Part shown: one piece after another, positions 1 through 64,000 of the stretch
Layout of the letters: the number at the start of each line of letters is the position of its first letter
How positions within the stretch are numbered: the first letter of the stretch is position 1
Assembly (NCBI RefSeq): GCF_014191605.1
Contig: NZ_JACHWU010000002.1
Span: forward strand, 124,001-188,000
Direction: 5' to 3'
Source of the DNA: Prauserella isguenensis
Lineage (GTDB): Bacteria > Actinomycetota > Actinomycetes > Mycobacteriales > Pseudonocardiaceae
Length of the DNA: 64,000 bases
Translations under genes and position numbers: made by a program
The notes under the pieces: model-generated
Seen by the model: the letters and a program-made list of their open reading frames with translations, nothing else
What the model was told of the DNA's origin: nothing
The model's database searches: none

Positions 1-771
1 GGGGAACCGCCGAGACCGCCGAGCGCGTGGTCGGCGTCGGTGACGTTCGCGTGGCGGGCGATGTTGAAGATCAAGCACGTGCCGGAGCAGCTGTTCGACG
101 TCACGGCGTTCCCGGTGATCATGACCCTCATGTTCACCTACCTGTTCGGCGGTGCGCTGGCGGGTTCGCCGGAGGAGTACCTGCAGTACCTGCTGCCGGG
201 CGTACTGGTGATGAGCGTCGCGATGATCACGATGTACACCGGAGTCGGGTTGAACGCCGACATCCAGAAAGGCGTGTTCGACCGGTTCCGCACGCTGCCG
301 ATCTGGCGGCCGTCCGCGCTGGTGGGCGCGGTGATCGGCGACGTGTGCCGTTATTCGCTGGCCTCGGTCGTGATCATCGTGCTGGGCCTGGCTCTCGGGT
401 ACCGGCCCGGTGGCGGGCTGGTCGGCGTGCTGGCCGGCGTGGGGCTGCTGCTGGTGTTCTCGTTCGCGTTCTCGTGGATCTGGACGTTGCTCGGCCTGCT
501 CCTGCGGTCGGAACGGTCGGTGATGGGGGTCAGCGCCATGGTGCTGTTCCCGCTGTCGTTCCTCAGCAACGTGTTCGTCGACCCGCGGACGATGCCGTCC
601 TGGCTCCAGGGGTTCGTCGACGTCAATCCGATCGCGCACCTGGTCGCGGCGGTGCGTGGCGCGCTGAGCGGGCAGTGGGACGGGTCGGCGACGCTGTGGA
701 TGTTCGTCTCGGCCGGGATCATCCTCGCGATCTTCGGCCCGCTGACCATGCGGATGTACAACCGGAAGTGA
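1..771 (+). CDS. ABC-2 type permease, DrrB-like (5' truncated by window edge)
   Basis: Membrane subunit of an ABC-2 exporter of the daunorubicin-resistance (DrrB) type, probably exporting a drug or lipid together with an ATPase gene lying just upstream of the window. The frame is open to base 1. The first in-window start is a GTG at base 40, but codons before it continue the same frame, so the true start is probably outside. About six hydrophobic segments are visible. The C-terminal part has the family's VNPIAHLVAAVRGAL stretch, and the gene ends at a TGA after MRMYNRK. Family assignment is firm; the substrate is unknown. Confidence 0.85.
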   Translation, partial: GEPPRPPSAWSASVTFAWRAMLKIKHVPEQLFDVTAFPVIMTLMFTYLFGGALAGSPEEYLQYLLPGVLVMSVAMITMYTGVGLNADIQKGVFDRFRTLPIWRPSALVGAVIGDVCRYSLASVVIIVLGLALGYRPGGGLVGVLAGVGLLLVFSFAFSWIWTLLGLLLRSERSVMGVSAMVLFPLSFLSNVFVDPRTMPSWLQGFVDVNPIAHLVAAVRGALSGQWDGSATLWMFVSAGIILAIFGPLTMRMYNRK

Positions 772-849
772 CGCCGGCGGCGGGCCGTCGACCCGCCGTA
801 TGAGCGAGGCACGCGCACACCGACACGGCGGAGCAGGACACGCGCGCGG

Positions 850-2169
850 TCAGGCGCTGCGGAAGAACCGGTCGAGTACGCGCGTGCCGAACTTGAGCGC
901 GTCCACGGGGACCCGCTCGTCGACGCCGTGGAACAGCGCCGAGAAATCCAGGTCGGCGGGCAGCTGCAGGGGAGCGAACCCGAAGTTGCGGATGTCGAGC
1001 CGCTGAAACGCCTTGGCGTCGGTGCCCGCCGACAGCATGTAGGGCAGGGTGCGCGAGCCGGGGTCCTCGGCCGTGACGGCGGCGCTCATGGCGTCGACGA
1101 GCGCGCCGTCGAACGTCGTCTCGACCGGCGGCAACTCCATCCACTCCCGCTCGACGTCGGGGCCGAGCAGCTCGTCGAGCTCCCGGTCGAAGGCATCCAG
1201 CCTGCCGGGGAGGATGCGGCAATCGACGGACGCCTCGGCGACCGACGGGATCACGTTGGCCTTGTAACCGGCCGTGAGCATCGTCGGGTTGGCCGTGTCG
1301 CGCAGCGTCGCGCCGATCATCCTGGAGATGTTTCCGAGCTTGGCGACGCTGCCCTCGAGGTCGTCCTCCGGGAACTCCCAACCGGTGATCTCCGTGACCC
1401 CGTCCAGGAACTCCCGCACCGAGTCGGACACGACGAGCGGGAAGCGGTGGTTGCCGAGCTTCGCGACGGCCTCGGAGAGCTTCGTGACGGCGTTGTCGCG
1501 GTGGATCATCGAGCCGTGACCCGCCGTGCCGCGCACGCGCAGGGTCATCCAGCGGATGCCGCGCTGGGCCGTCTCAACCAGGTAGGCCCGCACGTCGTCC
1601 TTCAGCGTGACGGAGAATCCCCCGACCTCGCTGATCGCCTCGGTGGCACCTTCGAAGAGCTCGGGCCGGTTCGACACCAACCACTGCGCGCCGTACTTGC
1701 CGCCCGCCTCCTCGTCGGCGAGGAAAGCGAAGATCATGTCGCGGGGCGGGACGATGCCCTCACGCTTGTAGTGGCGTGCGAGGGCGAGCGTCATGCCCAC
1801 CATGTCCTTCATGTCGACCGCGCCGCGGCCCCAGACGTAGCCGTCCTGCACCGCACCCGAGAACGGGTGCACGGACCACTCGGCGGGGTCGGCCGGCACG
1901 ACGTCCAGGTGGCCGTGCACGAGCAGCGCGCCACGGGTGGGGTCGGCGCCGGGCAGGCGTGCGACGACGTTGTGCCGGTTCGTCCCGCCCGACTCGACGT
2001 AGCTGATCTCGTAGCCGACCTCGGTGAGCTTCTCGGCGACGTACTCGGCCGCCGCGCGTTCGCCGACGACCGTGTCCGGGTCGCCCGTGTTGGTGGTGTC
2101 GATGCGGATGAGCTCGCTGGTGAGAGTCACGGCCTCGTCGGCGGCCGCCTCGATGAGGTTCTCGGTCAC
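850..2169 (-). CDS. M20 family metallopeptidase (ArgE/DapE/carboxypeptidase type)
   Basis: Predicted cytoplasmic zinc peptidase/deacylase of 439 residues, the usual M20 length. The metal-binding and catalytic motifs are intact: HGHLDVVPA (His85, Asp89... zinc site), GRGAVDM with bridging Asp119, and DEEAGG with catalytic Glu153/154. A lid domain with the GTAGHGS stretch follows. Start is GTG with a GGAAGGG-like ribosome site directly upstream. It converges on the DrrB-like gene and diverges from the tRNA genes. Family members hydrolyse N-acyl amino acids or dipeptides; the exact substrate cannot be read from sequence. Confidence 0.9.
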   Translation of the reverse strand: MTENLIEAAADEAVTLTSELIRIDTTNTGDPDTVVGERAAAEYVAEKLTEVGYEISYVESGGTNRHNVVARLPGADPTRGALLVHGHLDVVPADPAEWSVHPFSGAVQDGYVWGRGAVDMKDMVGMTLALARHYKREGIVPPRDMIFAFLADEEAGGKYGAQWLVSNRPELFEGATEAISEVGGFSVTLKDDVRAYLVETAQRGIRWMTLRVRGTAGHGSMIHRDNAVTKLSEAVAKLGNHRFPLVVSDSVREFLDGVTEITGWEFPEDDLEGSVAKLGNISRMIGATLRDTANPTMLTAGYKANVIPSVAEASVDCRILPGRLDAFDRELDELLGPDVEREWMELPPVETTFDGALVDAMSAAVTAEDPGSRTLPYMLSAGTDAKAFQRLDIRNFGFAPLQLPADLDFSALFHGVDERVPVDALKFGTRVLDRFFRSA

Positions 2170-2235
2170 GGGCCCTTCCTATCACTGAGACCGTTGGTGC
2201 AGGTGAGACACATGGGGTCGGCAAGGCGGACCCCC

Positions 2236-2266
2236 TGTGCACGAGGGTCGCCGTGTCCGCTACTCT
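2236..2266 (+). promoter_or_regulatory. Promoter of first tRNA-Leu
   Basis: A TACTCT -10 box at 2261-2266 lies 12 bases before the tRNA 5' end. A TGTGCAC block starts exactly 25 bases upstream of the -10 start. The same arrangement (TGAGCAC ... GTCCGCTACTCT) recurs before the second copy, so the conserved bases are probably the -35 and -10 elements. Confidence 0.6.
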
Positions 2267-2278
2267 ATTCGCCAGCAA

Positions 2279-2362
2279 GTCCGAGTGGCGGAATGGCAGA
2301 CGCGCTAGCTTGAGGTGCTAGTGCCCGTAAAGGGCGTGGGGGTTCAAGTCCCCCCTCGGACA
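2279..2362 (+). tRNA. tRNA-Leu (anticodon GAG)
   Basis: Class II tRNA of 84 nt with no encoded CCA. Acceptor stem GTCCGAG pairs with CTCGGAC, discriminator A2362. The anticodon arm has loop TTGAGGT, giving anticodon GAG, which reads CUC/CUU. The long variable arm is GCCC/GGGC closed by GTAAA. T-arm GGGGGTTCAAGTCCCCC is perfect. It differs from the copy at 2913-2996 by a single base (A2331 versus C2965). Confidence 0.97.
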
Positions 2363-2869
2363 CACAGCGTGAGGCGCGACCCAGTATGAGGCGCGCATGC
2401 GTACGAGGCGTAGTGCTTCGAGGTGTACGGTCCCGTCGATCCGATCTTCGTCCGGGTTCGTGGTGCGCCCGTGACCGATGGTGCGGCCCGGAGGGCGCAG
2501 CGCCGACGAGGGCCGAGTGGGGGTCCGCGCGGTCGTGCTCTCACGGCAATGCGCGGAGGAAACAGCGCAATTCATGGGTCGCGGCTCCGGGTCCGGGCAT
2601 GCGACTTCTCGCGACGACGAATCCCGTTCCGTGAATGCGATTCGTAAATCGATACCGTCTCGTTCCTGTACCGATTTCGGAATTCGCGCCGCCTCGCTCG
2701 GCTCCGATGTGGAAAGTCCCGAACGAGCGCCGCGAGAGAACGCCACCGGGCCACGCACAGGAACGAACGGCTCACCGGCCTCGGACATCGCCGCGCGGGC
2801 ATCGGTGCGGCCGTCGAGGCGGGCGAGACCCGCGGCGATCGGGCCGGTCGGAGCTCGCCGCGGTCCCCC
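2363..2869 (+). other. Intergenic spacer between tRNA-Leu copies; no gene seen
   Basis: About 500 bases without a convincing gene. Open frames on both strands are arginine-rich GC-skew frames. The minus-strand ones that end in the peptide RGDLNPHALYGH are only antisense translations of the tRNA. I found no integrase, repeat border or partial tRNA. Confidence 0.7.
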
Positions 2870-2900
2870 TGAGCACGGCGCGCGGTGCGTCCGCTACTCT
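2870..2900 (+). promoter_or_regulatory. Promoter of second tRNA-Leu
   Basis: TACTCT at 2895-2900 and TGAGCAC at 2870-2876, with the same 25-base offset as before the first tRNA-Leu. The shared GTCCGCTACTCT core shows that the promoter was duplicated with the gene. Confidence 0.6.
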
Positions 2901-2912
2901 GTCCGTCGGCAA

Positions 2913-2996
2913 GTCCGAGTGGCGGAATGGCAGACGCGCTAGCTTGAGGTGCTAGTGCCCGTAACGGGCGTGGGGGTTCAAGTCCCCCCTCGGACA
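2913..2996 (+). tRNA. tRNA-Leu (anticodon GAG), second copy
   Basis: 84 nt, identical to the first copy except C2965 in the variable arm, which lengthens that stem to GCCCG/CGGGC. Anticodon is again GAG. A strong terminator follows 19 bases downstream. Confidence 0.97.
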
Positions 2997-3015
2997 CGAT
3001 CGAGCACCATCGACC

Positions 3016-3051
3016 AACCCATCCGGGGTTTTCCGGATGGGTTGCTTTTTT
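3016..3051 (+). terminator. Intrinsic terminator after tRNA-Leu
   Basis: Perfect 11-bp stem (AACCCATCCGG at 3016-3026, CCGGATGGGTT at 3033-3043), 6-base loop, then GC and six T residues (3046-3051). It is the only classical U-tract terminator I noticed in the window. Confidence 0.9.
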
Positions 3052-3138
3052 GCCGTGCCGACGACGTTTCGGGGCCGAAGCGCACCTCCCGCGTTCGCGA
3101 GACGGTGCGGGCCTCGTCCGAATCGGGCGGTCACCGTT

Positions 3139-3167
3139 TTGTCCGCGGGAGTCACGCGGAATAGACT
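3139..3167 (+). promoter_or_regulatory. Sigma-70-like promoter of the metP/metS pair
   Basis: TTGTCC (3139-3144), a 17-base spacer, and TAGACT (3162-3167), about 50 bases before the ATG at 3218. Spacing and sequence fit a housekeeping actinobacterial promoter. Inferred only. Confidence 0.5.
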
Positions 3168-3217
3168 TCGTCCGGTATGAGCGCACCACGCTCCACGGTC
3201 GAGACCGAGGAGGACCG

Positions 3218-4765
3218 ATGACCGATAACGCCGGCTCGGGGCCGGGCACACAGACCGAGGAAACCCGGCGTGGTGGGTTCACCAGCCGGCGGGTCTTCAT
3301 CCTCGCCGCCATCGGGTCCGCGGTCGGGCTCGGGAACATCTGGCGCTTCCCGTACGTCGCGTACGAGAACGGCGGGGGCGCGTTCATCCTGCCGTACATC
3401 GTCGCGCTGTTGACCGCGGGAATTCCGTTCCTCCTGCTGGACTACGGACTGGGTCACCGGTTCCGGGGGTCGGCGCCGCTGTCCTTCGCCCGCGCCCGTA
3501 AACGCATCGAGGCCCTGGGCTGGTGGCAGGTCCTGATCTGCTTCTTCATCGCCGTCTACTACGCGGCCGTGCTCGCCTGGGCGGTGCGGTACACGTTCTT
3601 CTCGGTGAACAAGGCCTGGGGCGATGACCCTGAGGGCTTCTTCTTCGACGACTTCCTGAACCTGGGTGAGCCGGGCGTGGCCTTGGAGTTCACACCCGGT
3701 GTGCTGGTGCCGCTGCTCGTGGTGTGGGTGGCGCTGATCGTGATCATGGCCCTGGGTGTGCAGCGGGGTATCGGCACCGTGGCGATGGTCTTCATCCCCG
3801 TCCTGGTGCTGGCGTTCCTCGCCCTCGTGGTGCAGGCACTGTTGCTGCCGGGCTCCGGCGGCGGGCTGGCGGCGCTGTTCACGCCCGCGTGGGAGGCCCT
3901 GCTGGAGCCGGGCGTCTGGGCGGCTGCCTTCGGGCAGATCTTCTTCTCGCTGTCGATCGGGTTCGGTATCATGATCACTTACGCGTCGTACGTGCGGCGC
4001 AAGACCGACATGACCGGGTCGGCGATGGTGGTCGGCTTCTCGAACTCCGGCTTCGAACTGCTGGCCGGTATCGGGGTGTTCGCCGCGCTCGGGTTCATGG
4101 CGCAGGCTTCCGGGGTGGCCGTCGGTGAGGTCGCCTCCGACGGCATCGGCCTGGCCTTCGTCGCGTTCCCCGCCATCATCAGTGAGGCACCGGCCGGGGC
4201 GCTGCTCGGTGTGCTGTTCTTCGGCTCGCTCGTGATCGCCGGGCTGACGTCGCTCATCAGCGTGCTCGAGGTCGTGATCTCCGGTGTGCGGGACAAGTTC
4301 GAGCTGTCCCGCCTGACCGCGACCCTGTCCGTGGTGGTCCCCACCGCGCTGGTGAGCCTGGTGCTGTTCTCGACCACCAGCGGCATGTACGTGCTCGACA
4401 TCGTGGACCACTTCATCAACCAGTTCGGCATCCTGCTGGTCGCCGTGGTGAGCATGCTGGTGCTGGCGTGGGGTGTGCGCCTGTTGCCGGAGTTGATCCG
4501 GCACCTCAACCACCACGGCTCGATCCCGGTGGGCCCGGCGTGGAAGCTGCTCGTCAGTGTGGTGGCCCCGCTGGCCCTGCTGTACGTGCTCGTCCGGCAG
4601 CTCGTCACCGACATCAGCACGCCGTACGAGGACTATCCGGCGTGGATGCTGGCCACGTTCGGCTGGGGCGTCGTCGTCGGTGTGATCGTCGTGGCGGCCC
4701 TCGCATCGTTGGCGCCGTGGAAGCCGCAGACACGGCTGGACCTGACCGAGGAGGAGGTGCGCTGA
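3218..4765 (+). CDS. metP: Sodium:neurotransmitter symporter family transporter (MetP-like)
   Basis: Na+-coupled amino-acid importer of the NSS family, 515 residues with about 12 membrane segments. The N-terminus carries the family signature AAIGSAVGLGNIWRFPY, which forms the Na+ and substrate site. An upstream in-frame extension exists, but the ATG at 3218 has a GAGGAGG ribosome site, and the extension would run through the promoter region. The stop overlaps the start of a 37-residue membrane peptide (TGATG). In Corynebacterium glutamicum, MetP with small subunit MetS imports methionine and alanine; this pairing supports the same role, although the substrate is inferred. Confidence 0.88.
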   Translation: MTDNAGSGPGTQTEETRRGGFTSRRVFILAAIGSAVGLGNIWRFPYVAYENGGGAFILPYIVALLTAGIPFLLLDYGLGHRFRGSAPLSFARARKRIEALGWWQVLICFFIAVYYAAVLAWAVRYTFFSVNKAWGDDPEGFFFDDFLNLGEPGVALEFTPGVLVPLLVVWVALIVIMALGVQRGIGTVAMVFIPVLVLAFLALVVQALLLPGSGGGLAALFTPAWEALLEPGVWAAAFGQIFFSLSIGFGIMITYASYVRRKTDMTGSAMVVGFSNSGFELLAGIGVFAALGFMAQASGVAVGEVASDGIGLAFVAFPAIISEAPAGALLGVLFFGSLVIAGLTSLISVLEVVISGVRDKFELSRLTATLSVVVPTALVSLVLFSTTSGMYVLDIVDHFINQFGILLVAVVSMLVLAWGVRLLPELIRHLNHHGSIPVGPAWKLLVSVVAPLALLYVLVRQLVTDISTPYEDYPAWMLATFGWGVVVGVIVVAALASLAPWKPQTRLDLTEEEVR

Positions 4766-4878
4766 TGGGCGTCTCGGCCGTCGTGATGATGGTGGTCGCG
4801 ATCGTGGTGATCTGGGGTGGCCTCGCGTTGTCGATCGTCAATCTGGTCCGGCGGAGTCCGGAGGACGGAGAGGACTAG
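4765..4878 (+). CDS. metS: Small membrane subunit of methionine/alanine importer (MetS-like)
   Basis: A 37-residue peptide: one hydrophobic helix (about residues 4-27) followed by a short charged tail, VRRSPEDGED. Its ATG overlaps the stop of the symporter gene, and GAGGAGGTG upstream is a good ribosome site, so the two are translationally coupled. Small one-helix partners of this type follow NSS importers in actinobacteria (MetS of C. glutamicum). It is easily missed because of its size. Confidence 0.75.
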   Translation: MGVSAVVMMVVAIVVIWGGLALSIVNLVRRSPEDGED

Positions 4879-4934
4879 GCCGCCGCTGGCTCGGGACCGG
4901 CGGCACGGCGTGTGCCGCTGCGTAGAAGCTCGAC

Positions 4935-4972
4935 GAGTCCCGTCCGGAGCGGGGCGGCTCCGGACGGGACTC
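4935..4972. terminator. Bidirectional hairpin between metPS and eutH
   Basis: Perfect 16-bp inverted repeat (GAGTCCCGTCCGGAGC at 4935-4950, its complement at 4957-4972) with a 6-base loop, between convergent genes. There is no T tract, as is usual in high-GC hosts. Confidence 0.75.
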
Positions 4973-5048
4973 GGGGGTCGGCCGTCGGACGGCCGTCAGC
5001 CGGCCGCGTGTGCTGCGGCGTCGTGGCGGCTCGTCGTGACGTCGCGGT

Positions 5049-6287
5049 TCACTTGGTGGCCGGTTCGGTATCCTCCTCGGCGTTCTCCTGCTGTTCCTCG
5101 GCGGCGAGCGCCGCCACGGCAGGCTTGGTGATCAGCACGGCCAACCCGATCGCGAGTACGCCGCCCACCAGCTTGCCGATCAGCAGGGGCAGAATGAGGT
5201 TCGGCTGGAAGTTCGCCGTGAAGGCGAGGTGGTCGCCCACCAGGAACGCCGCGCAGACGGCGAACGCGATGCACAGCACCTTGTCCTTGGGCGGCATGTC
5301 GCGAATCAGGCGGAACAGTGCCAGCACGTTCGCCACCGCGGCCAGCAGACCGGCCGTGCCCTCGGAACTCATGCCGACCCGGCGCCCCAGCGCGCCCAAC
5401 GGTCGGGCGAGGCCCTTGCGCAGCACGTACACCATGGGGAAGGCGCCGGCCAGCATGATGCCGATGTTGCCCGCCACCTCGAGGGCGCGGTACTGGTCCT
5501 CGGAGTCGGCGATGATCGGGTCGAACCCGAAGCCGCCGAACACGGCGGAGAACACACCCGTGAAGTGCTCGATGATGCTGACCGCCAGCACGAGCTTCAG
5601 CGCCGCGTCGAGGATCCGTCCGAACCAGATGAACAGGCGGATCATGAACTTCGGCGCGAACCACAGCGCCGCCGCGAGCGCTACGACGAACACCGCGAGC
5701 GGCAACAGGTTCAGCAGTATCGAACCCGTGTCCAAACCGGACAGCGCGGTGTCGGAGGCGCTGTCGGCGGACACCTCGCCCCGTACCGTGGTCGACGACG
5801 CCGCCAGGATCGTCGTGGTGACGAGCACGCCGACCGGGATGGCGAGGACACCGGACATCACGCCGAGCGCCATGTATCGGTGGTCCCGCTTGTGCAACAT
5901 GGCCAGACCGACGGGGATGGTGAAGATGATGGTGGCGCCCGCCATGTAGCCGACGACGGTGGCCATGATCCAGCCACCGGTACTGGCGGCCGTTTCCTGC
6001 GCCAACTGGTAGCCGCCCATGTCGACGGCGATCAGGCTCGTCGCGGCGATCGCCGGGTCCGCGCCGATCGCGTCGAACAGCGGCCCGGCGACGGACTCGA
6101 CGAGTGCGGACAGATACGGGATGGCCGCCATGATCCCGGCGACCGGGATGAAGATGGCGCCGATCGAGTGCAGGCCTTCCTTGAACTCTTTGCCGAGGCC
6201 GTGCTCGTCGTCGCGGATCGACGCCATGGCGCCGATCACGACGAACACCATCATGATGTAGATGATCAGGTTCCCGAAGGACTCCAC
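5049..6287 (-). CDS. eutH: EutH family ethanolamine permease
   Basis: Polytopic inner-membrane protein of 412 residues, homologous over its length to EutH, the ethanolamine transporter of eut operons. About ten hydrophobic segments are visible, with a short charged C-terminal tail. GTG start with a very strong AAGGAGGAGG ribosome site. It is the second gene of a two-gene unit, 31 bases after a flavoprotein oxidase. No eutBC, eutA or microcompartment gene is in the window, so EutH here probably feeds another pathway for ethanolamine or a related amino alcohol. The function is inferred from family only. Confidence 0.85.
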   Translation of the reverse strand: MESFGNLIIYIMMVFVVIGAMASIRDDEHGLGKEFKEGLHSIGAIFIPVAGIMAAIPYLSALVESVAGPLFDAIGADPAIAATSLIAVDMGGYQLAQETAASTGGWIMATVVGYMAGATIIFTIPVGLAMLHKRDHRYMALGVMSGVLAIPVGVLVTTTILAASSTTVRGEVSADSASDTALSGLDTGSILLNLLPLAVFVVALAAALWFAPKFMIRLFIWFGRILDAALKLVLAVSIIEHFTGVFSAVFGGFGFDPIIADSEDQYRALEVAGNIGIMLAGAFPMVYVLRKGLARPLGALGRRVGMSSEGTAGLLAAVANVLALFRLIRDMPPKDKVLCIAFAVCAAFLVGDHLAFTANFQPNLILPLLIGKLVGGVLAIGLAVLITKPAVAALAAEEQQENAEEDTEPATK

Positions 6288-6318
6288 GCGTCCTCCTCCT
6301 TCCGGTGGGGAGACGGGG

Positions 6319-7581
6319 TCAGCGCAGGAGCGGACGCAGATGGTCGTTCAGGTACACGCCGTCCGGGTCGAACTCCCGGCGCACGGCGAGGAACGTGTCG
6401 AACTCGGGGAACAGCTGCTCCAGCCGGTCCCGCGTCATGAAGTGGATCTTGCCCCAGTGCGGCCGGGCCTGGTACTGCTGCAACCGCTCGTCGACGGCGC
6501 GCAGGAACGGCCAGTAGTCCGTGCCGGGTGCGCCTGACACGGAGATCACCATCGTGTCGCGACGGTAGTTCGGCGACAGGTAGGCCTCGTCGGCGGCGGT
6601 CCAGCGCACCTCGATGGGATAGAGCTGGTCGGGGAACTCGTCGAGCATCAGCCGGCGGATCTTGTTGAGCGCCTCCAGCCCGTACTCGGCAGGCACCATG
6701 TACTCCATCTCGTGGAAGGGTTCGTCGTACCCGCCGGGGTAGACCCGGTAGGCGCGGTCGGTGCGGTTGCCGACGTCGTCGGAGACGAGGCCGTCCGGTT
6801 CGGTGACCTCGACCTCGTCGTAGATCTTGACGTAACAGTGGTTGTGCATCGGCTGGTCGGGAGGCGCAGGCAGCTGATACAGGTCGACCGAGTGGTCGGC
6901 CGGGCACCAGAAGAACGAGAAGTGCCGATGGTTCGCGATCAGCTCGTCCCAGGATTCCTCGATCTCCTGCCACGGCCGGTAGCTGATCTCCTCGGCGATG
7001 TAATACCTGGGGGAGACCTCGAGTTCCACCTCGAGCATCACGCCGAGCGTGCCGAGCGCGACCTGTGCCGCGCGGAGCTCCCGCATCCGGTCCTCGCCGA
7101 TCTCGACGACCTCGCCGCGGCCGTCGACCAGGCGTACCCGGCGCATCGCCGCGGACATGTTCGGCAGTTCGATACCGGAGCCGTGCGTGGCCGTCGCGAG
7201 CGCACCGGCGATGACCTGTTTGTCGATGTCGCCCTGGTTGGACAGTGAGAGCCCGGCCTCCCACAGCGGCTCGCCGAGCCTGCCGACCGTGGTGCCGGCC
7301 AGCGCCGTGGCCCGTAACCGCTGCGGATCGGTCGCCGTCACGCCGCTGAGCTGCGTCAGGTCGAGCATGAGTCCGCCGGTCGGAACGATCGGGGTGAACG
7401 AGTGGCCGGTTCCGGCGACGCGCACGTTCATGCCCTGCCGGACCGCGTAGCGGACGGCGTCGACCACTTCGGCTTCGTCCCGCGGCTGGGCGTACATCGA
7501 CGCGGTGACGGTGTGGTTGCCCGCCCAGTTGGTCCATACCCGGTCGTAGCTGGTGGGTGCGGACAGCGATGGCTCGGTCAC
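6319..7581 (-). CDS. FAD-linked lactone/alditol oxidase (D-arabinono-1,4-lactone oxidase family)
   Basis: Flavoprotein oxidase of 420 residues. An N-terminal FAD-binding fold carries AGTGHSFTPI, whose His60 is the expected covalent FAD attachment residue of this family. The C-terminal substrate domain ends with PHWGKIHF, the usual HWGK motif. I chose the GTG at 7581 (MTEPSLSAPT) because homology starts there and GGAG lies about 10 bases upstream; a longer frame to 7680 is arginine/proline-rich noise. It is cotranscribed with eutH. The family oxidises sugar lactones or polyols and makes H2O2; the substrate here is unknown. Confidence 0.85.
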   Translation of the reverse strand: MTEPSLSAPTSYDRVWTNWAGNHTVTASMYAQPRDEAEVVDAVRYAVRQGMNVRVAGTGHSFTPIVPTGGLMLDLTQLSGVTATDPQRLRATALAGTTVGRLGEPLWEAGLSLSNQGDIDKQVIAGALATATHGSGIELPNMSAAMRRVRLVDGRGEVVEIGEDRMRELRAAQVALGTLGVMLEVELEVSPRYYIAEEISYRPWQEIEESWDELIANHRHFSFFWCPADHSVDLYQLPAPPDQPMHNHCYVKIYDEVEVTEPDGLVSDDVGNRTDRAYRVYPGGYDEPFHEMEYMVPAEYGLEALNKIRRLMLDEFPDQLYPIEVRWTAADEAYLSPNYRRDTMVISVSGAPGTDYWPFLRAVDERLQQYQARPHWGKIHFMTRDRLEQLFPEFDTFLAVRREFDPDGVYLNDHLRPLLR

Positions 7582-8094
7582 GTGAATGCTCCGATCTCGT
7601 GCAGCGGATATCGGTCGGCGCCGCGGCCCGCGTCCCCGCGCATGGGGTGCGGGCGGGACAGCGCGAGCCGGCACCGGCACCCGGAGGTCCGGGGCCGGTC
7701 AGGACGCGCCGACCAGGGCATGCCGCGTCCGGGAGCGGGCGTGGAGCGGGCGTCCGGGTGCCCTGCCGAGGCTCCGGCGACCGGGCCAGGGACATGTGGG
7801 TCGGCCCGGGTGTGCCGGCGGTGGCCCGACGTCGTCGTCATGGACCTGCTCCCGATAACTCGTCGGGTCCGCGCGCCGGGGACGAGGTGTTCGACGCTGA
7901 ACACGGCCCGGCGGCGGCCCGGGTGGACGGCGGCGCAGGAAACATAAAACAACCAAATTTAAATGACAAGTCCGTGTGAAGTCGGGTGTGACGGCTACGC
8001 CGAATCGGTGCCGTACCGTGACAGGCGGGCCGTGCGCCTTCGTCCGCACGTTCGACCGAGCCTGGACCACGTCGTGAACAGAGGAAACGCAACG
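7582..8094. promoter_or_regulatory. Divergent control region of the oxidase-eutH and GntR genes
   Basis: A 513-base gap without a gene. It contains an AT-rich island at 7941-7968 (AACATAAAACAACCAAATTT and following bases), striking in this GC-rich sequence. The island is a likely promoter/operator shared by the two directions. No clear palindrome was found. Confidence 0.4.
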
Positions 8095-8838
8095 GTGTCG
8101 AGTTTTGCTGCGTATCTGCGGTTGGACGCCACCGAAGGTCCGGGCCTGCCGCAGAACGTGGCGCGGCAGCTGGAGACCGCGGTCGCCGTCGGACTGCTCA
8201 GTCACGGCGACAGGCTGCCCCCGGAGTCGGAGCTGGCGGCCGAACTGGGCATCTCGACCGGCACGCTTCGGCAGGCGCTGGAACGGCTGCGCCAGCGCGG
8301 TGTGATCGAGACCCGCCGCGGCCGCGGTGGCGGCAGCTTCGTGCGGAGCGCCACGCAGCCGCCGCCCGAGGCCGTGCTGAACCGGCTGCGCGAGCGCAGC
8401 GCCGACTCGCTCCGCGACCTCGGTGACGCCTGCGCGGCGGTGATCGGTGGCGCCGCACGGCTGGCAGCCCAGCGCGCCGCGGGTGACGACGTGGAGCACC
8501 TGCGGTCACTGGCCGAACACTTCCGCCGCGCCGAGACCGCCGACGAGCGGCGGCGCGCGGACAGTCGTTTCCATATCGAGATCGGTGTGATCGCTCACTC
8601 CGCCCGGCTCACGCAGTCGATCGTGCATCTCCACGACGAGTTGGCGTCGTTGTTCTGGATGGTCGGCGGCGAGGCCGATCATCACCCGGTGACGGAGAGC
8701 GCGCACGCTGCGCTCATCTCTGCGATCGACGGTGCCGACGCGGACACGGCGCGTGACGTGGTGATGCGGAACGTCGAAGGACGCGTGCAGTACCTGCTCG
8801 ATCTGCACCTGGACCTGGCGGTGCGCGATGAACCATGA
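8095..8838 (+). CDS. FadR/GntR family transcriptional regulator
   Basis: 247-residue repressor. An N-terminal winged helix (about residues 14-80) contains GDRLPPESELAAELGIS and the GTLRQALERLRQRGVIE recognition helix region. A C-terminal all-helical FCD-type effector domain follows, with the DSRFHIEIG stretch and later histidines that usually bind a metal and a carboxylate ligand. Start chosen at GTG 8095, with AGAGGAAA eight bases upstream. It is divergent from the oxidase-eutH pair and directly followed by a Cache-type sensor, so it most likely controls this local module. Confidence 0.85.
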   Translation: MSSFAAYLRLDATEGPGLPQNVARQLETAVAVGLLSHGDRLPPESELAAELGISTGTLRQALERLRQRGVIETRRGRGGGSFVRSATQPPPEAVLNRLRERSADSLRDLGDACAAVIGGAARLAAQRAAGDDVEHLRSLAEHFRRAETADERRRADSRFHIEIGVIAHSARLTQSIVHLHDELASLFWMVGGEADHHPVTESAHAALISAIDGADADTARDVVMRNVEGRVQYLLDLHLDLAVRDEP

Positions 8839-8871
8839 TGCCGAAAACGCGCAGGCGAGAAGGTGAAGGTC

Positions 8872-9588
8872 GTGACCGACGGAGATCCGACGTCGCTGCG
8901 CCGCCCTGCGGAACGCATCAGGGAGCGCGTCGACAGTGTGCTGACGGACCTCGGTGCCACGGCCGAGGACGTCGTCCGGACGCTGGCGCCCGCGCCGCGG
9001 CCGCTGCACCGAGCCGACCTCCCGCGGGTCCAACCCGCCCTGGCGGAGATGATCGACCGGCACCGCGGGTTCGTCCAGGGCGTCGGTCTGGCGTTGGACG
9101 ACGGTCATCTCGCCGACGCTCCGCGCTGGATGGAGTGGTGGCGCAGCGAGGACGGTGAGCCAGCCGTGTTCGTCCGCCACAACCTGGATCCGGCGCACAA
9201 TCACTTCTACGACTACGTCGGCAAGGAGTGGTTCGCCCTGCCCCGGAGCACCGGGCGGCCGACCGTCACCGGCCCGTTCGTCGACTTCGCGGGAACCAAC
9301 GAGCACACGATCACCCTGGCCGTGCCGGTCGTCCACGACGACGGCTTCGTCGACGTGCTCGGCGCCGACGTCGCGGTCGAAGGAGTGGAGCGGCTGCTGA
9401 TGGAGTCTTTGCGGTCGCGGTCCCCGGACACCGTGCTGCTCAACGAGCACGAACGCGTCGTGGCCTCCACCAGTGCGCGCTGGTGGAGCGGGACGCTGCT
9501 GCGTACCGGCGAGCCGGGTGCGAGCTGGTCGGAGGCCGTCGACCTCGGCGGCGATCTGCGCTGGCGCCTGGTCAAGGCTCGTCGATGA
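8872..9588 (+). CDS. Cache (PDC-like) sensor-domain protein
   Basis: Protein of about 238 residues with no membrane segment or output domain visible. The central part (FYDYVGKEWFALPRSTGRP ... GTNEHTITLAVPV) resembles the ligand-binding face of Cache/PDC domains, which bind small amines, carboxylates and amino acids. GTG at 8872 has GAGAAGG eight bases upstream; GTG 8863 is an alternative. It follows the GntR gene by 33 bases. A soluble Cache protein beside a FadR regulator suggests ligand sensing for the eutH module, but this is inference. Confidence 0.65.
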   Translation: MTDGDPTSLRRPAERIRERVDSVLTDLGATAEDVVRTLAPAPRPLHRADLPRVQPALAEMIDRHRGFVQGVGLALDDGHLADAPRWMEWWRSEDGEPAVFVRHNLDPAHNHFYDYVGKEWFALPRSTGRPTVTGPFVDFAGTNEHTITLAVPVVHDDGFVDVLGADVAVEGVERLLMESLRSRSPDTVLLNEHERVVASTSARWWSGTLLRTGEPGASWSEAVDLGGDLRWRLVKARR

Positions 9589-9770
9589 CGGTGTGATCCG
9601 GCAGCGGCACCCGTCGCCGAGCAGTGCGCGGGCCGGTTGACAGCATTCACGTACTGCTCGGGAAACACGGCGCGGACAGCACCTCGTCACCGACGCTGTC
9701 CGACGTCGGTGCCGGGCGGCGACCGCGCCGTAGTCCCCGCTGCGCCGGGGGTCGCATGGCCCGGCGGATG

Positions 9771-10391
9771 TTATCCGAGAAGGTCTCGCATCTCGGTGAT
9801 CTCGGCTCGCTGGGCGGCGATGATCTCCCGCGCCAGCGTTGTTGCTTCCGGGTTGATCCCGTCCGTGAGCTGCGCCCCGGCCATCCGTACCGCCCCCTCG
9901 TGGTGGGCGATCATCATCTCGAGGAACATGCGGTCGAAGGCCGCGCCGTCAGCCTGCTCGAGCCGCCTCATCTGACCATCGGACATCATGCCGGAGTCGC
10001 CGCCGTGATCCCCGCTCTCGTGATCTTCGGCCTCGTGGTCCATTCCGGACTCCGAGGCGTTCCACGACGCGAGGAACCCGCGCATCTTGGCGATTTCCGG
10101 GGACTGGGCCTGCTCGATCGTGGTGGCGAGTCGGCGGACGTCGCCGCCGGCGCGCGTGGCGGCGAGTTTCGACATCTCGACCGCCTGTTGGTGGTGCGGG
10201 ATCATGCCGCGGGCGAAGGCGATGTCGGCGTCGTTGTGCTCGGCCGAAGCCTGCGCCGTCGGGTCCGACGGGCTCGAGACGGCCGGTGTGGAGTTCGGCG
10301 CGTTCCCGGAGGCGGCCTCGTCGGAGCAGGCGGTCAGAACGAAGGCAGCGGTCAGTGCCGTGGCGGTAGCCGCCACGCTCGTGATCTTCAT
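9771..10391 (-). CDS. DUF305 lipoprotein
   Basis: 206-residue exported lipoprotein. Signal peptide of about 20 residues ends in the lipobox LTAC (Cys22). The mature protein has the DUF305 ferritin-like helical repeat with two His-rich motifs, RGMIPHHQQAVEMS and EMMIAHHEGAVRMA, separated by a His/Asp/Met-rich insert (DHEAEDHESGDHGGDSGMM). DUF305 proteins are often linked to copper or other metals, and the HH and Met clusters fit metal binding. It is the last gene of a four-gene minus-strand unit with DUF6153 and an ABC transporter. Confidence 0.9.
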   Translation of the reverse strand: MKITSVAATATALTAAFVLTACSDEAASGNAPNSTPAVSSPSDPTAQASAEHNDADIAFARGMIPHHQQAVEMSKLAATRAGGDVRRLATTIEQAQSPEIAKMRGFLASWNASESGMDHEAEDHESGDHGGDSGMMSDGQMRRLEQADGAAFDRMFLEMMIAHHEGAVRMAGAQLTDGINPEATTLAREIIAAQRAEITEMRDLLG

Positions 10392-10460
10392 GTGCAGTGG
10401 GCTCCTGTGTGGATGACGTGTGATCGGTCCGGGTTCGACGCGTGTCGCGCCGGATGCCGA

Positions 10461-10889
10461 TCAGGTCCGCATCACGCAGAGCTGTGCGAGCCGCCGGGAG
10501 ACCGGCGGCGGTCGTTGCACCGGCCGCCGGCCGCCCGGCCGGGACGGTCGCGCCGCCGGTGTCGGCGGCGGTAGCCGGGTGAGCCACGACTGTGTCGCCA
10601 GCGCGGCCAGTCCGGCAACGGACAGCACCGCGAGGCACAGGTGGAGTAGATGTGGCAGGCCATCGTGCTCGGTGTGTGTCCCGCCGCGGGACTGGTGCTG
10701 GGTGCCTTCCTGTGCGGCGTGCGGCGCAGTGGCCGGTCCGCTCACGGCGATTCCGGTCTCCGGTCCCACCTGTCCCGGTGGGGCGGGTGGCGCGACCAGC
10801 GCGTGCATTCCGAGTACACCGAACAGGACAGGGATGGTCAGCAGCATCAACAGCCGCCACCGCCACTGCCCGCCCACCATGTCGCCCAT
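10461..10889 (-). CDS. DUF6153-like small membrane/exported protein
   Basis: 142 residues. N-terminal hydrophobic segment (LLMLLTIPVLFGVLGMHAL), a His-containing middle (GTHTEHDGLPHLLHLCLAVL) and a second hydrophobic stretch, then a basic proline-rich tail. The pattern matches DUF6153 proteins, which commonly sit next to DUF305 genes in actinobacteria. ATG 10889 is preferred; ATG 10880 is possible. It begins one base after the ATPase gene ends, so the two are cotranscribed. No biochemical role is established. Confidence 0.65.
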   Translation of the reverse strand: MGDMVGGQWRWRLLMLLTIPVLFGVLGMHALVAPPAPPGQVGPETGIAVSGPATAPHAAQEGTQHQSRGGTHTEHDGLPHLLHLCLAVLSVAGLAALATQSWLTRLPPPTPAARPSRPGGRRPVQRPPPVSRRLAQLCVMRT

Positions 10890-10890
10890 T

Positions 10891-11673
10891 TTACCGGGGA
10901 CGGTATGAACCAGGTCGCGTGCCGGGCGCGGGCACCTCCGTGCCCGCGCGGACGGGAGCCGACGGCGCGTTCTCCGTGGGTGCGACCACCTCTGCGGTGG
11001 GGTGGTGGTCGCGGAGCCGTCCGTCGACGACCTCGCACACCCGGTCGGCGCCGCCGAGCTGTGAGCGGTCATGGGTGACGAGGACGGTCGCCGTTCCCCT
11101 CCGGTGGGTGATCGTGGTGATGAGATCGATGACCGCGGCGCTGCGCTCCCGGTCGAGGGCGCTCGTCGGTTCGTCGACGAGCAACACGCTCGGATCGTTC
11201 ATCAGTGCTCGTGCGATGTTGACCCGCTGCTGCTGCCCGCCCGAGAGCTGGCCGGGAAGCCTGCCGGCCTTCCCCGCGAGACCGACGGCGTCGAGCAGCT
11301 CGGCCGCCCGCTTTCTCGCTGCCTTCGGTGGCGTGCCGTCGAGATGCGCCATCACCTGCAGCTGCTCGGTGGCGGTGAGCGAGGCCAGGAGGTTGGGCTG
11401 CTGGAACACGACGCCCACCGTGGTGCGGCGCAGCGCGGTGCGTGCGTGCCGGTCGAGATCGGCAACGTCGGTGCCGTCGACGACGAGCCGGCCGCTGTCC
11501 GGCGTGACGAGCATCGCGGCTACGGCCAGCAGGCTGGACTTTCCCGAACCCGACGGCCCGATGACGGCGGTGAGATGACCGTTGGGCACGTCCAGCTCGA
11601 CGCCGTCGAGCGCGGTCAGAAAGCTGTCGCCGTCGGGGTAGGTCAGTGTGATGTCGGAGAGTTGAAGGCCCAT
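10891..11673 (-). CDS. ABC transporter ATP-binding protein (MacB/LolD type)
   Basis: 260-residue ATPase. Walker A GPSGSGKSS (about residues 39-47), Q-loop FQQPNL, signature LSGGQQQR, Walker B VLLVDEP and H-loop THD are all present. About 35 extra residues at the C-terminus are unlike the core family. ATG start with CGAGGAG upstream. It works with the permease encoded 15 bases upstream; MacB/LolD-type pairs move antibiotics, peptides or lipids, or remodel the envelope. Confidence 0.93.
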   Translation of the reverse strand: MGLQLSDITLTYPDGDSFLTALDGVELDVPNGHLTAVIGPSGSGKSSLLAVAAMLVTPDSGRLVVDGTDVADLDRHARTALRRTTVGVVFQQPNLLASLTATEQLQVMAHLDGTPPKAARKRAAELLDAVGLAGKAGRLPGQLSGGQQQRVNIARALMNDPSVLLVDEPTSALDRERSAAVIDLITTITHRRGTATVLVTHDRSQLGGADRVCEVVDGRLRDHHPTAEVVAPTENAPSAPVRAGTEVPAPGTRPGSYRPR

Positions 11674-11688
11674 GGCAGGCTCCTCGTT

Positions 11689-12759
11689 TCAGTGGTGGGA
11701 CAGGGCGGTGAGCGGGTCGACCGCGGTGACGCGGCGGACGGCCAGTGCCGCGCCGCCGGCGCCGAGCAGGACCATCACCAGGGCCGGCACCAGGACGGTC
11801 GTGCCGTCGAGGACGAACGGCACGGTGTCGGAGACCGCGGCGCCGAGGACCGCGGCGAGGACGCTGCCGATCGCGGTGCCGGTGACGAGCAGCGCGACGG
11901 CCTGGCCCAGTGCGTCGCGCAACAGGTACTTCGTGGTCGCGCCGAGCGCTTTCAGTACGGCGATATCGCGGCTGCGTTGGATCGTCCACACGGTGAAGAA
12001 CGCGCCGATCACCAGCGCCGAGATCGCGAACAGGAACGCGCGCATCAGCTGCAGCGAGCCGTTCTCGGCGGTGTAGGAGCCGATGGCGGACAGCGATTCG
12101 CCCGTGCCGACGGTCGTGGTCCCCAGCCGTCGGTCGGCGGCGGGGAGCCCGGATTCCGCACTGGTTCTCAGCGCCACCACCGTGGCGTGAGGGCCGGCCG
12201 CCGGCGAGAGGCGTTGCCAGTCGGACAGGCTCAACCACGCGACGGGGGTGTGGTTGAACGAGGCGTCGCCGGCGACGGGGCCGATCGTCAACCGGTGTCC
12301 GGACACGGTGAGGGAATCGCCGGGTTGCACGGACAGCTCGTCGGCGGCTCCGGCGGAGAGTACGACCGTGCCCGCGGACACGGGGGCCGGAGCGAGATCG
12401 GAATCCGGCCGGACGCCGAACGCGGACACGGCCGTGGTGGCGCCCCCGGCACCGGTGCTGCCTTCGACGGTGGCGATACCGAGCGGACTCGCGCTGGTCA
12501 CGCCGGGAACCTCGGCAAGCCGGCGCCACTGTTCCGGGTGCACGACGGACCGGGTGAACGACGGGCCCTCGCCGTCGGCGGGTGCGGCGAAGCTGATGTG
12601 GTCCGCGTTCAGGCCCGTCACCGCCGAGGTGCTCTGTGCTGCGAGTCCCGCAGTCAGCCCGGACAGCAGTCCGACCAGTAGCGTCATCAGAATGACGACG
12701 GACCCCATCAGGGTGAACCGCCCTTTCGCGAATCGCAGATCCCGCCACGCGACGAACAC
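11689..12759 (-). CDS. ABC transporter permease, FtsX/MacB family
   Basis: 356-residue permease. One N-terminal membrane helix (about residues 20-45) is followed by a roughly 200-residue extracytoplasmic domain and three C-terminal helices of the FtsX fold (LMRAFLFAISALVIGAFFTV onward), ending TAVDPLTALSHH. GTG 12759 is preferred over an ATG 13 codons upstream because homology begins at FVAWRDLRFAKGRF and GGAAAGGA precedes it. First gene of a minus-strand operon with ATPase, DUF6153 and DUF305, divergent from a sensor kinase/regulator pair. Confidence 0.9.
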   Translation of the reverse strand: MFVAWRDLRFAKGRFTLMGSVVILMTLLVGLLSGLTAGLAAQSTSAVTGLNADHISFAAPADGEGPSFTRSVVHPEQWRRLAEVPGVTSASPLGIATVEGSTGAGGATTAVSAFGVRPDSDLAPAPVSAGTVVLSAGAADELSVQPGDSLTVSGHRLTIGPVAGDASFNHTPVAWLSLSDWQRLSPAAGPHATVVALRTSAESGLPAADRRLGTTTVGTGESLSAIGSYTAENGSLQLMRAFLFAISALVIGAFFTVWTIQRSRDIAVLKALGATTKYLLRDALGQAVALLVTGTAIGSVLAAVLGAAVSDTVPFVLDGTTVLVPALVMVLLGAGGAALAVRRVTAVDPLTALSHH

Positions 12760-12942
12760 GGTGCTGCCGTCCTTTCCTGGAGACGTCCGGTACGGCATCC
12801 ACTCTGATCGCCGGCACGGCGCGGATCATCGCGCCGCGGTCGGGTCCGGCAGCGTCGAAAGGGTCATCGCGCGCTCCGACTTTCGGTTGATGCGACGGGT
12901 CCGGGCAGCGCCCACACTGGATCGGGGAGGAGGTAGGCGCCG

Positions 12943-14238
12943 TTGAACCCGCACACCCTGGACCGCCCGCTTCGCGTGTTGCGGGTCTGCCTGCACCTGT
13001 TGCTGACCGCCTTGCTCGCGCTCGCGGCCGTTCGCGCGTTCCTCGACGGCCTGCCGCACGCGCCGTCGGTGCTTGCCGTGGCCACCGTGCTGGGCGTGAT
13101 CTACGGCGCGGGGTCACTGTTGCCCCGGGTCGGACGGTCGCCACGCGTGACGGCCGCGTGGCTCGGCGCGCTCCTCGTGGTCTGGCCGCTGTTGCTCTGG
13201 CTGACCCCGGACGGTGTGTGGCTGGCCTTCCCACTGTTCTTCCTGCTGCTGCACCTGTTGCCGACGCGCTGGGGACTGGTCGCCGTGACGGCCACCACGG
13301 TCGTGGCGATCGCGGGGTTCCTGTGGCATCAGGGCGAGATCGCGGCGCCCGTCATCATCGGTCCTGCGCTCGGTGCCGCCGTCGCGGTCGCGACCGTGCT
13401 CGGCTACCAGGCCCTGTACCAGGAGAGTGAGCAGCGACGCCGGCTCATCGAAGAACTACGGGCGACGCGCAGTGACCTGGCCGCGGCGGAACACTCCGCA
13501 GGGGTGTTCGCCGAACGGGAACGGCTGGCCCGGGAGATTCACGACACTCTCGCCCAGGGCCTGTCCAGTATCCAGTTGCTGTTGCGCGCGGCGGAGCGCG
13601 CGTTGCCGGAGCGTCCCGACGAAGCCTCTCCGCATGTCACCCGGGCGCGGCAGGCCGCGCAGGACAACCTGACTGAGGCTCGACGACTGGTCGACGCCCT
13701 GGCGCCGGTCGAACTGGAAGGGCGTTCGTTGCCGACCGCCTTGCAGCGACTGTGCGCGAGCACCCAGCAGCGATCCGGCCTTGCGGTGCAGTTCCACGTC
13801 AGCGGGGAACCGTTCGAGGTGCCGACGCCGCACGAGGTCGCGTTGCTGCGTGTCGCACAGTCCGCGTTGGCCAACACGATCCAGCATGCCGCGGCCACGC
13901 GTGCCGAGCTGACACTGAGCTACATGGACACCGCGTTGACCCTGGACGCGGTCGACGACGGGGTCGGGTTCGATCCGGAGACGGCCGCATCGCGTACCGG
14001 AACAGGGGAAGGCGGCTTCGGTCTCGCCGCCATGCGGGCCCGAGCCCGTTCCCTCGGCGGGAACTGCACGGTGGAATCCGCGCCCGGTCACGGCACGGCG
14101 CTGGCGGTCAGTTTCCCCCACCGATCCGGTGACGGCGCTGTCGATGGCAGCGCCTCCAGTGGCAGCGCCTCCAGTGGCAGCGCCTCCGGTGGCAGCGCCT
14201 CCGGTGACGGCGCACCGGCGGGAATGGCCTCACGATGA
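12943..14238 (+). CDS. NarL-type sensor histidine kinase
   Basis: 431-residue membrane kinase. Four to six hydrophobic helices (residues 10-150), a short coiled linker, HisKA_3 domain with phosphoacceptor in EREIHDTLAQGLSSIQ-type sequence (seen as LAREIHDTLAQGLSS), then an HATPase domain with DDGVGFDPETA and GGFGLAAMRARA. TTG start with GGAGGAGGT eight bases upstream. The C-terminal tail holds a Gly/Ser/Ala repeat from a 15-bp tandem repeat. Its stop overlaps the regulator start. It probably senses envelope or metal stress and controls the divergent ABC-DUF305 operon. Confidence 0.92.
   Translation: MNPHTLDRPLRVLRVCLHLLLTALLALAAVRAFLDGLPHAPSVLAVATVLGVIYGAGSLLPRVGRSPRVTAAWLGALLVVWPLLLWLTPDGVWLAFPLFFLLLHLLPTRWGLVAVTATTVVAIAGFLWHQGEIAAPVIIGPALGAAVAVATVLGYQALYQESEQRRRLIEELRATRSDLAAAEHSAGVFAERERLAREIHDTLAQGLSSIQLLLRAAERALPERPDEASPHVTRARQAAQDNLTEARRLVDALAPVELEGRSLPTALQRLCASTQQRSGLAVQFHVSGEPFEVPTPHEVALLRVAQSALANTIQHAAATRAELTLSYMDTALTLDAVDDGVGFDPETAASRTGTGEGGFGLAAMRARARSLGGNCTVESAPGHGTALAVSFPHRSGDGAVDGSASSGSASSGSASGGSASGDGAPAGMASR
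14146..14205 (+). repeat. 15-bp tandem repeat, four units, in kinase 3' end
   Basis: Four copies of GGCAGCGCCTCC(A/G)GT encode repeated Gly-Ser-Ala-Ser-Ser/Gly. The repeat adds a flexible tail outside the ATPase domain. The unit length keeps frame, so copy number may vary between strains without breaking the gene. Confidence 0.95.
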
Positions 14239-14867
14239 GCGGACGGATCCGACTGATACTGGCCGACGATCATCCGGTGGTGCGCACCGGGCTGCGCGCG
14301 GTGCTCGACACCGAACCCGACTTCCGGGTCGTGGCCGAAGCTTCGTCCGCGGAGGAGGCGGTGCGGGTCGCCGCGGCGACCGCAGCCGACGTGGTGCTGA
14401 TGGATCTGCAATTCGGAGCTGGTATGACGGGTTCCGAGGCGACGGCGGCGATCACCGAGCGACAGCAGGCCCCGCGAGTGCTGGTGCTCACCACCTACGA
14501 CACCGACGCCGACATCCTGGCCGCGATCGAAGCGGGCGCAACCGGATATCTGCTCAAAGACGCGCCGCCCGACGAACTGGCTCAGGGAGTGCGCGCGGCC
14601 GCGGAGGGGCGGTCGGCGTTGGCGCCTGCCGTCGCCGACCGCCTCATGGCCAGGATGCGCACACCCGCCACGGCGCTGTCCGGTCGAGAGACCGAAGTGC
14701 TCGGTCTGGTCGCCGACGGGTTGTCCAACCACGAAATCAGCAAGCGGCTGTTCCTCAGCCAGGCAACGGTCAAATCGCACCTCGTCCACATCTACGACAA
14801 GCTCGGCGTGGAATCCCGCACCTCCGCCGTCGCCGCGGCGCAGAGCCGCGGTCTCATTCGCCGATGA
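14235..14867 (+). CDS. NarL/FixJ-type response regulator (LuxR HTH)
   Basis: 210 residues. Receiver domain with acidic pair (ILADDHP), phosphoacceptor Asp in VVLMDLQFG (about residue 57) and conserved Lys in LLKDAPPDE. C-terminal LuxR-type helix-turn-helix: LSGRETEVLGLVADGLSNHEI. Start overlaps the kinase stop (ATGA), so the two are coupled. Likely controls the divergent ABC transporter operon. Confidence 0.95.
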   Translation: MSGRIRLILADDHPVVRTGLRAVLDTEPDFRVVAEASSAEEAVRVAAATAADVVLMDLQFGAGMTGSEATAAITERQQAPRVLVLTTYDTDADILAAIEAGATGYLLKDAPPDELAQGVRAAAEGRSALAPAVADRLMARMRTPATALSGRETEVLGLVADGLSNHEISKRLFLSQATVKSHLVHIYDKLGVESRTSAVAAAQSRGLIRR

Positions 14868-14954
14868 TCCGAACTGCACGGCCGGGGCCGAGCGGATCTG
14901 TGCGGCTGTGCGAGGCGCCTCCGCGACATCGTGCCGGTACGAACCCGTGCCGAA

Positions 14955-14992
14955 GCCGGCATCCGGCGCCGCGGGTTGCGCCGGATGCCGGC
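14955..14992 (+). terminator. Hairpin terminator after the two-component operon
   Basis: Perfect 15-bp stem (GCCGGCATCCGGCGC at 14955-14969 with its complement at 14978-14992), 8-base loop. The rest of the 377-base gap to gdhA (14868-15245) shows no gene. Confidence 0.75.
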
Positions 14993-15215
14993 AGTCATGG
15001 AGGGCCGGTCCGCAGTCGCCGCCTGTGCCGGGACATGACCGATGTCACCGTAGTCGTGCGATCGGGCCGTGTGGAGCACCACCGCGCTCACGCACGTGGC
15101 TGACCAGGCCAGACGTCCTGCGGAGTCGGGGTTCCGCCTGTCCGGGGACACCCGTGGCGTTCGGGCGGGTGCGGAGTCTGCCCGTTAAGCTGGCCGACCG
15201 CTTCGATTGGTGTGA

Positions 15216-16595
<1,380 letters not shown>

Positions 16596-16688
16596 GGCCT
16601 GCGTCTCCGGCGGCGCCGCGGGGCCGCCGGAGGCGGCGGGTCCACCGGGACGGCCCCGCCTGTTCCGGCGGTGAACGGTGAGGTCGGC

Positions 16689-17384
16689 ATGATGCGAGCA
16701 GGAACGTTCTCGATCGTCGCCTACGACGTGCGGGCCCGGCAGTGCGGCGTAGCGATCAGCACGGCGATGCCCGCCATCGGCGGACTGGCGGTGTTCGCCC
16801 GCGCTGGTGCGGGTGCGATCGCCACCCAGGCGCTGATCAATCCGTTGTTGGGCGTCGACGGTCTGGACCTGCTGCGGAGTCGGTCCGCCCACGACACGAT
16901 GCGGCAGTTGCTCGACGCCGATCCCGGGGCCGACGAGCGGCAGTTGGCGATCGTGGACGCCGAGGGGCGCGCCGCGGCGCACACGGGACCGCAGACCCAT
17001 CCCTGGAACGGTCACCGGCTGGGCGACGGGTATGCGGTCGCCGGCAATACGCTCGTCGGCGGCGCCACGGTCGATGCGATGGCCGATCGTTTCGAGTCCA
17101 CCCCGACGGGTCCGCTTTCGCGGCGGCTACTGGAGGCGCTGGAGGCGGGCCAGCAAGCAGGTGGCGACCGGCGCGGCAAACAAAGCGCCGCACTGTACGT
17201 CCACGGCGGCCGTCCGTACCCGCAGCTGGACCTGCGGGTGGACGAGCACCACGATCCGGTCGCCGAACTTCGCCGCGTCCACGACATCGCCGAACGGGAA
17301 CTGCTGCCGTTCATCGATGCGTTGCCCACCCGGGACGAGCCCGAGGGCCGCTTCGAACGACTCATGCCCGGCGACGACGCCTGA
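16689..17384 (+). CDS. DUF1028 family protein (Ntn-hydrolase-like)
   Basis: 231 residues. The start TFSIVAYDVRARQCGVAIST matches DUF1028 proteins, which share the Ntn-hydrolase fold, and the middle has LRSRSAHDTMRQLLDADPG and the conserved VAGNTLVGG stretch. Some members sit next to amino-acid or hydantoin-type catabolism genes; no reaction is established here. ATG 16689 has GTGAGGT five bases upstream; GTG 16671 is an alternative. Same direction as gdhA, ending at a strong bidirectional hairpin. Confidence 0.82.
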   Translation: MMRAGTFSIVAYDVRARQCGVAISTAMPAIGGLAVFARAGAGAIATQALINPLLGVDGLDLLRSRSAHDTMRQLLDADPGADERQLAIVDAEGRAAAHTGPQTHPWNGHRLGDGYAVAGNTLVGGATVDAMADRFESTPTGPLSRRLLEALEAGQQAGGDRRGKQSAALYVHGGRPYPQLDLRVDEHHDPVAELRRVHDIAERELLPFIDALPTRDEPEGRFERLMPGDDA

Positions 17385-17390
17385 GGTCCG

Positions 17391-17441
17391 GTGCGACGTG
17401 CCTCCCGGGTCTGCTGTCCGGGCTCGAGAGGCACGTCGCAC
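17391..17441. terminator. Bidirectional hairpin between DUF1028 and dioxygenase genes
   Basis: Perfect 14-bp inverted repeat (GTGCGACGTGCCTC at 17391-17404, complement at 17428-17441), with a further CCGG/CCGG pairing inside the loop. It lies between convergent genes. Confidence 0.75.
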
Positions 17442-17473
17442 GGGGACGTATCCGCCCGCGGCGCCACGCGGCG

Positions 17474-18403
17474 CTAGGCGCCCGCGGCGGGGGCGAGGAC
17501 GATGTCGAACCGGGCTTTGGTCCACGTGCGGTCGCCGAGGTCGCGGCCGTCGGGCGTGGGTGTGCCGGGGCTCTGGCGCTCGAAACGTTTCACCAGTGAC
17601 TCCTTGACGCCGAACACCGAATCGCCGATCTCCAACTGCGGATCGCCCTCGACGAAGATGTGTGTGACGAGGGTGCGGAGGTTCGTCGCGGTCACCATGA
17701 AATGCAGGTGGGCCGCCCGGACCGGTGACCGCCCCGCGGCCTCGAGCAGCCGCCCGACCGGGCCGTCGTGAGGGATCGGATACGGCGTCGGCGTCAGGCA
17801 CCAGAACCGGAAACTCCCGTCCGGCTCGGTGAACAGGTGCCCGCGGCCCGCGACCCGGCCGTCGTCGTACTGGACGTCGTAGAATCCGTCCTCGTCGGCT
17901 TCCCACACCTCGACGCGTGCACCGGGAACGGGCGTGCCGTCGGTGTCCCGCACGGTCCCCTCCACCCAGCACGGCTCACCGGGCGCGCCGCCCGCCATGT
18001 CGCCGCCGTTGCCGACCACTGGCGCGTCGTCGACGAAGAACGGGCCGAAGACCGTGGCCTCCGTGGCGTCCCGATAGGCCTCGTTATTGACGGCGATCGT
18101 CTGCATCGACGCACCGAGCACATCCGACAGCAGGATGAACTCCTGGCGCTTGTCGTCGGTGATGTGGCCCGTGGCGGTCAGGAAGTCGATCGCCTGCTTC
18201 CACTCCTGCTCGGTGAGGCGGACGTCGCGGACGAACGCGTGCAGATGGCGGGTCAGCGACTCGAGTACCTCGCGCAGCCGAGCGTCGCCCGCGCCCGCGA
18301 ACGAGGCGACGACCTGCTCGGTCAGCCGCTCCTCGATCCTGCGCTGCTCTTCGGAGACCTCGCGTCCGCCGGGTGCCGCGGACGATTCCTCGGTCGTGGT
18401 CAT
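17474..18403 (-). CDS. Intradiol ring-cleavage dioxygenase (hydroxyquinol 1,2-dioxygenase type)
   Basis: 309-residue non-heme Fe(III) enzyme that opens catechol-type rings between the hydroxyls. The four iron ligands fit the family exactly in spacing: Tyr175 (GFYDVQ), Tyr208 (PYPIP), His232 and His234 (AHLHF). An N-terminal helical dimer domain (residues 20-110) precedes the beta-sandwich. ATG 18403 has AAGGAG seven bases upstream; the longer frame to 18814 runs antisense to the monooxygenase coding region. It is last in a unit with a TfdB-like hydroxylase and two AraC regulators, so hydroxyquinol or a substituted catechol is the likely substrate. No maleylacetate reductase is nearby. Confidence 0.9.
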
Positions 18404-18462
18404 ACGTCGGCTCCTTCTCGGTTCGGGCCCGGCCGGAGTGTTCCGCTCCGGCACCGGACGGT

Positions 18463-20283
18463 TCAGTCGGTGGCCGGGTCGCCGGTGCGGTCGAGTATGC
18501 GGCTCAGCACGGCGACGAGCTCGCGCTCGGGGTCGTCGACGAGCCTGTGACTCCGCCAGCCGACGTGCTTGTCCGGTCGCACGAGCACCGCCCCGTCCTC
18601 GGCCACGCCGCACAGCTCGGCCCAGTCGAAGTACAGATCGGTCACCGCGCGGCCCGGTCCGATCACGACCGGCTCGACCGGTACTCCCAGCGCCTCGGCG
18701 GCCTTGTGCGCCGCGGCGGCCCACGGCTCGCCCGTGACCCCGGTCAGCAGCGTGAATCCGTCGTAGCCGGCCAGGTCGTGGGTGGACAGTTTCCGCATCC
18801 CGTCGCCCACCCACGCGTGGGGCAGGCGCACGCCCGGGTCGGTCGAGGGTTCGTAGTACAGCTCCGGATCACGCGTCGGCGCCCGTCGTGACGTGCCGTC
18901 GCCGACGACGGCGGATGACACGGCGGGGTCGTAGTACTGGCCGAGCTCCACGCCGTGTGCGTTGAACTCGTAGTTCTTCAGCGCCATCGCCGCGCGCACG
19001 GCCGCGCGTTTCGCCGCACCCTCGGGCGTGTCGTCCTTGCGCTCCTCCAACCGTGCCCGCATCTGCTCGGCGTCGGCGGCCGTGTCGAGTCCGAGTGCGG
19101 TGAAGAGGGCACCGAACTCGCGGGCGGAGGTGTTGGCACGCACCACGATCTGCCGCGCCACAGGTGCCCGTTCGGCGGTGTACGTGTCGAGCAGGCCGGG
19201 GCCGGCCCGGCCCTGCAACACCGCGGCGATCTTCCACGCGAGGTTGTACGAGTCCTGGACCGACGTGTTGGAGCCGAGCCCGTTGCTCGGCGGATGCTTG
19301 TGGACGGCGTCGCCCGCGCAGAACACTCGGCCGTGCTGCAGGTTCGTGGCGTACTGCTCGTTGTTGCCCCACAGCGAGACGCCGGTGATCTCGACGTCCA
19401 GCTCCGGGTCGCCGACGAGCTCGCGGACGATCCGCACGGCGTCCTCGTCGGTCACCTCGGGCGGTCCCTGCTCGATGTCGTAGCCCCATACGATGAGCCA
19501 CTCGTTCCACGGGCGCACCATTCGCACGAGGCCCGCGCCGATCCCGCCGACGTCGGCGCCCGGGCGGATCACCCAGTACAGCACCGAGGGGCGGTGGCCG
19601 CAGAGCTGCGAGAGGTCGGCCTTGAACGTGATGTTCATCGACCCCGCGATGTCCATGCGCCCCTCGTACGGCAGGCCGATGTCGGCGGCGACCTGCGAGC
19701 GCGCACCGTCGGCGCCGATCAGGTACCGCGCGCGAATCGTGTACTCGGTGCCGCTGAACCGGTCGAGCACCCGGACGTTCACGCCCTCGTCGTCCTGCGT
19801 GTGGCCGAGGTACTCGGTACTGAACCGCGTCTGCGTGCCCCGCACGGTGGCGGCGCGCACCAGGGTCGGTTCGAGATACGTCTGTGGGATGTCGCACGGC
19901 AGCGACGGTGAGGCGAGTTCGTAGTCGGCGCGGCGCGCGGGATGGGTGCCCCACGTGAGGATGCGGCCGATCTCCTCACCGGCGATCGCGGTGCAGAAGA
20001 CGGTGTCGCCCATCAGGTGGTGCGGGGTCGCGTCGGCGAGGACGCGGTCCTCGATGCCCAGGTCGCGGAAGATCTCCATGGTCCGCTGGTTGGTGATGTG
20101 GGCCCGCGGCGTGTTCGCCGTCCAGCGGTACTTGGTGATCATCGTGTTGCGGACGCCGAGCGTCGACAGGAACAGGGCCGCGGACGCGCCCGCGGGCCCC
20201 GAACCGACGATCAGCACGTCGGTCTCGATCACGGTGGTGGTCGGCTGTGCGGTTTCGGAGAGTCCGTCGTCGAAAGTCACCAT
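18463..20283 (-). CDS. FAD-dependent aromatic monooxygenase (TfdB/phenol hydroxylase-like)
   Basis: 606 residues, the usual length of 2,4-dichlorophenol 6-monooxygenase and relatives. FAD motifs: [15 protein letters not shown] (about residues 24-38), [11 protein letters not shown], and [19 protein letters not shown]-terminal thioredoxin-like domain ([16 protein letters not shown] onward). It hydroxylates phenols with NAD(P)H and O2, supplying the ring-cleavage enzyme encoded 59 bases downstream. The exact phenol is unknown. Confidence 0.9.
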
Positions 20284-20414
20284 GGTTCACCGGCCTCCGT
20301 CGTCGGCACCCGGCCTTGTCGCCGGAACGTGGCCGACACGGTGCCACCTGCCCTGGGAGGGAAGGGCGGTCGCGGGCCGGGATGGCGGAAACGAGCAAAA
20401 AGCCGGGAGCGGTG

Positions 20415-21341
20415 TCAACGCGCGCAGGCGTCGCGGCGATCGCGGAGCGGCGTCGTGCCGAAACGCGCCCGATAGCTGCGGGAGAAGTGCGCCTGCGAGC
20501 CGAACCCGTGGCGTGCGGCGACCTCGGCGAGCGTCTCGGCTCGTGCGGCGGGGTCGGTGACGACGGCGCGTGCGGCGTCGAGGCGGGCGGCGAGCACGGC
20601 CTGCGGCACGCTGTGGCCCGTCTCGGCGAACACCCGGGAGAGTTGCCGCTCGGACACGCCGACCGCCCGGGCGATCCGGCCGGCGGACAGCTCGGGGTCG
20701 GCCAGGTGGCGGGAGATGACCGCACGCGCCGCGGCGAGGTGACCGGCCGCGGCGGGCTGTGCACCCACGAGTGCCGGGAGCAATGCGAGTACGTCCGCCT
20801 CGAGTGCCGCCCGTTCGCCCGTGCCGTGGAGTGCGGTGGCGACGAGCGAGCCGAGGGCGTCGCCGTACGGGGAGCGGGCGCCGATGATCCGCGGTCGCGT
20901 GAGTCCTGAGCGGCCGGTCGTCTCGTGCAGCACGTCGCGGGGCGCCTTGACGACGAGCTCGGTCAGCCCGCGTGTGAATCCCCGGCGGAACGGCCGGTCG
21001 GCATCGCACACGAGCGCCTGTCCCGGCGACAGCAGCTCGCGGCCGTCGCGGTGCTCGAACCACCCTTGGCCCGCCAACGCGAGGTAGACGACGACCCCGT
21101 CCCCGGGACAGGCGGCGATCTGCGCGGGGGCGCGTTCGACGACGTGCGGGGACCCGGTGACCTTTGCCAGTTGCAACCGGGTGAGTGTGAGGTTCAGTTC
21201 GGTCCCGACGAACGGCGTGTCGCCCGGCGGGTGGGCGCGGAGTCCGAGGAGCGAGCGCACGTTGTGGTCCTCCCACGCGGCCAGCCTGCGGGCTTCGGGC
21301 ACGTCGCCGGTGTGGAAGCGGGTCGGGCAGGGCACGGTCAC
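20415..21341 (-). CDS. AraC family transcriptional regulator (first)
   Basis: 308 residues: N-terminal cupin-like effector domain of the AraC_binding_2 type and a C-terminal double helix-turn-helix with SAGRIARAVGVSERQLSRVF and VAARHGFGSQAHFSRSYRAR. GTG start preceded by a duplicated GGAGGA ribosome site. It lies between the second AraC gene and the monooxygenase gene, same strand, and probably activates this cluster in response to an aromatic compound. Confidence 0.9.
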   Translation of the reverse strand: MTVPCPTRFHTGDVPEARRLAAWEDHNVRSLLGLRAHPPGDTPFVGTELNLTLTRLQLAKVTGSPHVVERAPAQIAACPGDGVVVYLALAGQGWFEHRDGRELLSPGQALVCDADRPFRRGFTRGLTELVVKAPRDVLHETTGRSGLTRPRIIGARSPYGDALGSLVATALHGTGERAALEADVLALLPALVGAQPAAAGHLAAARAVISRHLADPELSAGRIARAVGVSERQLSRVFAETGHSVPQAVLAARLDAARAVVTDPAARAETLAEVAARHGFGSQAHFSRSYRARFGTTPLRDRRDACAR

Positions 21342-21345
21342 GGGC

Positions 21346-21378
21346 GTCCTCCGTTCACGGGTGTCCTCCGTTCACGGG
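21346..21378 (-). repeat. 17-bp tandem duplication over an AraC stop and the next ribosome site
   Basis: GTCCTCCGTTCACGGG occurs at 21346-21361 and again at 21363-21378. On the coding strand each copy carries GGAGGAC, so the downstream AraC gene has two Shine-Dalgarno sequences in tandem. The upstream AraC stop codon (21372-21374) lies in one copy. Confidence 0.95.
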
Positions 21379-22400
21379 TGGCGAGGCGGGGTCGGGCGTG
21401 GGGGAGCGGCCACTCGTTCGGTGACGGCGGCGTCCGCCAGCGCGTTCCTGCGGAACTGCGCGGGCGTCAGGCCGGTCTCGCGCTTGAACACCTGTCCGAA
21501 GTGCGACGGCCCGCCGAAACCCCAGCGCGCGCCGATCGCCGATGCGGGCACCTGTGCGAGCGCGGGGTCGGCGAGGTCGAGCCGGCAGCGCTCGATGCGC
21601 CGCTGCCGGATGTACCGCGCGACCGTGGTGCCGGTTCGTTCGAAGAGCGCGTGCAGCGAACGCGGGGACAGGAAGTGGGCCGCCGCGATCCGCCCCGGGT
21701 CCAGGTCGGAGTCGGACAGGTGCGCGTCGATGTGGTCGAGGACGCGTTCGAGCTGCTCCTCCTCCCGCTTGTTCGGGGGAGCGTGGGTGCCGAGTTCGCC
21801 CAGCAGCATGGTGCCGACCAGGGTCATCAGCGAGTGCACGGTCGTGTGCCCGTGGACGCCGAGCGATTCGAGGTTGCGGTTGACGCCCAGGATCGTGCTC
21901 CACACGGCGTCGTTGAGTCCGGGGTCGCACGCCATCGGCCGTGCGGTGAGCTCGGCGAGGCGGTCGCCGTGGTGCGAGGCGATCGCCGTCTTCGGGAACC
22001 GGATACACGTCGACCGGTAGTCCTCACCGACGGTGAGGACTGCGGGCCTGCTGGAGTCGTAGAGGGCGAACAGGCCGGGTTCGAGCGCCGCTGTCCGGTC
22101 GTCCTGCTCGATGCGGATCCGCCCTTGCAGCTGCAGGGTGAGCACGTAGAACCCGGTGTCGTCCTCGCTGATAGTGCGGTGGTCGCGGTAGGCGGCGTGT
22201 GGGCCCGAGGTCATGTCGATGAAGCTGACCCCGTGCAGGTACCGCTCGCGGACCGTGCCGGTGAACCGTTCGGGCCGGGCGCAGTCGAACTCGAAGCGGA
22301 ACACGCTGCGCCGGACGGCGTCCTTCCAGGACGGGAACGTGACCGGGCGGGGCGACGGTCCGGTCACGGTGAATCGCTCGGTCAGCGACGTAAGTGACAT
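21372..22400 (-). CDS. AraC family transcriptional regulator (second)
   Basis: 342 residues, AraC_binding_2 sensory half followed by DNA-binding half (GRIAAAHFLSPRSLHALFER and GARWGFGGPSHFGQVFKRE). The recognition helix differs from that of the neighbouring AraC protein, so the two probably bind different sites. ATG 22400 is preferred since GGAG ends nine bases before it; ATG 22409 is only adjacent to the same GGAG. It is divergent from the extradiol dioxygenase operon and probably drives one or both directions. Confidence 0.9.
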   Translation of the reverse strand: MSLTSLTERFTVTGPSPRPVTFPSWKDAVRRSVFRFEFDCARPERFTGTVRERYLHGVSFIDMTSGPHAAYRDHRTISEDDTGFYVLTLQLQGRIRIEQDDRTAALEPGLFALYDSSRPAVLTVGEDYRSTCIRFPKTAIASHHGDRLAELTARPMACDPGLNDAVWSTILGVNRNLESLGVHGHTTVHSLMTLVGTMLLGELGTHAPPNKREEEQLERVLDHIDAHLSDSDLDPGRIAAAHFLSPRSLHALFERTGTTVARYIRQRRIERCRLDLADPALAQVPASAIGARWGFGGPSHFGQVFKRETGLTPAQFRRNALADAAVTERVAAPPRPTPPRHP

Positions 22401-22614
22401 CGTTGTCATCTCCACAGCTGGCGACTGCACGTCGTTCGGGCGACGGTACCCAGCGGCCGTCCCGCACACCATGACCTGCGGCGGGTGGGCGGTCCGGCGC
22501 AGGTGAGAGGTGGTGCGCGGGTTCGACATCGTCGTGCGCTCTCGCGTCACACACCGCTGGGCGGGCGTTCCTACAGTTCGGCTCAGCGGATTTCTCAGTG
22601 TGGAGGAGCCATCG

Positions 22615-23568
22615 ATGACATACGTGACAGGGTCGCACCACGTGACGCTCTCCGTGGCCGACGCCCAGGAAGACGTCGATTTTCACGTCAAGGTCCTCGG
22701 GATGCGCTTCATCAAGCGCACCGTGCTGTTTGACGGCTCGCTGCCCGTCTACCACCTGTACTACTCGAACGCCGCCGGCGATCCGTCGAGCGTGGTGACG
22801 ACGTTCCCGTGGGCCCAGGCCGGGTTCTACGGCAAGCGCGGCACCAACCAGGCGCGTGAGGTGCTGCTGTCGGTGCCGGACCACTCGCTGGACTTCTGGT
22901 ACGACCGGCTCACCGCCCACGACATCGAGGTGGCGAACGTCGAACGGTTCGGCAAGCGCAGGCTCGCCTTCCGGCACCCGTCGGGCATCGAGTACGTGTT
23001 CGTCGGCAACAGTGGCGACGAGCGGATCGGCCATCCCGGCTACGGCGTGCCGCAGGAGTACGCGATCCACGGCATCCACGGTGTGGGCGTGCACATGGCC
23101 ACACCGGACCGCATGGTCGAGTTCGCAGGCGAGTCCTTCTTCGCCACCGGCGGGCTCGCCGAGGAGGGCGCGGTGCTCGGGATGCAGATCGGCGACGCGA
23201 AGCACGGCAACCACCTCGAGATCACGGTCAACCGCAGCGACGATCAGGGAACGTGGGGTTACGGTGCCGGCACGTACCACCACTTCGCCTGGAATCTCGA
23301 CACGCTCGACAACCAGGACGCGGTGAAGTTCGGTATCGAAGGCCGTGGCTACACCGACATCTCCGAGCTCAAGGACCGCAAGTACTTCAAGAGCGTCTAC
23401 GTCCGGACGCCGAGCGGGGCACTGTTCGAGCTCGCCGTCACCCACTCCGACGGCGGGTGGACCTGCGACGAGTCGCCGCACGAGCTGGGCAGCCGGTTCC
23501 AGCTGCCCGAACAGTTCGAACACCGCCGCGACGAGTTGTTGGGCAGGCTCGAGCCGATCGACATCTGA
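22615..23568 (+). CDS. Extradiol ring-cleaving dioxygenase, VOC family (MhqO/LinE-like)
   Basis: 317 residues with two pairs of VOC modules. Likely metal ligands are His9 and the second-half residues His155/His160, His222/His223 and Glu272 (LFELAVTHSDGG). Relatives (MhqO, LinE, PcpA) cleave hydroquinones with Fe(II). ATG 22615 has GGAGGAG seven bases upstream. First gene of a tightly packed five-gene operon that ends with an MhqD-like hydrolase, resembling the quinone-detoxifying mhq set of Bacillus. Confidence 0.88.
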   Translation: MTYVTGSHHVTLSVADAQEDVDFHVKVLGMRFIKRTVLFDGSLPVYHLYYSNAAGDPSSVVTTFPWAQAGFYGKRGTNQAREVLLSVPDHSLDFWYDRLTAHDIEVANVERFGKRRLAFRHPSGIEYVFVGNSGDERIGHPGYGVPQEYAIHGIHGVGVHMATPDRMVEFAGESFFATGGLAEEGAVLGMQIGDAKHGNHLEITVNRSDDQGTWGYGAGTYHHFAWNLDTLDNQDAVKFGIEGRGYTDISELKDRKYFKSVYVRTPSGALFELAVTHSDGGWTCDESPHELGSRFQLPEQFEHRRDELLGRLEPIDI

Positions 23569-23602
23569 CCGTGGCCCCCCGGACAAGCGTGAGGTGACGG
23601 AC

Positions 23603-24625
23603 ATGACGGCACCGCATGTGGCGGGCGGCCACGAGCTGACCGTCCGCCGCGGACAGTTCTGGATCCCCGGCGAGCGGGTCGCGGCCGAACACGGAACCGT
23701 GCAGCGCGCCCCGATGTTCGTGTCGTGGGAGGCGCCGCCGGAGGGCGCGCACGCCGTGCCGCTCGTACTCGTGCACGGCGGCGGCGGACAGGGCACCGAC
23801 TGGACGGGCACTCCCGACGGCAGGCCGGGGTGGGCCACGCGTTTCGTCGAGGCGGGCTTCGCGGTCTACATCGTCGACCGCTGCGGGCACGGGAGGTCGC
23901 CGTACCACCCGGACGTGGTCGGGCCGATGGGCGCGCAGTTCCCGTACGAGGCCGCCACGGCCCTGTTCCTGCCCGACGCGGTGCGGGAGCACCAGACACA
24001 GTGGACGTTCGCGAGGGAGATCGGCTCCGACGACGTCGATCAGCTCCTGAGTCCGATGGGTCCGCTGCCCGCGGACCTCGCCGAGTCGCAACGGTTGGAC
24101 GCGGAGCGGCTCGCCACACTGCTCGACATCATCGGCGAGGCGGTGCTCGTGACGCACTCGGCGGGCGGTCCGGTCGGCTGGCTCGCCGCGGCCGCGCGGC
24201 CGGGGAGCACGGCGGCGATCGTCGCCGTCGAACCGGTCGGGCCGCCTTTCGCGGAGATTCCCGGCATGGGCACGCTCATGTGGGGACTCACGAGCGCGGA
24301 GATCGCATGCGACCCGCCCGCGACGACTCCGGAGGAGGTGCAGGGACGGCGCATCCCGGGGCTGGCGGACACGCCGGTCGCGGTGGTGACCGGCGGTGCC
24401 TCGGCGTTCGCCGACTTCGCGCCGCAGGTCGCGGACTTCCTGGCCGGCGCGGGCGCCGACGCCCGGCGGGTGCACCTGCCCGACCACGGCATCACCGGCA
24501 ACGGCCACGGACTGATCTTCGAGGCCAACTCGGACGAGACCGTCAAGCCGGTCATCGATTGGATTCTGAGCGCCGTCGAGCCGCATGCGACGGCCGCGGC
24601 ACCGACCCGAGGACGGACATCATGA
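23603..24625 (+). CDS. Alpha/beta hydrolase
   Basis: 340 residues. Oxyanion motif VLVHGGGGQGTDW, nucleophile in VTHSAGGPVG (Ser of HSAGG), and a candidate catalytic His in LPDHGITGNGHG near the C-terminus. ATG 23603 lies 34 bases after the dioxygenase gene with GAGGTGA upstream, and its stop overlaps the next start (ATGA). In this setting it could hydrolyse an ester substrate upstream of the pathway or a ring-cleavage product; sequence does not decide. Confidence 0.85.
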   Translation: MTAPHVAGGHELTVRRGQFWIPGERVAAEHGTVQRAPMFVSWEAPPEGAHAVPLVLVHGGGGQGTDWTGTPDGRPGWATRFVEAGFAVYIVDRCGHGRSPYHPDVVGPMGAQFPYEAATALFLPDAVREHQTQWTFAREIGSDDVDQLLSPMGPLPADLAESQRLDAERLATLLDIIGEAVLVTHSAGGPVGWLAAAARPGSTAAIVAVEPVGPPFAEIPGMGTLMWGLTSAEIACDPPATTPEEVQGRRIPGLADTPVAVVTGGASAFADFAPQVADFLAGAGADARRVHLPDHGITGNGHGLIFEANSDETVKPVIDWILSAVEPHATAAAPTRGRTS

Positions 24626-25800
24626 ACGAGCTGTACGTCAGTGACCACTTCGACGCGCTCATGGAGCGCCTCGACACCATCACACCGGTCCTGGAGGAGA
24701 ACGCCGACCAGGGTGAGGAACTGGGCCGGTTGTCCGACGAGGCCGCGAAGGCACTGTGGGAGAGCGGGATCTTCAAGGTCGGCATCCCGCGCGAACTCGG
24801 CGGCTACGAGTTCTCGCCGCGCCAGGTGATCGACACGATCGCGAAGGTGTCCTACGCCGACGCCTCGGCGGGGTGGGCGTTCATGGCGTTGCAGATGGTG
24901 ACCGGGACGACGGCCGCCTACCTGGGGCCGGACGCCGTGGCGGACCTGTTCCCCGACACGGCCGAGGACAGGTACGCGCTGATCGCAGGGCAGGGCACGA
25001 AACTCGGGACCGCGGTCAAGACCGACGGCGGGTATCGCATCAGCGGGCACTGGCACTTCGCATCGGGGATCTCGATGGCGACCCACATCCACACCGCCGC
25101 GCTGTGCGAGGAGACCGGTGAGGCGTTGATCTTCACCCTCCCCAAGGATCAGGCGACGGTCGTCGACAACTGGGATGTCATGGGACTGCGGGGCACGAGC
25201 AGCCACGACTACGTGTGCGAGGACCTGTTCGTTCCGGAGAGCCACGTCTACGACATCGCGACGACCACCACACTGCACGGTGGGGCGATCTACCGCATGG
25301 GGCTCGCCAACATGTCCGGTATCTGCCACACGGGGTGGGCGCTCGGCGTCGGCAGGCGGATGCTCGACGAGATGAAGGCCCTGGCGGCCAAGAAAACCGG
25401 CGCTCCGAACGCGTCGGTGGATACCCGGCAGTTCTACGCCGAGTACGCCGAGGCCGAGGCGAAGCTGCGGTCGGCACGAGCCTGGGCGATGGACGTCTGG
25501 GAGGCCAACGAGGCCACATTGGACGCCGGCGAGCCGCTCGACACGGAGCAGGAGACGATCACGCGGCTGATGCTGAACAACACGACGTGGTCGGTGCACG
25601 CGGTGGGGCAGACCGTCTACAAGTGGGCTGCCACCGCGGCGCTGCGGCGCGGCGCCCTGCAGCGGTTCTTCCGCGATCTGCACGCGGGCACGCAGCACGT
25701 CACGTCCGGTCCGGTGGTGTTGCAGAACTGCGGCAAACTGCTCAGCGGCCTGGCGCCGAACGCACAGTGGGTGTTCCTGGAGCTGCAGGAGGCGCAGTGA
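24622..25800 (+). CDS. Acyl-CoA-dehydrogenase-fold flavin monooxygenase (oxygenase component)
   Basis: 392 residues of the acyl-CoA dehydrogenase fold, but of the group that acts as reduced-flavin-dependent hydroxylases (HsaA/HpaH-like): WHFASGISMATH replaces the usual acyl-CoA site, and the C-terminus is FFRDLHAGTQHVTSGPVV. The pairing with a flavin reductase whose start overlaps this gene's stop supports a two-component monooxygenase. It probably hydroxylates a phenol to a hydroquinone-type ring for the dioxygenase. Confidence 0.82.
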   Translation: MNELYVSDHFDALMERLDTITPVLEENADQGEELGRLSDEAAKALWESGIFKVGIPRELGGYEFSPRQVIDTIAKVSYADASAGWAFMALQMVTGTTAAYLGPDAVADLFPDTAEDRYALIAGQGTKLGTAVKTDGGYRISGHWHFASGISMATHIHTAALCEETGEALIFTLPKDQATVVDNWDVMGLRGTSSHDYVCEDLFVPESHVYDIATTTTLHGGAIYRMGLANMSGICHTGWALGVGRRMLDEMKALAAKKTGAPNASVDTRQFYAEYAEAEAKLRSARAWAMDVWEANEATLDAGEPLDTEQETITRLMLNNTTWSVHAVGQTVYKWAATAALRRGALQRFFRDLHAGTQHVTSGPVVLQNCGKLLSGLAPNAQWVFLELQEAQ

Positions 25801-26309
25801 TGACCGAGTGCGACGACGCCCTGGCCGATCGCTTCGCGGCCGCGTTCCGCACGCATCCGGCCGGGGTGGCCATCATCACGGCCGACGACGGCGCGGGACC
25901 CGCCGGGCTGACGGCGACGTCGGTCATCTCCCTCAGCGCACGGCCCGCTCTGCTGGCGTTCTCGTTGTCGGCCCGCTCGTCGGCGGCACCGCGCATCGAG
26001 GCGGCGGGCAACGTCGTCGTCCACCTGCTCGATGCCGGGCAGGTCGACCTGGCGAAGCGGTTCGCCACGGGCGGCATCGACCGGTTCGCACCGCCGTGCC
26101 GGTGGCACCGGCTGCCCACCGGCGAACCCGTGCTGTCGTCCGTGGGGACGTGGCTGCGGGGGCGGATCGCCGACGGGCTGACGGCGGGCGGCTCGACACT
26201 CGTCGTGGTCGAGGTCGAGGAGGTCGGGCCGGGCGCCGCGGCCGACGCGCCGCTCGTGTACCGGGACCGCACCTGGTACGCGCTCGACGAGCGGGCGGTG
26301 ACCGCATGA
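25800..26309 (+). CDS. Flavin reductase (HpaC-like), partner of the monooxygenase
   Basis: 169 residues of the flavin-reductase-like split barrel: GVAIITADDGAGPAGLTATS and SLSARPALLAFSLS are the flavin-binding strands. It reduces FMN or FAD with NAD(P)H and passes it to the upstream oxygenase. Starts in the stop codon of that gene (TGATG) and ends inside the start of the next (ATGA). Confidence 0.88.
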   Translation: MTECDDALADRFAAAFRTHPAGVAIITADDGAGPAGLTATSVISLSARPALLAFSLSARSSAAPRIEAAGNVVVHLLDAGQVDLAKRFATGGIDRFAPPCRWHRLPTGEPVLSSVGTWLRGRIADGLTAGGSTLVVVEVEEVGPGAAADAPLVYRDRTWYALDERAVTA

Positions 26310-26941
26310 GCTCGCCGCTGCAGGAATGGGGCGTGCCGGCCGAACGGGCCGAGTTGGCCGTCCTGACGGTGCACGGTCGCGGCCAGGACCCGGCCTTCAT
26401 GCGGGCGACCTCGGAGCGGTTCGGACCGGCCCCGGTGCGGTTCTTCGCCCCGGAGGCCGAGGGCAACACCTGGTATCCGCTGTCGTTCCTCGAACCGGCG
26501 GATCGGAACGAACCGGCGCTCGGTCGGTCGTTGCAGGTGCTCGAGGACGCGTTCGGGCGGGTCGCGCGGGCCGGGTTCGACGCGCGGCGGATCGTGCTCT
26601 GGGGCTTCTCGCAGGGCGCGTGCCTGATGTCGCAGCTGATCCTCACCGCGCCACGCCCGGTGGCGGGCCTCGTGGTGTTCACCGGTGGATACATCGGTAC
26701 CGAGCCACCGAGGCCGGAGGCGGGCTCGCTGCACGACGTCCCCACCGTGGTCCGGAGCGTCGAGCACGATCCGTGGGTGCCGCGCGAGCGGGTCGAGGCG
26801 ACGACTGCACTGCTGCGCGGGGCGGGTGCGGACGTCGATCACCGGATCGCCCCGGGCGACGAGCACGTCATCACCGACGAGGCGTGCCGGATGGCCACCG
26901 AGCTGCTCACCGCCACGGCCGCGCGTGTGTCGTCGGGATGA
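26306..26941 (+). CDS. Phospholipase/carboxylesterase family hydrolase (MhqD-like)
   Basis: 211 residues. Nucleophile elbow LWGFSQGACL (Ser), Asp in VEHDPWVPRE and His in GDEHVITDEA make a full catalytic triad. Same family as MhqD, which accompanies the MhqO dioxygenase in Bacillus. Last gene of the operon, followed by a hairpin terminator. Confidence 0.85.
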   Translation: MSSPLQEWGVPAERAELAVLTVHGRGQDPAFMRATSERFGPAPVRFFAPEAEGNTWYPLSFLEPADRNEPALGRSLQVLEDAFGRVARAGFDARRIVLWGFSQGACLMSQLILTAPRPVAGLVVFTGGYIGTEPPRPEAGSLHDVPTVVRSVEHDPWVPRERVEATTALLRGAGADVDHRIAPGDEHVITDEACRMATELLTATAARVSSG

Positions 26942-26966
26942 CCGCCTCGGGACGACGATCGTGACC

Positions 26967-27002
26967 GTCCCCGGCTGCCGCGGATCCATGGCAGCCGGGG
27001 AC
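26967..27002 (+). terminator. Hairpin terminator of the aromatic operon
   Basis: Perfect 13-bp stem (GTCCCCGGCTGCC at 26967-26979, complement at 26990-27002), 10-base loop. Confidence 0.75.
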
Positions 27003-27399
27003 GTCTCGCGTGTCGTGCCGACGCCGGTCGCGTGGGTCGTTAGCCGCACGATCGGGTGAGGTACTCGAGGACGGGGCGCGGTGTCGGGGGTGCTCCGGTG
27101 TCCGCGGGGCGCGGCCGTCGACCGGCTCGCAGCGGTGGAGCCGGTGCGTTTCCCGTGGTGAGCCCGCCGCGGGTTCGCCACGACCACAGGCCGCGGCGCG
27201 CCCGGCCGCCCCGTGCACGGGTGGAGATCGCCGGGGGTTACCGTGACCCCGGCCACGTCGTAATCAACTCGTGACAACAACGTCATCGGCGGCCGGAACG
27301 GCCGATTCCGTGGCACAGCGCCAAAGGCGGCCATTCGTGCCCAAGACGGTCACCAGTCCCAATACGGCCACATCTCACCGCGCAGGAGGTATCGACACC
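27003..27399 (+). other. Intergenic region before methyltransferase; no gene seen
   Basis: About 400 bases. A weaker GCCGGGG/CCCCGGC hairpin lies near 27228-27252. An in-frame GTG at 27271 could extend the methyltransferase, but it has no ribosome site. Nothing else is recognisable. Confidence 0.5.
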
Positions 27400-28191
27400 G
27401 TGCTCGAGAAGAAGCGTCACAAGGCGGAGCAGCTGGCCAGGGGCGCCTACCGTGCGGTGCGGGACAGGGGTCGCTCACGCGACGTCGAACGGCTCGAAGG
27501 CGAGGTGGCGGCCCTCCGCAAGGACGTGAAGCGGGTGCTGGACCGGGTCGTGGAGTTCGAGATCCGGTCGCGGCGCGACACGGTGTACGCGGGCGATCAG
27601 GAAGCGGCGCTGGAAAGCCACCATTTCGCCCGGGAGAACATGATCGGGGCGGAGCATTTCCGCACGCCCGCCGAGACGCTGCGGCACGCGCTGTCGCTCG
27701 CGCCGACCGGTGGGCTCGCGCTCGAGTTCGGGGTGGCCACCGGCAACACGCTCCGCCTGATCACGTCGGTCCGTGACGACGAGCAGGTCTTCGGCTTCGA
27801 CTCGTTCCAGGGCCTGCCCGAACCGTGGCTCGTCGGGATTCAGGCGGGGACCTTCGCGCGCGAGGATCTGCCGGACGTGCCCGGCGCGGAACTGGTCGTC
27901 GGCTGGTTCGAGGACACCTTGCCGGAGTTCCTCGATCAGCACCCGGGGCCGGTGGACTTCCTGCACATCGACAGTGACCTCTACAGCTCCGCGAAGACGG
28001 TGCTCGATCTCGTCGGTCCTCGGCTGCGCCCCGGCAGCATCGTCGCCTTCGACGAGTACTTCAACTACCCGGGCTGGCAGGAGCACGAGCACAAGGCCTG
28101 GCAGGAATACGTGGAGCGCACGGGCACCTCGTTCACGTATGAGGCCTACACCTACGCCAACCGGCAGGTGGTCGTCCGTATCACCGGCTGA
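27400..28191 (+). CDS. Class I SAM-dependent methyltransferase (TylF/macrocin O-methyltransferase-like)
   Basis: 263 residues. An N-terminal basic coiled region (KKRHKAEQ ... VERLEGEVAALRKDVKRVL) is followed by the methyltransferase fold: SAM loop GLALEFGVATGNTLRL, FGFDSFQGLPEPW, then DFLHIDSDLYSSAKTVLDL and VAFDEYFNYPGW, typical of the TylF/MycF family with metal-binding Asp residues. GTG 27400 is the start because AGGAGGT sits nine bases upstream; the frame open to 27271 lacks such a site. No glycosylation or polyketide genes are near, so the acceptor is unknown. Confidence 0.85.
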   Translation: MLEKKRHKAEQLARGAYRAVRDRGRSRDVERLEGEVAALRKDVKRVLDRVVEFEIRSRRDTVYAGDQEAALESHHFARENMIGAEHFRTPAETLRHALSLAPTGGLALEFGVATGNTLRLITSVRDDEQVFGFDSFQGLPEPWLVGIQAGTFAREDLPDVPGAELVVGWFEDTLPEFLDQHPGPVDFLHIDSDLYSSAKTVLDLVGPRLRPGSIVAFDEYFNYPGWQEHEHKAWQEYVERTGTSFTYEAYTYANRQVVVRITG

Positions 28192-28317
28192 TCAGCAGGT
28201 TCGCGGCCCGGAGTCGGGACTCGTCGTGGCCGGGGGTCTCGACGGCCCGCGCGCGGCGCACCGGTGTGGCCCGCCGCGCCGGGACGGCGTCGTGGGTGGT
28301 GCGGACGTCGGCGGCGC

Positions 28318-28779
28318 TCAGCGCGGTGCCGTCTCGCCGAGGGCTCGCACCTCGGCGAGACTGTCGGCCAGGGTGCGCCCGCCCAGTACTCCGAGGACGG
28401 CCTGTTCGGTGTCGGCGTTGAGCCTGCTGAAGAACTCCTCGGTGTTCGCCGTCGCCTCGCAGGACGCGGTGTCGGGGCGGCACGCCCACAACGGCTTGTC
28501 TCCGACGGAACACCGGTAGATCTCGGCGAGCGTGATCTCGTGTGCGGGACGGGCGAGTCTGGCGCCGCCGGTGCGTCCCTTCGTCGATTCGACCAGTCCG
28601 CCGTGGACGAGCGGCACGAGGAGTTTGCGGACCAGGCTCGGGTTGGTCGCCAGGATGTCCGCGAGCTGCGCCGAGCTCGACGTCGGTGGGTCGGCGGGGT
28701 CCTGCTCCGCGGTGGCGGCGAGGTAGAGCATCGCCTTCAGCGCGCTCGAGAATCGGATGTCCAGCACGTGCTCGTTCAC
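28318..28779 (-). CDS. Rrf2 family transcriptional regulator
   Basis: 153 residues. Winged helix with SSAQLADILATNPSLVRKLL and the wing KGRTGGARLARP. The C-terminal half has three cysteines spaced C-x9-C-x6-C (CSVGDKPLWACRPDTASC), near the place where IscR and NsrR hold an iron-sulfur cluster, although the spacing differs. Redox or electrophile sensing is plausible. GTG 28779 (VNEHVLDIRFSSAL) fits the family N-terminus. It is divergent from an old-yellow-enzyme gene, which it probably controls. Confidence 0.85.
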   Translation of the reverse strand: MNEHVLDIRFSSALKAMLYLAATAEQDPADPPTSSSAQLADILATNPSLVRKLLVPLVHGGLVESTKGRTGGARLARPAHEITLAEIYRCSVGDKPLWACRPDTASCEATANTEEFFSRLNADTEQAVLGVLGGRTLADSLAEVRALGETAPR

Positions 28780-28839
28780 CGCCCTTCCGCGTCGCAGCTC
28801 CAGGATACCGGCGGCGCGGCATTCCCGGACATCCAATGG

Positions 28840-28849
28840 TATTCGACAC
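28840..28849. promoter_or_regulatory. TATTCGACAC element, candidate operator shared with 31456-31465
   Basis: The 10-mer TATTCGACAC lies between the divergent Rrf2 and OYE genes. It occurs again, same orientation, at 31456-31465 between the luciferase-like gene and alkB. It is AT-rich for this sequence. Possible Rrf2 target; inference only. Confidence 0.3.
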
Positions 28850-28979
28850 AGTTACAGTTTCGGTGTGGATATGTACGTTTGTCAGGAGCAGTTTTCATCC
28901 CGGGTTCGGTACGCGGTGCCCGTGCCGACGGTGCCGCCGGTCCCGACAGTGCAGTATGTCGAAACGTTGTAGGAGCAGC

Positions 28980-30098
28980 ATGTCCACACGCGCCGCACAG
29001 GCCCTCGCCCGCCCGTTCACCCTGGGCTCGGCGGAGCTGCCGAACCGGATCGTCATGGCACCGATGACCCGGGCGTTCTCGCCCCACGGCGTTCCCGGTG
29101 ACGACGTCGCGGCCTACTACGGCAGGCGTGCCGCCGCGGGCACGGGCCTGATCATCACCGAGGGCACGTACGTCGACCACCCGTCCGCGGGTGACATCGG
29201 GAAGGCGCCGCGGTTCCACGGTGAGGACTCCCTCGAAGGCTGGCGGCGCGTCGTCGGGGCGGTGCACGCCGAGGGCGGCACGATCATGCCGCAGTTGTGG
29301 CACGTGGGCATCCAGCGGGTGGCCGGGAAGCCGCCGTACCCGGAGGCGCCGTCGGTGGGGCCGTCCGGTGTGGCGCTCGACGGCACCGAGGGCGCGGGCG
29401 AGGCGCTCACCTCGGCCGACATCGACCGGATCGTCGAGGCGTTCGCCGAAGCCGCGGCGCAGGCAGAGCGGATCGGGTTCGACGGCGTCGAGCTCCACGG
29501 CGCCCACGGGTACCTGATCGACCAGTTCCTCTGGGAGCGGACCAACCGCCGCACAGATGCCTACGGCGGTGACGCGGCGTCGCGGACGCGGTTCGCCGCA
29601 GACATCGTGCGCGCCGTGCGCGAGCGCGTGTCACCCGACTTCCCGGTGTTGTTCCGCTTCTCGCAGTGGAAGGCCGACAACTATGACGCGAAGCTCGCGA
29701 CGACGCCGGACGAACTGCAGGAGGTGCTCGGCCCGATCGCGTCGGCCGGCGTGACGGCCTTCCACGCGTCGGGCCGGCGCTACTGGGAGCCGGAGTTCCC
29801 CGACCACGACTCGACGTTGAACATCGGCGGCTGGGCCCGCAAGGTCACGGGCAAGCCGGTCGTCACGGTCGGTTCCGTCGGACTCGACGCGGTGTTCGGC
29901 CCGGAGACGTTCCAGGGTTCGGGTGCGGGTGTGCAGAGCATCGAGGGACTGCTCGAACGTTTCGAACGCGACGAGTTCGACCTGGTGGCGGTCGGCCGGG
30001 CGTTGCTCGCGGACCCGGAGTGGGCACGCAAGGTGCTCACCGGCCGCGAATCCGAGCTCGTCCCCTTCACGAAGGACTCCGTCCGGACCCTGCACTGA
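28980..30098 (+). CDS. NADH:flavin oxidoreductase / old yellow enzyme family
   Basis: 372-residue FMN barrel of the OYE family: N-terminal LPNRIVMAPMTRAFS, substrate-binding pair in GFDGVELHGAHGYLIDQFLW, and phosphate-binding VAVGRALLADPEWARKV. It reduces activated C=C bonds or quinones and nitro-compounds with NAD(P)H. ATG 28980 follows AGGAGCAGC directly; the much longer frame to 28542 runs antisense to the Rrf2 gene. Divergent from that regulator. The gene's last 22 bases are triplicated. Confidence 0.93.
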   Translation: MSTRAAQALARPFTLGSAELPNRIVMAPMTRAFSPHGVPGDDVAAYYGRRAAAGTGLIITEGTYVDHPSAGDIGKAPRFHGEDSLEGWRRVVGAVHAEGGTIMPQLWHVGIQRVAGKPPYPEAPSVGPSGVALDGTEGAGEALTSADIDRIVEAFAEAAAQAERIGFDGVELHGAHGYLIDQFLWERTNRRTDAYGGDAASRTRFAADIVRAVRERVSPDFPVLFRFSQWKADNYDAKLATTPDELQEVLGPIASAGVTAFHASGRRYWEPEFPDHDSTLNIGGWARKVTGKPVVTVGSVGLDAVFGPETFQGSGAGVQSIEGLLERFERDEFDLVAVGRALLADPEWARKVLTGRESELVPFTKDSVRTLH

Positions 30099-30142
30099 CT
30101 CTGTGCGAACCCTGCACTGACTCCGTCCGGACACTGCACTGA
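30077..30142 (+). repeat. 22-bp tandem triplication over the OYE stop codon
   Basis: Three adjacent 22-base units (30077-30098, 30099-30120, 30121-30142) of the form CTCCGTCCGGACCCTGCACTGA, each ending in TGA. The first TGA is the gene's stop. Units 2 and 3 differ from unit 1 by four and one bases, so the event is not brand new. Confidence 0.95.
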
Positions 30143-30156
30143 TGCCTGCGCACCCG

Positions 30157-30187
30157 GGCCCGTGACCGCGACTCGTGGTCGCGGGCC
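30157..30187. terminator. Hairpin between convergent OYE and luciferase-like genes
   Basis: 11-bp stem with one G-T pair (GGCCCGTGACC at 30157-30167, GGTCGCGGGCC at 30177-30187), 9-base loop. Confidence 0.6.
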
Positions 30188-30196
30188 GGACGGCCG

Positions 30197-31377
30197 TCAC
30201 GACTGCTCGGTCTTCTCCTTCTCGTAGCGCTCCGTCATGGTCGCCACCGCCTGCAGCTGCGCGGCGGCGTAGTCCTCCCGTGTGCTGCGGGCGCGCTGCT
30301 TCGCGGCGAGCGTCTGGTCCGCGTGTGAGACGGCCCCGCCCTGGAAGTGCGGCATCACGTGTTGCGCGATGAGCTCGTAGGAGCGCTTCGTCGCGGCGGG
30401 GTTGGCCCATTCGTGGGCGAGCAGCAGCATGCAGCCGAACCCGCCGGACTGATCCCACAACCGCTGCACCTGGGCGCGGGCGTCGTCCACGGTGCCAATG
30501 GCGCCGACCCCCGCCTCGTTGATGAAGTCGATCATCTCCCGGAGACGGCTGCCTTCGACGGCCATCTGCGGGAACGCGGCCGTCTTCTGGAAGTAGTCGA
30601 ACCACGCCTCGATGCCGTACTCGACGTCGCGATAGGCCTGCTCACGTGTCTCGGCCACGTGCATCAGGCCGACGAGTCGCCAGTCCCGGCGCGACACCGT
30701 CTGACCGTAGTGCGCCGCCCGCTCCTCGACGACGCCCCAGTGGTGGGCGAGCGCGTCGAAGCCGTCCTGCGTCATCGTCGCCCCGATCGACAGCAGCCCG
30801 GCGCCGTGGCGGCCGGCCAGCCGCGGTCCCGTCGGAGAGGCCACCGCGGCGATGGCGATGTCGAAACACGGCTCGGTGTACGGCCGCAGGTGCAGCCGCG
30901 CGTCGACGAGGTTGTGCGTCCGGGTCTGTTCGGTGACGGCCTCACCCCGCAACAGCCGCATGATGATGTCGAGATCGACCTCCATCAGTTCACGTGTGTC
31001 CGTCGGCGTGAGGCCCAGCATCATCGAGTCCGACGGCAGCGAGCCGGGGCCGCAGCCGAGCATCGTCCGCCCGCGCGTCAGGTGGTCGAGCAGCACCATG
31101 CGCTCGGCCACCCACAGCGGATTGTGATAGGCGATCGACGTCACGCCGGTGCCCAGTCTGATCCGCCGCGTCCGCTCCGCGGCCGCGGCCATGAAGATCT
31201 CCGGTGACGCGATCAACTCGGTGCCCGCCGAGTGGTGCTCACACCGATCCACGCCTCGTCGTACCCGCACGCGTCCAGGTGTTCGACGAGCTCGAGGTCG
31301 CGCTGCAGTGCCAGCGTCGGGTTCTCGCCCGCGGGGTGGAACGGGGCGAGAAAGGTGCCGAAACGCAGTCGGTCCAT
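30197..31377 (-). pseudogene. Luciferase-like (LLM) flavin monooxygenase, frameshifted; LimB-like
   Basis: About 393 residues if repaired, similar to limonene 1,2-monooxygenase-type LLM enzymes. The true N-terminus starts at ATG 31377 (MDRLRFGTFLAPFHPAGENP) and reads to CGYDEAWIG. There an extra two bases (ACAC for AC at 31241-31244, plus strand) shift the frame, and that frame stops at 31213-31215. The rest continues in another frame from EHHSAGTELIASPEIF to the end. GDEAWIGEHHSAG is the expected continuous family motif, so the break is clear. Either a real pseudogene or a sequencing error. Confidence 0.85.
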
Positions 31378-31513
31378 GGGGCTCTCCTTGAGCTCGTGGT
31401 GCTCGTGGGGATCCTTCCGAACCTAAGCCGGACCACCTTCCCGTGACTGTCCAGATATTCGACACCCCGGCTCACAGCCCGCCCCGTTCGGGTGATGTAC
31501 ACAAGGCAACCCC

Positions 31514-31533
31514 TTGTCCAGACGACTTGACAA
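31514..31533. promoter_or_regulatory. Inverted repeat and -35-like box upstream of alkB
   Basis: TTGTC at 31514-31518 mirrors GACAA at 31529-31533, and the second half forms a TTGACA hexamer (31527-31532). A repressor binding here would cover the -35 box. The TetR gene downstream of alkB is the obvious candidate. Confidence 0.35.
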
Positions 31534-31571
31534 ACTCTACGATTCTGTAAATCAGATCGAGGAGGCATGCG

Positions 31572-33053
31572 ATGAGCGACGCGACGGCAACGGTGCCCGC
31601 CGGCTCGACGGAGGAATGGACCGACCGCAAGCGGTACCTGTGGTTGATCGGCCTGGTCGTGCCGTCACTGGTGTTCGTCGCGATCGGCCTGCACGCGGCG
31701 ACCGGCTGGGGCGTGTGGCTGTGGATCGGACCGATCGTGATCCTGGTAGTCGTCCCGCTGCTCGACCTGGTGGCCGGGCTGGATCGGAGCAACCCGCCGG
31801 ACGACGCCATCGAACGGCTCGAGAACGACCGGTACTACCGCTGGGTCACGTACGCGTTCCTACCCGTCCAGTACGCGGGATTCGCCGTCGCGCTGTGGCT
31901 GATCGCGCGCGGCGATCTGTCCGTGGTGGACAAGGTGGGTCTGGCGATCACCGTCGGGTGCGTGGGCGGTATCGGCATCAACACCGCCCACGAACTGGGC
32001 CACAAGAAGGAGAGCCACGAACGGTGGCTGTCGAAGATCGCGCTCGCGCAGAGCTTCTACGGCCACTTCTACATCGAGCACAACCGGGGCCACCACGTGC
32101 GCGTGGCCACGCCCGAGGACCCGGCGAGCAGCCGGGTGGGGGAGAGCTTCTACCGATTCTGGCCGCGGACCGTCGTAGGCTCACTGCGGTCGGCGTGGCG
32201 GCTCGAGCGCAAGCGGTACGCGCGCCGCGACCGGCACCCGTACCGTATCGGCAACGACGTGCTCAACGCGTGGCTCATGTCCGCCGTGCTGTGGGCGGTG
32301 ATGGTCGCATGGCTCGGGATCGGCGTGCTGCCGTACCTGCTGATCCAGGCGGTGGTCGGGTTCTCGCTGCTCGAGGTCGTGAACTACATGGAGCACTACG
32401 GCATGCTGCGGCAGAAGCGGGGAACCCCGGAGCGCCGTCGCTACGAGCGCGTCGACCCGAGCCACAGCTGGAACTCCAACAACATCGCGACGAACGTCCT
32501 GCTGTATCACCTGCAGCGACACAGCGACCACCACGCGAATCCGGTCCGTCGTTACCAGACGTTGCGGGACTACTCGGAATCGCCGGTGCTGCCCACCGGA
32601 TACGCCGGCATGATCGTGCTCGCGCTGATTCCGCCGCTGTGGCGGCGCGTGATGGACCCGCGCGTGCTCGCCCATTTCGACGGTGACATCACCCGCGCCA
32701 ACATCCAGCCGAACAAGCGAGCGAAGATCCTCGCACGGTACGGCCGCGCAGGCGAACAGCACACCGCTGAGCCGGACACCGCCACGCACGACACCGCCAC
32801 CCACGACACCGCCGGGGAGGACACCGGCGGGGAGTCGGCGACCGAGGCCGTGGCCGCCGGCGTTGACGGTAGTGCCACCGAGGGCGGGATGTGCCCGGGC
32901 TGCGGCTACGTCTACGACGAGAGGACCGGCGATCCGCGGGAGGGGTTCCCCGCGGGTACTCCCTGGTCGGCGATCCCGGACTCGTGGTGCTGCCCCGATT
33001 GCGGCGTGCGCGAGAAGATCGACTTCGTCGCTCCCGGAAGGGTCGGTGCGTGA
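31572..33053 (+). CDS. alkB: Alkane 1-monooxygenase fused to rubredoxin
   Basis: 493-residue membrane diiron hydroxylase for terminal oxidation of n-alkanes. Histidine boxes: HELGHKKESH, EHNRGHH and LQRHSDHH, set among about six membrane helices. A Thr/Asp/His-rich linker (about residues 398-435) joins a C-terminal rubredoxin with both metal pairs, CPGCGYVYDE and CCPDCGVREK, so the electron carrier is built in. Such fusions are known in Prauserella, Nocardioides and Dietzia. ATG with GAGGAGG six bases upstream. The TetR gene follows by about 50 bases, as with alkX in Dietzia. Confidence 0.96.
   Translation: MSDATATVPAGSTEEWTDRKRYLWLIGLVVPSLVFVAIGLHAATGWGVWLWIGPIVILVVVPLLDLVAGLDRSNPPDDAIERLENDRYYRWVTYAFLPVQYAGFAVALWLIARGDLSVVDKVGLAITVGCVGGIGINTAHELGHKKESHERWLSKIALAQSFYGHFYIEHNRGHHVRVATPEDPASSRVGESFYRFWPRTVVGSLRSAWRLERKRYARRDRHPYRIGNDVLNAWLMSAVLWAVMVAWLGIGVLPYLLIQAVVGFSLLEVVNYMEHYGMLRQKRGTPERRRYERVDPSHSWNSNNIATNVLLYHLQRHSDHHANPVRRYQTLRDYSESPVLPTGYAGMIVLALIPPLWRRVMDPRVLAHFDGDITRANIQPNKRAKILARYGRAGEQHTAEPDTATHDTATHDTAGEDTGGESATEAVAAGVDGSATEGGMCPGCGYVYDERTGDPREGFPAGTPWSAIPDSWCCPDCGVREKIDFVAPGRVGA
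32775..32819 (+). repeat. 15-bp tandem repeat in the AlkB-rubredoxin linker
   Basis: GACACCGCCAC(G/C)CAC occurs twice (32775-32789, 32790-32804), followed by a partial third unit. It encodes Asp-Thr-Ala-Thr-His repeats in the interdomain linker. Confidence 0.9.
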
Positions 33054-33091
33054 GCCGACTCGTGGCGCGCCGGGCGCCCCGCGGGGCCGCC

Positions 33092-33097
33092 TAGAAT
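33092..33097 (+). promoter_or_regulatory. -10 box of a probably leaderless TetR gene
   Basis: TAGAAT ends eight bases before ATG 33105, with no ribosome site in between. This is the usual geometry of leaderless transcripts in actinobacteria, and it favours ATG 33105 over ATG 33096. Confidence 0.5.
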
Positions 33098-33104
33098 GGC
33101 GATC

Positions 33105-33734
33105 ATGGGTGACACTCTCGCGGCTGCGACGGCGGTCGGTGGTCAGTACCGGCAGCCGATCCTCGTCGCGGCCATCGAGATCACCGCGCGCGAGGGCTGG
33201 TCGGCGGTCACGATGGCCCGGCTGGCCGAGCGCATCGGGATCAGTAGGCAGACGGTCTACAACGAGGTCGGGTCGAAGACCGCGTTGGCCGAAGCCATGG
33301 TCGCCCACGAGCTCGACCGCTTCCTCGCGCTCGTCGGCGGGGCGTTCGACCGCCACCCTGACGACCTTCCGGGAGCGGTCTACGATGCCGTGCGCGGCGT
33401 GCTCGATCTTGCCGCCGACAACGTGCTGCTGCGCGCCGTCGTGTCGGCGACCCACGGCGGGGACGCCGAGCTGCTGCCGCTGTTGACCACCCGCGCCGAC
33501 ACGCTGATCACGGAAGCCACGGCGATCCTCGCCGAGCGGGTGCGCTCCCACCGGCCCGGAGTGAGCGCCGAGCAGATCGACGTGGCGGTCGACGTGCTCG
33601 TGCGTGCGGTGCTCAGCCACGTCATGCAGCCCTCCGACACGCCCGCGCGCACCGCGGACCGCCTGGCGTGGCTGGCGGGCAGAGTGCTCGACGACGGTTC
33701 GTCGGGCGTCCCGCTGCGCTACGGCGGTCGCTGA
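33105..33734 (+). CDS. TetR family regulator, AlkX-like
   Basis: 209 residues. N-terminal helix-turn-helix: WSAVTMARLAERIGISRQTVYNEVGSKTALAEA. The C-terminal ligand domain is TetR-like and ends near residue 200. Its place directly after alkB matches AlkX-type repressors that respond to fatty acids or alkanes. Regulation of alkB is inferred from position. It converges on the CitB-like gene with 18 bases between them. Confidence 0.88.
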   Translation: MGDTLAAATAVGGQYRQPILVAAIEITAREGWSAVTMARLAERIGISRQTVYNEVGSKTALAEAMVAHELDRFLALVGGAFDRHPDDLPGAVYDAVRGVLDLAADNVLLRAVVSATHGGDAELLPLLTTRADTLITEATAILAERVRSHRPGVSAEQIDVAVDVLVRAVLSHVMQPSDTPARTADRLAWLAGRVLDDGSSGVPLRYGGR

Positions 33735-33752
33735 CGGCCTGTCCGGGACCGG

Positions 33753-34448
33753 TCAGATCACCCAGTGGTACCGGTGTTCGGGCCGCCCCGCCGAGCCGTA
33801 ACGCATCCGCAGTTCGGCGCGGCCGTCGGAACACAGGTACTCGAGGTACCGGCGCGCTGTGACGCGCGCGATCCCCGCGCGTTCGGCCACCTCGACGGCC
33901 GACAGGTCGGCTCCCGCCGTGCGCAGGGTGTCCGCGACCAACCGGGCCGTCTCGGCGGTCAGGCCTTTCGGCAGCTCCCGCCGGCTGGCGGGTCGGTGGA
34001 CGCCGAAGACGCTGTCCACGTCGCGCTGGGTGACCTCGTCGACGCCGGTCAGTTTGTCCCACGCGGCCGCGAAGCGTTCCAGTTGGTCCCGCAGCGCGGC
34101 GAGGTCGAACGGCTTGATCAGATAGTAGACGGCGCCGCCGTGCATGGCCCTGCGCACGCTGTCGACGTCCCGCAGCGCGCTGACGACCAGCACGTCGACG
34201 GGTGCCGAACCGCCCGCGGCGGTGCCGCCGCGCAGTCGCTGCAGCACGTCGATGCCCGACATGTCGGGCAGGTACAGATCCAGCAGGACCAGGTCCGGCC
34301 GGCGTGCCGCGACCGCCTCCAGCGCCGCCGCGCCGGTGTGCACGACGCCCGCCACGGCGAAACCACGCATGGCGGCGACGCAGTCCGCGTGGTTGCGGGC
34401 CACCCGCGCGTCGTCGTCGACGACGAGTACGGACAGCACTCGGGGCAC
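33753..34448 (-). CDS. CitB/DctR-type response regulator
   Basis: 231 residues. Receiver domain: VVDDDARVARNH acidic pair, phosphoacceptor in LVLLDLYLPDMSG, and YYLIKPFDL Lys. The C-terminal DNA-binding part is the CitB type (AVEVAERAGIARVTARRYLEYL). GTG 34448 begins one base after the kinase stop, with GGAGAGG upstream. It probably activates the divergent CitMHS transporter gene. Confidence 0.92.
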   Translation of the reverse strand: MPRVLSVLVVDDDARVARNHADCVAAMRGFAVAGVVHTGAAALEAVAARRPDLVLLDLYLPDMSGIDVLQRLRGGTAAGGSAPVDVLVVSALRDVDSVRRAMHGGAVYYLIKPFDLAALRDQLERFAAAWDKLTGVDEVTQRDVDSVFGVHRPASRRELPKGLTAETARLVADTLRTAGADLSAVEVAERAGIARVTARRYLEYLCSDGRAELRMRYGSAGRPEHRYHWVI

Positions 34449-34449
34449 C

Positions 34450-36114
34450 TCACCTCTCCGGGATCTCTGCGGCCGGGTTCCGGGGCGGCCGCTCACGCGC
34501 ATCCTCCCGTACGGGCAAGAACGCGCTGAACACGGTCTCCTCGGTCGAGTCGACGTCCACCCAGCCACCCCAGCGGGCACACGCCTGCCGCACGAGCGCC
34601 AGGCCGAGGCCCCGCGGTCCGGAACCGTCCGGCGTGCGGTCCTTCGTGCTCACGCCCGCGGTGAACACGCTGTCGCCGAGTTCGGCGTCGATTCCCGGGC
34701 CCGAATCGGTCACGCGCACCTCGAGCAGGCGGTGTTCGTCGTCGTGGAGGCGGACGAGCAGTTCCACCCAGCCGTCGCCGCCGACCGCGTCGAGGGCGTT
34801 GTCGACGAGGTTGCCGACGACGAGCAGCACGTCGTCGCGGAGCCGCGGCGGCAGGCTCGCGGGGACGTCGCTGAGTGCCGCGAGCTCGAATTCCACACCC
34901 TGTTCGGAGGCCTGCGCCGACTTCGCCAGCACGAGCGCCGCCAGTGCCGTGTCGGCCAGGTGTTCCGAGACCCGGGTCGATGCCTCGGCCGTCGTGGCCG
35001 ACAGCTCGGCCAGATACCGCCGGGCCTCCGCGGCGGCGCCCAGGTCGAGCATGCCGCTCACCGTGTGGATCCGGTTGGCGAACTCGTGGGTCTGGGCTCG
35101 CAGGCCGCCGACCATGGTCCGGACGCCGTCGAGCTCACCGCCCAGTCGCACCAGCTCGGTGTGGTCGCGCAGGGTGACGAGCCTGCCGGTGCCCTGCGCG
35201 CCGATCCGCACGGCACGGTGCTCGCACACCAGCAGCCCGTCGCCGACGGGCAGGAAAACCTCGCCGCCGGTGTCCTCCGACCCCTCGAGCATCGCGCGCA
35301 GGCGCGGGTGGAGGCCGAGGTCGGCCGGCGTTCGACCGACGCAGTCGCGAGGCAGGTCGAGCATCGCGCGGGCCGAGTCGTTGGCCAGCAGCACGGCTCC
35401 GTCGGCATCGGCCGCGAGGACGCCTTCGGAGATCGCGTACAGCAGCGCCTCCCTGCTTTCCAACAACTCGGTGATCTCCCGCGGTTCGAGGCCGTGTGTC
35501 TTCGCGCGGATCCTTCGGGAGACGAGCCAGGCCCCGCCCGCACCGACGACGAGCGCGAGCAACAGCCCGGCGCCGACGGTGGGCAGCGTGCCGGCCGCCG
35601 CGAGCGAGACCCGCGAGGACAGCACACCGACCGACACGTAGCCGACGACCTCGCCCGAGCGCGACTCCACCGGAACCCGGGTCCGCAGTGTCAGCCCGGC
35701 GGGGCCCCACTCGGTGCCCGTCCAGACGTTGCCCGCGAGCACCGGAGCGGGGTCGGTGTGCGGCCTGCCGCCGATCTCGTCCGGATCGGGATGGGAGTGG
35801 CGGATGCCGTCGGAGTCGACGATGACGACGTAGCGGACCTCGGCCGCGCGGCGGATCCGCTCGGCGAGCGAGGCGATCTCACCGCGATGCCGGGGATCGG
35901 CGAGGTAGTCCCGCACCGTCGGCAGCTCGGCGACGGAGTGGGCCAGCGTCAGCGCGCGTTGCGTGTACTCGTCGCGCACCTCGCGGTACTGGTTGACCGT
36001 CCACAGTGCACCTGCGGCGAGGAGAGCGACGACCAGCAGGAGCGTGATCGCGAGGAACAGGTAACCGGTCAGGGACAGGCGGGGACGGCCGCGCCGGGTG
36101 CCGGGCGCCCTCAC
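34450..36114 (-). CDS. CitA/DctS-type sensor histidine kinase
   Basis: 554 residues. Two membrane helices (about residues 15-37 and 170-195) enclose an extracytoplasmic PDC-type sensor domain with the citrate/C4-dicarboxylate family pattern (VVIVDSDGIRHSHPDPDEIG, NVWTGTEWGPAG). A PAS domain follows, then the SpoOB-like phosphoacceptor in LRAQTHEFANRIHTVSGM, and an HATPase with DSGPGID and GLGLALVRQ. GTG 36114 has GAGGAG eight bases upstream. Likely senses an extracellular di- or tricarboxylate. Confidence 0.92.
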   Translation of the reverse strand: MRAPGTRRGRPRLSLTGYLFLAITLLLVVALLAAGALWTVNQYREVRDEYTQRALTLAHSVAELPTVRDYLADPRHRGEIASLAERIRRAAEVRYVVIVDSDGIRHSHPDPDEIGGRPHTDPAPVLAGNVWTGTEWGPAGLTLRTRVPVESRSGEVVGYVSVGVLSSRVSLAAAGTLPTVGAGLLLALVVGAGGAWLVSRRIRAKTHGLEPREITELLESREALLYAISEGVLAADADGAVLLANDSARAMLDLPRDCVGRTPADLGLHPRLRAMLEGSEDTGGEVFLPVGDGLLVCEHRAVRIGAQGTGRLVTLRDHTELVRLGGELDGVRTMVGGLRAQTHEFANRIHTVSGMLDLGAAAEARRYLAELSATTAEASTRVSEHLADTALAALVLAKSAQASEQGVEFELAALSDVPASLPPRLRDDVLLVVGNLVDNALDAVGGDGWVELLVRLHDDEHRLLEVRVTDSGPGIDAELGDSVFTAGVSTKDRTPDGSGPRGLGLALVRQACARWGGWVDVDSTEETVFSAFLPVREDARERPPRNPAAEIPER

Positions 36115-36351
36115 GGCCGCTGCTCCTCGGAGGTCGCCGGCGTCCGCGGAGCCTGTGGCCTCCGGGGACCCGGCGAAGCCGGTGAAGCGGGTGAGACCAA
36201 TACGACCATTACCGATCCAATGCACACAACGCTCGTGGGCGCGGCCACGCCCGGTTCATGATGTCGCAAATCGCCGTACATCCGGGTGAAACACGCTCCC
36301 CGGGATCGCGGCGGGCGAACTCGATGACCAACGGAGGCAGGAGAAGCGCCC

Positions 36352-37770
36352 ATGCTCAGTATCGTCGGTTTCGGGGTGATCGCGGCGATAGCGACGCTGT
36401 TGATCCTCGGCCGGATCGCACCGGTGGTGGGAATGACCGTCATTCCGACGGTCGGTGCCTTCCTCGCCGGATTCAACGCCGAGGAGATCGGCGAGTTCTT
36501 CGAGTCGGGGCTCGCCTCGGTGCTGAACGTCGCCGTCATGCTGGTGTTCGCCATCCTGTTCTTCGGCATCATGAACGACGTCCGGCTGTTCAACCCGCTC
36601 ATCAACCTGATGGTGCGGATGAGCCGCGGCAACGTCGTCGGCGTCGCGATGGTCACCGTGATCATCGGCGTCGTGTGCCACCTCGACGGATCAGGTGCCA
36701 CGTCGTACCTGATCGCGATCCCGGCACTGCTCCCGCTGTACCGGCGGCTCGGAATGAGCCCGTACCTGCTGATGCTGCTGCTCAGCACAAGCATGGCCAT
36801 TCTGAACATGCTGCCGTGGGGCGGCCCGGTGGGCCGGGCCGCCGCGAGCACCGGGCACGACCCGATCGAGCTGTGGCAGGGACTGATCCCGTTGCAGATC
36901 GTGGGCGTGGTGATGCTGCTGGGTATGGCGGCGCTGCTCGGACTGCGTGAGAACCGGCGGATCGCCTGCGCCGCGACGGCGCGTAACCCCGAACCCGAGG
37001 TCGCCCTGACGGCGGCCCGGCCGGCAGGCTCCGGTGGCGGCACCGACACCGACGGCCACGGCGGTGCCGGCGACACACCCGCTGACGGGCCCGGCGGCAC
37101 GGGTGACGCCGCGGGAACAGGCGACGCGGACGCCGGGGACGCGGTGGCCGGGAAGCCGTATCGGCCCTGGTTCAACGGACTGCTCGTCGTGACGTTGTTG
37201 GGTGTTCTCGTGGCCGACGTGCTGCCGGCGGGGCTGGTGTTCATGCTGGGTCTCAGCGCGGCCCTCGTCGTGAATTACCCGAAGGTGTCCGACCAGATGG
37301 AGCGCATCCGCGCCCACGGCGGCGGCGCGCTCGGTACCGGGGCGATCATCATCGCGGCCGGCTGTTTCCTCGGCGTGCTGGAGGAGTCCGGCATGCTGCG
37401 GTCACTGGCGACCGACATGATCGAGCTGCTGCCCGACGCGGTCGTGCCGTTGCTGCACCTCATCGTCGGTGTGCTCGGGATGCCGTTCGAACTGGTGCTG
37501 AGCACCGACGCGCACTACTTCGCGCTGCTGCCGCTCGTGCACGACGCGGCCACTCAGCTGGGCGTGGGCTCGGCCACGGTGGTGTACGCGGTGCTGATCG
37601 GCAACGTCATCGGGACGTACATCAGCCCGTTCAACGCCTCGGTGTGGCTCGGGATCGGGCTCGCCGGCGTGGACATGGGCAAGCACATCCGCTACTCGTT
37701 CCTCCCGATGTGGGGCTTCAGCATCGCGTTGCTCGCCGTCGCGGTGCCGCTCGGGATCATCGCGTTGTAA
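36352..37770 (+). CDS. CitMHS family citrate/metal transporter
   Basis: 472 residues with about 12 membrane helices and a central acidic/glycine-rich cytoplasmic loop (residues 220-265). Family stretches include CHLDGSGATSYLIAIPALLPL and GNVIGTYISPFNASVW. CitMHS proteins import citrate complexed with Mg2+ or Ca2+ with protons. The divergent CitA/CitB-type pair supports a carboxylate substrate. The 237-base gap upstream (36115-36351) holds the shared promoters; no clear operator was recognised. Confidence 0.92.
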   Translation: MLSIVGFGVIAAIATLLILGRIAPVVGMTVIPTVGAFLAGFNAEEIGEFFESGLASVLNVAVMLVFAILFFGIMNDVRLFNPLINLMVRMSRGNVVGVAMVTVIIGVVCHLDGSGATSYLIAIPALLPLYRRLGMSPYLLMLLLSTSMAILNMLPWGGPVGRAAASTGHDPIELWQGLIPLQIVGVVMLLGMAALLGLRENRRIACAATARNPEPEVALTAARPAGSGGGTDTDGHGGAGDTPADGPGGTGDAAGTGDADAGDAVAGKPYRPWFNGLLVVTLLGVLVADVLPAGLVFMLGLSAALVVNYPKVSDQMERIRAHGGGALGTGAIIIAAGCFLGVLEESGMLRSLATDMIELLPDAVVPLLHLIVGVLGMPFELVLSTDAHYFALLPLVHDAATQLGVGSATVVYAVLIGNVIGTYISPFNASVWLGIGLAGVDMGKHIRYSFLPMWGFSIALLAVAVPLGIIAL

Positions 37771-37774
37771 GGCC

Positions 37775-38692
37775 TCAGGTCAGCGCCTCGACGGCGTCGC
37801 GGACGGCCGCGCCGATCGCGAGATCGACGTCCTGCTGGATTCTGGTGGTGCGTTCCGAGGTGGTGAGCGCGGCGATCGCCACCTTGGACGTGCCGTGTTC
37901 CACGACGCCGATCTCGTGGCGCAGCGTCAGGAACGAACCGGTCTTGCCGGCGATCCGGATGTCGTCGGCCTGGAGGTCGGCGCCGATGCGAGGGCTGAGC
38001 AGTTGGCGGGACATGGCGTCGCGCACGGCGGCGGTGGCTTCGGGCTCGGAAATATGGCCGCTCCAGATGCGGCACAGGAGGTCGACGAGGCCGGCGGCGG
38101 TCCCGACGGTCGCGCGGTGCACGTCGAGCGAGTCGATCACGTGACCGCCGGCCGGGCGTACGCCTTCCACGGCGAGGCGCCGGCCGAGTGTGAAATCGGG
38201 TCCCGCGACCCGTGTCGCCGCTTCGTACATCAACTGCATCGGGTGTCGCACGTGGATCGCCTCGACACCCCACTGCCGCAGCCGGGACGTGACCTCCGCC
38301 GGTGGGACGAGTTCGAACAACGCGTCCGCGGCGGCGTTGTCGCTGACGGTGATCATCTGGAGCAGCAGATCGTCGATCGCGCACGTCGCGGCATGGCGGA
38401 AGGCCGACAGTCCTGTGGGACCGGAACTGCGTCGCTCCGGGTCGAGGGTGACCATCGTGTCGCCCGCCAGCTCGCCCCGTGCGATGCGGTCGGCGACCAC
38501 GAGGGCCAGCGGCACCTTGGCCACCGACGCGAGGGGCCATGGCCGGTCCGGGTCGACGCAGAGCTGTCTGCCGGTGTCGATGTTGCGGGCCACGAACCCG
38601 CCGTGCACACGGACCTCACGCAGGCGGCGCCAGATGCGGTCGGCCAACGCCAGGAGCCCGGCCGAATCGCCCGACATCGGCGGTGTCGTCAC
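37775..38692 (-). CDS. Cytoplasmic serine beta-lactamase-like protein (BlaB-type regulator candidate)
   Basis: 305 residues with the penicillin-recognising motifs ASVAK (Ser56, Lys59), VSDN (Ser117-Asn119) and AGKTG (Lys250-Gly252). There is no signal peptide, and no Omega-loop ExxLN motif that I can find, so it is unlikely to be an efficient secreted lactamase. Its GTG overlaps the LysR stop (GTGA). In Streptomyces cacaoi, blaA (LysR) and blaB (a cytoplasmic protein with such motifs) control the divergent lactamase gene; the same order is seen here. Confidence 0.82.
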   Translation of the reverse strand: MTTPPMSGDSAGLLALADRIWRRLREVRVHGGFVARNIDTGRQLCVDPDRPWPLASVAKVPLALVVADRIARGELAGDTMVTLDPERRSSGPTGLSAFRHAATCAIDDLLLQMITVSDNAAADALFELVPPAEVTSRLRQWGVEAIHVRHPMQLMYEAATRVAGPDFTLGRRLAVEGVRPAGGHVIDSLDVHRATVGTAAGLVDLLCRIWSGHISEPEATAAVRDAMSRQLLSPRIGADLQADDIRIAGKTGSFLTLRHEIGVVEHGTSKVAIAALTTSERTTRIQQDVDLAIGAAVRDAVEALT

Positions 38693-39696
38693 GGCAGCTC
38701 CCGCGCCGGCGACGACCCACCTGCGGTTGGGTCCCCGGGGCGCGGTTCATGGGTGTCCGGTTCGGACGCCACGACGTCGCCGAGCAGGCGCAGCGCCTGC
38801 GTCCGGAGTGGATCCGCTGCGAGCGCGGGCGGCAGCGGATCACGTTCGGCGAGGCGGTAACCGCGGAGCACAGGCGGATCGGCGAGCGGAGTCCACGACA
38901 GGCCGTACCGGCTCGCTTCGCCTGCGGTGCAGAGCAGGACCGCCCGCCCTGCCAGCGCTTCCGACATCGCGATGTGGGCAGGCCGGGGGCGGATCAGTGC
39001 CGGGGACAGTCCTGCGGCGTCGGCCGTGGCGTGGAGGTGTTCGCCGCGTGGTGGTTCGAGGTCGTGGGGCAGCACGAGGAGAGGCCGTGCGGGCGCACCG
39101 CGTCGTGGCCGGAGCTCACTGAGACGGAGGGGCCCGCCACGCAGCGCGCCCTCACACCGCGTCCCCTCACCCCGCGTCCCCTCACACCGCAGGCTCCCGC
39201 ACGGCGGATCCCCGGGTCCGCAGGCCGTCGACGCGGCGCCGAGCCGCGCGGTCCACCGTGCCGACGCGGGGTCGCAGCTGCGCACCGTCCACGAGCTGTC
39301 GGCATGCGGTGCGCCGGCGTCGGCGTCGGCGGAGACGAGCTCGACATCCACTTCCGCCCGGTCGAACAGCGACACCAGGCGGGCGAGTGCCGCCGGATCG
39401 GACTCCGGTGGAGTCGACAACGTGACCGTCGTGGTGTCGGCGTCGCGGACGGTACGCACGAGGTGATCGGCCTGGTCCACGAGGTGGCGGGCACGCGGCA
39501 GCAGCGCCGCACCGTCCGGCGTCAACGTGATCCGGCGCCGTGATCGGTCGACGAGTTCGACGTCCAGTTCGCGCTCGAGCGTCCGGAGCCTGCGGCTCAA
39601 CAACGGTTGGTCCAGACCGAGCCGGAACGCCGCCTCCGACACGCTGAGTTCCTCGGCGACGGCGACGAAGCCGCGCAGGTGCAGCACCAGATCCAC
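38689..39696 (-). CDS. LysR family regulator (AmpR/BlaA-like position)
   Basis: 335 residues. N-terminal LysR helix-turn-helix: LSVSEAAFRLGLDQPLLSRRLRTLERELDVELVDR. GTG 39696 matches the LysR start. The effector domain is interrupted by a low-complexity stretch of Gly/Glu/Thr/Arg/Cys encoded by a 15-bp tandem repeat. Divergent from a class A beta-lactamase gene and translationally coupled to a cytoplasmic lactamase-like gene, the layout of beta-lactam-inducible systems. Confidence 0.88.
   Translation of the reverse strand: MDLVLHLRGFVAVAEELSVSEAAFRLGLDQPLLSRRLRTLERELDVELVDRSRRRITLTPDGAALLPRARHLVDQADHLVRTVRDADTTTVTLSTPPESDPAALARLVSLFDRAEVDVELVSADADAGAPHADSSWTVRSCDPASARWTARLGAASTACGPGDPPCGSLRCEGTRGEGTRCEGALRGGPLRLSELRPRRGAPARPLLVLPHDLEPPRGEHLHATADAAGLSPALIRPRPAHIAMSEALAGRAVLLCTAGEASRYGLSWTPLADPPVLRGYRLAERDPLPPALAADPLRTQALRLLGDVVASEPDTHEPRPGDPTAGGSSPARELP
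39144..39188 (-). repeat. 15-bp tandem repeat, three units, inside the LysR gene
   Basis: Three units of GCG(C/T)(G/C)CCCTCAC(A/C)CC at 39144-39158, 39159-39173 and 39174-39188. It keeps frame and encodes the insert in the effector domain; the effect on regulation is unknown. Confidence 0.9.
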
Positions 39697-39732
39697 GACG
39701 CCCAGTATCGCGCACCGGCCGAGCGCTGTCGT

Positions 39733-39747
39733 ATGTCGCGGCGACAT
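39733..39747. promoter_or_regulatory. LysR-type operator between lysR and the beta-lactamase gene
   Basis: ATGTCGCGGCGACAT is a perfect palindrome with 7-base arms around one central base, and it contains the T-N11-A core of LysR boxes. It is the best symmetric site in the 129-base divergent gap. Confidence 0.55.
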
Positions 39748-39825
39748 GAGGGCATGCGTGTTCGTCCTTGGACCGGCGGGGTGCGCCGGTGCCATCGTTC
39801 TCGAACCGACAGGGAGGAGACGACG

Positions 39826-40731
39826 GTGGAACGTGGCGGAACGAGCAGGCGTGCCGTGCTCGCAGGGGCGGCGGCGGGAGCGGTGACCTTCGGAATGCCC
39901 GCCGGGGCGGCGGCCGAGGGCCGATCACCCCGGCACGGGTCCGGAGAGTCGACCGTGGACACCGAGTTCCGTGAGCTGGAACGCACGCATGGACGGCGCC
40001 TCGGCGTGGTCGCTCTGAACATGCGGACGGGTGCGACGCTGGAACACCGGCCCGACGAGCGGTTCCCGATCTGCTCGGTGTTCAAGGTTCTGCTGGCTGC
40101 GTGGATCCTGCGGGACGCCCCGCCACCGGTGTTGGACCGCAGGCTCACCTGGAGCACCGACGACCTGGTGATCAACTCGCCGGTCACCGAAGCGACCGTC
40201 CGAAACGGCCTGACGGTGGCGCAACTCGCCGAGGCGGCCGTGACGGTCAGCGACAACACCGCCACGAACGTCCTGATGCGCGAGTTCGGCGGTCCCGCAG
40301 GGGTGACCGCGTTCGCGCGGTCGGTCGGCGACCGCGTCACGCGGATCGACCGGTGGGAGCCGGAGATGAGCACCGGGACACCGGGTGACGACCGGGACAC
40401 GACGACACCGCGGGCGATCGCGCGTACGTTCGGCACGCTCGTGCTGGACCGCGCACTCGCGACGCCCGATCGGGAGCGGCTGACCACGTGGATGCTGGCG
40501 AACCGGACCGCCGGACCGGTGTTCGGGTCCGGAGTGCCCGCGGGGTGGCGGCTGGCGGACAAGACCGGATCGGGGTGGTACGGCGTGCGCAACGACGTGG
40601 GTGTCACGTGGACGCCCGACGGTGCGCCGCTGGTCGTCGCGGCCTTCACACGGGGCGCACGGTACGGGGACGAGACGCTCGCCGAGCCGCTGGCCGACAT
40701 CGCCGCCTCGGCCTGTCGCCGGTTGCGCTGA
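39826..40731 (+). CDS. Class A beta-lactamase, Tat-exported
   Basis: 301 residues. Twin-arginine signal TSRRAVLAGAAAGAVTFG. Catalytic set: Ser84-x-x-Lys87 (CSVFK, Ambler 70-73, Cys at 69), SDN 142-144 (130-132), Glu178 in RWEPEMSTG (Glu166), KTG 246-248 (234-236). Ambler 170 is Ser182 rather than the common Asn. No partner Cys for Cys69 at position 238 (Gly here). GTG start with GGAGGAG seven bases upstream. Hydrolyses penicillins and perhaps other beta-lactams; likely inducible through the divergent LysR. Confidence 0.95.
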   Translation: MERGGTSRRAVLAGAAAGAVTFGMPAGAAAEGRSPRHGSGESTVDTEFRELERTHGRRLGVVALNMRTGATLEHRPDERFPICSVFKVLLAAWILRDAPPPVLDRRLTWSTDDLVINSPVTEATVRNGLTVAQLAEAAVTVSDNTATNVLMREFGGPAGVTAFARSVGDRVTRIDRWEPEMSTGTPGDDRDTTTPRAIARTFGTLVLDRALATPDRERLTTWMLANRTAGPVFGSGVPAGWRLADKTGSGWYGVRNDVGVTWTPDGAPLVVAAFTRGARYGDETLAEPLADIAASACRRLR

Positions 40732-40792
40732 CGCTGCGGGGACGGGCGGGTGTGCGGAGCTGCCCGGAGACCCGCCCACGGCACGTGCGCCG

Positions 40793-40930
40793 TCAGCCGT
40801 CCTCGAGCAGATCCTCGGTCCGGATGGGAGGCGGCGCACCCGGATGCCGATGGCGTTGTACACCGCGTTGGCGACGGCCGCCGCCACGCCGACGATCCGC
40901 AGCACGCCGAGCAACCCGGTGCCGGGATCG
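40793..40930 (-). pseudogene. Remnant of a Mo-hydroxylase large subunit (C-terminal end)
   Basis: Minus-strand reading gives GVLRIVGVAAAVANAVYNAI then GIRVRRLP, which matches the usual C-terminal end of xanthine-dehydrogenase-family molybdopterin subunits. One base is missing after CTCCC, and in the shifted frame the expected ending IRTEDLLEDG and a TGA (40793-40795) follow. Nothing upstream continues the gene. About 45 codons survive. The intact Mo-hydroxylase at 57.3-59.6 kb is a different gene. Confidence 0.6.
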
Positions 40931-41024
40931 GCACCCGCCGTCCGACGTGGTGTGGCGCGGCATCCGAGTCGACTGAGCCGATCGGCGGCCGTGCGTTCGA
41001 CGATCACGGGCCCCGTCGTGGTGC

Positions 41025-41030
41025 TAGCGT
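41025..41030 (+). promoter_or_regulatory. -10 box, possible leaderless start
   Basis: TAGCGT ends eight bases before ATG 41039, and no ribosome site is visible, as for the TetR gene at 33105. No clear -35 box. Confidence 0.35.
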
Positions 41031-41038
41031 GCTTCGGT

Positions 41039-42184
41039 ATGTCCCACCCCGACTCGTCGTCAGCACGCCGGATCTATCTGGTCGCCCCGACCGGGCTGCC
41101 CAACTTCGGTGACGAGCTGGTCGCCGCCACATGGCTGCGATACCTGGCGCGCACGGAGCCGGACGCCGAGGTGTGGCTCGACTGTCACACGCCCGGCACC
41201 GCCCAGGTGATGCTCGCAGGCCTGCACCCCAACCTCCGGTGCACGAACACACTGTGGCGCCTGACGGGGGAGGCTCCTGATCCCGAGCCCTGGGCGGTCG
41301 TGGCCTGGATCCGCCGGGTAATCCACGACCCGGGGTTGGCGCCGCGGTGCGGGCCCGGGGTCGAACTACTCGCCACCGCCGATGTGATCCACCTGCTCGG
41401 CGGCGGGTACGTCAACGCCCTGTGGCCACGGCACGCCGGACTGCTCGCCGGTGCCGTTGCGGCGAGCGTGCGGTCGGGCGCGCGGCTCGCGATGACCGGC
41501 CAGGGCCTCGTGCCCGCCGCGCCGCACGTCGCGGAACTGCTGTACGCGCTCGCCGCCCGGTTCGACGTCGTGGACGTGCGCGACCGCGACTCCGCCGACC
41601 TGCTCGCCGACGGCGCGGCCGCGATGTTCACCTGCGACGACGTGTTCCTCCACGTGCCGGAACCCGAGCACCAGGACTACACGCGCGCGGTCATGGTGTG
41701 CGTGCAGTCGGACATCGGTGAGCTCGGCCCACCCGCGCTCGCAGCCCGGGTGCGGGGGATCCTGCGCCGGTGGGACGTCGACCCGGGCGAGGTGACGTTC
41801 GTCGAAGCCATCCCCCGAATCGACCGCGCGGTGTACGACCTGCTCGCCGCGGACCTGCCGGGCGCGGCCTTCATGCCCTTCTCGGATCTGTGGCGTGACG
41901 GTGTTCCCGCACTGGCCGGGCAGGTGTGGCTCTCCACGCGATTCCACCTGCACCTGACTGCAGCCGCGGCGGGTGCGCGTGGGGTCGCGCTGAGCGTGTC
42001 GCCGGACTACTACGACACGAAACACCGCAGCCTGATCGACCTCGGCAGCGGGTGGGCGATGCTCGATGCGGCCGGTGCCGACACCCCGGAACTCCCCGAG
42101 AAGGGCGGTTTCCCGGACGGCACGGTCGCGGAACTGCGGGCCCGCAAGACCGAGGTCGCCGACCGGATCTACGGCCGAAGCTGA
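41039..42184 (+). CDS. Polysaccharide pyruvyl transferase family protein
   Basis: 381 residues. N-terminal YLVAPTGLPNFGDELVAATW and ADVIHLLGGGYVNALW match the pyruvyl-transferase family's NxGDE and GGG motifs. A second half has VWLSTRFHLHLTAAAAGARG, the RxH motif of the family. Members add pyruvate ketals to cell-wall or exopolysaccharide sugars, and some have other sugar acceptors. The ATG at 41039 is where similarity begins. It stands alone between the lactamase region and an RCC1 protein. Confidence 0.8.
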   Translation: MSHPDSSSARRIYLVAPTGLPNFGDELVAATWLRYLARTEPDAEVWLDCHTPGTAQVMLAGLHPNLRCTNTLWRLTGEAPDPEPWAVVAWIRRVIHDPGLAPRCGPGVELLATADVIHLLGGGYVNALWPRHAGLLAGAVAASVRSGARLAMTGQGLVPAAPHVAELLYALAARFDVVDVRDRDSADLLADGAAAMFTCDDVFLHVPEPEHQDYTRAVMVCVQSDIGELGPPALAARVRGILRRWDVDPGEVTFVEAIPRIDRAVYDLLAADLPGAAFMPFSDLWRDGVPALAGQVWLSTRFHLHLTAAAAGARGVALSVSPDYYDTKHRSLIDLGSGWAMLDAAGADTPELPEKGGFPDGTVAELRARKTEVADRIYGRS

Positions 42185-42272
42185 CCGCGCGCCGTGGCCG
42201 CGTGCCGATCGCGGCGCCGCGGCTCTCGTTGCGCTCCCGGCACCCCGCCCGGGTGGCGGCCGATTGCGGTTC

Positions 42273-42324
42273 GCCGAACAGGGGTACGTCACGAGGTAGC
42301 CGAACAGGGGTACGTCGCGAGGTA
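42273..42324 (+). repeat. 26-bp direct repeat in the gap before the RCC1 gene
   Basis: Two adjacent 26-base copies beginning GCCGAACAGGGGTACGTC (42273-42298 and 42299-42324), one mismatch. The gap 42185-42484 holds no gene; this repeat is its only structure. Confidence 0.9.
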
Positions 42325-42484
42325 ATGGCGCCGGGCGGGATACCGATGTCGCCGCGGCCGGCTCGGCCGTCCGACCCCGAACGGCTCCCACGGGCCGTTC
42401 CGGCGCGAACGCGAGCAGACGAGGCGACGCGGCTGCGCGGCGGTTCACTGCCGCGCAGCCGTGAACGGTTGTGAGGACGGGGCC

Positions 42485-44632
42485 ATGACGGCACGGGGGA
42501 ACCGGCGGCACGCGGAGACGTCCGGCGGGCGGGGGCCGGGCAGGTCGGTCGGACTGCGCCGGACCGGTGTCACCACCGTTCTCGTCACCGTCGTGACGCT
42601 GGTGCTCGTCACCGCAGGCAGCCAGGCGTACTTCTCCGACACGGCGGAGGGTTCCGCCGTGTCGTCCGGCAGCAGTCCTTCCCTGACGATCCGGGACCTG
42701 ACCGTGGGCGGGCGGTCCGAAGGCAGCGGCGTCCTCGCCGACCACGGACAGCCGTACGAGGTGAGCTTCAGGGTCGTCAACGACGGTGAAGCGCCGTGGC
42801 GCGGAAACGTCACGCTGTTCGACCACTTCGACACCGACTCCGGCACGGATCTCGGCGAGCGGGGCGTCGTCCTCGCGTGGCCGGGCGCCACTCCTCGGTC
42901 GGACATCGCATCGGCGGTCGGGGCGGGCGACTATTCGACCGCAACGGTGATCGGGCCGAACACCGCGGACACCGGCGGCATGCCGGGCGCGAACCCCGCG
43001 ACCACCGGACAGGCGGTGGAATTGCCGGAGTTCACGCTCGGCGCCGGTCGGCAGCGGTCGTTCACGTTCCGGGTGGTGGTGCTGTCGAACGAGCTCGATG
43101 CGGACGCAGCCGGCATGACGCGGATCGCCGGCGGCTCGGACGCCGTGGCGGCGCCGCTGCGGTTCGGGGTGCTGGCCCGGCCCACCGGCCCGGCAGGCAC
43201 GCGCGGGTCCACACGGTCCGACGGACGCAAGCAGGTCGTCGACGCGCACGCACGGATGCGGGTCAACACCCCGCCGGTGCTGCGGGACGCGAGCGCGAAC
43301 ACCGGGCCGTTCCTCGGTCAGGTGGGCGGCGATCCGGCGACCGACTCGTACCTGCGTGCGCTCGTCAGGGCCACCGACGTCGAGGACGATCCCGACGGCG
43401 ACGGGGAGAGGCTGACAGGAAGCATCTCCTGGAAGTCGGACTTCGACCCGGACACGGTGGGCGAGTGGTCGGCGAGGTACGACGTGACGGATTCGGCCGG
43501 CGCATCCGCCGAACCGGTCACCGTCTCGGGCGAGACGTGGACGTTCGTCAAGATCGTCGGCGGCCGGGACCACACGCTCGCTCTGGACTCGACGGGACGC
43601 GTGTGGACCTGGGGACGCGGCGCGGACGGGCGGCTCGGGTCGGGGAAGGCGGGTGACGCGGGAGTCCCCACCCTGCTGCCCACGTTCGACGGTGGTGACG
43701 ACACGACCCGCGTGGTGGACATCGCCGCCGGATCGCGGAGTTCGTACGCCGTCACCACCGACGGCAGGGTGTGGACGTGGGGCCGCGAGGACCACGGGTT
43801 GGGCCACGGCAGCACGCACAGCGATCACCCCGTGGCATTCGATCTGCCGGAACCTGCTGAACAGATCTCGGCGAGTCACCACACGACGGGCGCGGTCACC
43901 ACCGGCGGCAACGTCTATGCCTGGGGTGAGAACGCCCATGGGCAGGTCGGCGACGGCACGACCACGGACCGGGACACGCCCGTCGCGGTGGATGTGTCGG
44001 GGGTCGAGCAGCTGTCGATGGGCCATCGCGCGGGTGCGGCGATCACCGGCGACGGCGGGCTCCACACGTGGGGTTCGGACGGTGACGGACTTCTCGGCGA
44101 CGGCACGGACTCCCACGGCGACAGCGGGAACCCGCCGACGAGGATCGACGCCCGCGGCACCGGGTACAGCATGGTCTCGATGGGCAGGCTGCACGCTTTG
44201 GCCATCACCGGTGAGGGTGTGGTGCACGGCTGGGGTCACGACGGCGCGCACCGCATCGGCGGCACCGGTGACAGCAACGAACCGACCGCGCTGGGCCTGG
44301 AGGAGTACGGACCGGCCAAGCACGTGGCGGCCGGATACGACCGGTCGTGGGTGACGTTGAGCGACGGCCGGTTGGTGACGGCGGGCGCGAACGACCACGG
44401 GGAGCTGTTCACCGGCACCGGACCGGCGCACGGTTTCGACGCGGCGACCGACGCGCACGCGAACTCGGTCGTGATGGCGGCGGGCGGCCGCGACAGCGCC
44501 CATGTGCTGCGTTTGGACGGCCACGTGTACTCGGTCGGCCGGAACGACGACCATCAGCTCGGCGACGGCACCACGACGACGTCGACGACGAAATCCGTGA
44601 AATGGGGGTTCGATCCGCCTCCGGTGCCGTGA
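42485..44632 (+). CDS. Exported protein with seven-bladed RCC1-like propeller
   Basis: 715 residues. An N-terminal membrane/signal helix (about residues 29-49) is followed by GSQAYFSDTAEGSA, a motif seen in SipW-dependent (TasA/camelysin) proteins. Then a beta-rich domain (residues 55-340), and seven RCC1-type repeats from GGRDHTLALDSTGRVWTWGR to HVYSVGRNDDHQLGDG, enough for a closed propeller. Probably surface-located and protein-binding. ATG 42485 with GAGGACGG upstream; GTG 42461 is possible. No sipW peptidase or sortase gene is nearby. Confidence 0.82.
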   Translation: MTARGNRRHAETSGGRGPGRSVGLRRTGVTTVLVTVVTLVLVTAGSQAYFSDTAEGSAVSSGSSPSLTIRDLTVGGRSEGSGVLADHGQPYEVSFRVVNDGEAPWRGNVTLFDHFDTDSGTDLGERGVVLAWPGATPRSDIASAVGAGDYSTATVIGPNTADTGGMPGANPATTGQAVELPEFTLGAGRQRSFTFRVVVLSNELDADAAGMTRIAGGSDAVAAPLRFGVLARPTGPAGTRGSTRSDGRKQVVDAHARMRVNTPPVLRDASANTGPFLGQVGGDPATDSYLRALVRATDVEDDPDGDGERLTGSISWKSDFDPDTVGEWSARYDVTDSAGASAEPVTVSGETWTFVKIVGGRDHTLALDSTGRVWTWGRGADGRLGSGKAGDAGVPTLLPTFDGGDDTTRVVDIAAGSRSSYAVTTDGRVWTWGREDHGLGHGSTHSDHPVAFDLPEPAEQISASHHTTGAVTTGGNVYAWGENAHGQVGDGTTTDRDTPVAVDVSGVEQLSMGHRAGAAITGDGGLHTWGSDGDGLLGDGTDSHGDSGNPPTRIDARGTGYSMVSMGRLHALAITGEGVVHGWGHDGAHRIGGTGDSNEPTALGLEEYGPAKHVAAGYDRSWVTLSDGRLVTAGANDHGELFTGTGPAHGFDAATDAHANSVVMAAGGRDSAHVLRLDGHVYSVGRNDDHQLGDGTTTTSTTKSVKWGFDPPPVP

Positions 44633-44659
44633 ACCGCGGGCTCCCGCGACGCCGAAGGA

Positions 44660-44682
44660 TGCGCCCACGCCGAGGGGGCGCA
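44660..44682 (+). terminator. Short hairpin after the RCC1 gene
   Basis: TGCGCCC (44660-44666) pairs with GGGCGCA (44676-44682), 9-base loop, 27 bases after the stop. Modest stem. Confidence 0.45.
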
Positions 44683-44842
44683 CCCGGCGGCGGTCCGCGC
44701 TGTGGGCCGGTGGACGGGTGACGGCGGGTATTGGCTCACCGCGCGGGCCGGCGTGTTGGACACGGTCGTTTCCGCAGGTAGAGATGCACTTATCGGTGCC
44801 GCGAGCCCTTGACGCGCCGTGGGGTGCGGCGCATGCTGAGCG

Positions 44843-44884
44843 TACGCAGTTTAGTAATTCAGAACTCGTTGCGTATGGCACAAC
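44843..44884. promoter_or_regulatory. Candidate regulator site upstream of the demethylation operon
   Basis: An AT-rich stretch in the 356-base gap 44633-44988. TACGCA (44843-44848) is mirrored by TGCGTA (44870-44875), and GTTGCGTATGGCACAAC (44868-44884) is a partial palindrome of the kind bound by IclR-type regulators. No regulator gene lies beside the operon. Confidence 0.35.
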
Positions 44885-44988
44885 CGGCATCGGTGGCCGG
44901 TGTTACTGCGTGAACGGCAACGAGGCGGCGGGCGTTCGCCCATTCTCACGACACACATCGAACGGGCCGGAAAACCGAGGTGGCCCTC

Positions 44989-46209
44989 ATGACGGATGTA
45001 CTCAACACCGCCCGGCCGGACGTCGCGGGGGACTCACCCGCGACCGTGGACCAGCCCGCGGTGATGCTCTACACACGGCTGCGGAAGTCGCCGTACTTCT
45101 GGAAATCGCGTGCCTGCGGTGCCGCGGTCTACAGCGTGTACAACCACACCTATCACCCGCGCCACTACGGCGACCCGGTCGGCGAGTACTGGGCGCTGCT
45201 CGACGGCGTCACGATCTGGGACGTCGGCGTCGAACGCCAGCTCGAGATCTCGGGCCCGGACGCGTTCGACTTCACCAACATGCTTGTGCCACGGGACCTG
45301 ACGAAGTGCGAGGTCGGGCAGTGCAAATACGTGTTCGTCACGGCGCCCGACGGCGGGATCGTCAACGATCCAGTCCTGTTGCGACTCGAGGAGGACCGTT
45401 TCTGGCTGTCGCTGGCCGATTCGGATGTCGGACTGTGGGCCATGGGCCTGGCACATGCGGGCGGCTGGAACGTCCACATCGCCGAGGCCGACGTCGCACC
45501 GCTCCAGGTGCAGGGGCCGCGGTCGAGGGAAGTGCTGCGCGACCTGTTCGGCGACGCCGTGCTCGACGTGCCGTACTACCGGATGCGCGAATTCACTGTG
45601 GATGGCATGCGGGTCGTCGTCAGCCGCACCGGATACTCCGGCGAACTGGGCTACGAGCTGTACCTGCACAACGCCTCCCGTGACGCGGAACGGCTGTGGG
45701 ACGCGGTGTGGGAGGCGGGCAGGCCGTACGGCATGCGCCCGATCGGACCGTGCCACATGCGCCGCATCGAGGCGGGCATGCTCGCCTACGGCTGCGACAT
45801 CACGCTCGACACCAATCCACTGGAAGTCGGCTACGACTACCGGTGGATGGTCGACCTCGACCAGGAGGCCGACTTCATCGGCAAGTCGGCGCTCGCGCGG
45901 GCTCGCTCCGAGGGGATCTCCCGTCTCATGGTGGGAATGGAGATCTCCGGCGAACCCCTCGGTACCTACAACGACGGGTCGATGATCGAGCCGTTCGCCG
46001 TCCACGACGGATCGGGCGCGCCGGTGGGCCGTGTGACGAGTGCCTGCCGCTCGCCGCGGCTGGAACGCAACATCGGGCTCGCGATGGTGCCGATCGAACT
46101 CAGCGAGACCGGCACGACGCTGCAGGTGCACACGCCGTCCGGTGTGCGGGAGGGAACCGTCGTCGAGAAGCCGTTCGTCGATCCACGGAAGGAGACCCCG
46201 AAGCGATGA
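44989..46209 (+). CDS. GcvT/DmdA-like tetrahydrofolate-dependent demethylase
   Basis: 406 residues of the aminomethyltransferase (GcvT) fold. GGIVNDPVLLRLEEDRFWLS and SDVGLWAMGLA resemble DmdA, the DMSP demethylase, more than glycine-cleavage GcvT; no gcvH or gcvP is nearby. Such proteins move a methyl group from sulfur, nitrogen or oxygen to tetrahydrofolate. The adjacent metF and fhs genes process methyl-THF, as in the ligM-metF-ligH cluster of Sphingobium. ATG 44989 has GAGGTGG five bases upstream. First gene of a six-gene operon. Confidence 0.82.
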   Translation: MTDVLNTARPDVAGDSPATVDQPAVMLYTRLRKSPYFWKSRACGAAVYSVYNHTYHPRHYGDPVGEYWALLDGVTIWDVGVERQLEISGPDAFDFTNMLVPRDLTKCEVGQCKYVFVTAPDGGIVNDPVLLRLEEDRFWLSLADSDVGLWAMGLAHAGGWNVHIAEADVAPLQVQGPRSREVLRDLFGDAVLDVPYYRMREFTVDGMRVVVSRTGYSGELGYELYLHNASRDAERLWDAVWEAGRPYGMRPIGPCHMRRIEAGMLAYGCDITLDTNPLEVGYDYRWMVDLDQEADFIGKSALARARSEGISRLMVGMEISGEPLGTYNDGSMIEPFAVHDGSGAPVGRVTSACRSPRLERNIGLAMVPIELSETGTTLQVHTPSGVREGTVVEKPFVDPRKETPKR

Positions 46210-47108
46210 AGCGCAGGCGGGAGTCCGGGAAGGCGGCCGTGCCGGCAGCGGCACGGGCCGGAATCCTGGCGCGCCCGCGCTTCGAGGTGCTGCCGCTGAG
46301 CGGGGTGCTCGAAGAGACGGGCGCGCTGCCCGAGCAGACGGTCGTCACGGTGACGGCTTCCCCACGCTGCGGCACCGGGGCGACCGTCGAACTGTGCGAG
46401 AAGCTGGCGGCGCAGCACCTGCGCCCGGTTCCGCATCTCGCGGCCCGGCAGTTGACCGGCCGTGGCGAGCTGATCGACGTGCTCGACCGGCTCGCCGGTG
46501 CCGGAGTGGCCGACGTCTTCGTCGTCGGGGGTGACACGGACGAGTCCGCGGGGCCGTACCCCGACGGCGAGTCGCTGCTGCGGGAGATGGCCGACCTCGG
46601 CCGGCTGCCGGCCGAGGTCGGCGTGCCGTCGTATCCCGAGGGACACCCGTCGATCGACGACGCCACGCTGTGGGCGTCGCTGCGGTCCAAACAGGACCTG
46701 GCGACCTACACGGTGACGCAACTGTGCTTCGACCTCACCGCGATCCGCACCTTCCTGCGGCGCGCCGGTGAGGAGGGCGTCACGCTGCCGATCGTGATCG
46801 GCGTACCGGGCGCCGTCGACGTCGCGACCTTGGCGAAAGTCGGTGCCCGGATCGGGGTCGGCGACTCGCTGCGGTTCGTCACGTCCCACCGGTCGCTCGT
46901 CGGGAGGCTGCTACGCCCCCGGCGCGGCCGCGACGCAGTGCTGCGCGGCGTGGCCGATCTCGCCGCACGGTCCGGCGAAACCACGCCGTCGGGAGTGCAC
47001 TGCTACACGTTCAACAAGGTGCGGGCGACCGCCCGCATGGTCGCCGAGCTGCCTGCCGCTACCCGCGGCACGGGCGGGCCGGCACGGGAACCACGAGGGG
47101 AGCGGTGA
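46206..47108 (+). CDS. metF: Methylenetetrahydrofolate reductase family protein
   Basis: 300-residue MTHFR-like TIM barrel: VTVTASPRCGTGATVELCEKL, DVFVVGGDTDESAGPYPDG, GVPSYPEGHPSIDD and FVTSHRSLVGRLL fit the FAD/folate barrel. Starts in the stop of the demethylase gene (ATGA). In this context it probably runs in the oxidative direction, turning 5-methyl-THF into methylene-THF; a MetF for methionine synthesis is expected elsewhere in the genome. Confidence 0.85.
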   Translation: MKRRRESGKAAVPAAARAGILARPRFEVLPLSGVLEETGALPEQTVVTVTASPRCGTGATVELCEKLAAQHLRPVPHLAARQLTGRGELIDVLDRLAGAGVADVFVVGGDTDESAGPYPDGESLLREMADLGRLPAEVGVPSYPEGHPSIDDATLWASLRSKQDLATYTVTQLCFDLTAIRTFLRRAGEEGVTLPIVIGVPGAVDVATLAKVGARIGVGDSLRFVTSHRSLVGRLLRPRRGRDAVLRGVADLAARSGETTPSGVHCYTFNKVRATARMVAELPAATRGTGGPAREPRGER

Positions 47109-47111
47109 GCC

Positions 47112-48812
47112 ATGCCGTCGATGCCGTCGGACCTGGAGATCTCCCGCGCGACGCCGCGCAAGCCACTGGCGGACGTGGCAGTCGACATGGGGATCGAATC
47201 GCGGTTGTTCGAACCGTACGGACACGCCGCGGGCAAGATCGCACTGGAGGCGATCGACGAGTTCGCGGACCGGCCGCGGGCGAAGTACGTCGTGGTCACG
47301 TCGATCACCCCGACCCCGCTGGGGGAGGGGAAGACGACCACGACGGTCGGCCTGGGCCAAGGGTTCGGGCACATCGGCAAACGCGGCGTGATCGCGGTCC
47401 GGCAGGCGTCGATGGGGCCCACGTTCGGCATCAAGGGCGGCGCGGCGGGCGGCGGCTACGCACAGGTGGTGCCGATGGAGGCCGTGAACCTGCACCTGAC
47501 CGGCGACCTGCACGCCGTCACGTCGGCGCACAACCTGCTCGCGGCGATGGTCGACAACCACCTCCACAAGGGCAACGAACTCGACATCGACCCGCTCGCC
47601 GTGGCGTGGCGGCGCGTGTTGGACGTCAACGACCGTGACCTGCGGCAGATCGTCACCGGCCTGGGCGGGCGACAGGACGGGTTGCCGCGGCAGACCGGCT
47701 TCGACATCACGGCCGCCAGCGAGGTGATGGCTGTGCTGGCGCTGTCGTCGTCGCTGGCGGACCTACGCGCACGGCTCGGCCGCATGGTCGTGGCCTACGA
47801 CCGGCGGGGCGAGCCGGTGACCGCCGAGGACCTGCGCGCCGCGGGCGCGATGTGCGTGCAGTTGCGCGAGGCGCTGAAACCCAACCTGCTGCAGACGACG
47901 GAACAGACGCCCGCCCTCGTCCACTGCGGACCGTTCGGCAACATCGCCCACGGCAACTCGTCGGTCGTGGCCGATCTGATCGGCATCCGCTGCGGCGACT
48001 ACCTCGTCACCGAGGCCGGATTCGGCGCCGACATGGGCGCGGAGCGGTTCTTCAACATCAAGTGCCGTACGTCCGGACTGACCCCGGACGCGGCGGTGGT
48101 GGTGGCGACGGTCCGCGGGCTGAAGGCGCACACCGGGCGTTACCGCGTGATCGCGGGCAGGCCGCTGCCGGAGGAGATGCTCGCCGAGAACCCCGACGAC
48201 GTGCGGGACGGTGCGGCGAACCTGCGCAAGCAGATCGCGAACGTGCGTGCGCACGGCGTGACCCCCGTCGTGGCCGTCAACGCGTTTCCCGGCGACTACG
48301 ACAGTGAGAAACAGGCCATTGTGGACGTCGCAGCGGAGGAGGGGGCGCGCGCCGCCGTCACCACGCACGCCTCCCAGGGAGGCAAAGGTGCGGCCGAGCT
48401 GGCCGAAGCGGTCGTGGAGGCGTGCGCCGAACCGGCCGCGTTCGCGCATCTGTACCCGGACGGTGCCTCGTTGACCGAGAAGATCGAGACGATCGCGCGG
48501 CGGATGTACGGCGCCGACGGTGTCGAGCTCAGCGCCACCGCGCGCAGGCAGCTCGACGACTACGAGCGCCACGGGTTCGGTGAGCTCCCGGTGTGCGTGG
48601 CCAAGACGCACCTGTCGCTGTCGGCGGACCCGTCCCGCAAGGGTGCGCCGGCCGGCTGGACGCTGCCGGTGCGCGAGGTACGCCTTTCCGCCGGTGCGGG
48701 GTTCATCTACCCGATCTGCGGCGACATGCGCACCATGCCCGGTCTGTCGTCGCAACCAGCGGCGGAGCACATCGACATCGACGAAGCGGGCCAGGTCGTG
48801 GGGCTGTCGTAG
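47112..48812 (+). CDS. fhs: Formate-tetrahydrofolate ligase
   Basis: 566 residues, normal length. P-loop TPTPLGEGKTTTTVGLGQGF, the KGGAAGGGYAQVVPMEAVNLH folate region and AHGVTPVVAVNAFPGD are intact. It interconverts 10-formyl-THF and formate with ATP. Beside a demethylase it can release C1 as formate and regenerate THF with ATP gain. ATG three bases after metF ends. Confidence 0.97.
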   Translation: MPSMPSDLEISRATPRKPLADVAVDMGIESRLFEPYGHAAGKIALEAIDEFADRPRAKYVVVTSITPTPLGEGKTTTTVGLGQGFGHIGKRGVIAVRQASMGPTFGIKGGAAGGGYAQVVPMEAVNLHLTGDLHAVTSAHNLLAAMVDNHLHKGNELDIDPLAVAWRRVLDVNDRDLRQIVTGLGGRQDGLPRQTGFDITAASEVMAVLALSSSLADLRARLGRMVVAYDRRGEPVTAEDLRAAGAMCVQLREALKPNLLQTTEQTPALVHCGPFGNIAHGNSSVVADLIGIRCGDYLVTEAGFGADMGAERFFNIKCRTSGLTPDAAVVVATVRGLKAHTGRYRVIAGRPLPEEMLAENPDDVRDGAANLRKQIANVRAHGVTPVVAVNAFPGDYDSEKQAIVDVAAEEGARAAVTTHASQGGKGAAELAEAVVEACAEPAAFAHLYPDGASLTEKIETIARRMYGADGVELSATARRQLDDYERHGFGELPVCVAKTHLSLSADPSRKGAPAGWTLPVREVRLSAGAGFIYPICGDMRTMPGLSSQPAAEHIDIDEAGQVVGLS

Positions 48813-48826
48813 AGGAAGTGATCGAG

Positions 48827-51343
48827 ATGACCGAGATTCCCGAACGCGCCGACGTCGTCGTCATCGGAGCCGGCATCGTGGGCAATTCGGTGTGCCACCA
48901 CCTCGCCGAACTGGGGTGGCGCGACATCGTGCTGGTCGAGAAGGGACCGCTGCCGGACCCCGGCGGGTCGACGGGTCACGCGTCGAACTTCATCTTCCCC
49001 GTCGACCACTCCCGCGAGATCACCGCGCTGACGACGGACTCCATGCGCCAGTACGAGAAACTGGGAACTCTCGTCACCTCCGGCGGTGTCGAGGTGGCGA
49101 GGGAGCCGCAACGGGTCGAGGAGCTGAAACGGCGCATGGCCTCGGCGCGCGCGTGGGGCGTGGAAGCGGAGCTGATCGCACCGCGTCGCGTGGCCGAGCT
49201 CGTCCCGTTCGTCGACCCGGACATTCTGCTCGCGGGGTTCTGGACCCCGTCGGTGGCCGTCGTCGACCCGCTGCGGGCGGGGGCGCTGATGCGGGAACAG
49301 GCCATCGCCGACGGCGCGCTGACCGTGTCGGCGAACACGGAGGTGACCGGCATTCGCACCGACCGGGGACGGGTACGGGCCGTGTGCACCGACGCCGGGG
49401 ACGTCGAGACGCCGGTCGTGGTCGTCGCCTGCGGTGTCTGGAGCCCCCGGATCGCGAGCCTGGCGGGTGCGGAGATCCCGCTGACGCCCGCGGTGCACCA
49501 GATGATGGACGTCGGGCCGATTCCCGAGTTCGAGGCGACCGGCACGGCCATCGCCTACCCGATCGTGCGGGACATGGACGCGCTCATGTACGAGCGCCAG
49601 AGCGGTGCCGATCTCGAGATCGGCTCCTACGCGCACCGGCCCATCCTGCACGAGCCCGACGACATCCCGTCGCTGGAGTCCGCGGCGCTGTCGCCGACCC
49701 AGCTGCCGTTCACCTCCGACGACTTCGACCCGCAACTGGAGCAGGCGCTCGAACTGTTCGGCAGTATCCTCGATCGGCCCGACGCCGGCGTGCGACACGC
49801 GATCAACGGCCTGCTGTCGTTCACCCCGGACGGCGCGCCGGTGCTGGGACCGTGCCCCGACGTGGACGGGCTGTGGTCCGCGGCCGCCGTGTGGATCAAG
49901 GAGGGGCCGGGTGTCGGGCGCATGCTGGCCGAGTGGCTCACGCACGGTGACTGCGAGTACGACATGCACGGCGCCGACATCGCCCGGTTCTACCCGCACC
50001 AGCGCACGCGCGAACACGTGCGGGCTCGCGCGAACGAGGGCTTCAACAAGACGTACGGCATCGTGCACCCGCGCGAGCAGTGGGAGTCCTCGCGCGGCCG
50101 GAAGCTCTCGCCGTTCCACACCCGTGAACGCGAGGCCGAGGCGGTGTTCTTCGAGGTCGGCGGCTGGGAACGGCCGCACTGGTACGCGTCGAACCGCGGT
50201 CTGCTCGACGAGTTCGGCGACCGGGTCACCCACCGCCCGCACGAGTGGGACGCCCGGTGGTGGTCACCGATCGTCGAGGCCGAGCACCTGGCACTGCGCA
50301 GCCGCGCCGCGATGATCGACCTCACGGCGTTCGCCCAGTTCGACGTCCGGGGCCCGGGCGCACTCGACTACCTGCAGCGGATGACCGTGGCTCAGCTCGA
50401 CAGGCCCGTCGGCAGGCTCTGTTACACCCCGGTGCTGACACCGGGCGGCGGATTCCGCAGCGACCTCACCGTCGTGCGGCTCGCCGAGGACCACTTCCGC
50501 GTCATCACCGGCGGCGCGGACGGCGCCCGCGACCGGTTCTGGTTCGAGAGCCATCTGCCCGCCGACGGTTCGGCATCCCTGGTGGACGTGACGTCGGCGG
50601 TGTGCACGCTCGGGCTGTGGGGGCCGCGTGCCAGGGACGTCCTGGCCGCGACGACCGAGGACGACGTGTCCGGCGACGCGTTGCCCTTCGGCACCGCCCG
50701 GTGGATCGATGTCGACGGGATCCCGGTGCTCGCACTGCGGGTGTCCTATGTGGGCGATCTCGGCTGGGAGCTGCACGCGCCGTTCGAACACGGGCAGGCG
50801 CTGTGGGATGCGATCGCCGGGGCCGGCGAACCGCACGGGATCGTCCCCGCGGGCATCGGCGTCTACGGCACGACCGGCAGGCTCGAGAAGGGCTACCGGC
50901 TCATGGGCGCCGAGCTCGACGGCGAGTACGACCCCGTGGAGGCCGGTCTCGCGCTTCCCAAGGTCAAGGCGGCCGACTTCATCGGCAAGGACGCCTACCT
51001 CGCCGCGCGTGAGGGCACGCCCGCGGCGACCCTGTGCACCCTCACGGTCGACGACCACATCGGTGCGGACGGCATCGCGCGGTACCCGCAGAGCGGCGAG
51101 CCGATCGTGACGACGGCCGGGGAGCGCATCGTGGACCGCGAGGGCCGCGGGTCGGTCGTCACCAGCGCCGGACCCGCACCGTCGCTGGGCGACTACCTGC
51201 TCATGGCGTACCTGCCGCCCGAGTTCGCCGTCGAAGGAACATCGCTGCAGGTGGAGTACATGGCCGAGCGGTATCCGGTCACGGTGGCACGGGCGGGCAG
51301 GACGCCGCTGTTCGACCCGGAGGACACGCGCATGAAGGCGTGA
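48827..51343 (+). CDS. Dimethylglycine/sarcosine dehydrogenase-like FAD-GcvT fusion
   Basis: 838 residues. N-terminal FAD oxidase domain (VVVIGAGIVGNSVCHHLAEL; GGSTGHASNF with the His where FAD is covalently bound in dimethylglycine dehydrogenase). C-terminal GcvT-type folate domain (LRSRAAMIDLTAFAQFDVRG ... DLGWELHAPFEHGQALWD). It oxidatively demethylates an N-methyl amine, handing formaldehyde to THF and electrons to ETF, whose genes follow. ATG 48827; GTG 48818 is an alternative. Confidence 0.9.
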   Translation: MTEIPERADVVVIGAGIVGNSVCHHLAELGWRDIVLVEKGPLPDPGGSTGHASNFIFPVDHSREITALTTDSMRQYEKLGTLVTSGGVEVAREPQRVEELKRRMASARAWGVEAELIAPRRVAELVPFVDPDILLAGFWTPSVAVVDPLRAGALMREQAIADGALTVSANTEVTGIRTDRGRVRAVCTDAGDVETPVVVVACGVWSPRIASLAGAEIPLTPAVHQMMDVGPIPEFEATGTAIAYPIVRDMDALMYERQSGADLEIGSYAHRPILHEPDDIPSLESAALSPTQLPFTSDDFDPQLEQALELFGSILDRPDAGVRHAINGLLSFTPDGAPVLGPCPDVDGLWSAAAVWIKEGPGVGRMLAEWLTHGDCEYDMHGADIARFYPHQRTREHVRARANEGFNKTYGIVHPREQWESSRGRKLSPFHTREREAEAVFFEVGGWERPHWYASNRGLLDEFGDRVTHRPHEWDARWWSPIVEAEHLALRSRAAMIDLTAFAQFDVRGPGALDYLQRMTVAQLDRPVGRLCYTPVLTPGGGFRSDLTVVRLAEDHFRVITGGADGARDRFWFESHLPADGSASLVDVTSAVCTLGLWGPRARDVLAATTEDDVSGDALPFGTARWIDVDGIPVLALRVSYVGDLGWELHAPFEHGQALWDAIAGAGEPHGIVPAGIGVYGTTGRLEKGYRLMGAELDGEYDPVEAGLALPKVKAADFIGKDAYLAAREGTPAATLCTLTVDDHIGADGIARYPQSGEPIVTTAGERIVDREGRGSVVTSAGPAPSLGDYLLMAYLPPEFAVEGTSLQVEYMAERYPVTVARAGRTPLFDPEDTRMKA

Positions 51344-51389
51344 ACCGGCCGGACGACCGGAGCCGAACCGCCGGAGGGAGGCGGACGTC

Positions 51390-52145
51390 GTGGACATCGT
51401 GGTCTGCATCAAACGGGTGCCCGCGTTCGGAGCGCAGGTACCGCTGACCGACGACGGGAGTGCCGTCGACACGCGGCACCTCGGCTTCACCATCGGTCCG
51501 CACGAGGAGTGCGCGGTCGAGGAGGCCGTGCGGCTCGCGTCGGCCCACGGTGGACGCGTCACCGTGCTGTCGGTCGGCCCCGAGGAGGCCGGCGAACAGC
51601 TCCGCTACGCGCTCGCGATGGGAGCGCATCAGGGAGTGCTCGTCGACACCGGCACGACCGACCTCGACCCGGAGGCCACCGCGACGGCGGTGCTCGCGGG
51701 ACTGGCCGACGAGCCGGAACCGGACCTGGTGCTCTTCGGCGACGCCTCGGCCGACGCGGGCCACGGGCAGGTCGGGATCCGGGTGGCGCTGGCACGCGAT
51801 CTGCCCGTCGTCGGCGGGATCACGGGACTGGAGATCGACACCGGGGGATCGTTGCGTGCGACCCGCGAGAGCCCGAGCGGCACCGAGCTGTTCCGGGTGC
51901 CGATGCCCGCGGCCGTGGCGGTCAAGGAGGGCCTGAACCTGCCCCGGTATCCGACCCTGCCGGGACGGTTGAAGGCGAAGAAGGCGGAGCTGCGCACGGT
52001 CACGTGCGACCCGGAGCCGGGAGGCCTGCACACCGTCGGGCTGCGCCGGCCCGCCGACGATCGTGCCGGAGCGGTTCCGCTGGGACGCGGTGCGGGCGCG
52101 GCGCCCGCGGTCGTCGACGTCCTGGCCGAGCTGGGGAAGGTGTGA
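51390..52145 (+). CDS. etfB: Electron transfer flavoprotein beta subunit
   Basis: 251 residues: VVCIKRVPAFGAQ start, AVEEAVRLASAHGGRVTVLSVG, LPVVGGITGLEID. GTG with GGAGGGAGG upstream. It pairs with EtfA to take electrons from the dimethylglycine-dehydrogenase-like protein. The sequence is fairly divergent from housekeeping EtfB, suggesting an operon-specific ETF. Confidence 0.9.
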   Translation: MDIVVCIKRVPAFGAQVPLTDDGSAVDTRHLGFTIGPHEECAVEEAVRLASAHGGRVTVLSVGPEEAGEQLRYALAMGAHQGVLVDTGTTDLDPEATATAVLAGLADEPEPDLVLFGDASADAGHGQVGIRVALARDLPVVGGITGLEIDTGGSLRATRESPSGTELFRVPMPAAVAVKEGLNLPRYPTLPGRLKAKKAELRTVTCDPEPGGLHTVGLRRPADDRAGAVPLGRGAGAAPAVVDVLAELGKV

Positions 52146-52150
52146 CGACG

Positions 52151-53167
52151 ATGGAACTGATCGTGGTGACCGACGCGACGGTGTCCGCCGAGCTGCCCGC
52201 GGTGGCGCGCTCGTTGGCGGGCAGAGACGAATCGGTGGAGGCGGTGACGTTCGCGGGCGCCGGGGCCGAGGCCGGCGACCTCGCCCGCGACCTTGCTCGC
52301 GAACTCGGCGGCCATGGTGTCGGCAGGCTCCACGTCGCGCAGCACGCACTGCTCGACGACTACGCCCCCGAAGCGTGGGGGAGTGCGCTGGCGGCGGTGA
52401 TCGAACGCCTCGCCCCGTCAGGGGTGTTCGCCCCGGCGGGTCACCGCGGTGCCGAGGTCCTCGCGCACGCGGCCGCGCGCGGAGGCCTGCCGCTGGCCAC
52501 CGACTGTGTGCGCCTCGCAGGCGGCGACGACGGCACGTGGCACGTGACCCGGACCCGCAGTGGTGGCGTCCTGCTGGAGGACGCCGAGTTGACGGCGCCG
52601 GTGAAACTGGCGACGGTCGCCGCGGCCGTCGAGGTCCCGCAGGTACCGCTCCAACCCGCGGGCGAATGCGAGATCGTCGAGTCCGCAGTGGACGTTCCGC
52701 CGGAACTCGCGCGTACTCGGGTGGTCGAGCACACCGCGAGCGAGACGGGCCTGTCGCTGGCGACGTCTCCGGTGGTCGTCTCCGGTGGCCGCGGTGTCGG
52801 CGGTGCGGACGGGTTCGCCGTACTGGAGGAACTGGCGGAGCGGCTCGGCGGCGTCGTCGGCTGTTCGCGGGTGGCGACGAACAACGGGTGGCGCCCGCAC
52901 CGTGACCAGGTGGGCCTCACCGGCACGAAGATCGCGGCCGACCTCTACATCGCCTGCGGGATCAGCGGCGCCACCCAGCACTGGGTGGGCTGCATGGACT
53001 CGGCCGTGATCCTGGCGATCAACACCGACCCCGAGGCGCCGATGATGCAACGTGCGACGTATGCGGTCGAAGGCGACGTCCACGAGGTTCTGCCCGCGGT
53101 CCTCGCCGAGATCCGCAGGCGCGCCGAGGAACCGGCCGCAGCCGAGCCGGCCGAGCAGCAGGTGTGA
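52151..53167 (+). CDS. etfA: Electron transfer flavoprotein alpha subunit
   Basis: 338 residues. C-terminal FAD domain VVVSGGRGVGGADGFAVLEEL, GCSRVATNNGWRPHRDQVGLTG, YIACGISGATQH and VILAINTDPEAPMM. ATG 52151 lies five bases after etfB; GTG 52142 overlapping the etfB stop is an alternative start. Last gene of the operon. Confidence 0.93.
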   Translation: MELIVVTDATVSAELPAVARSLAGRDESVEAVTFAGAGAEAGDLARDLARELGGHGVGRLHVAQHALLDDYAPEAWGSALAAVIERLAPSGVFAPAGHRGAEVLAHAAARGGLPLATDCVRLAGGDDGTWHVTRTRSGGVLLEDAELTAPVKLATVAAAVEVPQVPLQPAGECEIVESAVDVPPELARTRVVEHTASETGLSLATSPVVVSGGRGVGGADGFAVLEELAERLGGVVGCSRVATNNGWRPHRDQVGLTGTKIAADLYIACGISGATQHWVGCMDSAVILAINTDPEAPMMQRATYAVEGDVHEVLPAVLAEIRRRAEEPAAAEPAEQQV

Positions 53168-53309
53168 TCCACCGCACCTGCAGCCGCCGGTTCTCGGGCG
53201 CCGGCGTGGGGCCGTCGCCCTGGTCTGGCCCGGTCGAGTGGTATTTCGACACGCCGCGTAACCGTCTGTTCGGCAATCGCACCGTCGTGGCTCGCACCTT
53301 CGGGTCATG

Positions 53310-53354
53310 TACGATAGGCCGCACGCCGTAAGATACGAGCCGTATCTTACGGCG
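53310..53354. promoter_or_regulatory. Large palindromic operator and -10 box upstream of the MMPL gene
   Basis: CGCCGTAAGATACG (53324-53337) and its exact complement (53341-53354) form a 14-bp-arm palindrome with a 3-base centre. TACGAT at 53310-53315 is a likely -10 box, so the palindrome covers the transcription start. A typical TetR-type repressor site; the TetR at 56092-56682 is the candidate. The rest of the 497-base gap 53168-53664 has no gene. Confidence 0.65.
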
Positions 53355-53664
53355 GGGTGGTGACCGAGGCGCCCGCCGAGGTCGCCGGCCGGGGGATCGC
53401 CGTGGCGCACGCGTGGCCCGAACCGTGGAGTCGTGTTCGGAACCGCGCTGTGGCCGCGGCCCGTTCTGCGGGCGTGCCTTGCCACGCCGCGTGTCCACCC
53501 TCCGCGGCCGGTGTCCTCGCCGGTGCGGGTGTGCCGGAACGCCCGCCCCGAACCGACCGCATGCGGCAGCAGCGGGCGGATTCGTGCCGACCGTCCGGCA
53601 ACGGAGCCGGTGACCGTGCGACACGAGCCCCAGTCCGTCACGTATCCAGGAGCCGAAACCGCGC

Positions 53665-56010
53665 ATGGCCAAACTTCTTTTCCGCCTCGGCAGGACCGCG
53701 TACCGCCGGTGGCCGCTCTTCCTGATCGCCTGGCTCGTCGCGCTCGCGGGCGTGGGCACGTTCTCCGTCACACAGTCCCAGCCGATGTCGGATCAGTTCA
53801 CGATCCCCGGCATCGAGTCGGTCGAGGCCGCGGAGACGCTGCCGGAGATCATGGACGGCCAGTCCTCGCCGATGGACGAGGCGAACGTGCAGATCGTCGT
53901 GCAGGCGCCCGAGGGTGAGCAGCTGGCGGCGCCGCAGCACATGCAAGCCGTCGACGAGCTGATCGCCGACCTGCGCGGCGTCGACACGGTGCCGCAGGGC
54001 GAGCAGGCGATCGCCGGCCCGGTCCAGGCGGACGCGGGCCTCGAACAGCAGGCGCTCCAGCAGGCCCGGCAGCAGGCCGAGGCGCAGGGGCAGCCGTTCG
54101 ACCGCGAGGCTGCGCTCCAGCAGGTCGAACCGCAGCTCGCCGCATCCTCGCCGCTGTCCGAGGACGGCCGCACGGGACTGGTCGACTTCGCCCTCGACGT
54201 CGAGAAGGTCACCGACGTCGAGCCGGAGACGCAGCAGCAGATCCTCGACGTCGTCGAGGAGCACGCCGACTCCTCGGATCTCGCCATGGAGGTCCGCGGT
54301 TCGGGCATGCAGGTGATGGAGATCGGCGGCGCCACGGCCGAGCTCATCGGCATCGTGATGGCGCTGATCATCCTCGCGCTGACGTTCGGTTCGCTCGTGT
54401 CGGCGGGCATGCCGGTCGTGACCGCAGGCATCGGCGTCGCGATGGGCTCGATGGGCATCACGGCCATGACCGTGTTCACCGACATCTCGTCGACGACGCC
54501 GATCCTCGCCACGATGATCGGACTGGCCGTCGGTATCGACTACGCGCTGTTCATCCTGGCGCGCTACCGCAGCGAGCTCGAACACACCGACGACCGCTCG
54601 AGGGCACTCGGCATCGCCGTGGGCACCGCGGGCTCGGCGGTCGTGTTCGCCGGCCTCACGGTGATCATCGCGCTCGCTGCGCTCAGCGTCGTCGGCATTC
54701 CGTTCCTCACCACGATGGGACTTGCGGCCGCGGCCACGGTCGCCATCGCTGTGCTCGTCGCGCTCACGCTGCTGCCCGCCGTGGTCGGCATGCTCAAGGG
54801 CAGGACATTCGGACTGAAGTTCCGCAAGTACAGCCCGAAGCGCGAGGACTCGGGACTCGTGCTGAACAACGGGGTCCGCTGGTCGCGGTTCATCGGCAAG
54901 AAGCCGCTCGTCTGGACCCTGCTGGTCGTCGTCGCGCTCGGCGCGCTGGCGATCCCCTTCAAGGACCTGCGCCTCGGCATGCCGAGCGACTCGACGGCCC
55001 CCGGCGACTCGTCGCGCAGGCAAGCCGCCGAGATGATCGGCGACGCCTTCGGGCCCGGCAAGCTCGACCCGCTCATGCTGGTCGTCGACGCGCGGGAGAT
55101 CTCCGACGACCCGCAGGCCCAGCAGGCCGCCTACCAGGAGGCCCAGCGGTGGGCCGCCGAACAGGACGGCGTGCGCCACATCGTGCCGGCACCGGGCAAC
55201 GACAAGGGCACGATGGTCATGCTGCAGCCCGAGTTCGGGCCGGACGACCCCCGTACCGCGCAACTGCTGGAGAGCCTTCGCGCCGGTGAGGCCGGGTTCG
55301 AGAACCGCACCGGTGTGGACCTCGGCATCACCGGCACCGTTGCGATCATGGAGGACATCTCTCAGCAGCTCAACGACGCGCTCGTGCCGTACCTGGCCAC
55401 CGTCGTCGGCCTGGCGTTCGTCCTGCTGGTGCTGGTGTTCCGCTCGCTTCTCGTGCCGTTGACCGCGACCCTCGGCTTCCTGCTGTCGGTGCTGGCCACG
55501 CTCGGCGTGACCGTGGCGCTGTTCCAGGAGGGCTGGTTCGGCATCTTCGAGGGCGGGCCGATCATCAGCTTCATGCCGATCATCCTGGTCGGCGTGGTGT
55601 TCGGGCTGGCGATGGACTACCAGGTGTTCCTGGTGACCCGGATCCGCGAGGCGCACGTGCACGGCGCGTCGTACAAGGACGCCATCGTCGACGGTTTCCG
55701 CAACTCGGCCCGCGTCGTGACCGCCGCGGCGCTGATCATGACCTCGGTGTTCGCCGGCTTCATGCTCATGGACGACGTGATCATCAAGTCGATGGGCTTC
55801 GCGCTCGCCGTGGCCGTCGTGTTCGACGCGTTCGTGATCCGGATGCTCCTCATTCCATCGCTGATGTACCTCATGAAGGAGAAGGCGTGGGCCATGCCCA
55901 CGTGGTTCGACAGGATCATCCCGAACGTCGATGTCGAAGGGGAGAGCCTCGAGCGGCCCGGCACGGCCCGGGATCACGCCGAGTCGGGCCGCGAACCCGC
56001 GAACGTCTAG
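53665..56010 (+). CDS. MMPL family RND transporter
   Basis: 781 residues: two halves, each with one helix, an extracytoplasmic domain and five helices. The proton-relay Asp-Tyr pairs are present (AVGIDYALF about residue 292, LAMDYQVF about residue 651). The first periplasmic loop is rich in Gln/Glu/Ala (QQALQQARQQAEAQGQ), probably coiled-coil. MMPL proteins export lipids or drugs. AGGAGCC precedes the ATG at some distance. Controlled by the palindrome upstream. Confidence 0.93.
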   Translation: MAKLLFRLGRTAYRRWPLFLIAWLVALAGVGTFSVTQSQPMSDQFTIPGIESVEAAETLPEIMDGQSSPMDEANVQIVVQAPEGEQLAAPQHMQAVDELIADLRGVDTVPQGEQAIAGPVQADAGLEQQALQQARQQAEAQGQPFDREAALQQVEPQLAASSPLSEDGRTGLVDFALDVEKVTDVEPETQQQILDVVEEHADSSDLAMEVRGSGMQVMEIGGATAELIGIVMALIILALTFGSLVSAGMPVVTAGIGVAMGSMGITAMTVFTDISSTTPILATMIGLAVGIDYALFILARYRSELEHTDDRSRALGIAVGTAGSAVVFAGLTVIIALAALSVVGIPFLTTMGLAAAATVAIAVLVALTLLPAVVGMLKGRTFGLKFRKYSPKREDSGLVLNNGVRWSRFIGKKPLVWTLLVVVALGALAIPFKDLRLGMPSDSTAPGDSSRRQAAEMIGDAFGPGKLDPLMLVVDAREISDDPQAQQAAYQEAQRWAAEQDGVRHIVPAPGNDKGTMVMLQPEFGPDDPRTAQLLESLRAGEAGFENRTGVDLGITGTVAIMEDISQQLNDALVPYLATVVGLAFVLLVLVFRSLLVPLTATLGFLLSVLATLGVTVALFQEGWFGIFEGGPIISFMPIILVGVVFGLAMDYQVFLVTRIREAHVHGASYKDAIVDGFRNSARVVTAAALIMTSVFAGFMLMDDVIIKSMGFALAVAVVFDAFVIRMLLIPSLMYLMKEKAWAMPTWFDRIIPNVDVEGESLERPGTARDHAESGREPANV

Positions 56011-56028
56011 CACCGCACAGGGCGGACG

Positions 56029-56064
56029 GGAGCCCCTCGGGCACTTCGGTGGCCGAGGGGCTCC
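56029..56064. terminator. Bidirectional hairpin between MMPL and TetR genes
   Basis: Perfect 12-bp stem GGAGCCCCTCGG (56029-56040) / CCGAGGGGCTCC (56053-56064), 12-base loop, between convergent genes. Confidence 0.75.
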
Positions 56065-56091
56065 GCCGTGTCGGGGAGCGCTCGCGTCGGC

Positions 56092-56682
56092 TCAGACCCG
56101 GCGCGTCAGCAGGGGCAGGCAGATGCGGTCGACGATGTCGGCGACGGCGGCCTCGTCGACGTGCCCGATGAACAGCATCTCGTGGTGCCACAGCGCCAGC
56201 GGCAACATCGCGATCCGTTCCGGCAGGGGCTCCGGGCCGAGTTCGCCCCGCGCTCGCGCCGCGTCCAGCACCCGCTGCAGGGCTTGTTCAGCAGGGGCGG
56301 CGGCGAGCTCGGCGAGCTGCGGCAACAGGTCGTCGTCCACGTCGGCGATGAGCCGCCGCACGGTGGTGATGCCGATCTGCTCGAACCGTCTGCCGAGCGC
56401 GAGACCCAGCGCCATCAGATCGGAGCGGAGATCGCCCGCACTGTCCGAGGGCAGATCGGCGGGCGCGTGCCGGATGAGCGCGTCCAGGACCATCTGCGCC
56501 CGGGTCGCGTACCGGCGGTAGATCACCGGCTTGCTCGTGTGCGCGCGGTGCGCGACACCGTCGAAGGTGAGGCCGGCGTAGCCGCGGTCGAACAGCTCGC
56601 ACAGCACGGCGTCGAGAATCGCCTCCCGCAGCTCCTCACCACTGCGGCGGGTCGCGCGCGCCGGATCGTTGTGCTCACTCAT
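56092..56682 (-). CDS. TetR family regulator, likely repressor of the MMPL transporter
   Basis: 196 residues. HTH region AGLTFDGVAHRAHTSKPVIYRRYATRAQMVLDAL; C-terminal ligand domain of the TetR_C type with LLPQLAELAAAPAEQALQRV. ATG 56682 (MSEHNDPARATRRSGEELRE). Convergent with the MMPL gene and separated by one hairpin. The palindrome before that gene is its likely operator. Confidence 0.88.
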   Translation of the reverse strand: MSEHNDPARATRRSGEELREAILDAVLCELFDRGYAGLTFDGVAHRAHTSKPVIYRRYATRAQMVLDALIRHAPADLPSDSAGDLRSDLMALGLALGRRFEQIGITTVRRLIADVDDDLLPQLAELAAAPAEQALQRVLDAARARGELGPEPLPERIAMLPLALWHHEMLFIGHVDEAAVADIVDRICLPLLTRRV

Positions 56683-56702
56683 GCCGATCCTGCACTGTAC
56701 CG

Positions 56703-56738
56703 GGCCGGGCCTTCCGTGCGCGCCCGGAAGGCCCGGCC
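56703..56738 (-). terminator. Hairpin after the Mo-hydroxylase operon
   Basis: Perfect 14-bp stem GGCCGGGCCTTCCG (56703-56716) with complement at 56725-56738. The GGGCCTTCCG core recurs at about 56760. It lies downstream of the iron-sulfur subunit gene. Confidence 0.65.
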
Positions 56739-56786
56739 GGGGCGTCGCAGCCTCCAGCCGGGCCTTCCGGGGCGGCCCGGTGACGC

Positions 56787-57281
56787 TCACATGCGCGTTT
56801 CGCCGTCCCGGATGGCCTCGCGAATGCGCGTGTAGGTGCCGCAGCGGCAGATGTTGCGGATGCCGTCGAGGTCGGCGTCGGTGATCGTCCTGCCCTCGTC
56901 GCGGACCTTGCGCACCAGCGCGACCGCGGCCATGATCTGGCCCGGCTGGCAATAGCCGCATTGGACGACGTCCCGTTCGAGCCACGCCTCCTGCATCGGG
57001 TGCAGACCGTGGTCCCCGCGCGCCTCCTCGGCGGCCTGCGCGGGCAGGCCCTCGATGGTGGTCACCTCGTCGTCGGCGGACAGGTCGCCGACCGGTACGG
57101 CGCACGGGTTGAACGCCTTGCCGTTGATGTGCGACGTGCACGCCTTGCAGACGTTGATGCCGCAGCCGTACTTCGGGCCGGTGACGCCGAGCAGGTCGCG
57201 CAGCACCCACAGCACACGCACGTTGTCCTCGACGTCGACCGTCACCCGCTCACCGTTGACGACGAAAGTCTGTTCAGGCAT
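56787..57281 (-). CDS. (2Fe-2S) subunit of a Mo-hydroxylase (IorA/CoxS-like)
   Basis: 164 residues with eight cysteines for two 2Fe-2S clusters: Cys40, 45, 48 and 60 (plant-ferredoxin type, GCGINVCKACTSH) and Cys108, 111, 145 and 147 (CGYCQPGQ, CRCGTYTRI). It passes electrons from the molybdenum site. In two-subunit Mo-hydroxylases (isoquinoline 1-oxidoreductase type) no FAD subunit is needed, and none is here. Starts 57 bases after the large subunit gene ends. Confidence 0.95.
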   Translation of the reverse strand: MPEQTFVVNGERVTVDVEDNVRVLWVLRDLLGVTGPKYGCGINVCKACTSHINGKAFNPCAVPVGDLSADDEVTTIEGLPAQAAEEARGDHGLHPMQEAWLERDVVQCGYCQPGQIMAAVALVRKVRDEGRTITDADLDGIRNICRCGTYTRIREAIRDGETRM

Positions 57282-57318
57282 CTGGGGTCTCCGTGTTTCC
57301 CATCGGTGCTGGAAAGAA

Positions 57319-57353
57319 GGTGTGCTCAGTAGGTGTGCTCAGTAGGTGTGCTC
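57319..57353 (-). repeat. 13-bp tandem duplication over the large-subunit stop codon
   Basis: GGTGTGCTCAGTA at 57319-57331 and 57332-57344, with a partial third copy to 57353. On the coding strand each full copy contains a TGA; the first is the gene's stop (57339-57341). It duplicates the last codons (HTY-stop). Confidence 0.95.
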
Positions 57354-59642
57354 GAGGCCGTCGGTCGGTGACTGCGGCACCGGCGGTGTGTACGGCTTCG
57401 GCTCGAACGACAGCGTCTGGTGGTTGATCGGGAACTCGGTCGGCATCGTGCCGGTGGCGCGGGCGTAGGCGCACGCCGCCGCCGCGGCCGATGCGGCGAC
57501 ACCCGCCTCGCCGACCCCGCCCGGCGGTTCGGTGGACTCGAGTACGACCACGTCGAGTTCCGGCGGGGTGTTCCACTGCCGGGTGTAGAAGTAGTTGTCC
57601 CAGCTGGCTTCCTGGAAGTGCCCGTCGCGCAGGTGGAGGCTGCTGGTGAGCGTCATCGCGATGCCGTCGTTGACGCAGCCCTGCATCTGCGCCTCGACCC
57701 CACGCGGGTTGATCGCCCTGCCGCAGTCGATCACCATCGTCGCCTTCGTGACGCGCGGTCCGGTCACGGCGTTGCGGACCTTGCGGTTGACCGTCTCGGG
57801 GCGGCAGTCGATCTCCATGATGCAGGCGGTGACGCCCTTGTACTCGACGTGCACCCCGATGCCCTGTGCCACGCCTTCGGGCAGGTCCTTGCCCCACTCG
57901 GCCTTCTCGGCCGCCGTCTCGAGCGCGGTCCGGAGCCTGCCGTTGCGCAGGTGCGAGAGCCGGAACTCGAGCGGATCCGTGCCCATGCGCTGCGCGAGCC
58001 GGTCGACGATCAGTTCGTTCGCCGTGCGGACGTCGGGGGAGTAGATGTTGCGCATCGAGCTGGTGTTGAACCGCGTGTCGGTCTCGACCAGCGATTGGCC
58101 GACGGCGCCGAAGTCGTACGGCAGGATCGTCGTCAGGTGGAAGATCACCTGGGCGAACGGGAGGTTGCCCAGGCCCGCGGGCAGGTCGGCGGCCTTGGCG
58201 GTGATGATGTCTCCGAGGCCGTGCCGGAAGTCGGTCTCGACGCTGGTGTGCGCCTGCTGGAACCCGAGCACGGTGTCACCGGAGTAGCTCGCGCGGATTC
58301 GGGACGTGGCGAGCGGATGGGTCCGGCCGACGCGGGCGTCGTCGGCGCGGTGCCACATGAGTTTGACCGGAACGCCCATCGTGTGGCTGATCCGCGCCGC
58401 TTCGATCGCGGGTTCGTCGAACAGCCGCCTGCCGAACGAGCCACCGCCTTGGACCACGTGGACCGTCACGTTGTTCAGTGGAACGCCGACGGCTTCGGCG
58501 ATACGGCCCTGGGCGACGTTCGGGTTCTTCAGGCTCGCCCAGATCTCGGCACGTCCGTCACGCACGTCGGCGACCGCACTGTTGGTGTCCATCGCCGAGT
58601 TGCTGCGGAACCAGAACGTGAAGTCGCCCGAGACGGTCTCGCCCGCGGGCAGCTCGGGGACGGGCGCCTCGGCGGCGCGGACACCGGCGAGCGCGTCCTC
58701 GTCGGACATGCCGGCGACCGGACCGTCCTTCCAGGACACGTCGAGTGCGCGGACGGCGTCGATGCACTGGCCGAACGTCGCGGCCCGCACCGCGACGCCG
58801 GTCGGGATCGTCGCCACGTGCGTGACACCCGGCATGTTGCGGACCTCGTCCGCGTTGTTCACCGCGTTCGGCGTGCCGTTGAGCGTCGGGGCCCGGCACA
58901 CCATCGTCGGCAGTGCGTCGGCGACGTCGAGGTCGGTGGCGAACCGTTTGGTACCGGTCACGGCGTCGAGCGCGTCGATGCGGTTGACGGGCGTGCCGAC
59001 GACGCCGTGGGAACCCTCGTCCTTGAGCTGGACCTCGACCGCTTCGGGCTCCTCCTTCGCCGCGAGGGCGGAGAGCCTGCCGTAGTCCACGCGGCGGCCG
59101 TCGGGCGCCACGATGTGGCCGAGGTGCGAGGTCAGCTTGTTCGCGCTGTCGCCGAGTACCGTCGCGGCGGCCTGCAACAGCGCACCCTTCGCGACCGCGG
59201 CGGCCACGCGGATCGGCGTGTACATCGCGTGGATCGTGTTCGACCCGCCGGTGATCTGATTGAACAGCAGCTCGGGCCTGGCGGGAGCCAGCGTGACGTG
59301 GACCTTGTCGACCGGCAGGTCGAGCTCTTCGGCGATGAGCATCGCGGCCGCCGTCGTGATGCCCTGGCCGACCTCGGTGCGGGGCAGTTCGAACGAGGCC
59401 GTGCCGTCGTCGTTGATCGTCACGGTGATCAGTTGCGACGTCGGCGCGGCGGCGAGGGTGAGCAGGTCGCTGAGATCGGCGATCTCGGCCGGCTGGGGGA
59501 GGGTCGGCAGTTCGCCGGCGTCGGCCGTGGCGCCACGGCCGAACAGTCCTAGGTCGGCGGCGGCGACGACGGTCGCACCGCCGAGCAGATAACCGATGAA
59601 CTTGCGCCGGTTGACCGTGTGCGGGCCGTCCGTGGTGGTCAC
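57339..59642 (-). CDS. Mo-hydroxylase molybdopterin subunit (IorB-like, Tat signal)
   Basis: 767 residues. Tat signal NRRKFIGYLLGGATVVAAAD, as in periplasmic IorB/aldehyde-dehydrogenase-type subunits. Motifs include PRTEVGQGITTAAAMLIAEE, VQGGGSFGRRLFDEPAIEAA and the catalytic-end glutamate in EPPGGVGEAGVAAS. It hydroxylates an N-heterocycle or aldehyde. GTG 59642 has AAAGGAG nine bases upstream; the longer frame to 59801 crosses the operator region. Divergent from a TetR gene over a double operator. Confidence 0.93.
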   Translation of the reverse strand: MTTTDGPHTVNRRKFIGYLLGGATVVAAADLGLFGRGATADAGELPTLPQPAEIADLSDLLTLAAAPTSQLITVTINDDGTASFELPRTEVGQGITTAAAMLIAEELDLPVDKVHVTLAPARPELLFNQITGGSNTIHAMYTPIRVAAAVAKGALLQAAATVLGDSANKLTSHLGHIVAPDGRRVDYGRLSALAAKEEPEAVEVQLKDEGSHGVVGTPVNRIDALDAVTGTKRFATDLDVADALPTMVCRAPTLNGTPNAVNNADEVRNMPGVTHVATIPTGVAVRAATFGQCIDAVRALDVSWKDGPVAGMSDEDALAGVRAAEAPVPELPAGETVSGDFTFWFRSNSAMDTNSAVADVRDGRAEIWASLKNPNVAQGRIAEAVGVPLNNVTVHVVQGGGSFGRRLFDEPAIEAARISHTMGVPVKLMWHRADDARVGRTHPLATSRIRASYSGDTVLGFQQAHTSVETDFRHGLGDIITAKAADLPAGLGNLPFAQVIFHLTTILPYDFGAVGQSLVETDTRFNTSSMRNIYSPDVRTANELIVDRLAQRMGTDPLEFRLSHLRNGRLRTALETAAEKAEWGKDLPEGVAQGIGVHVEYKGVTACIMEIDCRPETVNRKVRNAVTGPRVTKATMVIDCGRAINPRGVEAQMQGCVNDGIAMTLTSSLHLRDGHFQEASWDNYFYTRQWNTPPELDVVVLESTEPPGGVGEAGVAASAAAAACAYARATGTMPTEFPINHQTLSFEPKPYTPPVPQSPTDGLEHTY

Positions 59643-59736
59643 GAGGCACGCTCCTTTGCGTGGTTTCGTGCGGCGGTGCGGCGGTTTCGGGAACGGACGC
59701 GCCGCGGATCGGGCGCCGTCCTTGATCCACCGTTCG

Positions 59737-59780
59737 TGGTACGCGTGTGTACCGGAGCGGGACGGTACACACGCGTACCA
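59737..59780. promoter_or_regulatory. Double inverted operator between Mo-hydroxylase and TetR genes
   Basis: TGGTACGCGTGTGTACCG (59737-59754) and its exact complement (59763-59780) with an 8-base spacer. Each arm is itself a near-palindrome (GGTAC...GTACC), so there are two TetR-type sites in mirror orientation. Confidence 0.7.
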
Positions 59781-59857
59781 TCGAGGGGCAAACGTCGTCA
59801 TCCGTTAGGGGACATGAACTGTCGTCCAGCAGCGCGACCCCCGGCGACGCGGCCGCA

Positions 59858-60499
59858 GTGAATGCGCCCGCGCCGAGCTCGGCGGCCACCGGCGCGGTGC
59901 ACGGAACCCGCGGCGACGGTGAGCCGCGCTCCGGTTCCGCGGCCTTCCGCAGACGGCTGCTCGACGGCCTGGCCGCCGAGCTCGCGGCAGGCAGTTACCG
60001 CAGCGCCACCGTGGGCGGGATCGTGCGCCGCGCCCGGACGTCGCGCCGCACCTTCTACCAGTACTTCGCCGACCGCGACGAGTGCTTCGTGGCGCTGATG
60101 GCCGAGACCACGGGCGAGATGGTCCGCTACGTCGCCGAGGCCGTCGACGAGACGGAGCCGTGGTCCAAGCAGGTGCGCAGCGCTGTCGAAGCGTGGTTCG
60201 CCTACGCCGAGGCCGAGCCGGCGATCGTCGTCAGCTGGATCAGGGACGTGCCTGCGCTCGGCGACAAGGCACGCCAGCTGCAGCGGATGCAGCTCGACGG
60301 CTTCGTGACGCTGGCGCAGCGCCTCGGGCAGCGCGCGCAACTCCGCGGCGCGGGCACCCCGGTGCCGCGTGAGAGTGTGATCATCCTGCTCGGCGGGCTG
60401 CGCGAACTCGTGGCGACGACCGTCGAGGACGGCGGGAGTCTCGACGTCGTGGTCGAATCGGCCGTCCACGCGGCCGTGTGCTTGCTGACTCCCCGGTGA
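59858..60499 (+). CDS. TetR family regulator of the Mo-hydroxylase operon
   Basis: 213 residues from GTG 59858. HTH region SYRSATVGGIVRRARTSRRTFYQYFADRDECFVALM; the C-terminal domain has DETEPWSKQVRSAVEAWFAY. The start is uncertain: the frame is open upstream to an ATG at 59747 that lies inside the operator, so a downstream start is more likely, but no clear ribosome site marks it. Divergence and the double operator point to autorepression and control of the Mo-hydroxylase. Confidence 0.82.
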   Translation: MNAPAPSSAATGAVHGTRGDGEPRSGSAAFRRRLLDGLAAELAAGSYRSATVGGIVRRARTSRRTFYQYFADRDECFVALMAETTGEMVRYVAEAVDETEPWSKQVRSAVEAWFAYAEAEPAIVVSWIRDVPALGDKARQLQRMQLDGFVTLAQRLGQRAQLRGAGTPVPRESVIILLGGLRELVATTVEDGGSLDVVVESAVHAAVCLLTPR

Positions 60500-60597
60500 C
60501 GCATCGGCGCGCCGACGGCACGATGACGGCCGGGCGGGCGGCACCGTGACGCCCGCCCGGGACGCCCGCCGGAGACGCAGACGACGAGAGGATCGGC

Positions 60598-61770
60598 ATG
60601 CCCCGCACACAGACACCGCTCGGCCTGTTCGGCACCGAGGACCTGATCGGCGAGGACGACAGGGCCATCCGCGACACGGTGCGGGCGTTCACCGCGGACC
60701 GGATCCGCCCGCACCTGGCGGACTGGTTCGACGAGGCGTCGATCCCGGCGCGCGAGCTGGCCCGGGAACTCGGCGATCTCGGAGTGCTGGGGATGCACCT
60801 GCAGGGCTACGGGTGCGCGGGCACCACCGCCACCGCCTACGGCCTGGCGTGCATGGAGCTCGAGGCGGCCGATTCGGGCCTGCGGAGCCTCGTGTCGGTG
60901 CAGGGGTCGCTGGCCATGTTCGCGATCTGGCGCTGGGGTTCGGAGGAACAGAAGCAGGAGTGGCTGCCGCGCATGGCCGCGGGCGAGGCGATCGGCTGCT
61001 TCGGTCTGACCGAGCCGGACTTCGGATCCAATCCGGGCGACATGCGCACGTACGCGCGGCGCGACGGGGAGGACTGGGTGCTCAACGGCACGAAGATGTG
61101 GATCACCAACGGTTCCGTGGCCGACGTCGCCGTCGTGTGGGCCCAGACCGACGACAAGATCCGCGGGTTCGTCGTCCCCACCGACACGCCGGGGTTCTCG
61201 GCTCCGGAGATCACGAAGAAGCTGTCACTGCGCGCTTCGGTGACCAGCGAGCTCGTGCTCGACGACGTCCGGCTGCCCGCGTCGGCGATGCTGCCCGAAG
61301 CACGGGGGCTGTCCGGCCCGCTGTCGTGCCTGAACGAGGCCCGCTACGGGATCGTGTTCGGCGCGCTCGGCGCGGCCCGCGACTGCCTCGAGACGGCGAT
61401 CGCCTACACGCAGGAACGCGACATCTTCGGCAAGCCCCTGGCCTCGTACCAGGCCACGCAGCTCAAACTCGCCGACATGAGCCTCGAACTCGGCAAGGGC
61501 ATGCTGCTGGCGCTGCACCTCGGCAGCCTCAAGGACGCGGGCACGCTCACGTCCGAGCAGGTCAGTACCGGCAAGCTGAACAACGTGCGCGAGGCGATCG
61601 CGATCGCGCGCGAATGCCGGACGCTCCTCGGCGCCAACGGCATCAGCCTCGAGTATCCCGTGCTCCGGCACGCCAACAACCTCGAATCGGTCCTGACCTA
61701 CGAAGGCACGTCGGAGGTGCACCAGCTCGTCATCGGACAGACGCTGACGGGGCAGTCGGCCTTCCGGTGA
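60598..61770 (+). CDS. Acyl-CoA dehydrogenase, glutaryl-CoA dehydrogenase-like
   Basis: 390 residues. CFGLTEPDFGSNPGDMRT, WITNGSVADVAVVWAQ, and the C-terminal HANNLESVLTYEGTSEVH with catalytic Glu in TYEGT, all of the glutaryl-CoA dehydrogenase group. This enzyme oxidises and decarboxylates glutaryl-CoA to crotonyl-CoA in lysine and aromatic breakdown, although close actinobacterial paralogues have other substrates. GAGAGGA lies upstream of the ATG. It is about 100 bases downstream of the TetR gene. Confidence 0.88.
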   Translation: MPRTQTPLGLFGTEDLIGEDDRAIRDTVRAFTADRIRPHLADWFDEASIPARELARELGDLGVLGMHLQGYGCAGTTATAYGLACMELEAADSGLRSLVSVQGSLAMFAIWRWGSEEQKQEWLPRMAAGEAIGCFGLTEPDFGSNPGDMRTYARRDGEDWVLNGTKMWITNGSVADVAVVWAQTDDKIRGFVVPTDTPGFSAPEITKKLSLRASVTSELVLDDVRLPASAMLPEARGLSGPLSCLNEARYGIVFGALGAARDCLETAIAYTQERDIFGKPLASYQATQLKLADMSLELGKGMLLALHLGSLKDAGTLTSEQVSTGKLNNVREAIAIARECRTLLGANGISLEYPVLRHANNLESVLTYEGTSEVHQLVIGQTLTGQSAFR

Positions 61771-61907
61771 CGAGGCGGGCGCGGCTGTGAGCGAGGTCTC
61801 GACCAGTGGCGGCGTCGCAGGCAGGCGCCGGTCCACGGGGCGCGCCGCGGGCCGGGCCGTGCCGCCGGTCCGCGCGGCCGTGGCGCGCACGGGGATAGGG
61901 TGGCCGT

Positions 61908-62110
61908 GCTGGTGGTTCACCCGCGTACGGCCCGACCGGGCCTGCGGGTGAGGCAAGAGGGAACCCGGTGCGAATCCGGGACTGCCCCGCAGCGGTGAGC
62001 GGGAACGACCGCCGTCAACGGCACTGGACGCGACGAGTCCGGGAAGCGACGGCCAGTAGGCCCCCGGCCACGGCCGGGATCGCCCGCGAGTCCGAAGACC
62101 TGCCACCGGC
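61908..62110 (+). ncRNA. Cobalamin (B12) riboswitch
   Basis: Conserved aptamer segments in order: AAGAGGGAACCCGGTGCGAA, TCCGGGACTGCCCCGCAGCG, then GAGTCCGAAGACCTGCC at the 3' side. The closing stem GCTGGTGG (61908-61915) pairs with CCACCGGC (62103-62110). Downstream, CGCGCAC/GTGCGCG can form another hairpin, and a CTCCCTCG stretch near 62200 could pair with the GAGGAG ribosome site of the next gene, so translation control is likely. Confidence 0.95.
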
Positions 62111-62250
62111 GCGCGCACCACACCGGTGTGCGCGGGTTCCGAGGTCTCGCGGGTGGACCGGGCGGATGGGCCGGGCGTGTGCCCGGCCGGACTGCGCAGC
62201 TCCCTCGAGACCGTCGGCGCCCGTGTCGACGAGCTCGCGAGGAGAGAGCA

Positions 62251-64000
62251 TTGACCGGCAGCATCGGTTCCACCGTCCTGGGATATCCCCGCATCGGCCC
62301 CGGCAGGCAGTTGCCGCGGGCACTCGAACGCTACTGGACCCACCGCACCGACGAGTCCGAACTCCGCGCCGTCGCCCGGGAACTGCGGGCCCGCACGTGG
62401 CGGGAGTTGTCCGCCGCGGGGCTCGACTCCGTGCCGGGCGGCACGTTCTCGTACTACGACCACGTGCTCGACACCGCCGTGATGGCGGGCGCAGTGCCGG
62501 ACCGGTTCCGCGCACTGGGACTCGGCCCGCTGGACACCTACTTCGCCATGGCAAGGGGGACCGATGCGGCGGCGCCGTTGGGCACGGCGCCCTGGTTCGG
62601 CACGCAGTACCACCACGTCGTGCCGGAGATCGGCCCCGACACCCCGCTCACCGTCGCCGATCTCACGCCGGTGCGGGACTTTCTCGAAGCGCTGCGGCTG
62701 GGCGTGACCACCCGGCCGGTGCTGCTCGGGCCTGTGACGTTCCTGCTGTCGTGTGTCCCGGCGCCGGGTTCGCCCGCGGGCTTCCGGCCCCTGGATCGGC
62801 TCGGCGACCTGCTCGGCGTGTACGCCGTGCTGCTCCGCGACTTGGACGCCGCGGGAGCCGAGTGGGTGCAGCTCGACGAACCCGCGTTCGCCACCGACCG
62901 CACCGGGGCCGAGCGTGACGCGCTGCGCGACGCCTACGACGTTCTGGCCGCGCGGGCACGTAGACCGGCACTGCTGGCGGCCGTGCCGTACGGCGATCCC
63001 CGCGAGGCACTCGGCGCACTGGCCGCCACCCCGGTGGAGGGCATCGCGGTCGATCTCGTCTCGGAGACGTCCACGGCGAACACCGTCGTCGGCACGCCGG
63101 GACTGCTGGACAAGACCCTCGTGGCGGGCCTGGTCGACGGGCGCAACGTGTGGCGCACCGACCTCGACACGGCGTTGGTCACGGCGGCCACCCTGCTCGG
63201 GTCGGCACGGGAGGTGGCGGTGAGCACGTCCTGCTCGCTGCTGCACGTGCCCTACGACGTGGACCGGGAGCCGGCACTGGACCCGCAGATCGTGCCGTCG
63301 CTCGCGTTCGCCCGGCAGAAGGTGAGGGAGGTCGTGACCCTCGGTGCGGCCCTGCGCCGCGGTCCGGACGTCGTGGCACGCGAGCTGACCCGCGGGCGCG
63401 AGGTGCTCGCCGCGCGCCGGGCGTCACCGCCGACCGATCGCGGCGTGCGGGCCCGGTTGGCGACACTGCGGCCCGCGCATCTGCGGCGGCCCCCGTACGG
63501 CACCCGGCGGGCGGCACAGGATCGAACCAGCCGGTCGCCGGAGGAACCGATCGACCCGTTGCTCGGTGCGGTCGACGCGTGGGCGCGCACGGGCATGATC
63601 GGCGACGACGAACACTATCGCGAGCGGATGCGCGCGGGTGTGCAGGACGTCGTGCGCCTGCAGGAGGCGCTCGGTCCGCAGGCCGCGGAGCTCGCCGCGC
63701 CGTCGGTGGCCGAGCGGCGCCACGACGGACTCGTGCGCTTCGTCGCGGGCCTGCTGGAGGGCATGGCATCGACCCGCCACGGCTGGGTGCAGCACAGCGG
63801 CGCCCACTGCGTTCGGCCGCCGATCGTGGTGGGGGACGTGAGCAGGCCCGCCCCGATGACGGTCGAGTGGGTCACCGGCGCCCAGCGGCTCACCACGGCC
63901 GCTGTGAAGGCCGTACTGCCCGGGCCTGCGGCGATGCTCGCGTGCGCGTTTGTGCGCGACGACGTCTCGGTGGTCGACACGGCGGCGCAACTGGCGCTCG
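62251..64000 (+). CDS. MetE-like protein (cobalamin-independent methionine synthase family), 3' truncated by window
   Basis: 583 codons visible from a TTG start with GAGGAGAG upstream; MetE is about 755 residues, so the C-terminal part is outside. Alignable to actinobacterial MetE: LGYPRIGPGRQLPRALERYW, PWFGTQYHHVVPEIGPDT, LLGPVTFL, WVQLDEPAF, SCSLLHVPYDV, GWVQHSGAHCVRPPIVVGD, SRPAPMTVEW. But the TTTIGSFPQ and HGEAERNDMV motifs, part of the homocysteine site in MetE, are missing: near residues 413-425 the text is PYGTRRAAQDRTSRSPEEP, and near 480 it is APSVAERRHDGLV. No frameshift restores them. So it is a diverged MetE paralogue; the zinc-ligand region is not visible. Confidence 0.85.
   Translation, partial: MTGSIGSTVLGYPRIGPGRQLPRALERYWTHRTDESELRAVARELRARTWRELSAAGLDSVPGGTFSYYDHVLDTAVMAGAVPDRFRALGLGPLDTYFAMARGTDAAAPLGTAPWFGTQYHHVVPEIGPDTPLTVADLTPVRDFLEALRLGVTTRPVLLGPVTFLLSCVPAPGSPAGFRPLDRLGDLLGVYAVLLRDLDAAGAEWVQLDEPAFATDRTGAERDALRDAYDVLAARARRPALLAAVPYGDPREALGALAATPVEGIAVDLVSETSTANTVVGTPGLLDKTLVAGLVDGRNVWRTDLDTALVTAATLLGSAREVAVSTSCSLLHVPYDVDREPALDPQIVPSLAFARQKVREVVTLGAALRRGPDVVARELTRGREVLAARRASPPTDRGVRARLATLRPAHLRRPPYGTRRAAQDRTSRSPEEPIDPLLGAVDAWARTGMIGDDEHYRERMRAGVQDVVRLQEALGPQAAELAAPSVAERRHDGLVRFVAGLLEGMASTRHGWVQHSGAHCVRPPIVVGDVSRPAPMTVEWVTGAQRLTTAAVKAVLPGPAAMLACAFVRDDVSVVDTAAQLAL

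Follow-up and report, generated by a model that had tools for sequence, protein, structure and literature searches.

The metE gene at the end of the analyzed DNA encodes a MetE protein stripped of its active site. Based on comparisons of the available sequences, it is likely that this protein is a conserved pseudo-MetE, in which the tandem-barrel scaffold has been kept by selection, the catalytic machinery is gone and the role is a non-catalytic one. The protein is homologous to an enzyme family and is devoid of the catalytic residues of that family, as a pseudoenzyme is. The window, i.e., the whole stretch of 64,000 bases studied here, corresponds to G000:C2:124001-188000, where G000 is the Prauserella genome that contains it. 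Six further genomes of the genus (G001 to G006) were compared.

Gene organization and the cobalamin riboswitch

The gene was found on the forward strand together with the following leader elements:

61896..62121, + strand: aptamer of a cobalamin riboswitch (RF00174), matched over the full model (1-189) at 81.1 bits, gathering cut-off 31.5
62239..62248, + strand: Shine-Dalgarno-like GAGGAGAGAG, identical in 5/5 degenerate leaders aligned, a putative ribosome-binding site
62251..64000, + strand: in-window part of the degenerate MetE coding sequence, TTG start, Pfam PF08267 and partial PF01717

The frame was opened by TTG at 62251, six bases downstream of an AGGAG at 62240-62244, and was closed by a TAG stop codon 353 bases beyond the window (G000:C2:188353, about 64353 in window numbering), resulting in a protein of 700 aa. 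The next gene-like long frame downstream (L002:8627-10123) was on the opposite strand, thus the degenerate metE is probably transcribed on its own. No other full-length MetE homologue was found in G000. The preliminary description had called the gene a paralogue and had asked whether the genome also has a canonical metE; however, no intact MetE was found in G000, and the gene is the positional orthologue of an intact congener metE. The closest named relative was in Prauserella halophila DSM 44617, on a contig that bears the degenerate gene (L013). Two tRNA-Leu(GAG) genes of equal Rfam score were also observed in the window (2279-2363 and 2913-2997), with about 550 bases between them.

The cobalamin riboswitch, which had been recognized from the letters alone, was confirmed by its Rfam score. 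Besides the gene of the window, the aptamer exceeded the cut-off at 11 further metE loci, four of them degenerate and seven canonical, i.e., upstream of 5/5 degenerate copies in all. When the leader was aligned with 10 others, the core blocks of the riboswitch were near-identical in degenerate and canonical leaders. For the expression platform, the final 130 bases of the leader were folded, and the minimum-energy structures had no single form in common. A B12 riboswitch is likewise located upstream of mycobacterial metE, and, according to the available text of PMC8088520, it represses the gene in the presence of B12, in M. smegmatis probably mainly at the level of translation. By analogy, the degenerate protein would be made under B12 shortage and repressed when B12 is plentiful.

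Three more cobalamin riboswitches above the cut-off were recorded in the same genome (G000:C4:130753-130934, G000:C1:1033378-1033587 and G000:C3:671218-671337). The frames downstream of them resemble what we take to be genes for corrinoid or iron transport and one for a cobaltochelatase-like protein.

Loss of the active-site residues

The roles of the residues were taken from the structure of T. maritima MetE and transferred by alignment. In that enzyme, as far as the available text of PMC539065 describes it, homocysteine is held by Ile409 and Ser411, Glu462, Met468 and Asp577, and zinc is bound by His618, Cys620, Glu642 and Cys704. Folate is contacted by Lys104, Trp539 and Glu583 at the pterin and by Arg15, Lys18, Arg493 and Arg496 at the glutamate tail. 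The eleven active-site residues that were tabulated were invariant in 106/106 canonical MetE sequences. Some of these 106 rows were identical or nearly so (e.g., L014 and L093), as a species may be represented in two collections; the duplicates L012 and L013 were excluded from the residue counts, as were all loci after L115 and ORFs shorter than 600 aa. The features of the degenerate protein were located as follows:

62251..63240, + strand: N-terminal barrel, residues 1-330; 70/80 canonical-invariant sites kept, 8 lost
62581..62598, + strand: GTAPWF replacing canonical EMTKWF; Lys104 (T. maritima numbering) changed to Pro
63529..63561, + strand: place of the lost TTTIGSFPQ strand according to the alignment, with unrelated sequence instead
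63691..63735, + strand: LAAPSVAERRHDGLV replacing HGEPERNDMV; Glu462 and Met468 lost
63943..63945, + strand: Cys codon replacing Trp539, which stacks on the pterin; orthologues have Cys or Gly

The alignment agreed with the preliminary description in that TTTIGSFPQ and HGExERxDMV were missing and that MTKWF read TAPWF. In the degenerate proteins the position of the second motif read LAAPS-xxxRRxDxLV. Among the homocysteine contacts Asp577 alone was retained, when Ile409/Ser411, Glu462 and Met468 were gone. The frame was read beyond base 64000, where the zinc ligands had been expected, and all four were found to be absent in 4/4 degenerate sequences: His618 was changed to D/Q, Cys620 to G and Glu642 to A, and Cys704 had gone with a deletion of some 60 residues, downstream of which a canonical-like C-terminal end was retained. 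Only Arg15 and Arg496 remained of the folate contacts, the other positions being occupied in the four sequences by P (Lys18), P/S (Lys104), H/Y (Arg493), C/G (Trp539) and R (Glu583). Judging by the retained R15, R496 and D577, some ligand contact could remain.

The losses were unevenly distributed. A conservation of at least 97% among canonical MetE was reached at 246 sites. The degenerate proteins of the four species had lost 81 of these and kept 136, and 29 were mixed; 73 of the 81 lost sites belonged to the C part, and 23 of the 81 were lost through deletions. The eight lost sites of the N-terminal barrel (K22, E111, T113, K114, D117, N119, Y122 and K169) were mostly close to the substrate-facing stretches that bear Lys18 and Lys104. 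The N-terminal barrel of MetE was readily recognized by PF08267 (Meth_synt_1; 313.8 bits, residues 7-315). The catalytic barrel was incomplete, matching only profile positions 26-238 of 324 in PF01717 (Meth_synt_2), versus 1-323 for the intact G006 copy. The conservation of the surrounding sequence, as proposed earlier, held for the most part; a VRPPIV-GDVSR-APMTV-W stretch was nearly unchanged across the four orthologues.

Six strict regular-expression motifs were also applied to 124 ORFs; they flagged many normal MetE proteins with harmless variants and were used only for cases in which all six were missing. Those were L003-L006, L011, the duplicates L012 and L013, and the fragments L140 and L141.

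An AlphaFold model computed with canonical rows in the alignment had a mean pLDDT of 87.7 and a pTM of 0.89, with low confidence at residues 448-451, 481-484 and 670-700. The best structural match of this model was 4l6o, the MetE of C. albicans, with a TM-score of 0.86 on the query, a Z of 57.4 and an rmsd of 2.4 Å over 641 residues. The confidence of the model leans on the canonical rows; the four degenerate sequences alone gave a pLDDT of 31.9, a prediction uninformative as to whether the fold is retained. Judging by the alignment and the model together, the regions of strands 1, 2, 7 and 8 of the C-terminal barrel appear to be replaced or deleted.

It was considered whether the cleft has been rebuilt for a reaction without zinc-thiolate chemistry or folate, i.e., whether the protein is a new enzyme. 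Purifying selection across the protein and the retention of R15, R496 and D577 are in line with this proposal. Moreover, 40 sites carry one residue in at least 90% of canonical proteins and another in all four degenerate ones, including the basic S515H, E609R, Q641R, H643R and Y122H, which may face the cleft. However, the contact positions themselves vary among the four proteins (His618 is D/D/Q/Q, Trp539 C/C/G/G, Arg493 H/H/Y/Y and N119 Q/R/S/P). The lost sites of the N-terminal barrel are invariant in 4/8 cases versus 270/322 for the other sites; in the C part the contrast is slight, 27/50 versus 146/223. The apparent loss of four barrel strand regions also speaks against a new enzyme, and the neighboring genes hint at no substrate. 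A new enzyme is thus unlikely. The different methyl acceptor or donor suggested in the preliminary description is unlikely as well, as the homocysteine motifs, the zinc ligands and Lys104/Trp539/Glu583 are gone and the end of the catalytic barrel has been lost with the deletion of some 60 residues, so that no methyl-transfer site is evident. With the scaffold kept, the substrate contacts erased or partly variable and barrel strands lost, a non-catalytic protein fits better than a new methyltransferase, and the notion of a pseudo-enzyme, also put forward earlier, is supported by the same losses in the orthologues and by a dN/dS far below 1.

Selection on the degenerate gene

The losses are shared by four species, therefore the differences among the four arose later. 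The dN/dS ratios were estimated by NG86 throughout; YN00, where computable, gave lower values for canonical and degenerate pairs alike. For the pair G000-G001 the ratio was 0.17 (95% interval 0.12-0.23), and 0.12 (0.06-0.20) in the N-terminal barrel; for G005-G003 it was 0.20 (0.15-0.26) and 0.13 (0.08-0.21), respectively. The remaining four cross-pairs gave 0.26-0.31, hence none of the six clade pairs exceeded 0.31. Three canonical pairs at a second metE locus (locus B) gave 0.14-0.17. The N-terminal barrel was about as constrained in degenerate proteins (0.12-0.21, five of six pairs tested) as in canonical ones (0.18-0.20). The C part was approximately twice as loose, 0.22-0.24 in the close degenerate pairs versus 0.11 in active MetE. 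For metH, values of 0.10-0.24 were obtained over all pairs and 0.10-0.13 over the four cross-pairs; in the latter the constraint on the degenerate gene was two to three times weaker than that on metH, and weaker than in the canonical pairs too.

Neutral evolution was simulated in 500 runs with change rates taken from four-fold sites. The residue difference between G000 and G001 was 7.9%, when a neutral mean of 48% and a minimum of 42.9% were obtained; second codon positions had changed by 3.6% versus a neutral 31% (minimum 26.5%). The picture for G005-G003 matched. A single 3-bp indel was present in 2,100 aligned coding bases of G000 and G001. Their leaders, 349 bases long, differed by seven indels, none of a length divisible by 3, although some of these may be artefacts at the ends of the pairwise alignment. 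Substitutions were fewer in the leader than in the coding sequence (2.3% versus 8.5%), in keeping with a structured RNA. According to these codon-based comparisons, the degenerate protein is under purifying selection and has been so since the shared losses.

A slowly decaying pseudogene, whose decay is hidden by a high GC content in which stops rarely arise, is very unlikely. Few neutral stops are indeed expected (means 1.7 and 1.4, with none in 93/500 and 120/500 simulations), so that a stop-free frame alone is weak evidence in GC-rich DNA. The long stem of the clade with its compositional drift, the loss of the gene in G002 and the occurrence in the family of metE remains broken by internal stops (G067, G033) would also suit decay. 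Against it stand the change at codon position 2 (0.036 versus a neutral 0.31), the low dN/dS of all six pairs, the only G000-G001 coding indel being in frame, and the intact riboswitch and ribosome-binding site. The codon comparisons speak against decay since the split of the four species. The preliminary description had argued against neutral decay, and this was borne out. It had also named missing zinc ligands together with an absence of conserved orthologues as the mark of a decaying pseudogene; only half of this holds, the zinc ligands being absent while conserved orthologues were found.

Distribution and history

The degenerate form was found in 4/7 genomes of the genus (G000, G001, G003 and G005), its proteins being 80-92% identical to that of the window. 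An orthologue search for the same motif loss, which had been recommended, accordingly yielded three congeners with matching losses at the same locus. The flanks of the metE locus were common to 6/7 genomes. At the equivalent locus, G006 carries an intact metE (L007). In G002 the two flanking pieces are adjacent with no metE between them, so the gene has been lost there. The G004 copy is degenerate in a different manner: about 45 residues are deleted between the places of the homocysteine motifs, the C-terminus is full and the zinc positions read H/R/D/H.

A second, intact metE (locus B) was present in G002, G003 and G004; beyond the riboswitch, no counterpart of the locus-B flank was found in G000, G001, G005 and G006. 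No intact MetE was found in G000, G001 and G005, all of which have the degenerate gene. Full-length metH was detected in 7/7 genomes, as was cobI/cbiL. With MetH present, methionine need not depend on the degenerate MetE, and in G000 its most likely source is the full-length MetH.

An apparent B12-independence cassette, composed of a ribonucleotide reductase and an intact metE, was observed at L135:3900-11000 (G002:C4), on G004:C22 and, with metE first, on G003:C6. The large subunit of the reductase was recognized by PF02867, which had two matches in each of G002, G003 and G004 and one in each of the other four genomes; the small subunit is presumably the frame bearing the corresponding motifs. 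Each gene set of the cassette lies behind a cobalamin riboswitch, identified in G003 by Rfam (L010:4681-4898 and 1137-1353); in G002 the riboswitch ahead of the reductase was recognized by DNA similarity only.

Beyond the genus, a segment of 102 residues that is specific to the degenerate form was searched for in 390 family genomes, with at most 12 first-look candidates scored per genome. It gave 222, 182, 135 and 128 bits in the four carriers and no more than 61 elsewhere. As far as this search shows, the degenerate form appears confined to the genus, in a narrow clade (4/390). Broken metE remnants with internal stops were seen in other genera of the family (G067:C1:3820656-3821309 and G033:C1:4657447-4658590), in contrast with the open and constrained gene of the window. 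The split metE genes of G172, G195 and G055 were rejected as independent breaks, because masked runs of N were located near the break in G172 and G195 and an ambiguous base beside the frame change in G055.

In the protein tree the four species formed a degenerate clade (100/100) with a stem of 0.44 changes per site and tips of 0.04-0.08. GC at codon position 2 was raised (0.55-0.56 versus 0.47-0.50) and lysines were few (3-4 versus 10-17). The long stem and the shifted composition suggest that constraint was weak for a time before the present one set in, i.e., fast and then slow change. The G004 copy was grouped with the four-species clade (100/99, or 86/69 with the N-terminal barrel alone), long branches being involved in this grouping. 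A clade of G004 with G006, which are paired in the metH tree, was rejected for the metE protein (p-AU 0.002). Between the G004 and G006 copies dN/dS was 0.38 (N-terminal barrel 0.32), a value that mixes active and degenerate time. The degenerate-gene tree pairs G005 with G003, whereas metH pairs it with G000/G001, perhaps owing to recombination.

The protein could also be imagined as a subunit whose zinc-bearing catalytic domain is encoded separately, the N-terminal barrel serving in trans. G000 does have two stand-alone Meth_synt_2 proteins with an H-x-C motif and a late Cys. However, relatives of the first were found in 7/7 genomes, G006 and G002 among them, where MetE is intact and the degenerate form is missing, so that its occurrence does not follow that of the degenerate gene; moreover, the N-terminal barrel is without Lys18 and Lys104. 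We regard this arrangement as highly improbable. The two proteins (G000:C3:636419-637390, L168, and G000:C3:201882-202490, L169) are possible core methionine synthases in their own right.

Comparison with related proteins

The degenerate protein shares the two-domain architecture and the full N-terminal barrel with canonical tandem-repeat MetE (EC 2.1.1.14; T. maritima, C. albicans) and differs from it by the absence of zinc ligands, homocysteine motifs and pterin contacts and by the deletion of about 60 residues including Cys704. The G006 metE has the same flanks and the same riboswitch and is 60% identical to the degenerate protein; unlike the latter, it bears the motifs for homocysteine and zinc and scores above the TIGR01371 cut-off (1024.8 bits). 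That the degenerate protein is still an active MetE with a displaced or differently formed zinc site is scarcely credible: it passes the NF003556 equivalog cut-off (618.5 versus 541), but it fails TIGR01371 (550.4 versus 929.95), all four ligand positions are changed or deleted, and both homocysteine motifs and the pterin contacts are lost.

Core methionine synthases (MesA-MesD, or core-MetE) are MetE relatives that do not use folate, as stated in the available texts of PMC7005905 and PMC7857596. They comprise a catalytic domain with a nearly always conserved zinc site and no N-terminal barrel; the degenerate protein is the reverse, having the N-terminal barrel and no zinc site, and it is therefore not a stand-alone catalytic barrel of that kind. 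MesB-like proteins of Chloroflexales are without zinc ligands, and the authors propose another function for them (PMC7857596, available text), so dead MetE relatives have a precedent. Those are relatives of the single-domain MesB; the present protein is a two-domain MetE from Actinomycetota with its folate contacts lost and a riboswitch upstream. Apart from the MesB-like proteins in the available text of PMC7857596, nothing on inactive MetE or on this Prauserella gene was found in the literature searched, a search that most subscription journals fell outside.

Proposed function

We propose the following sequence of events. The metE at this locus would have turned redundant, and in a fast phase the active site and the C-terminal block would have been lost. 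Renewed constraint on the scaffold, above all on the N-terminal barrel, may have followed. At present the riboswitch would repress the gene while B12 is plentiful, and the protein would be made when B12 is scarce. In the step of which we are least confident, the protein would act without catalysis, by binding a partner or ligand or serving as a scaffold for it. It is quite possible, on this comparative evidence, that a B12-independent synthase has become a non-catalytic sensor, scaffold or regulator induced by B12 starvation, so that the circuit of a backup enzyme drives another function, also in genomes where no active MetE was found.

Since the NF003556 cut-off is passed, genome annotation would probably name the degenerate protein a methionine synthase, and annotation and metabolic models probably credit its carriers with a B12-independent methionine synthesis that they lack. 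The gene represents a clean natural case in which a protein stripped of its active site is retained by selection, an intact enzyme occupies the equivalent locus of a congener and low B12 is the likely inducer, and it makes other uses of the MetE scaffold testable.
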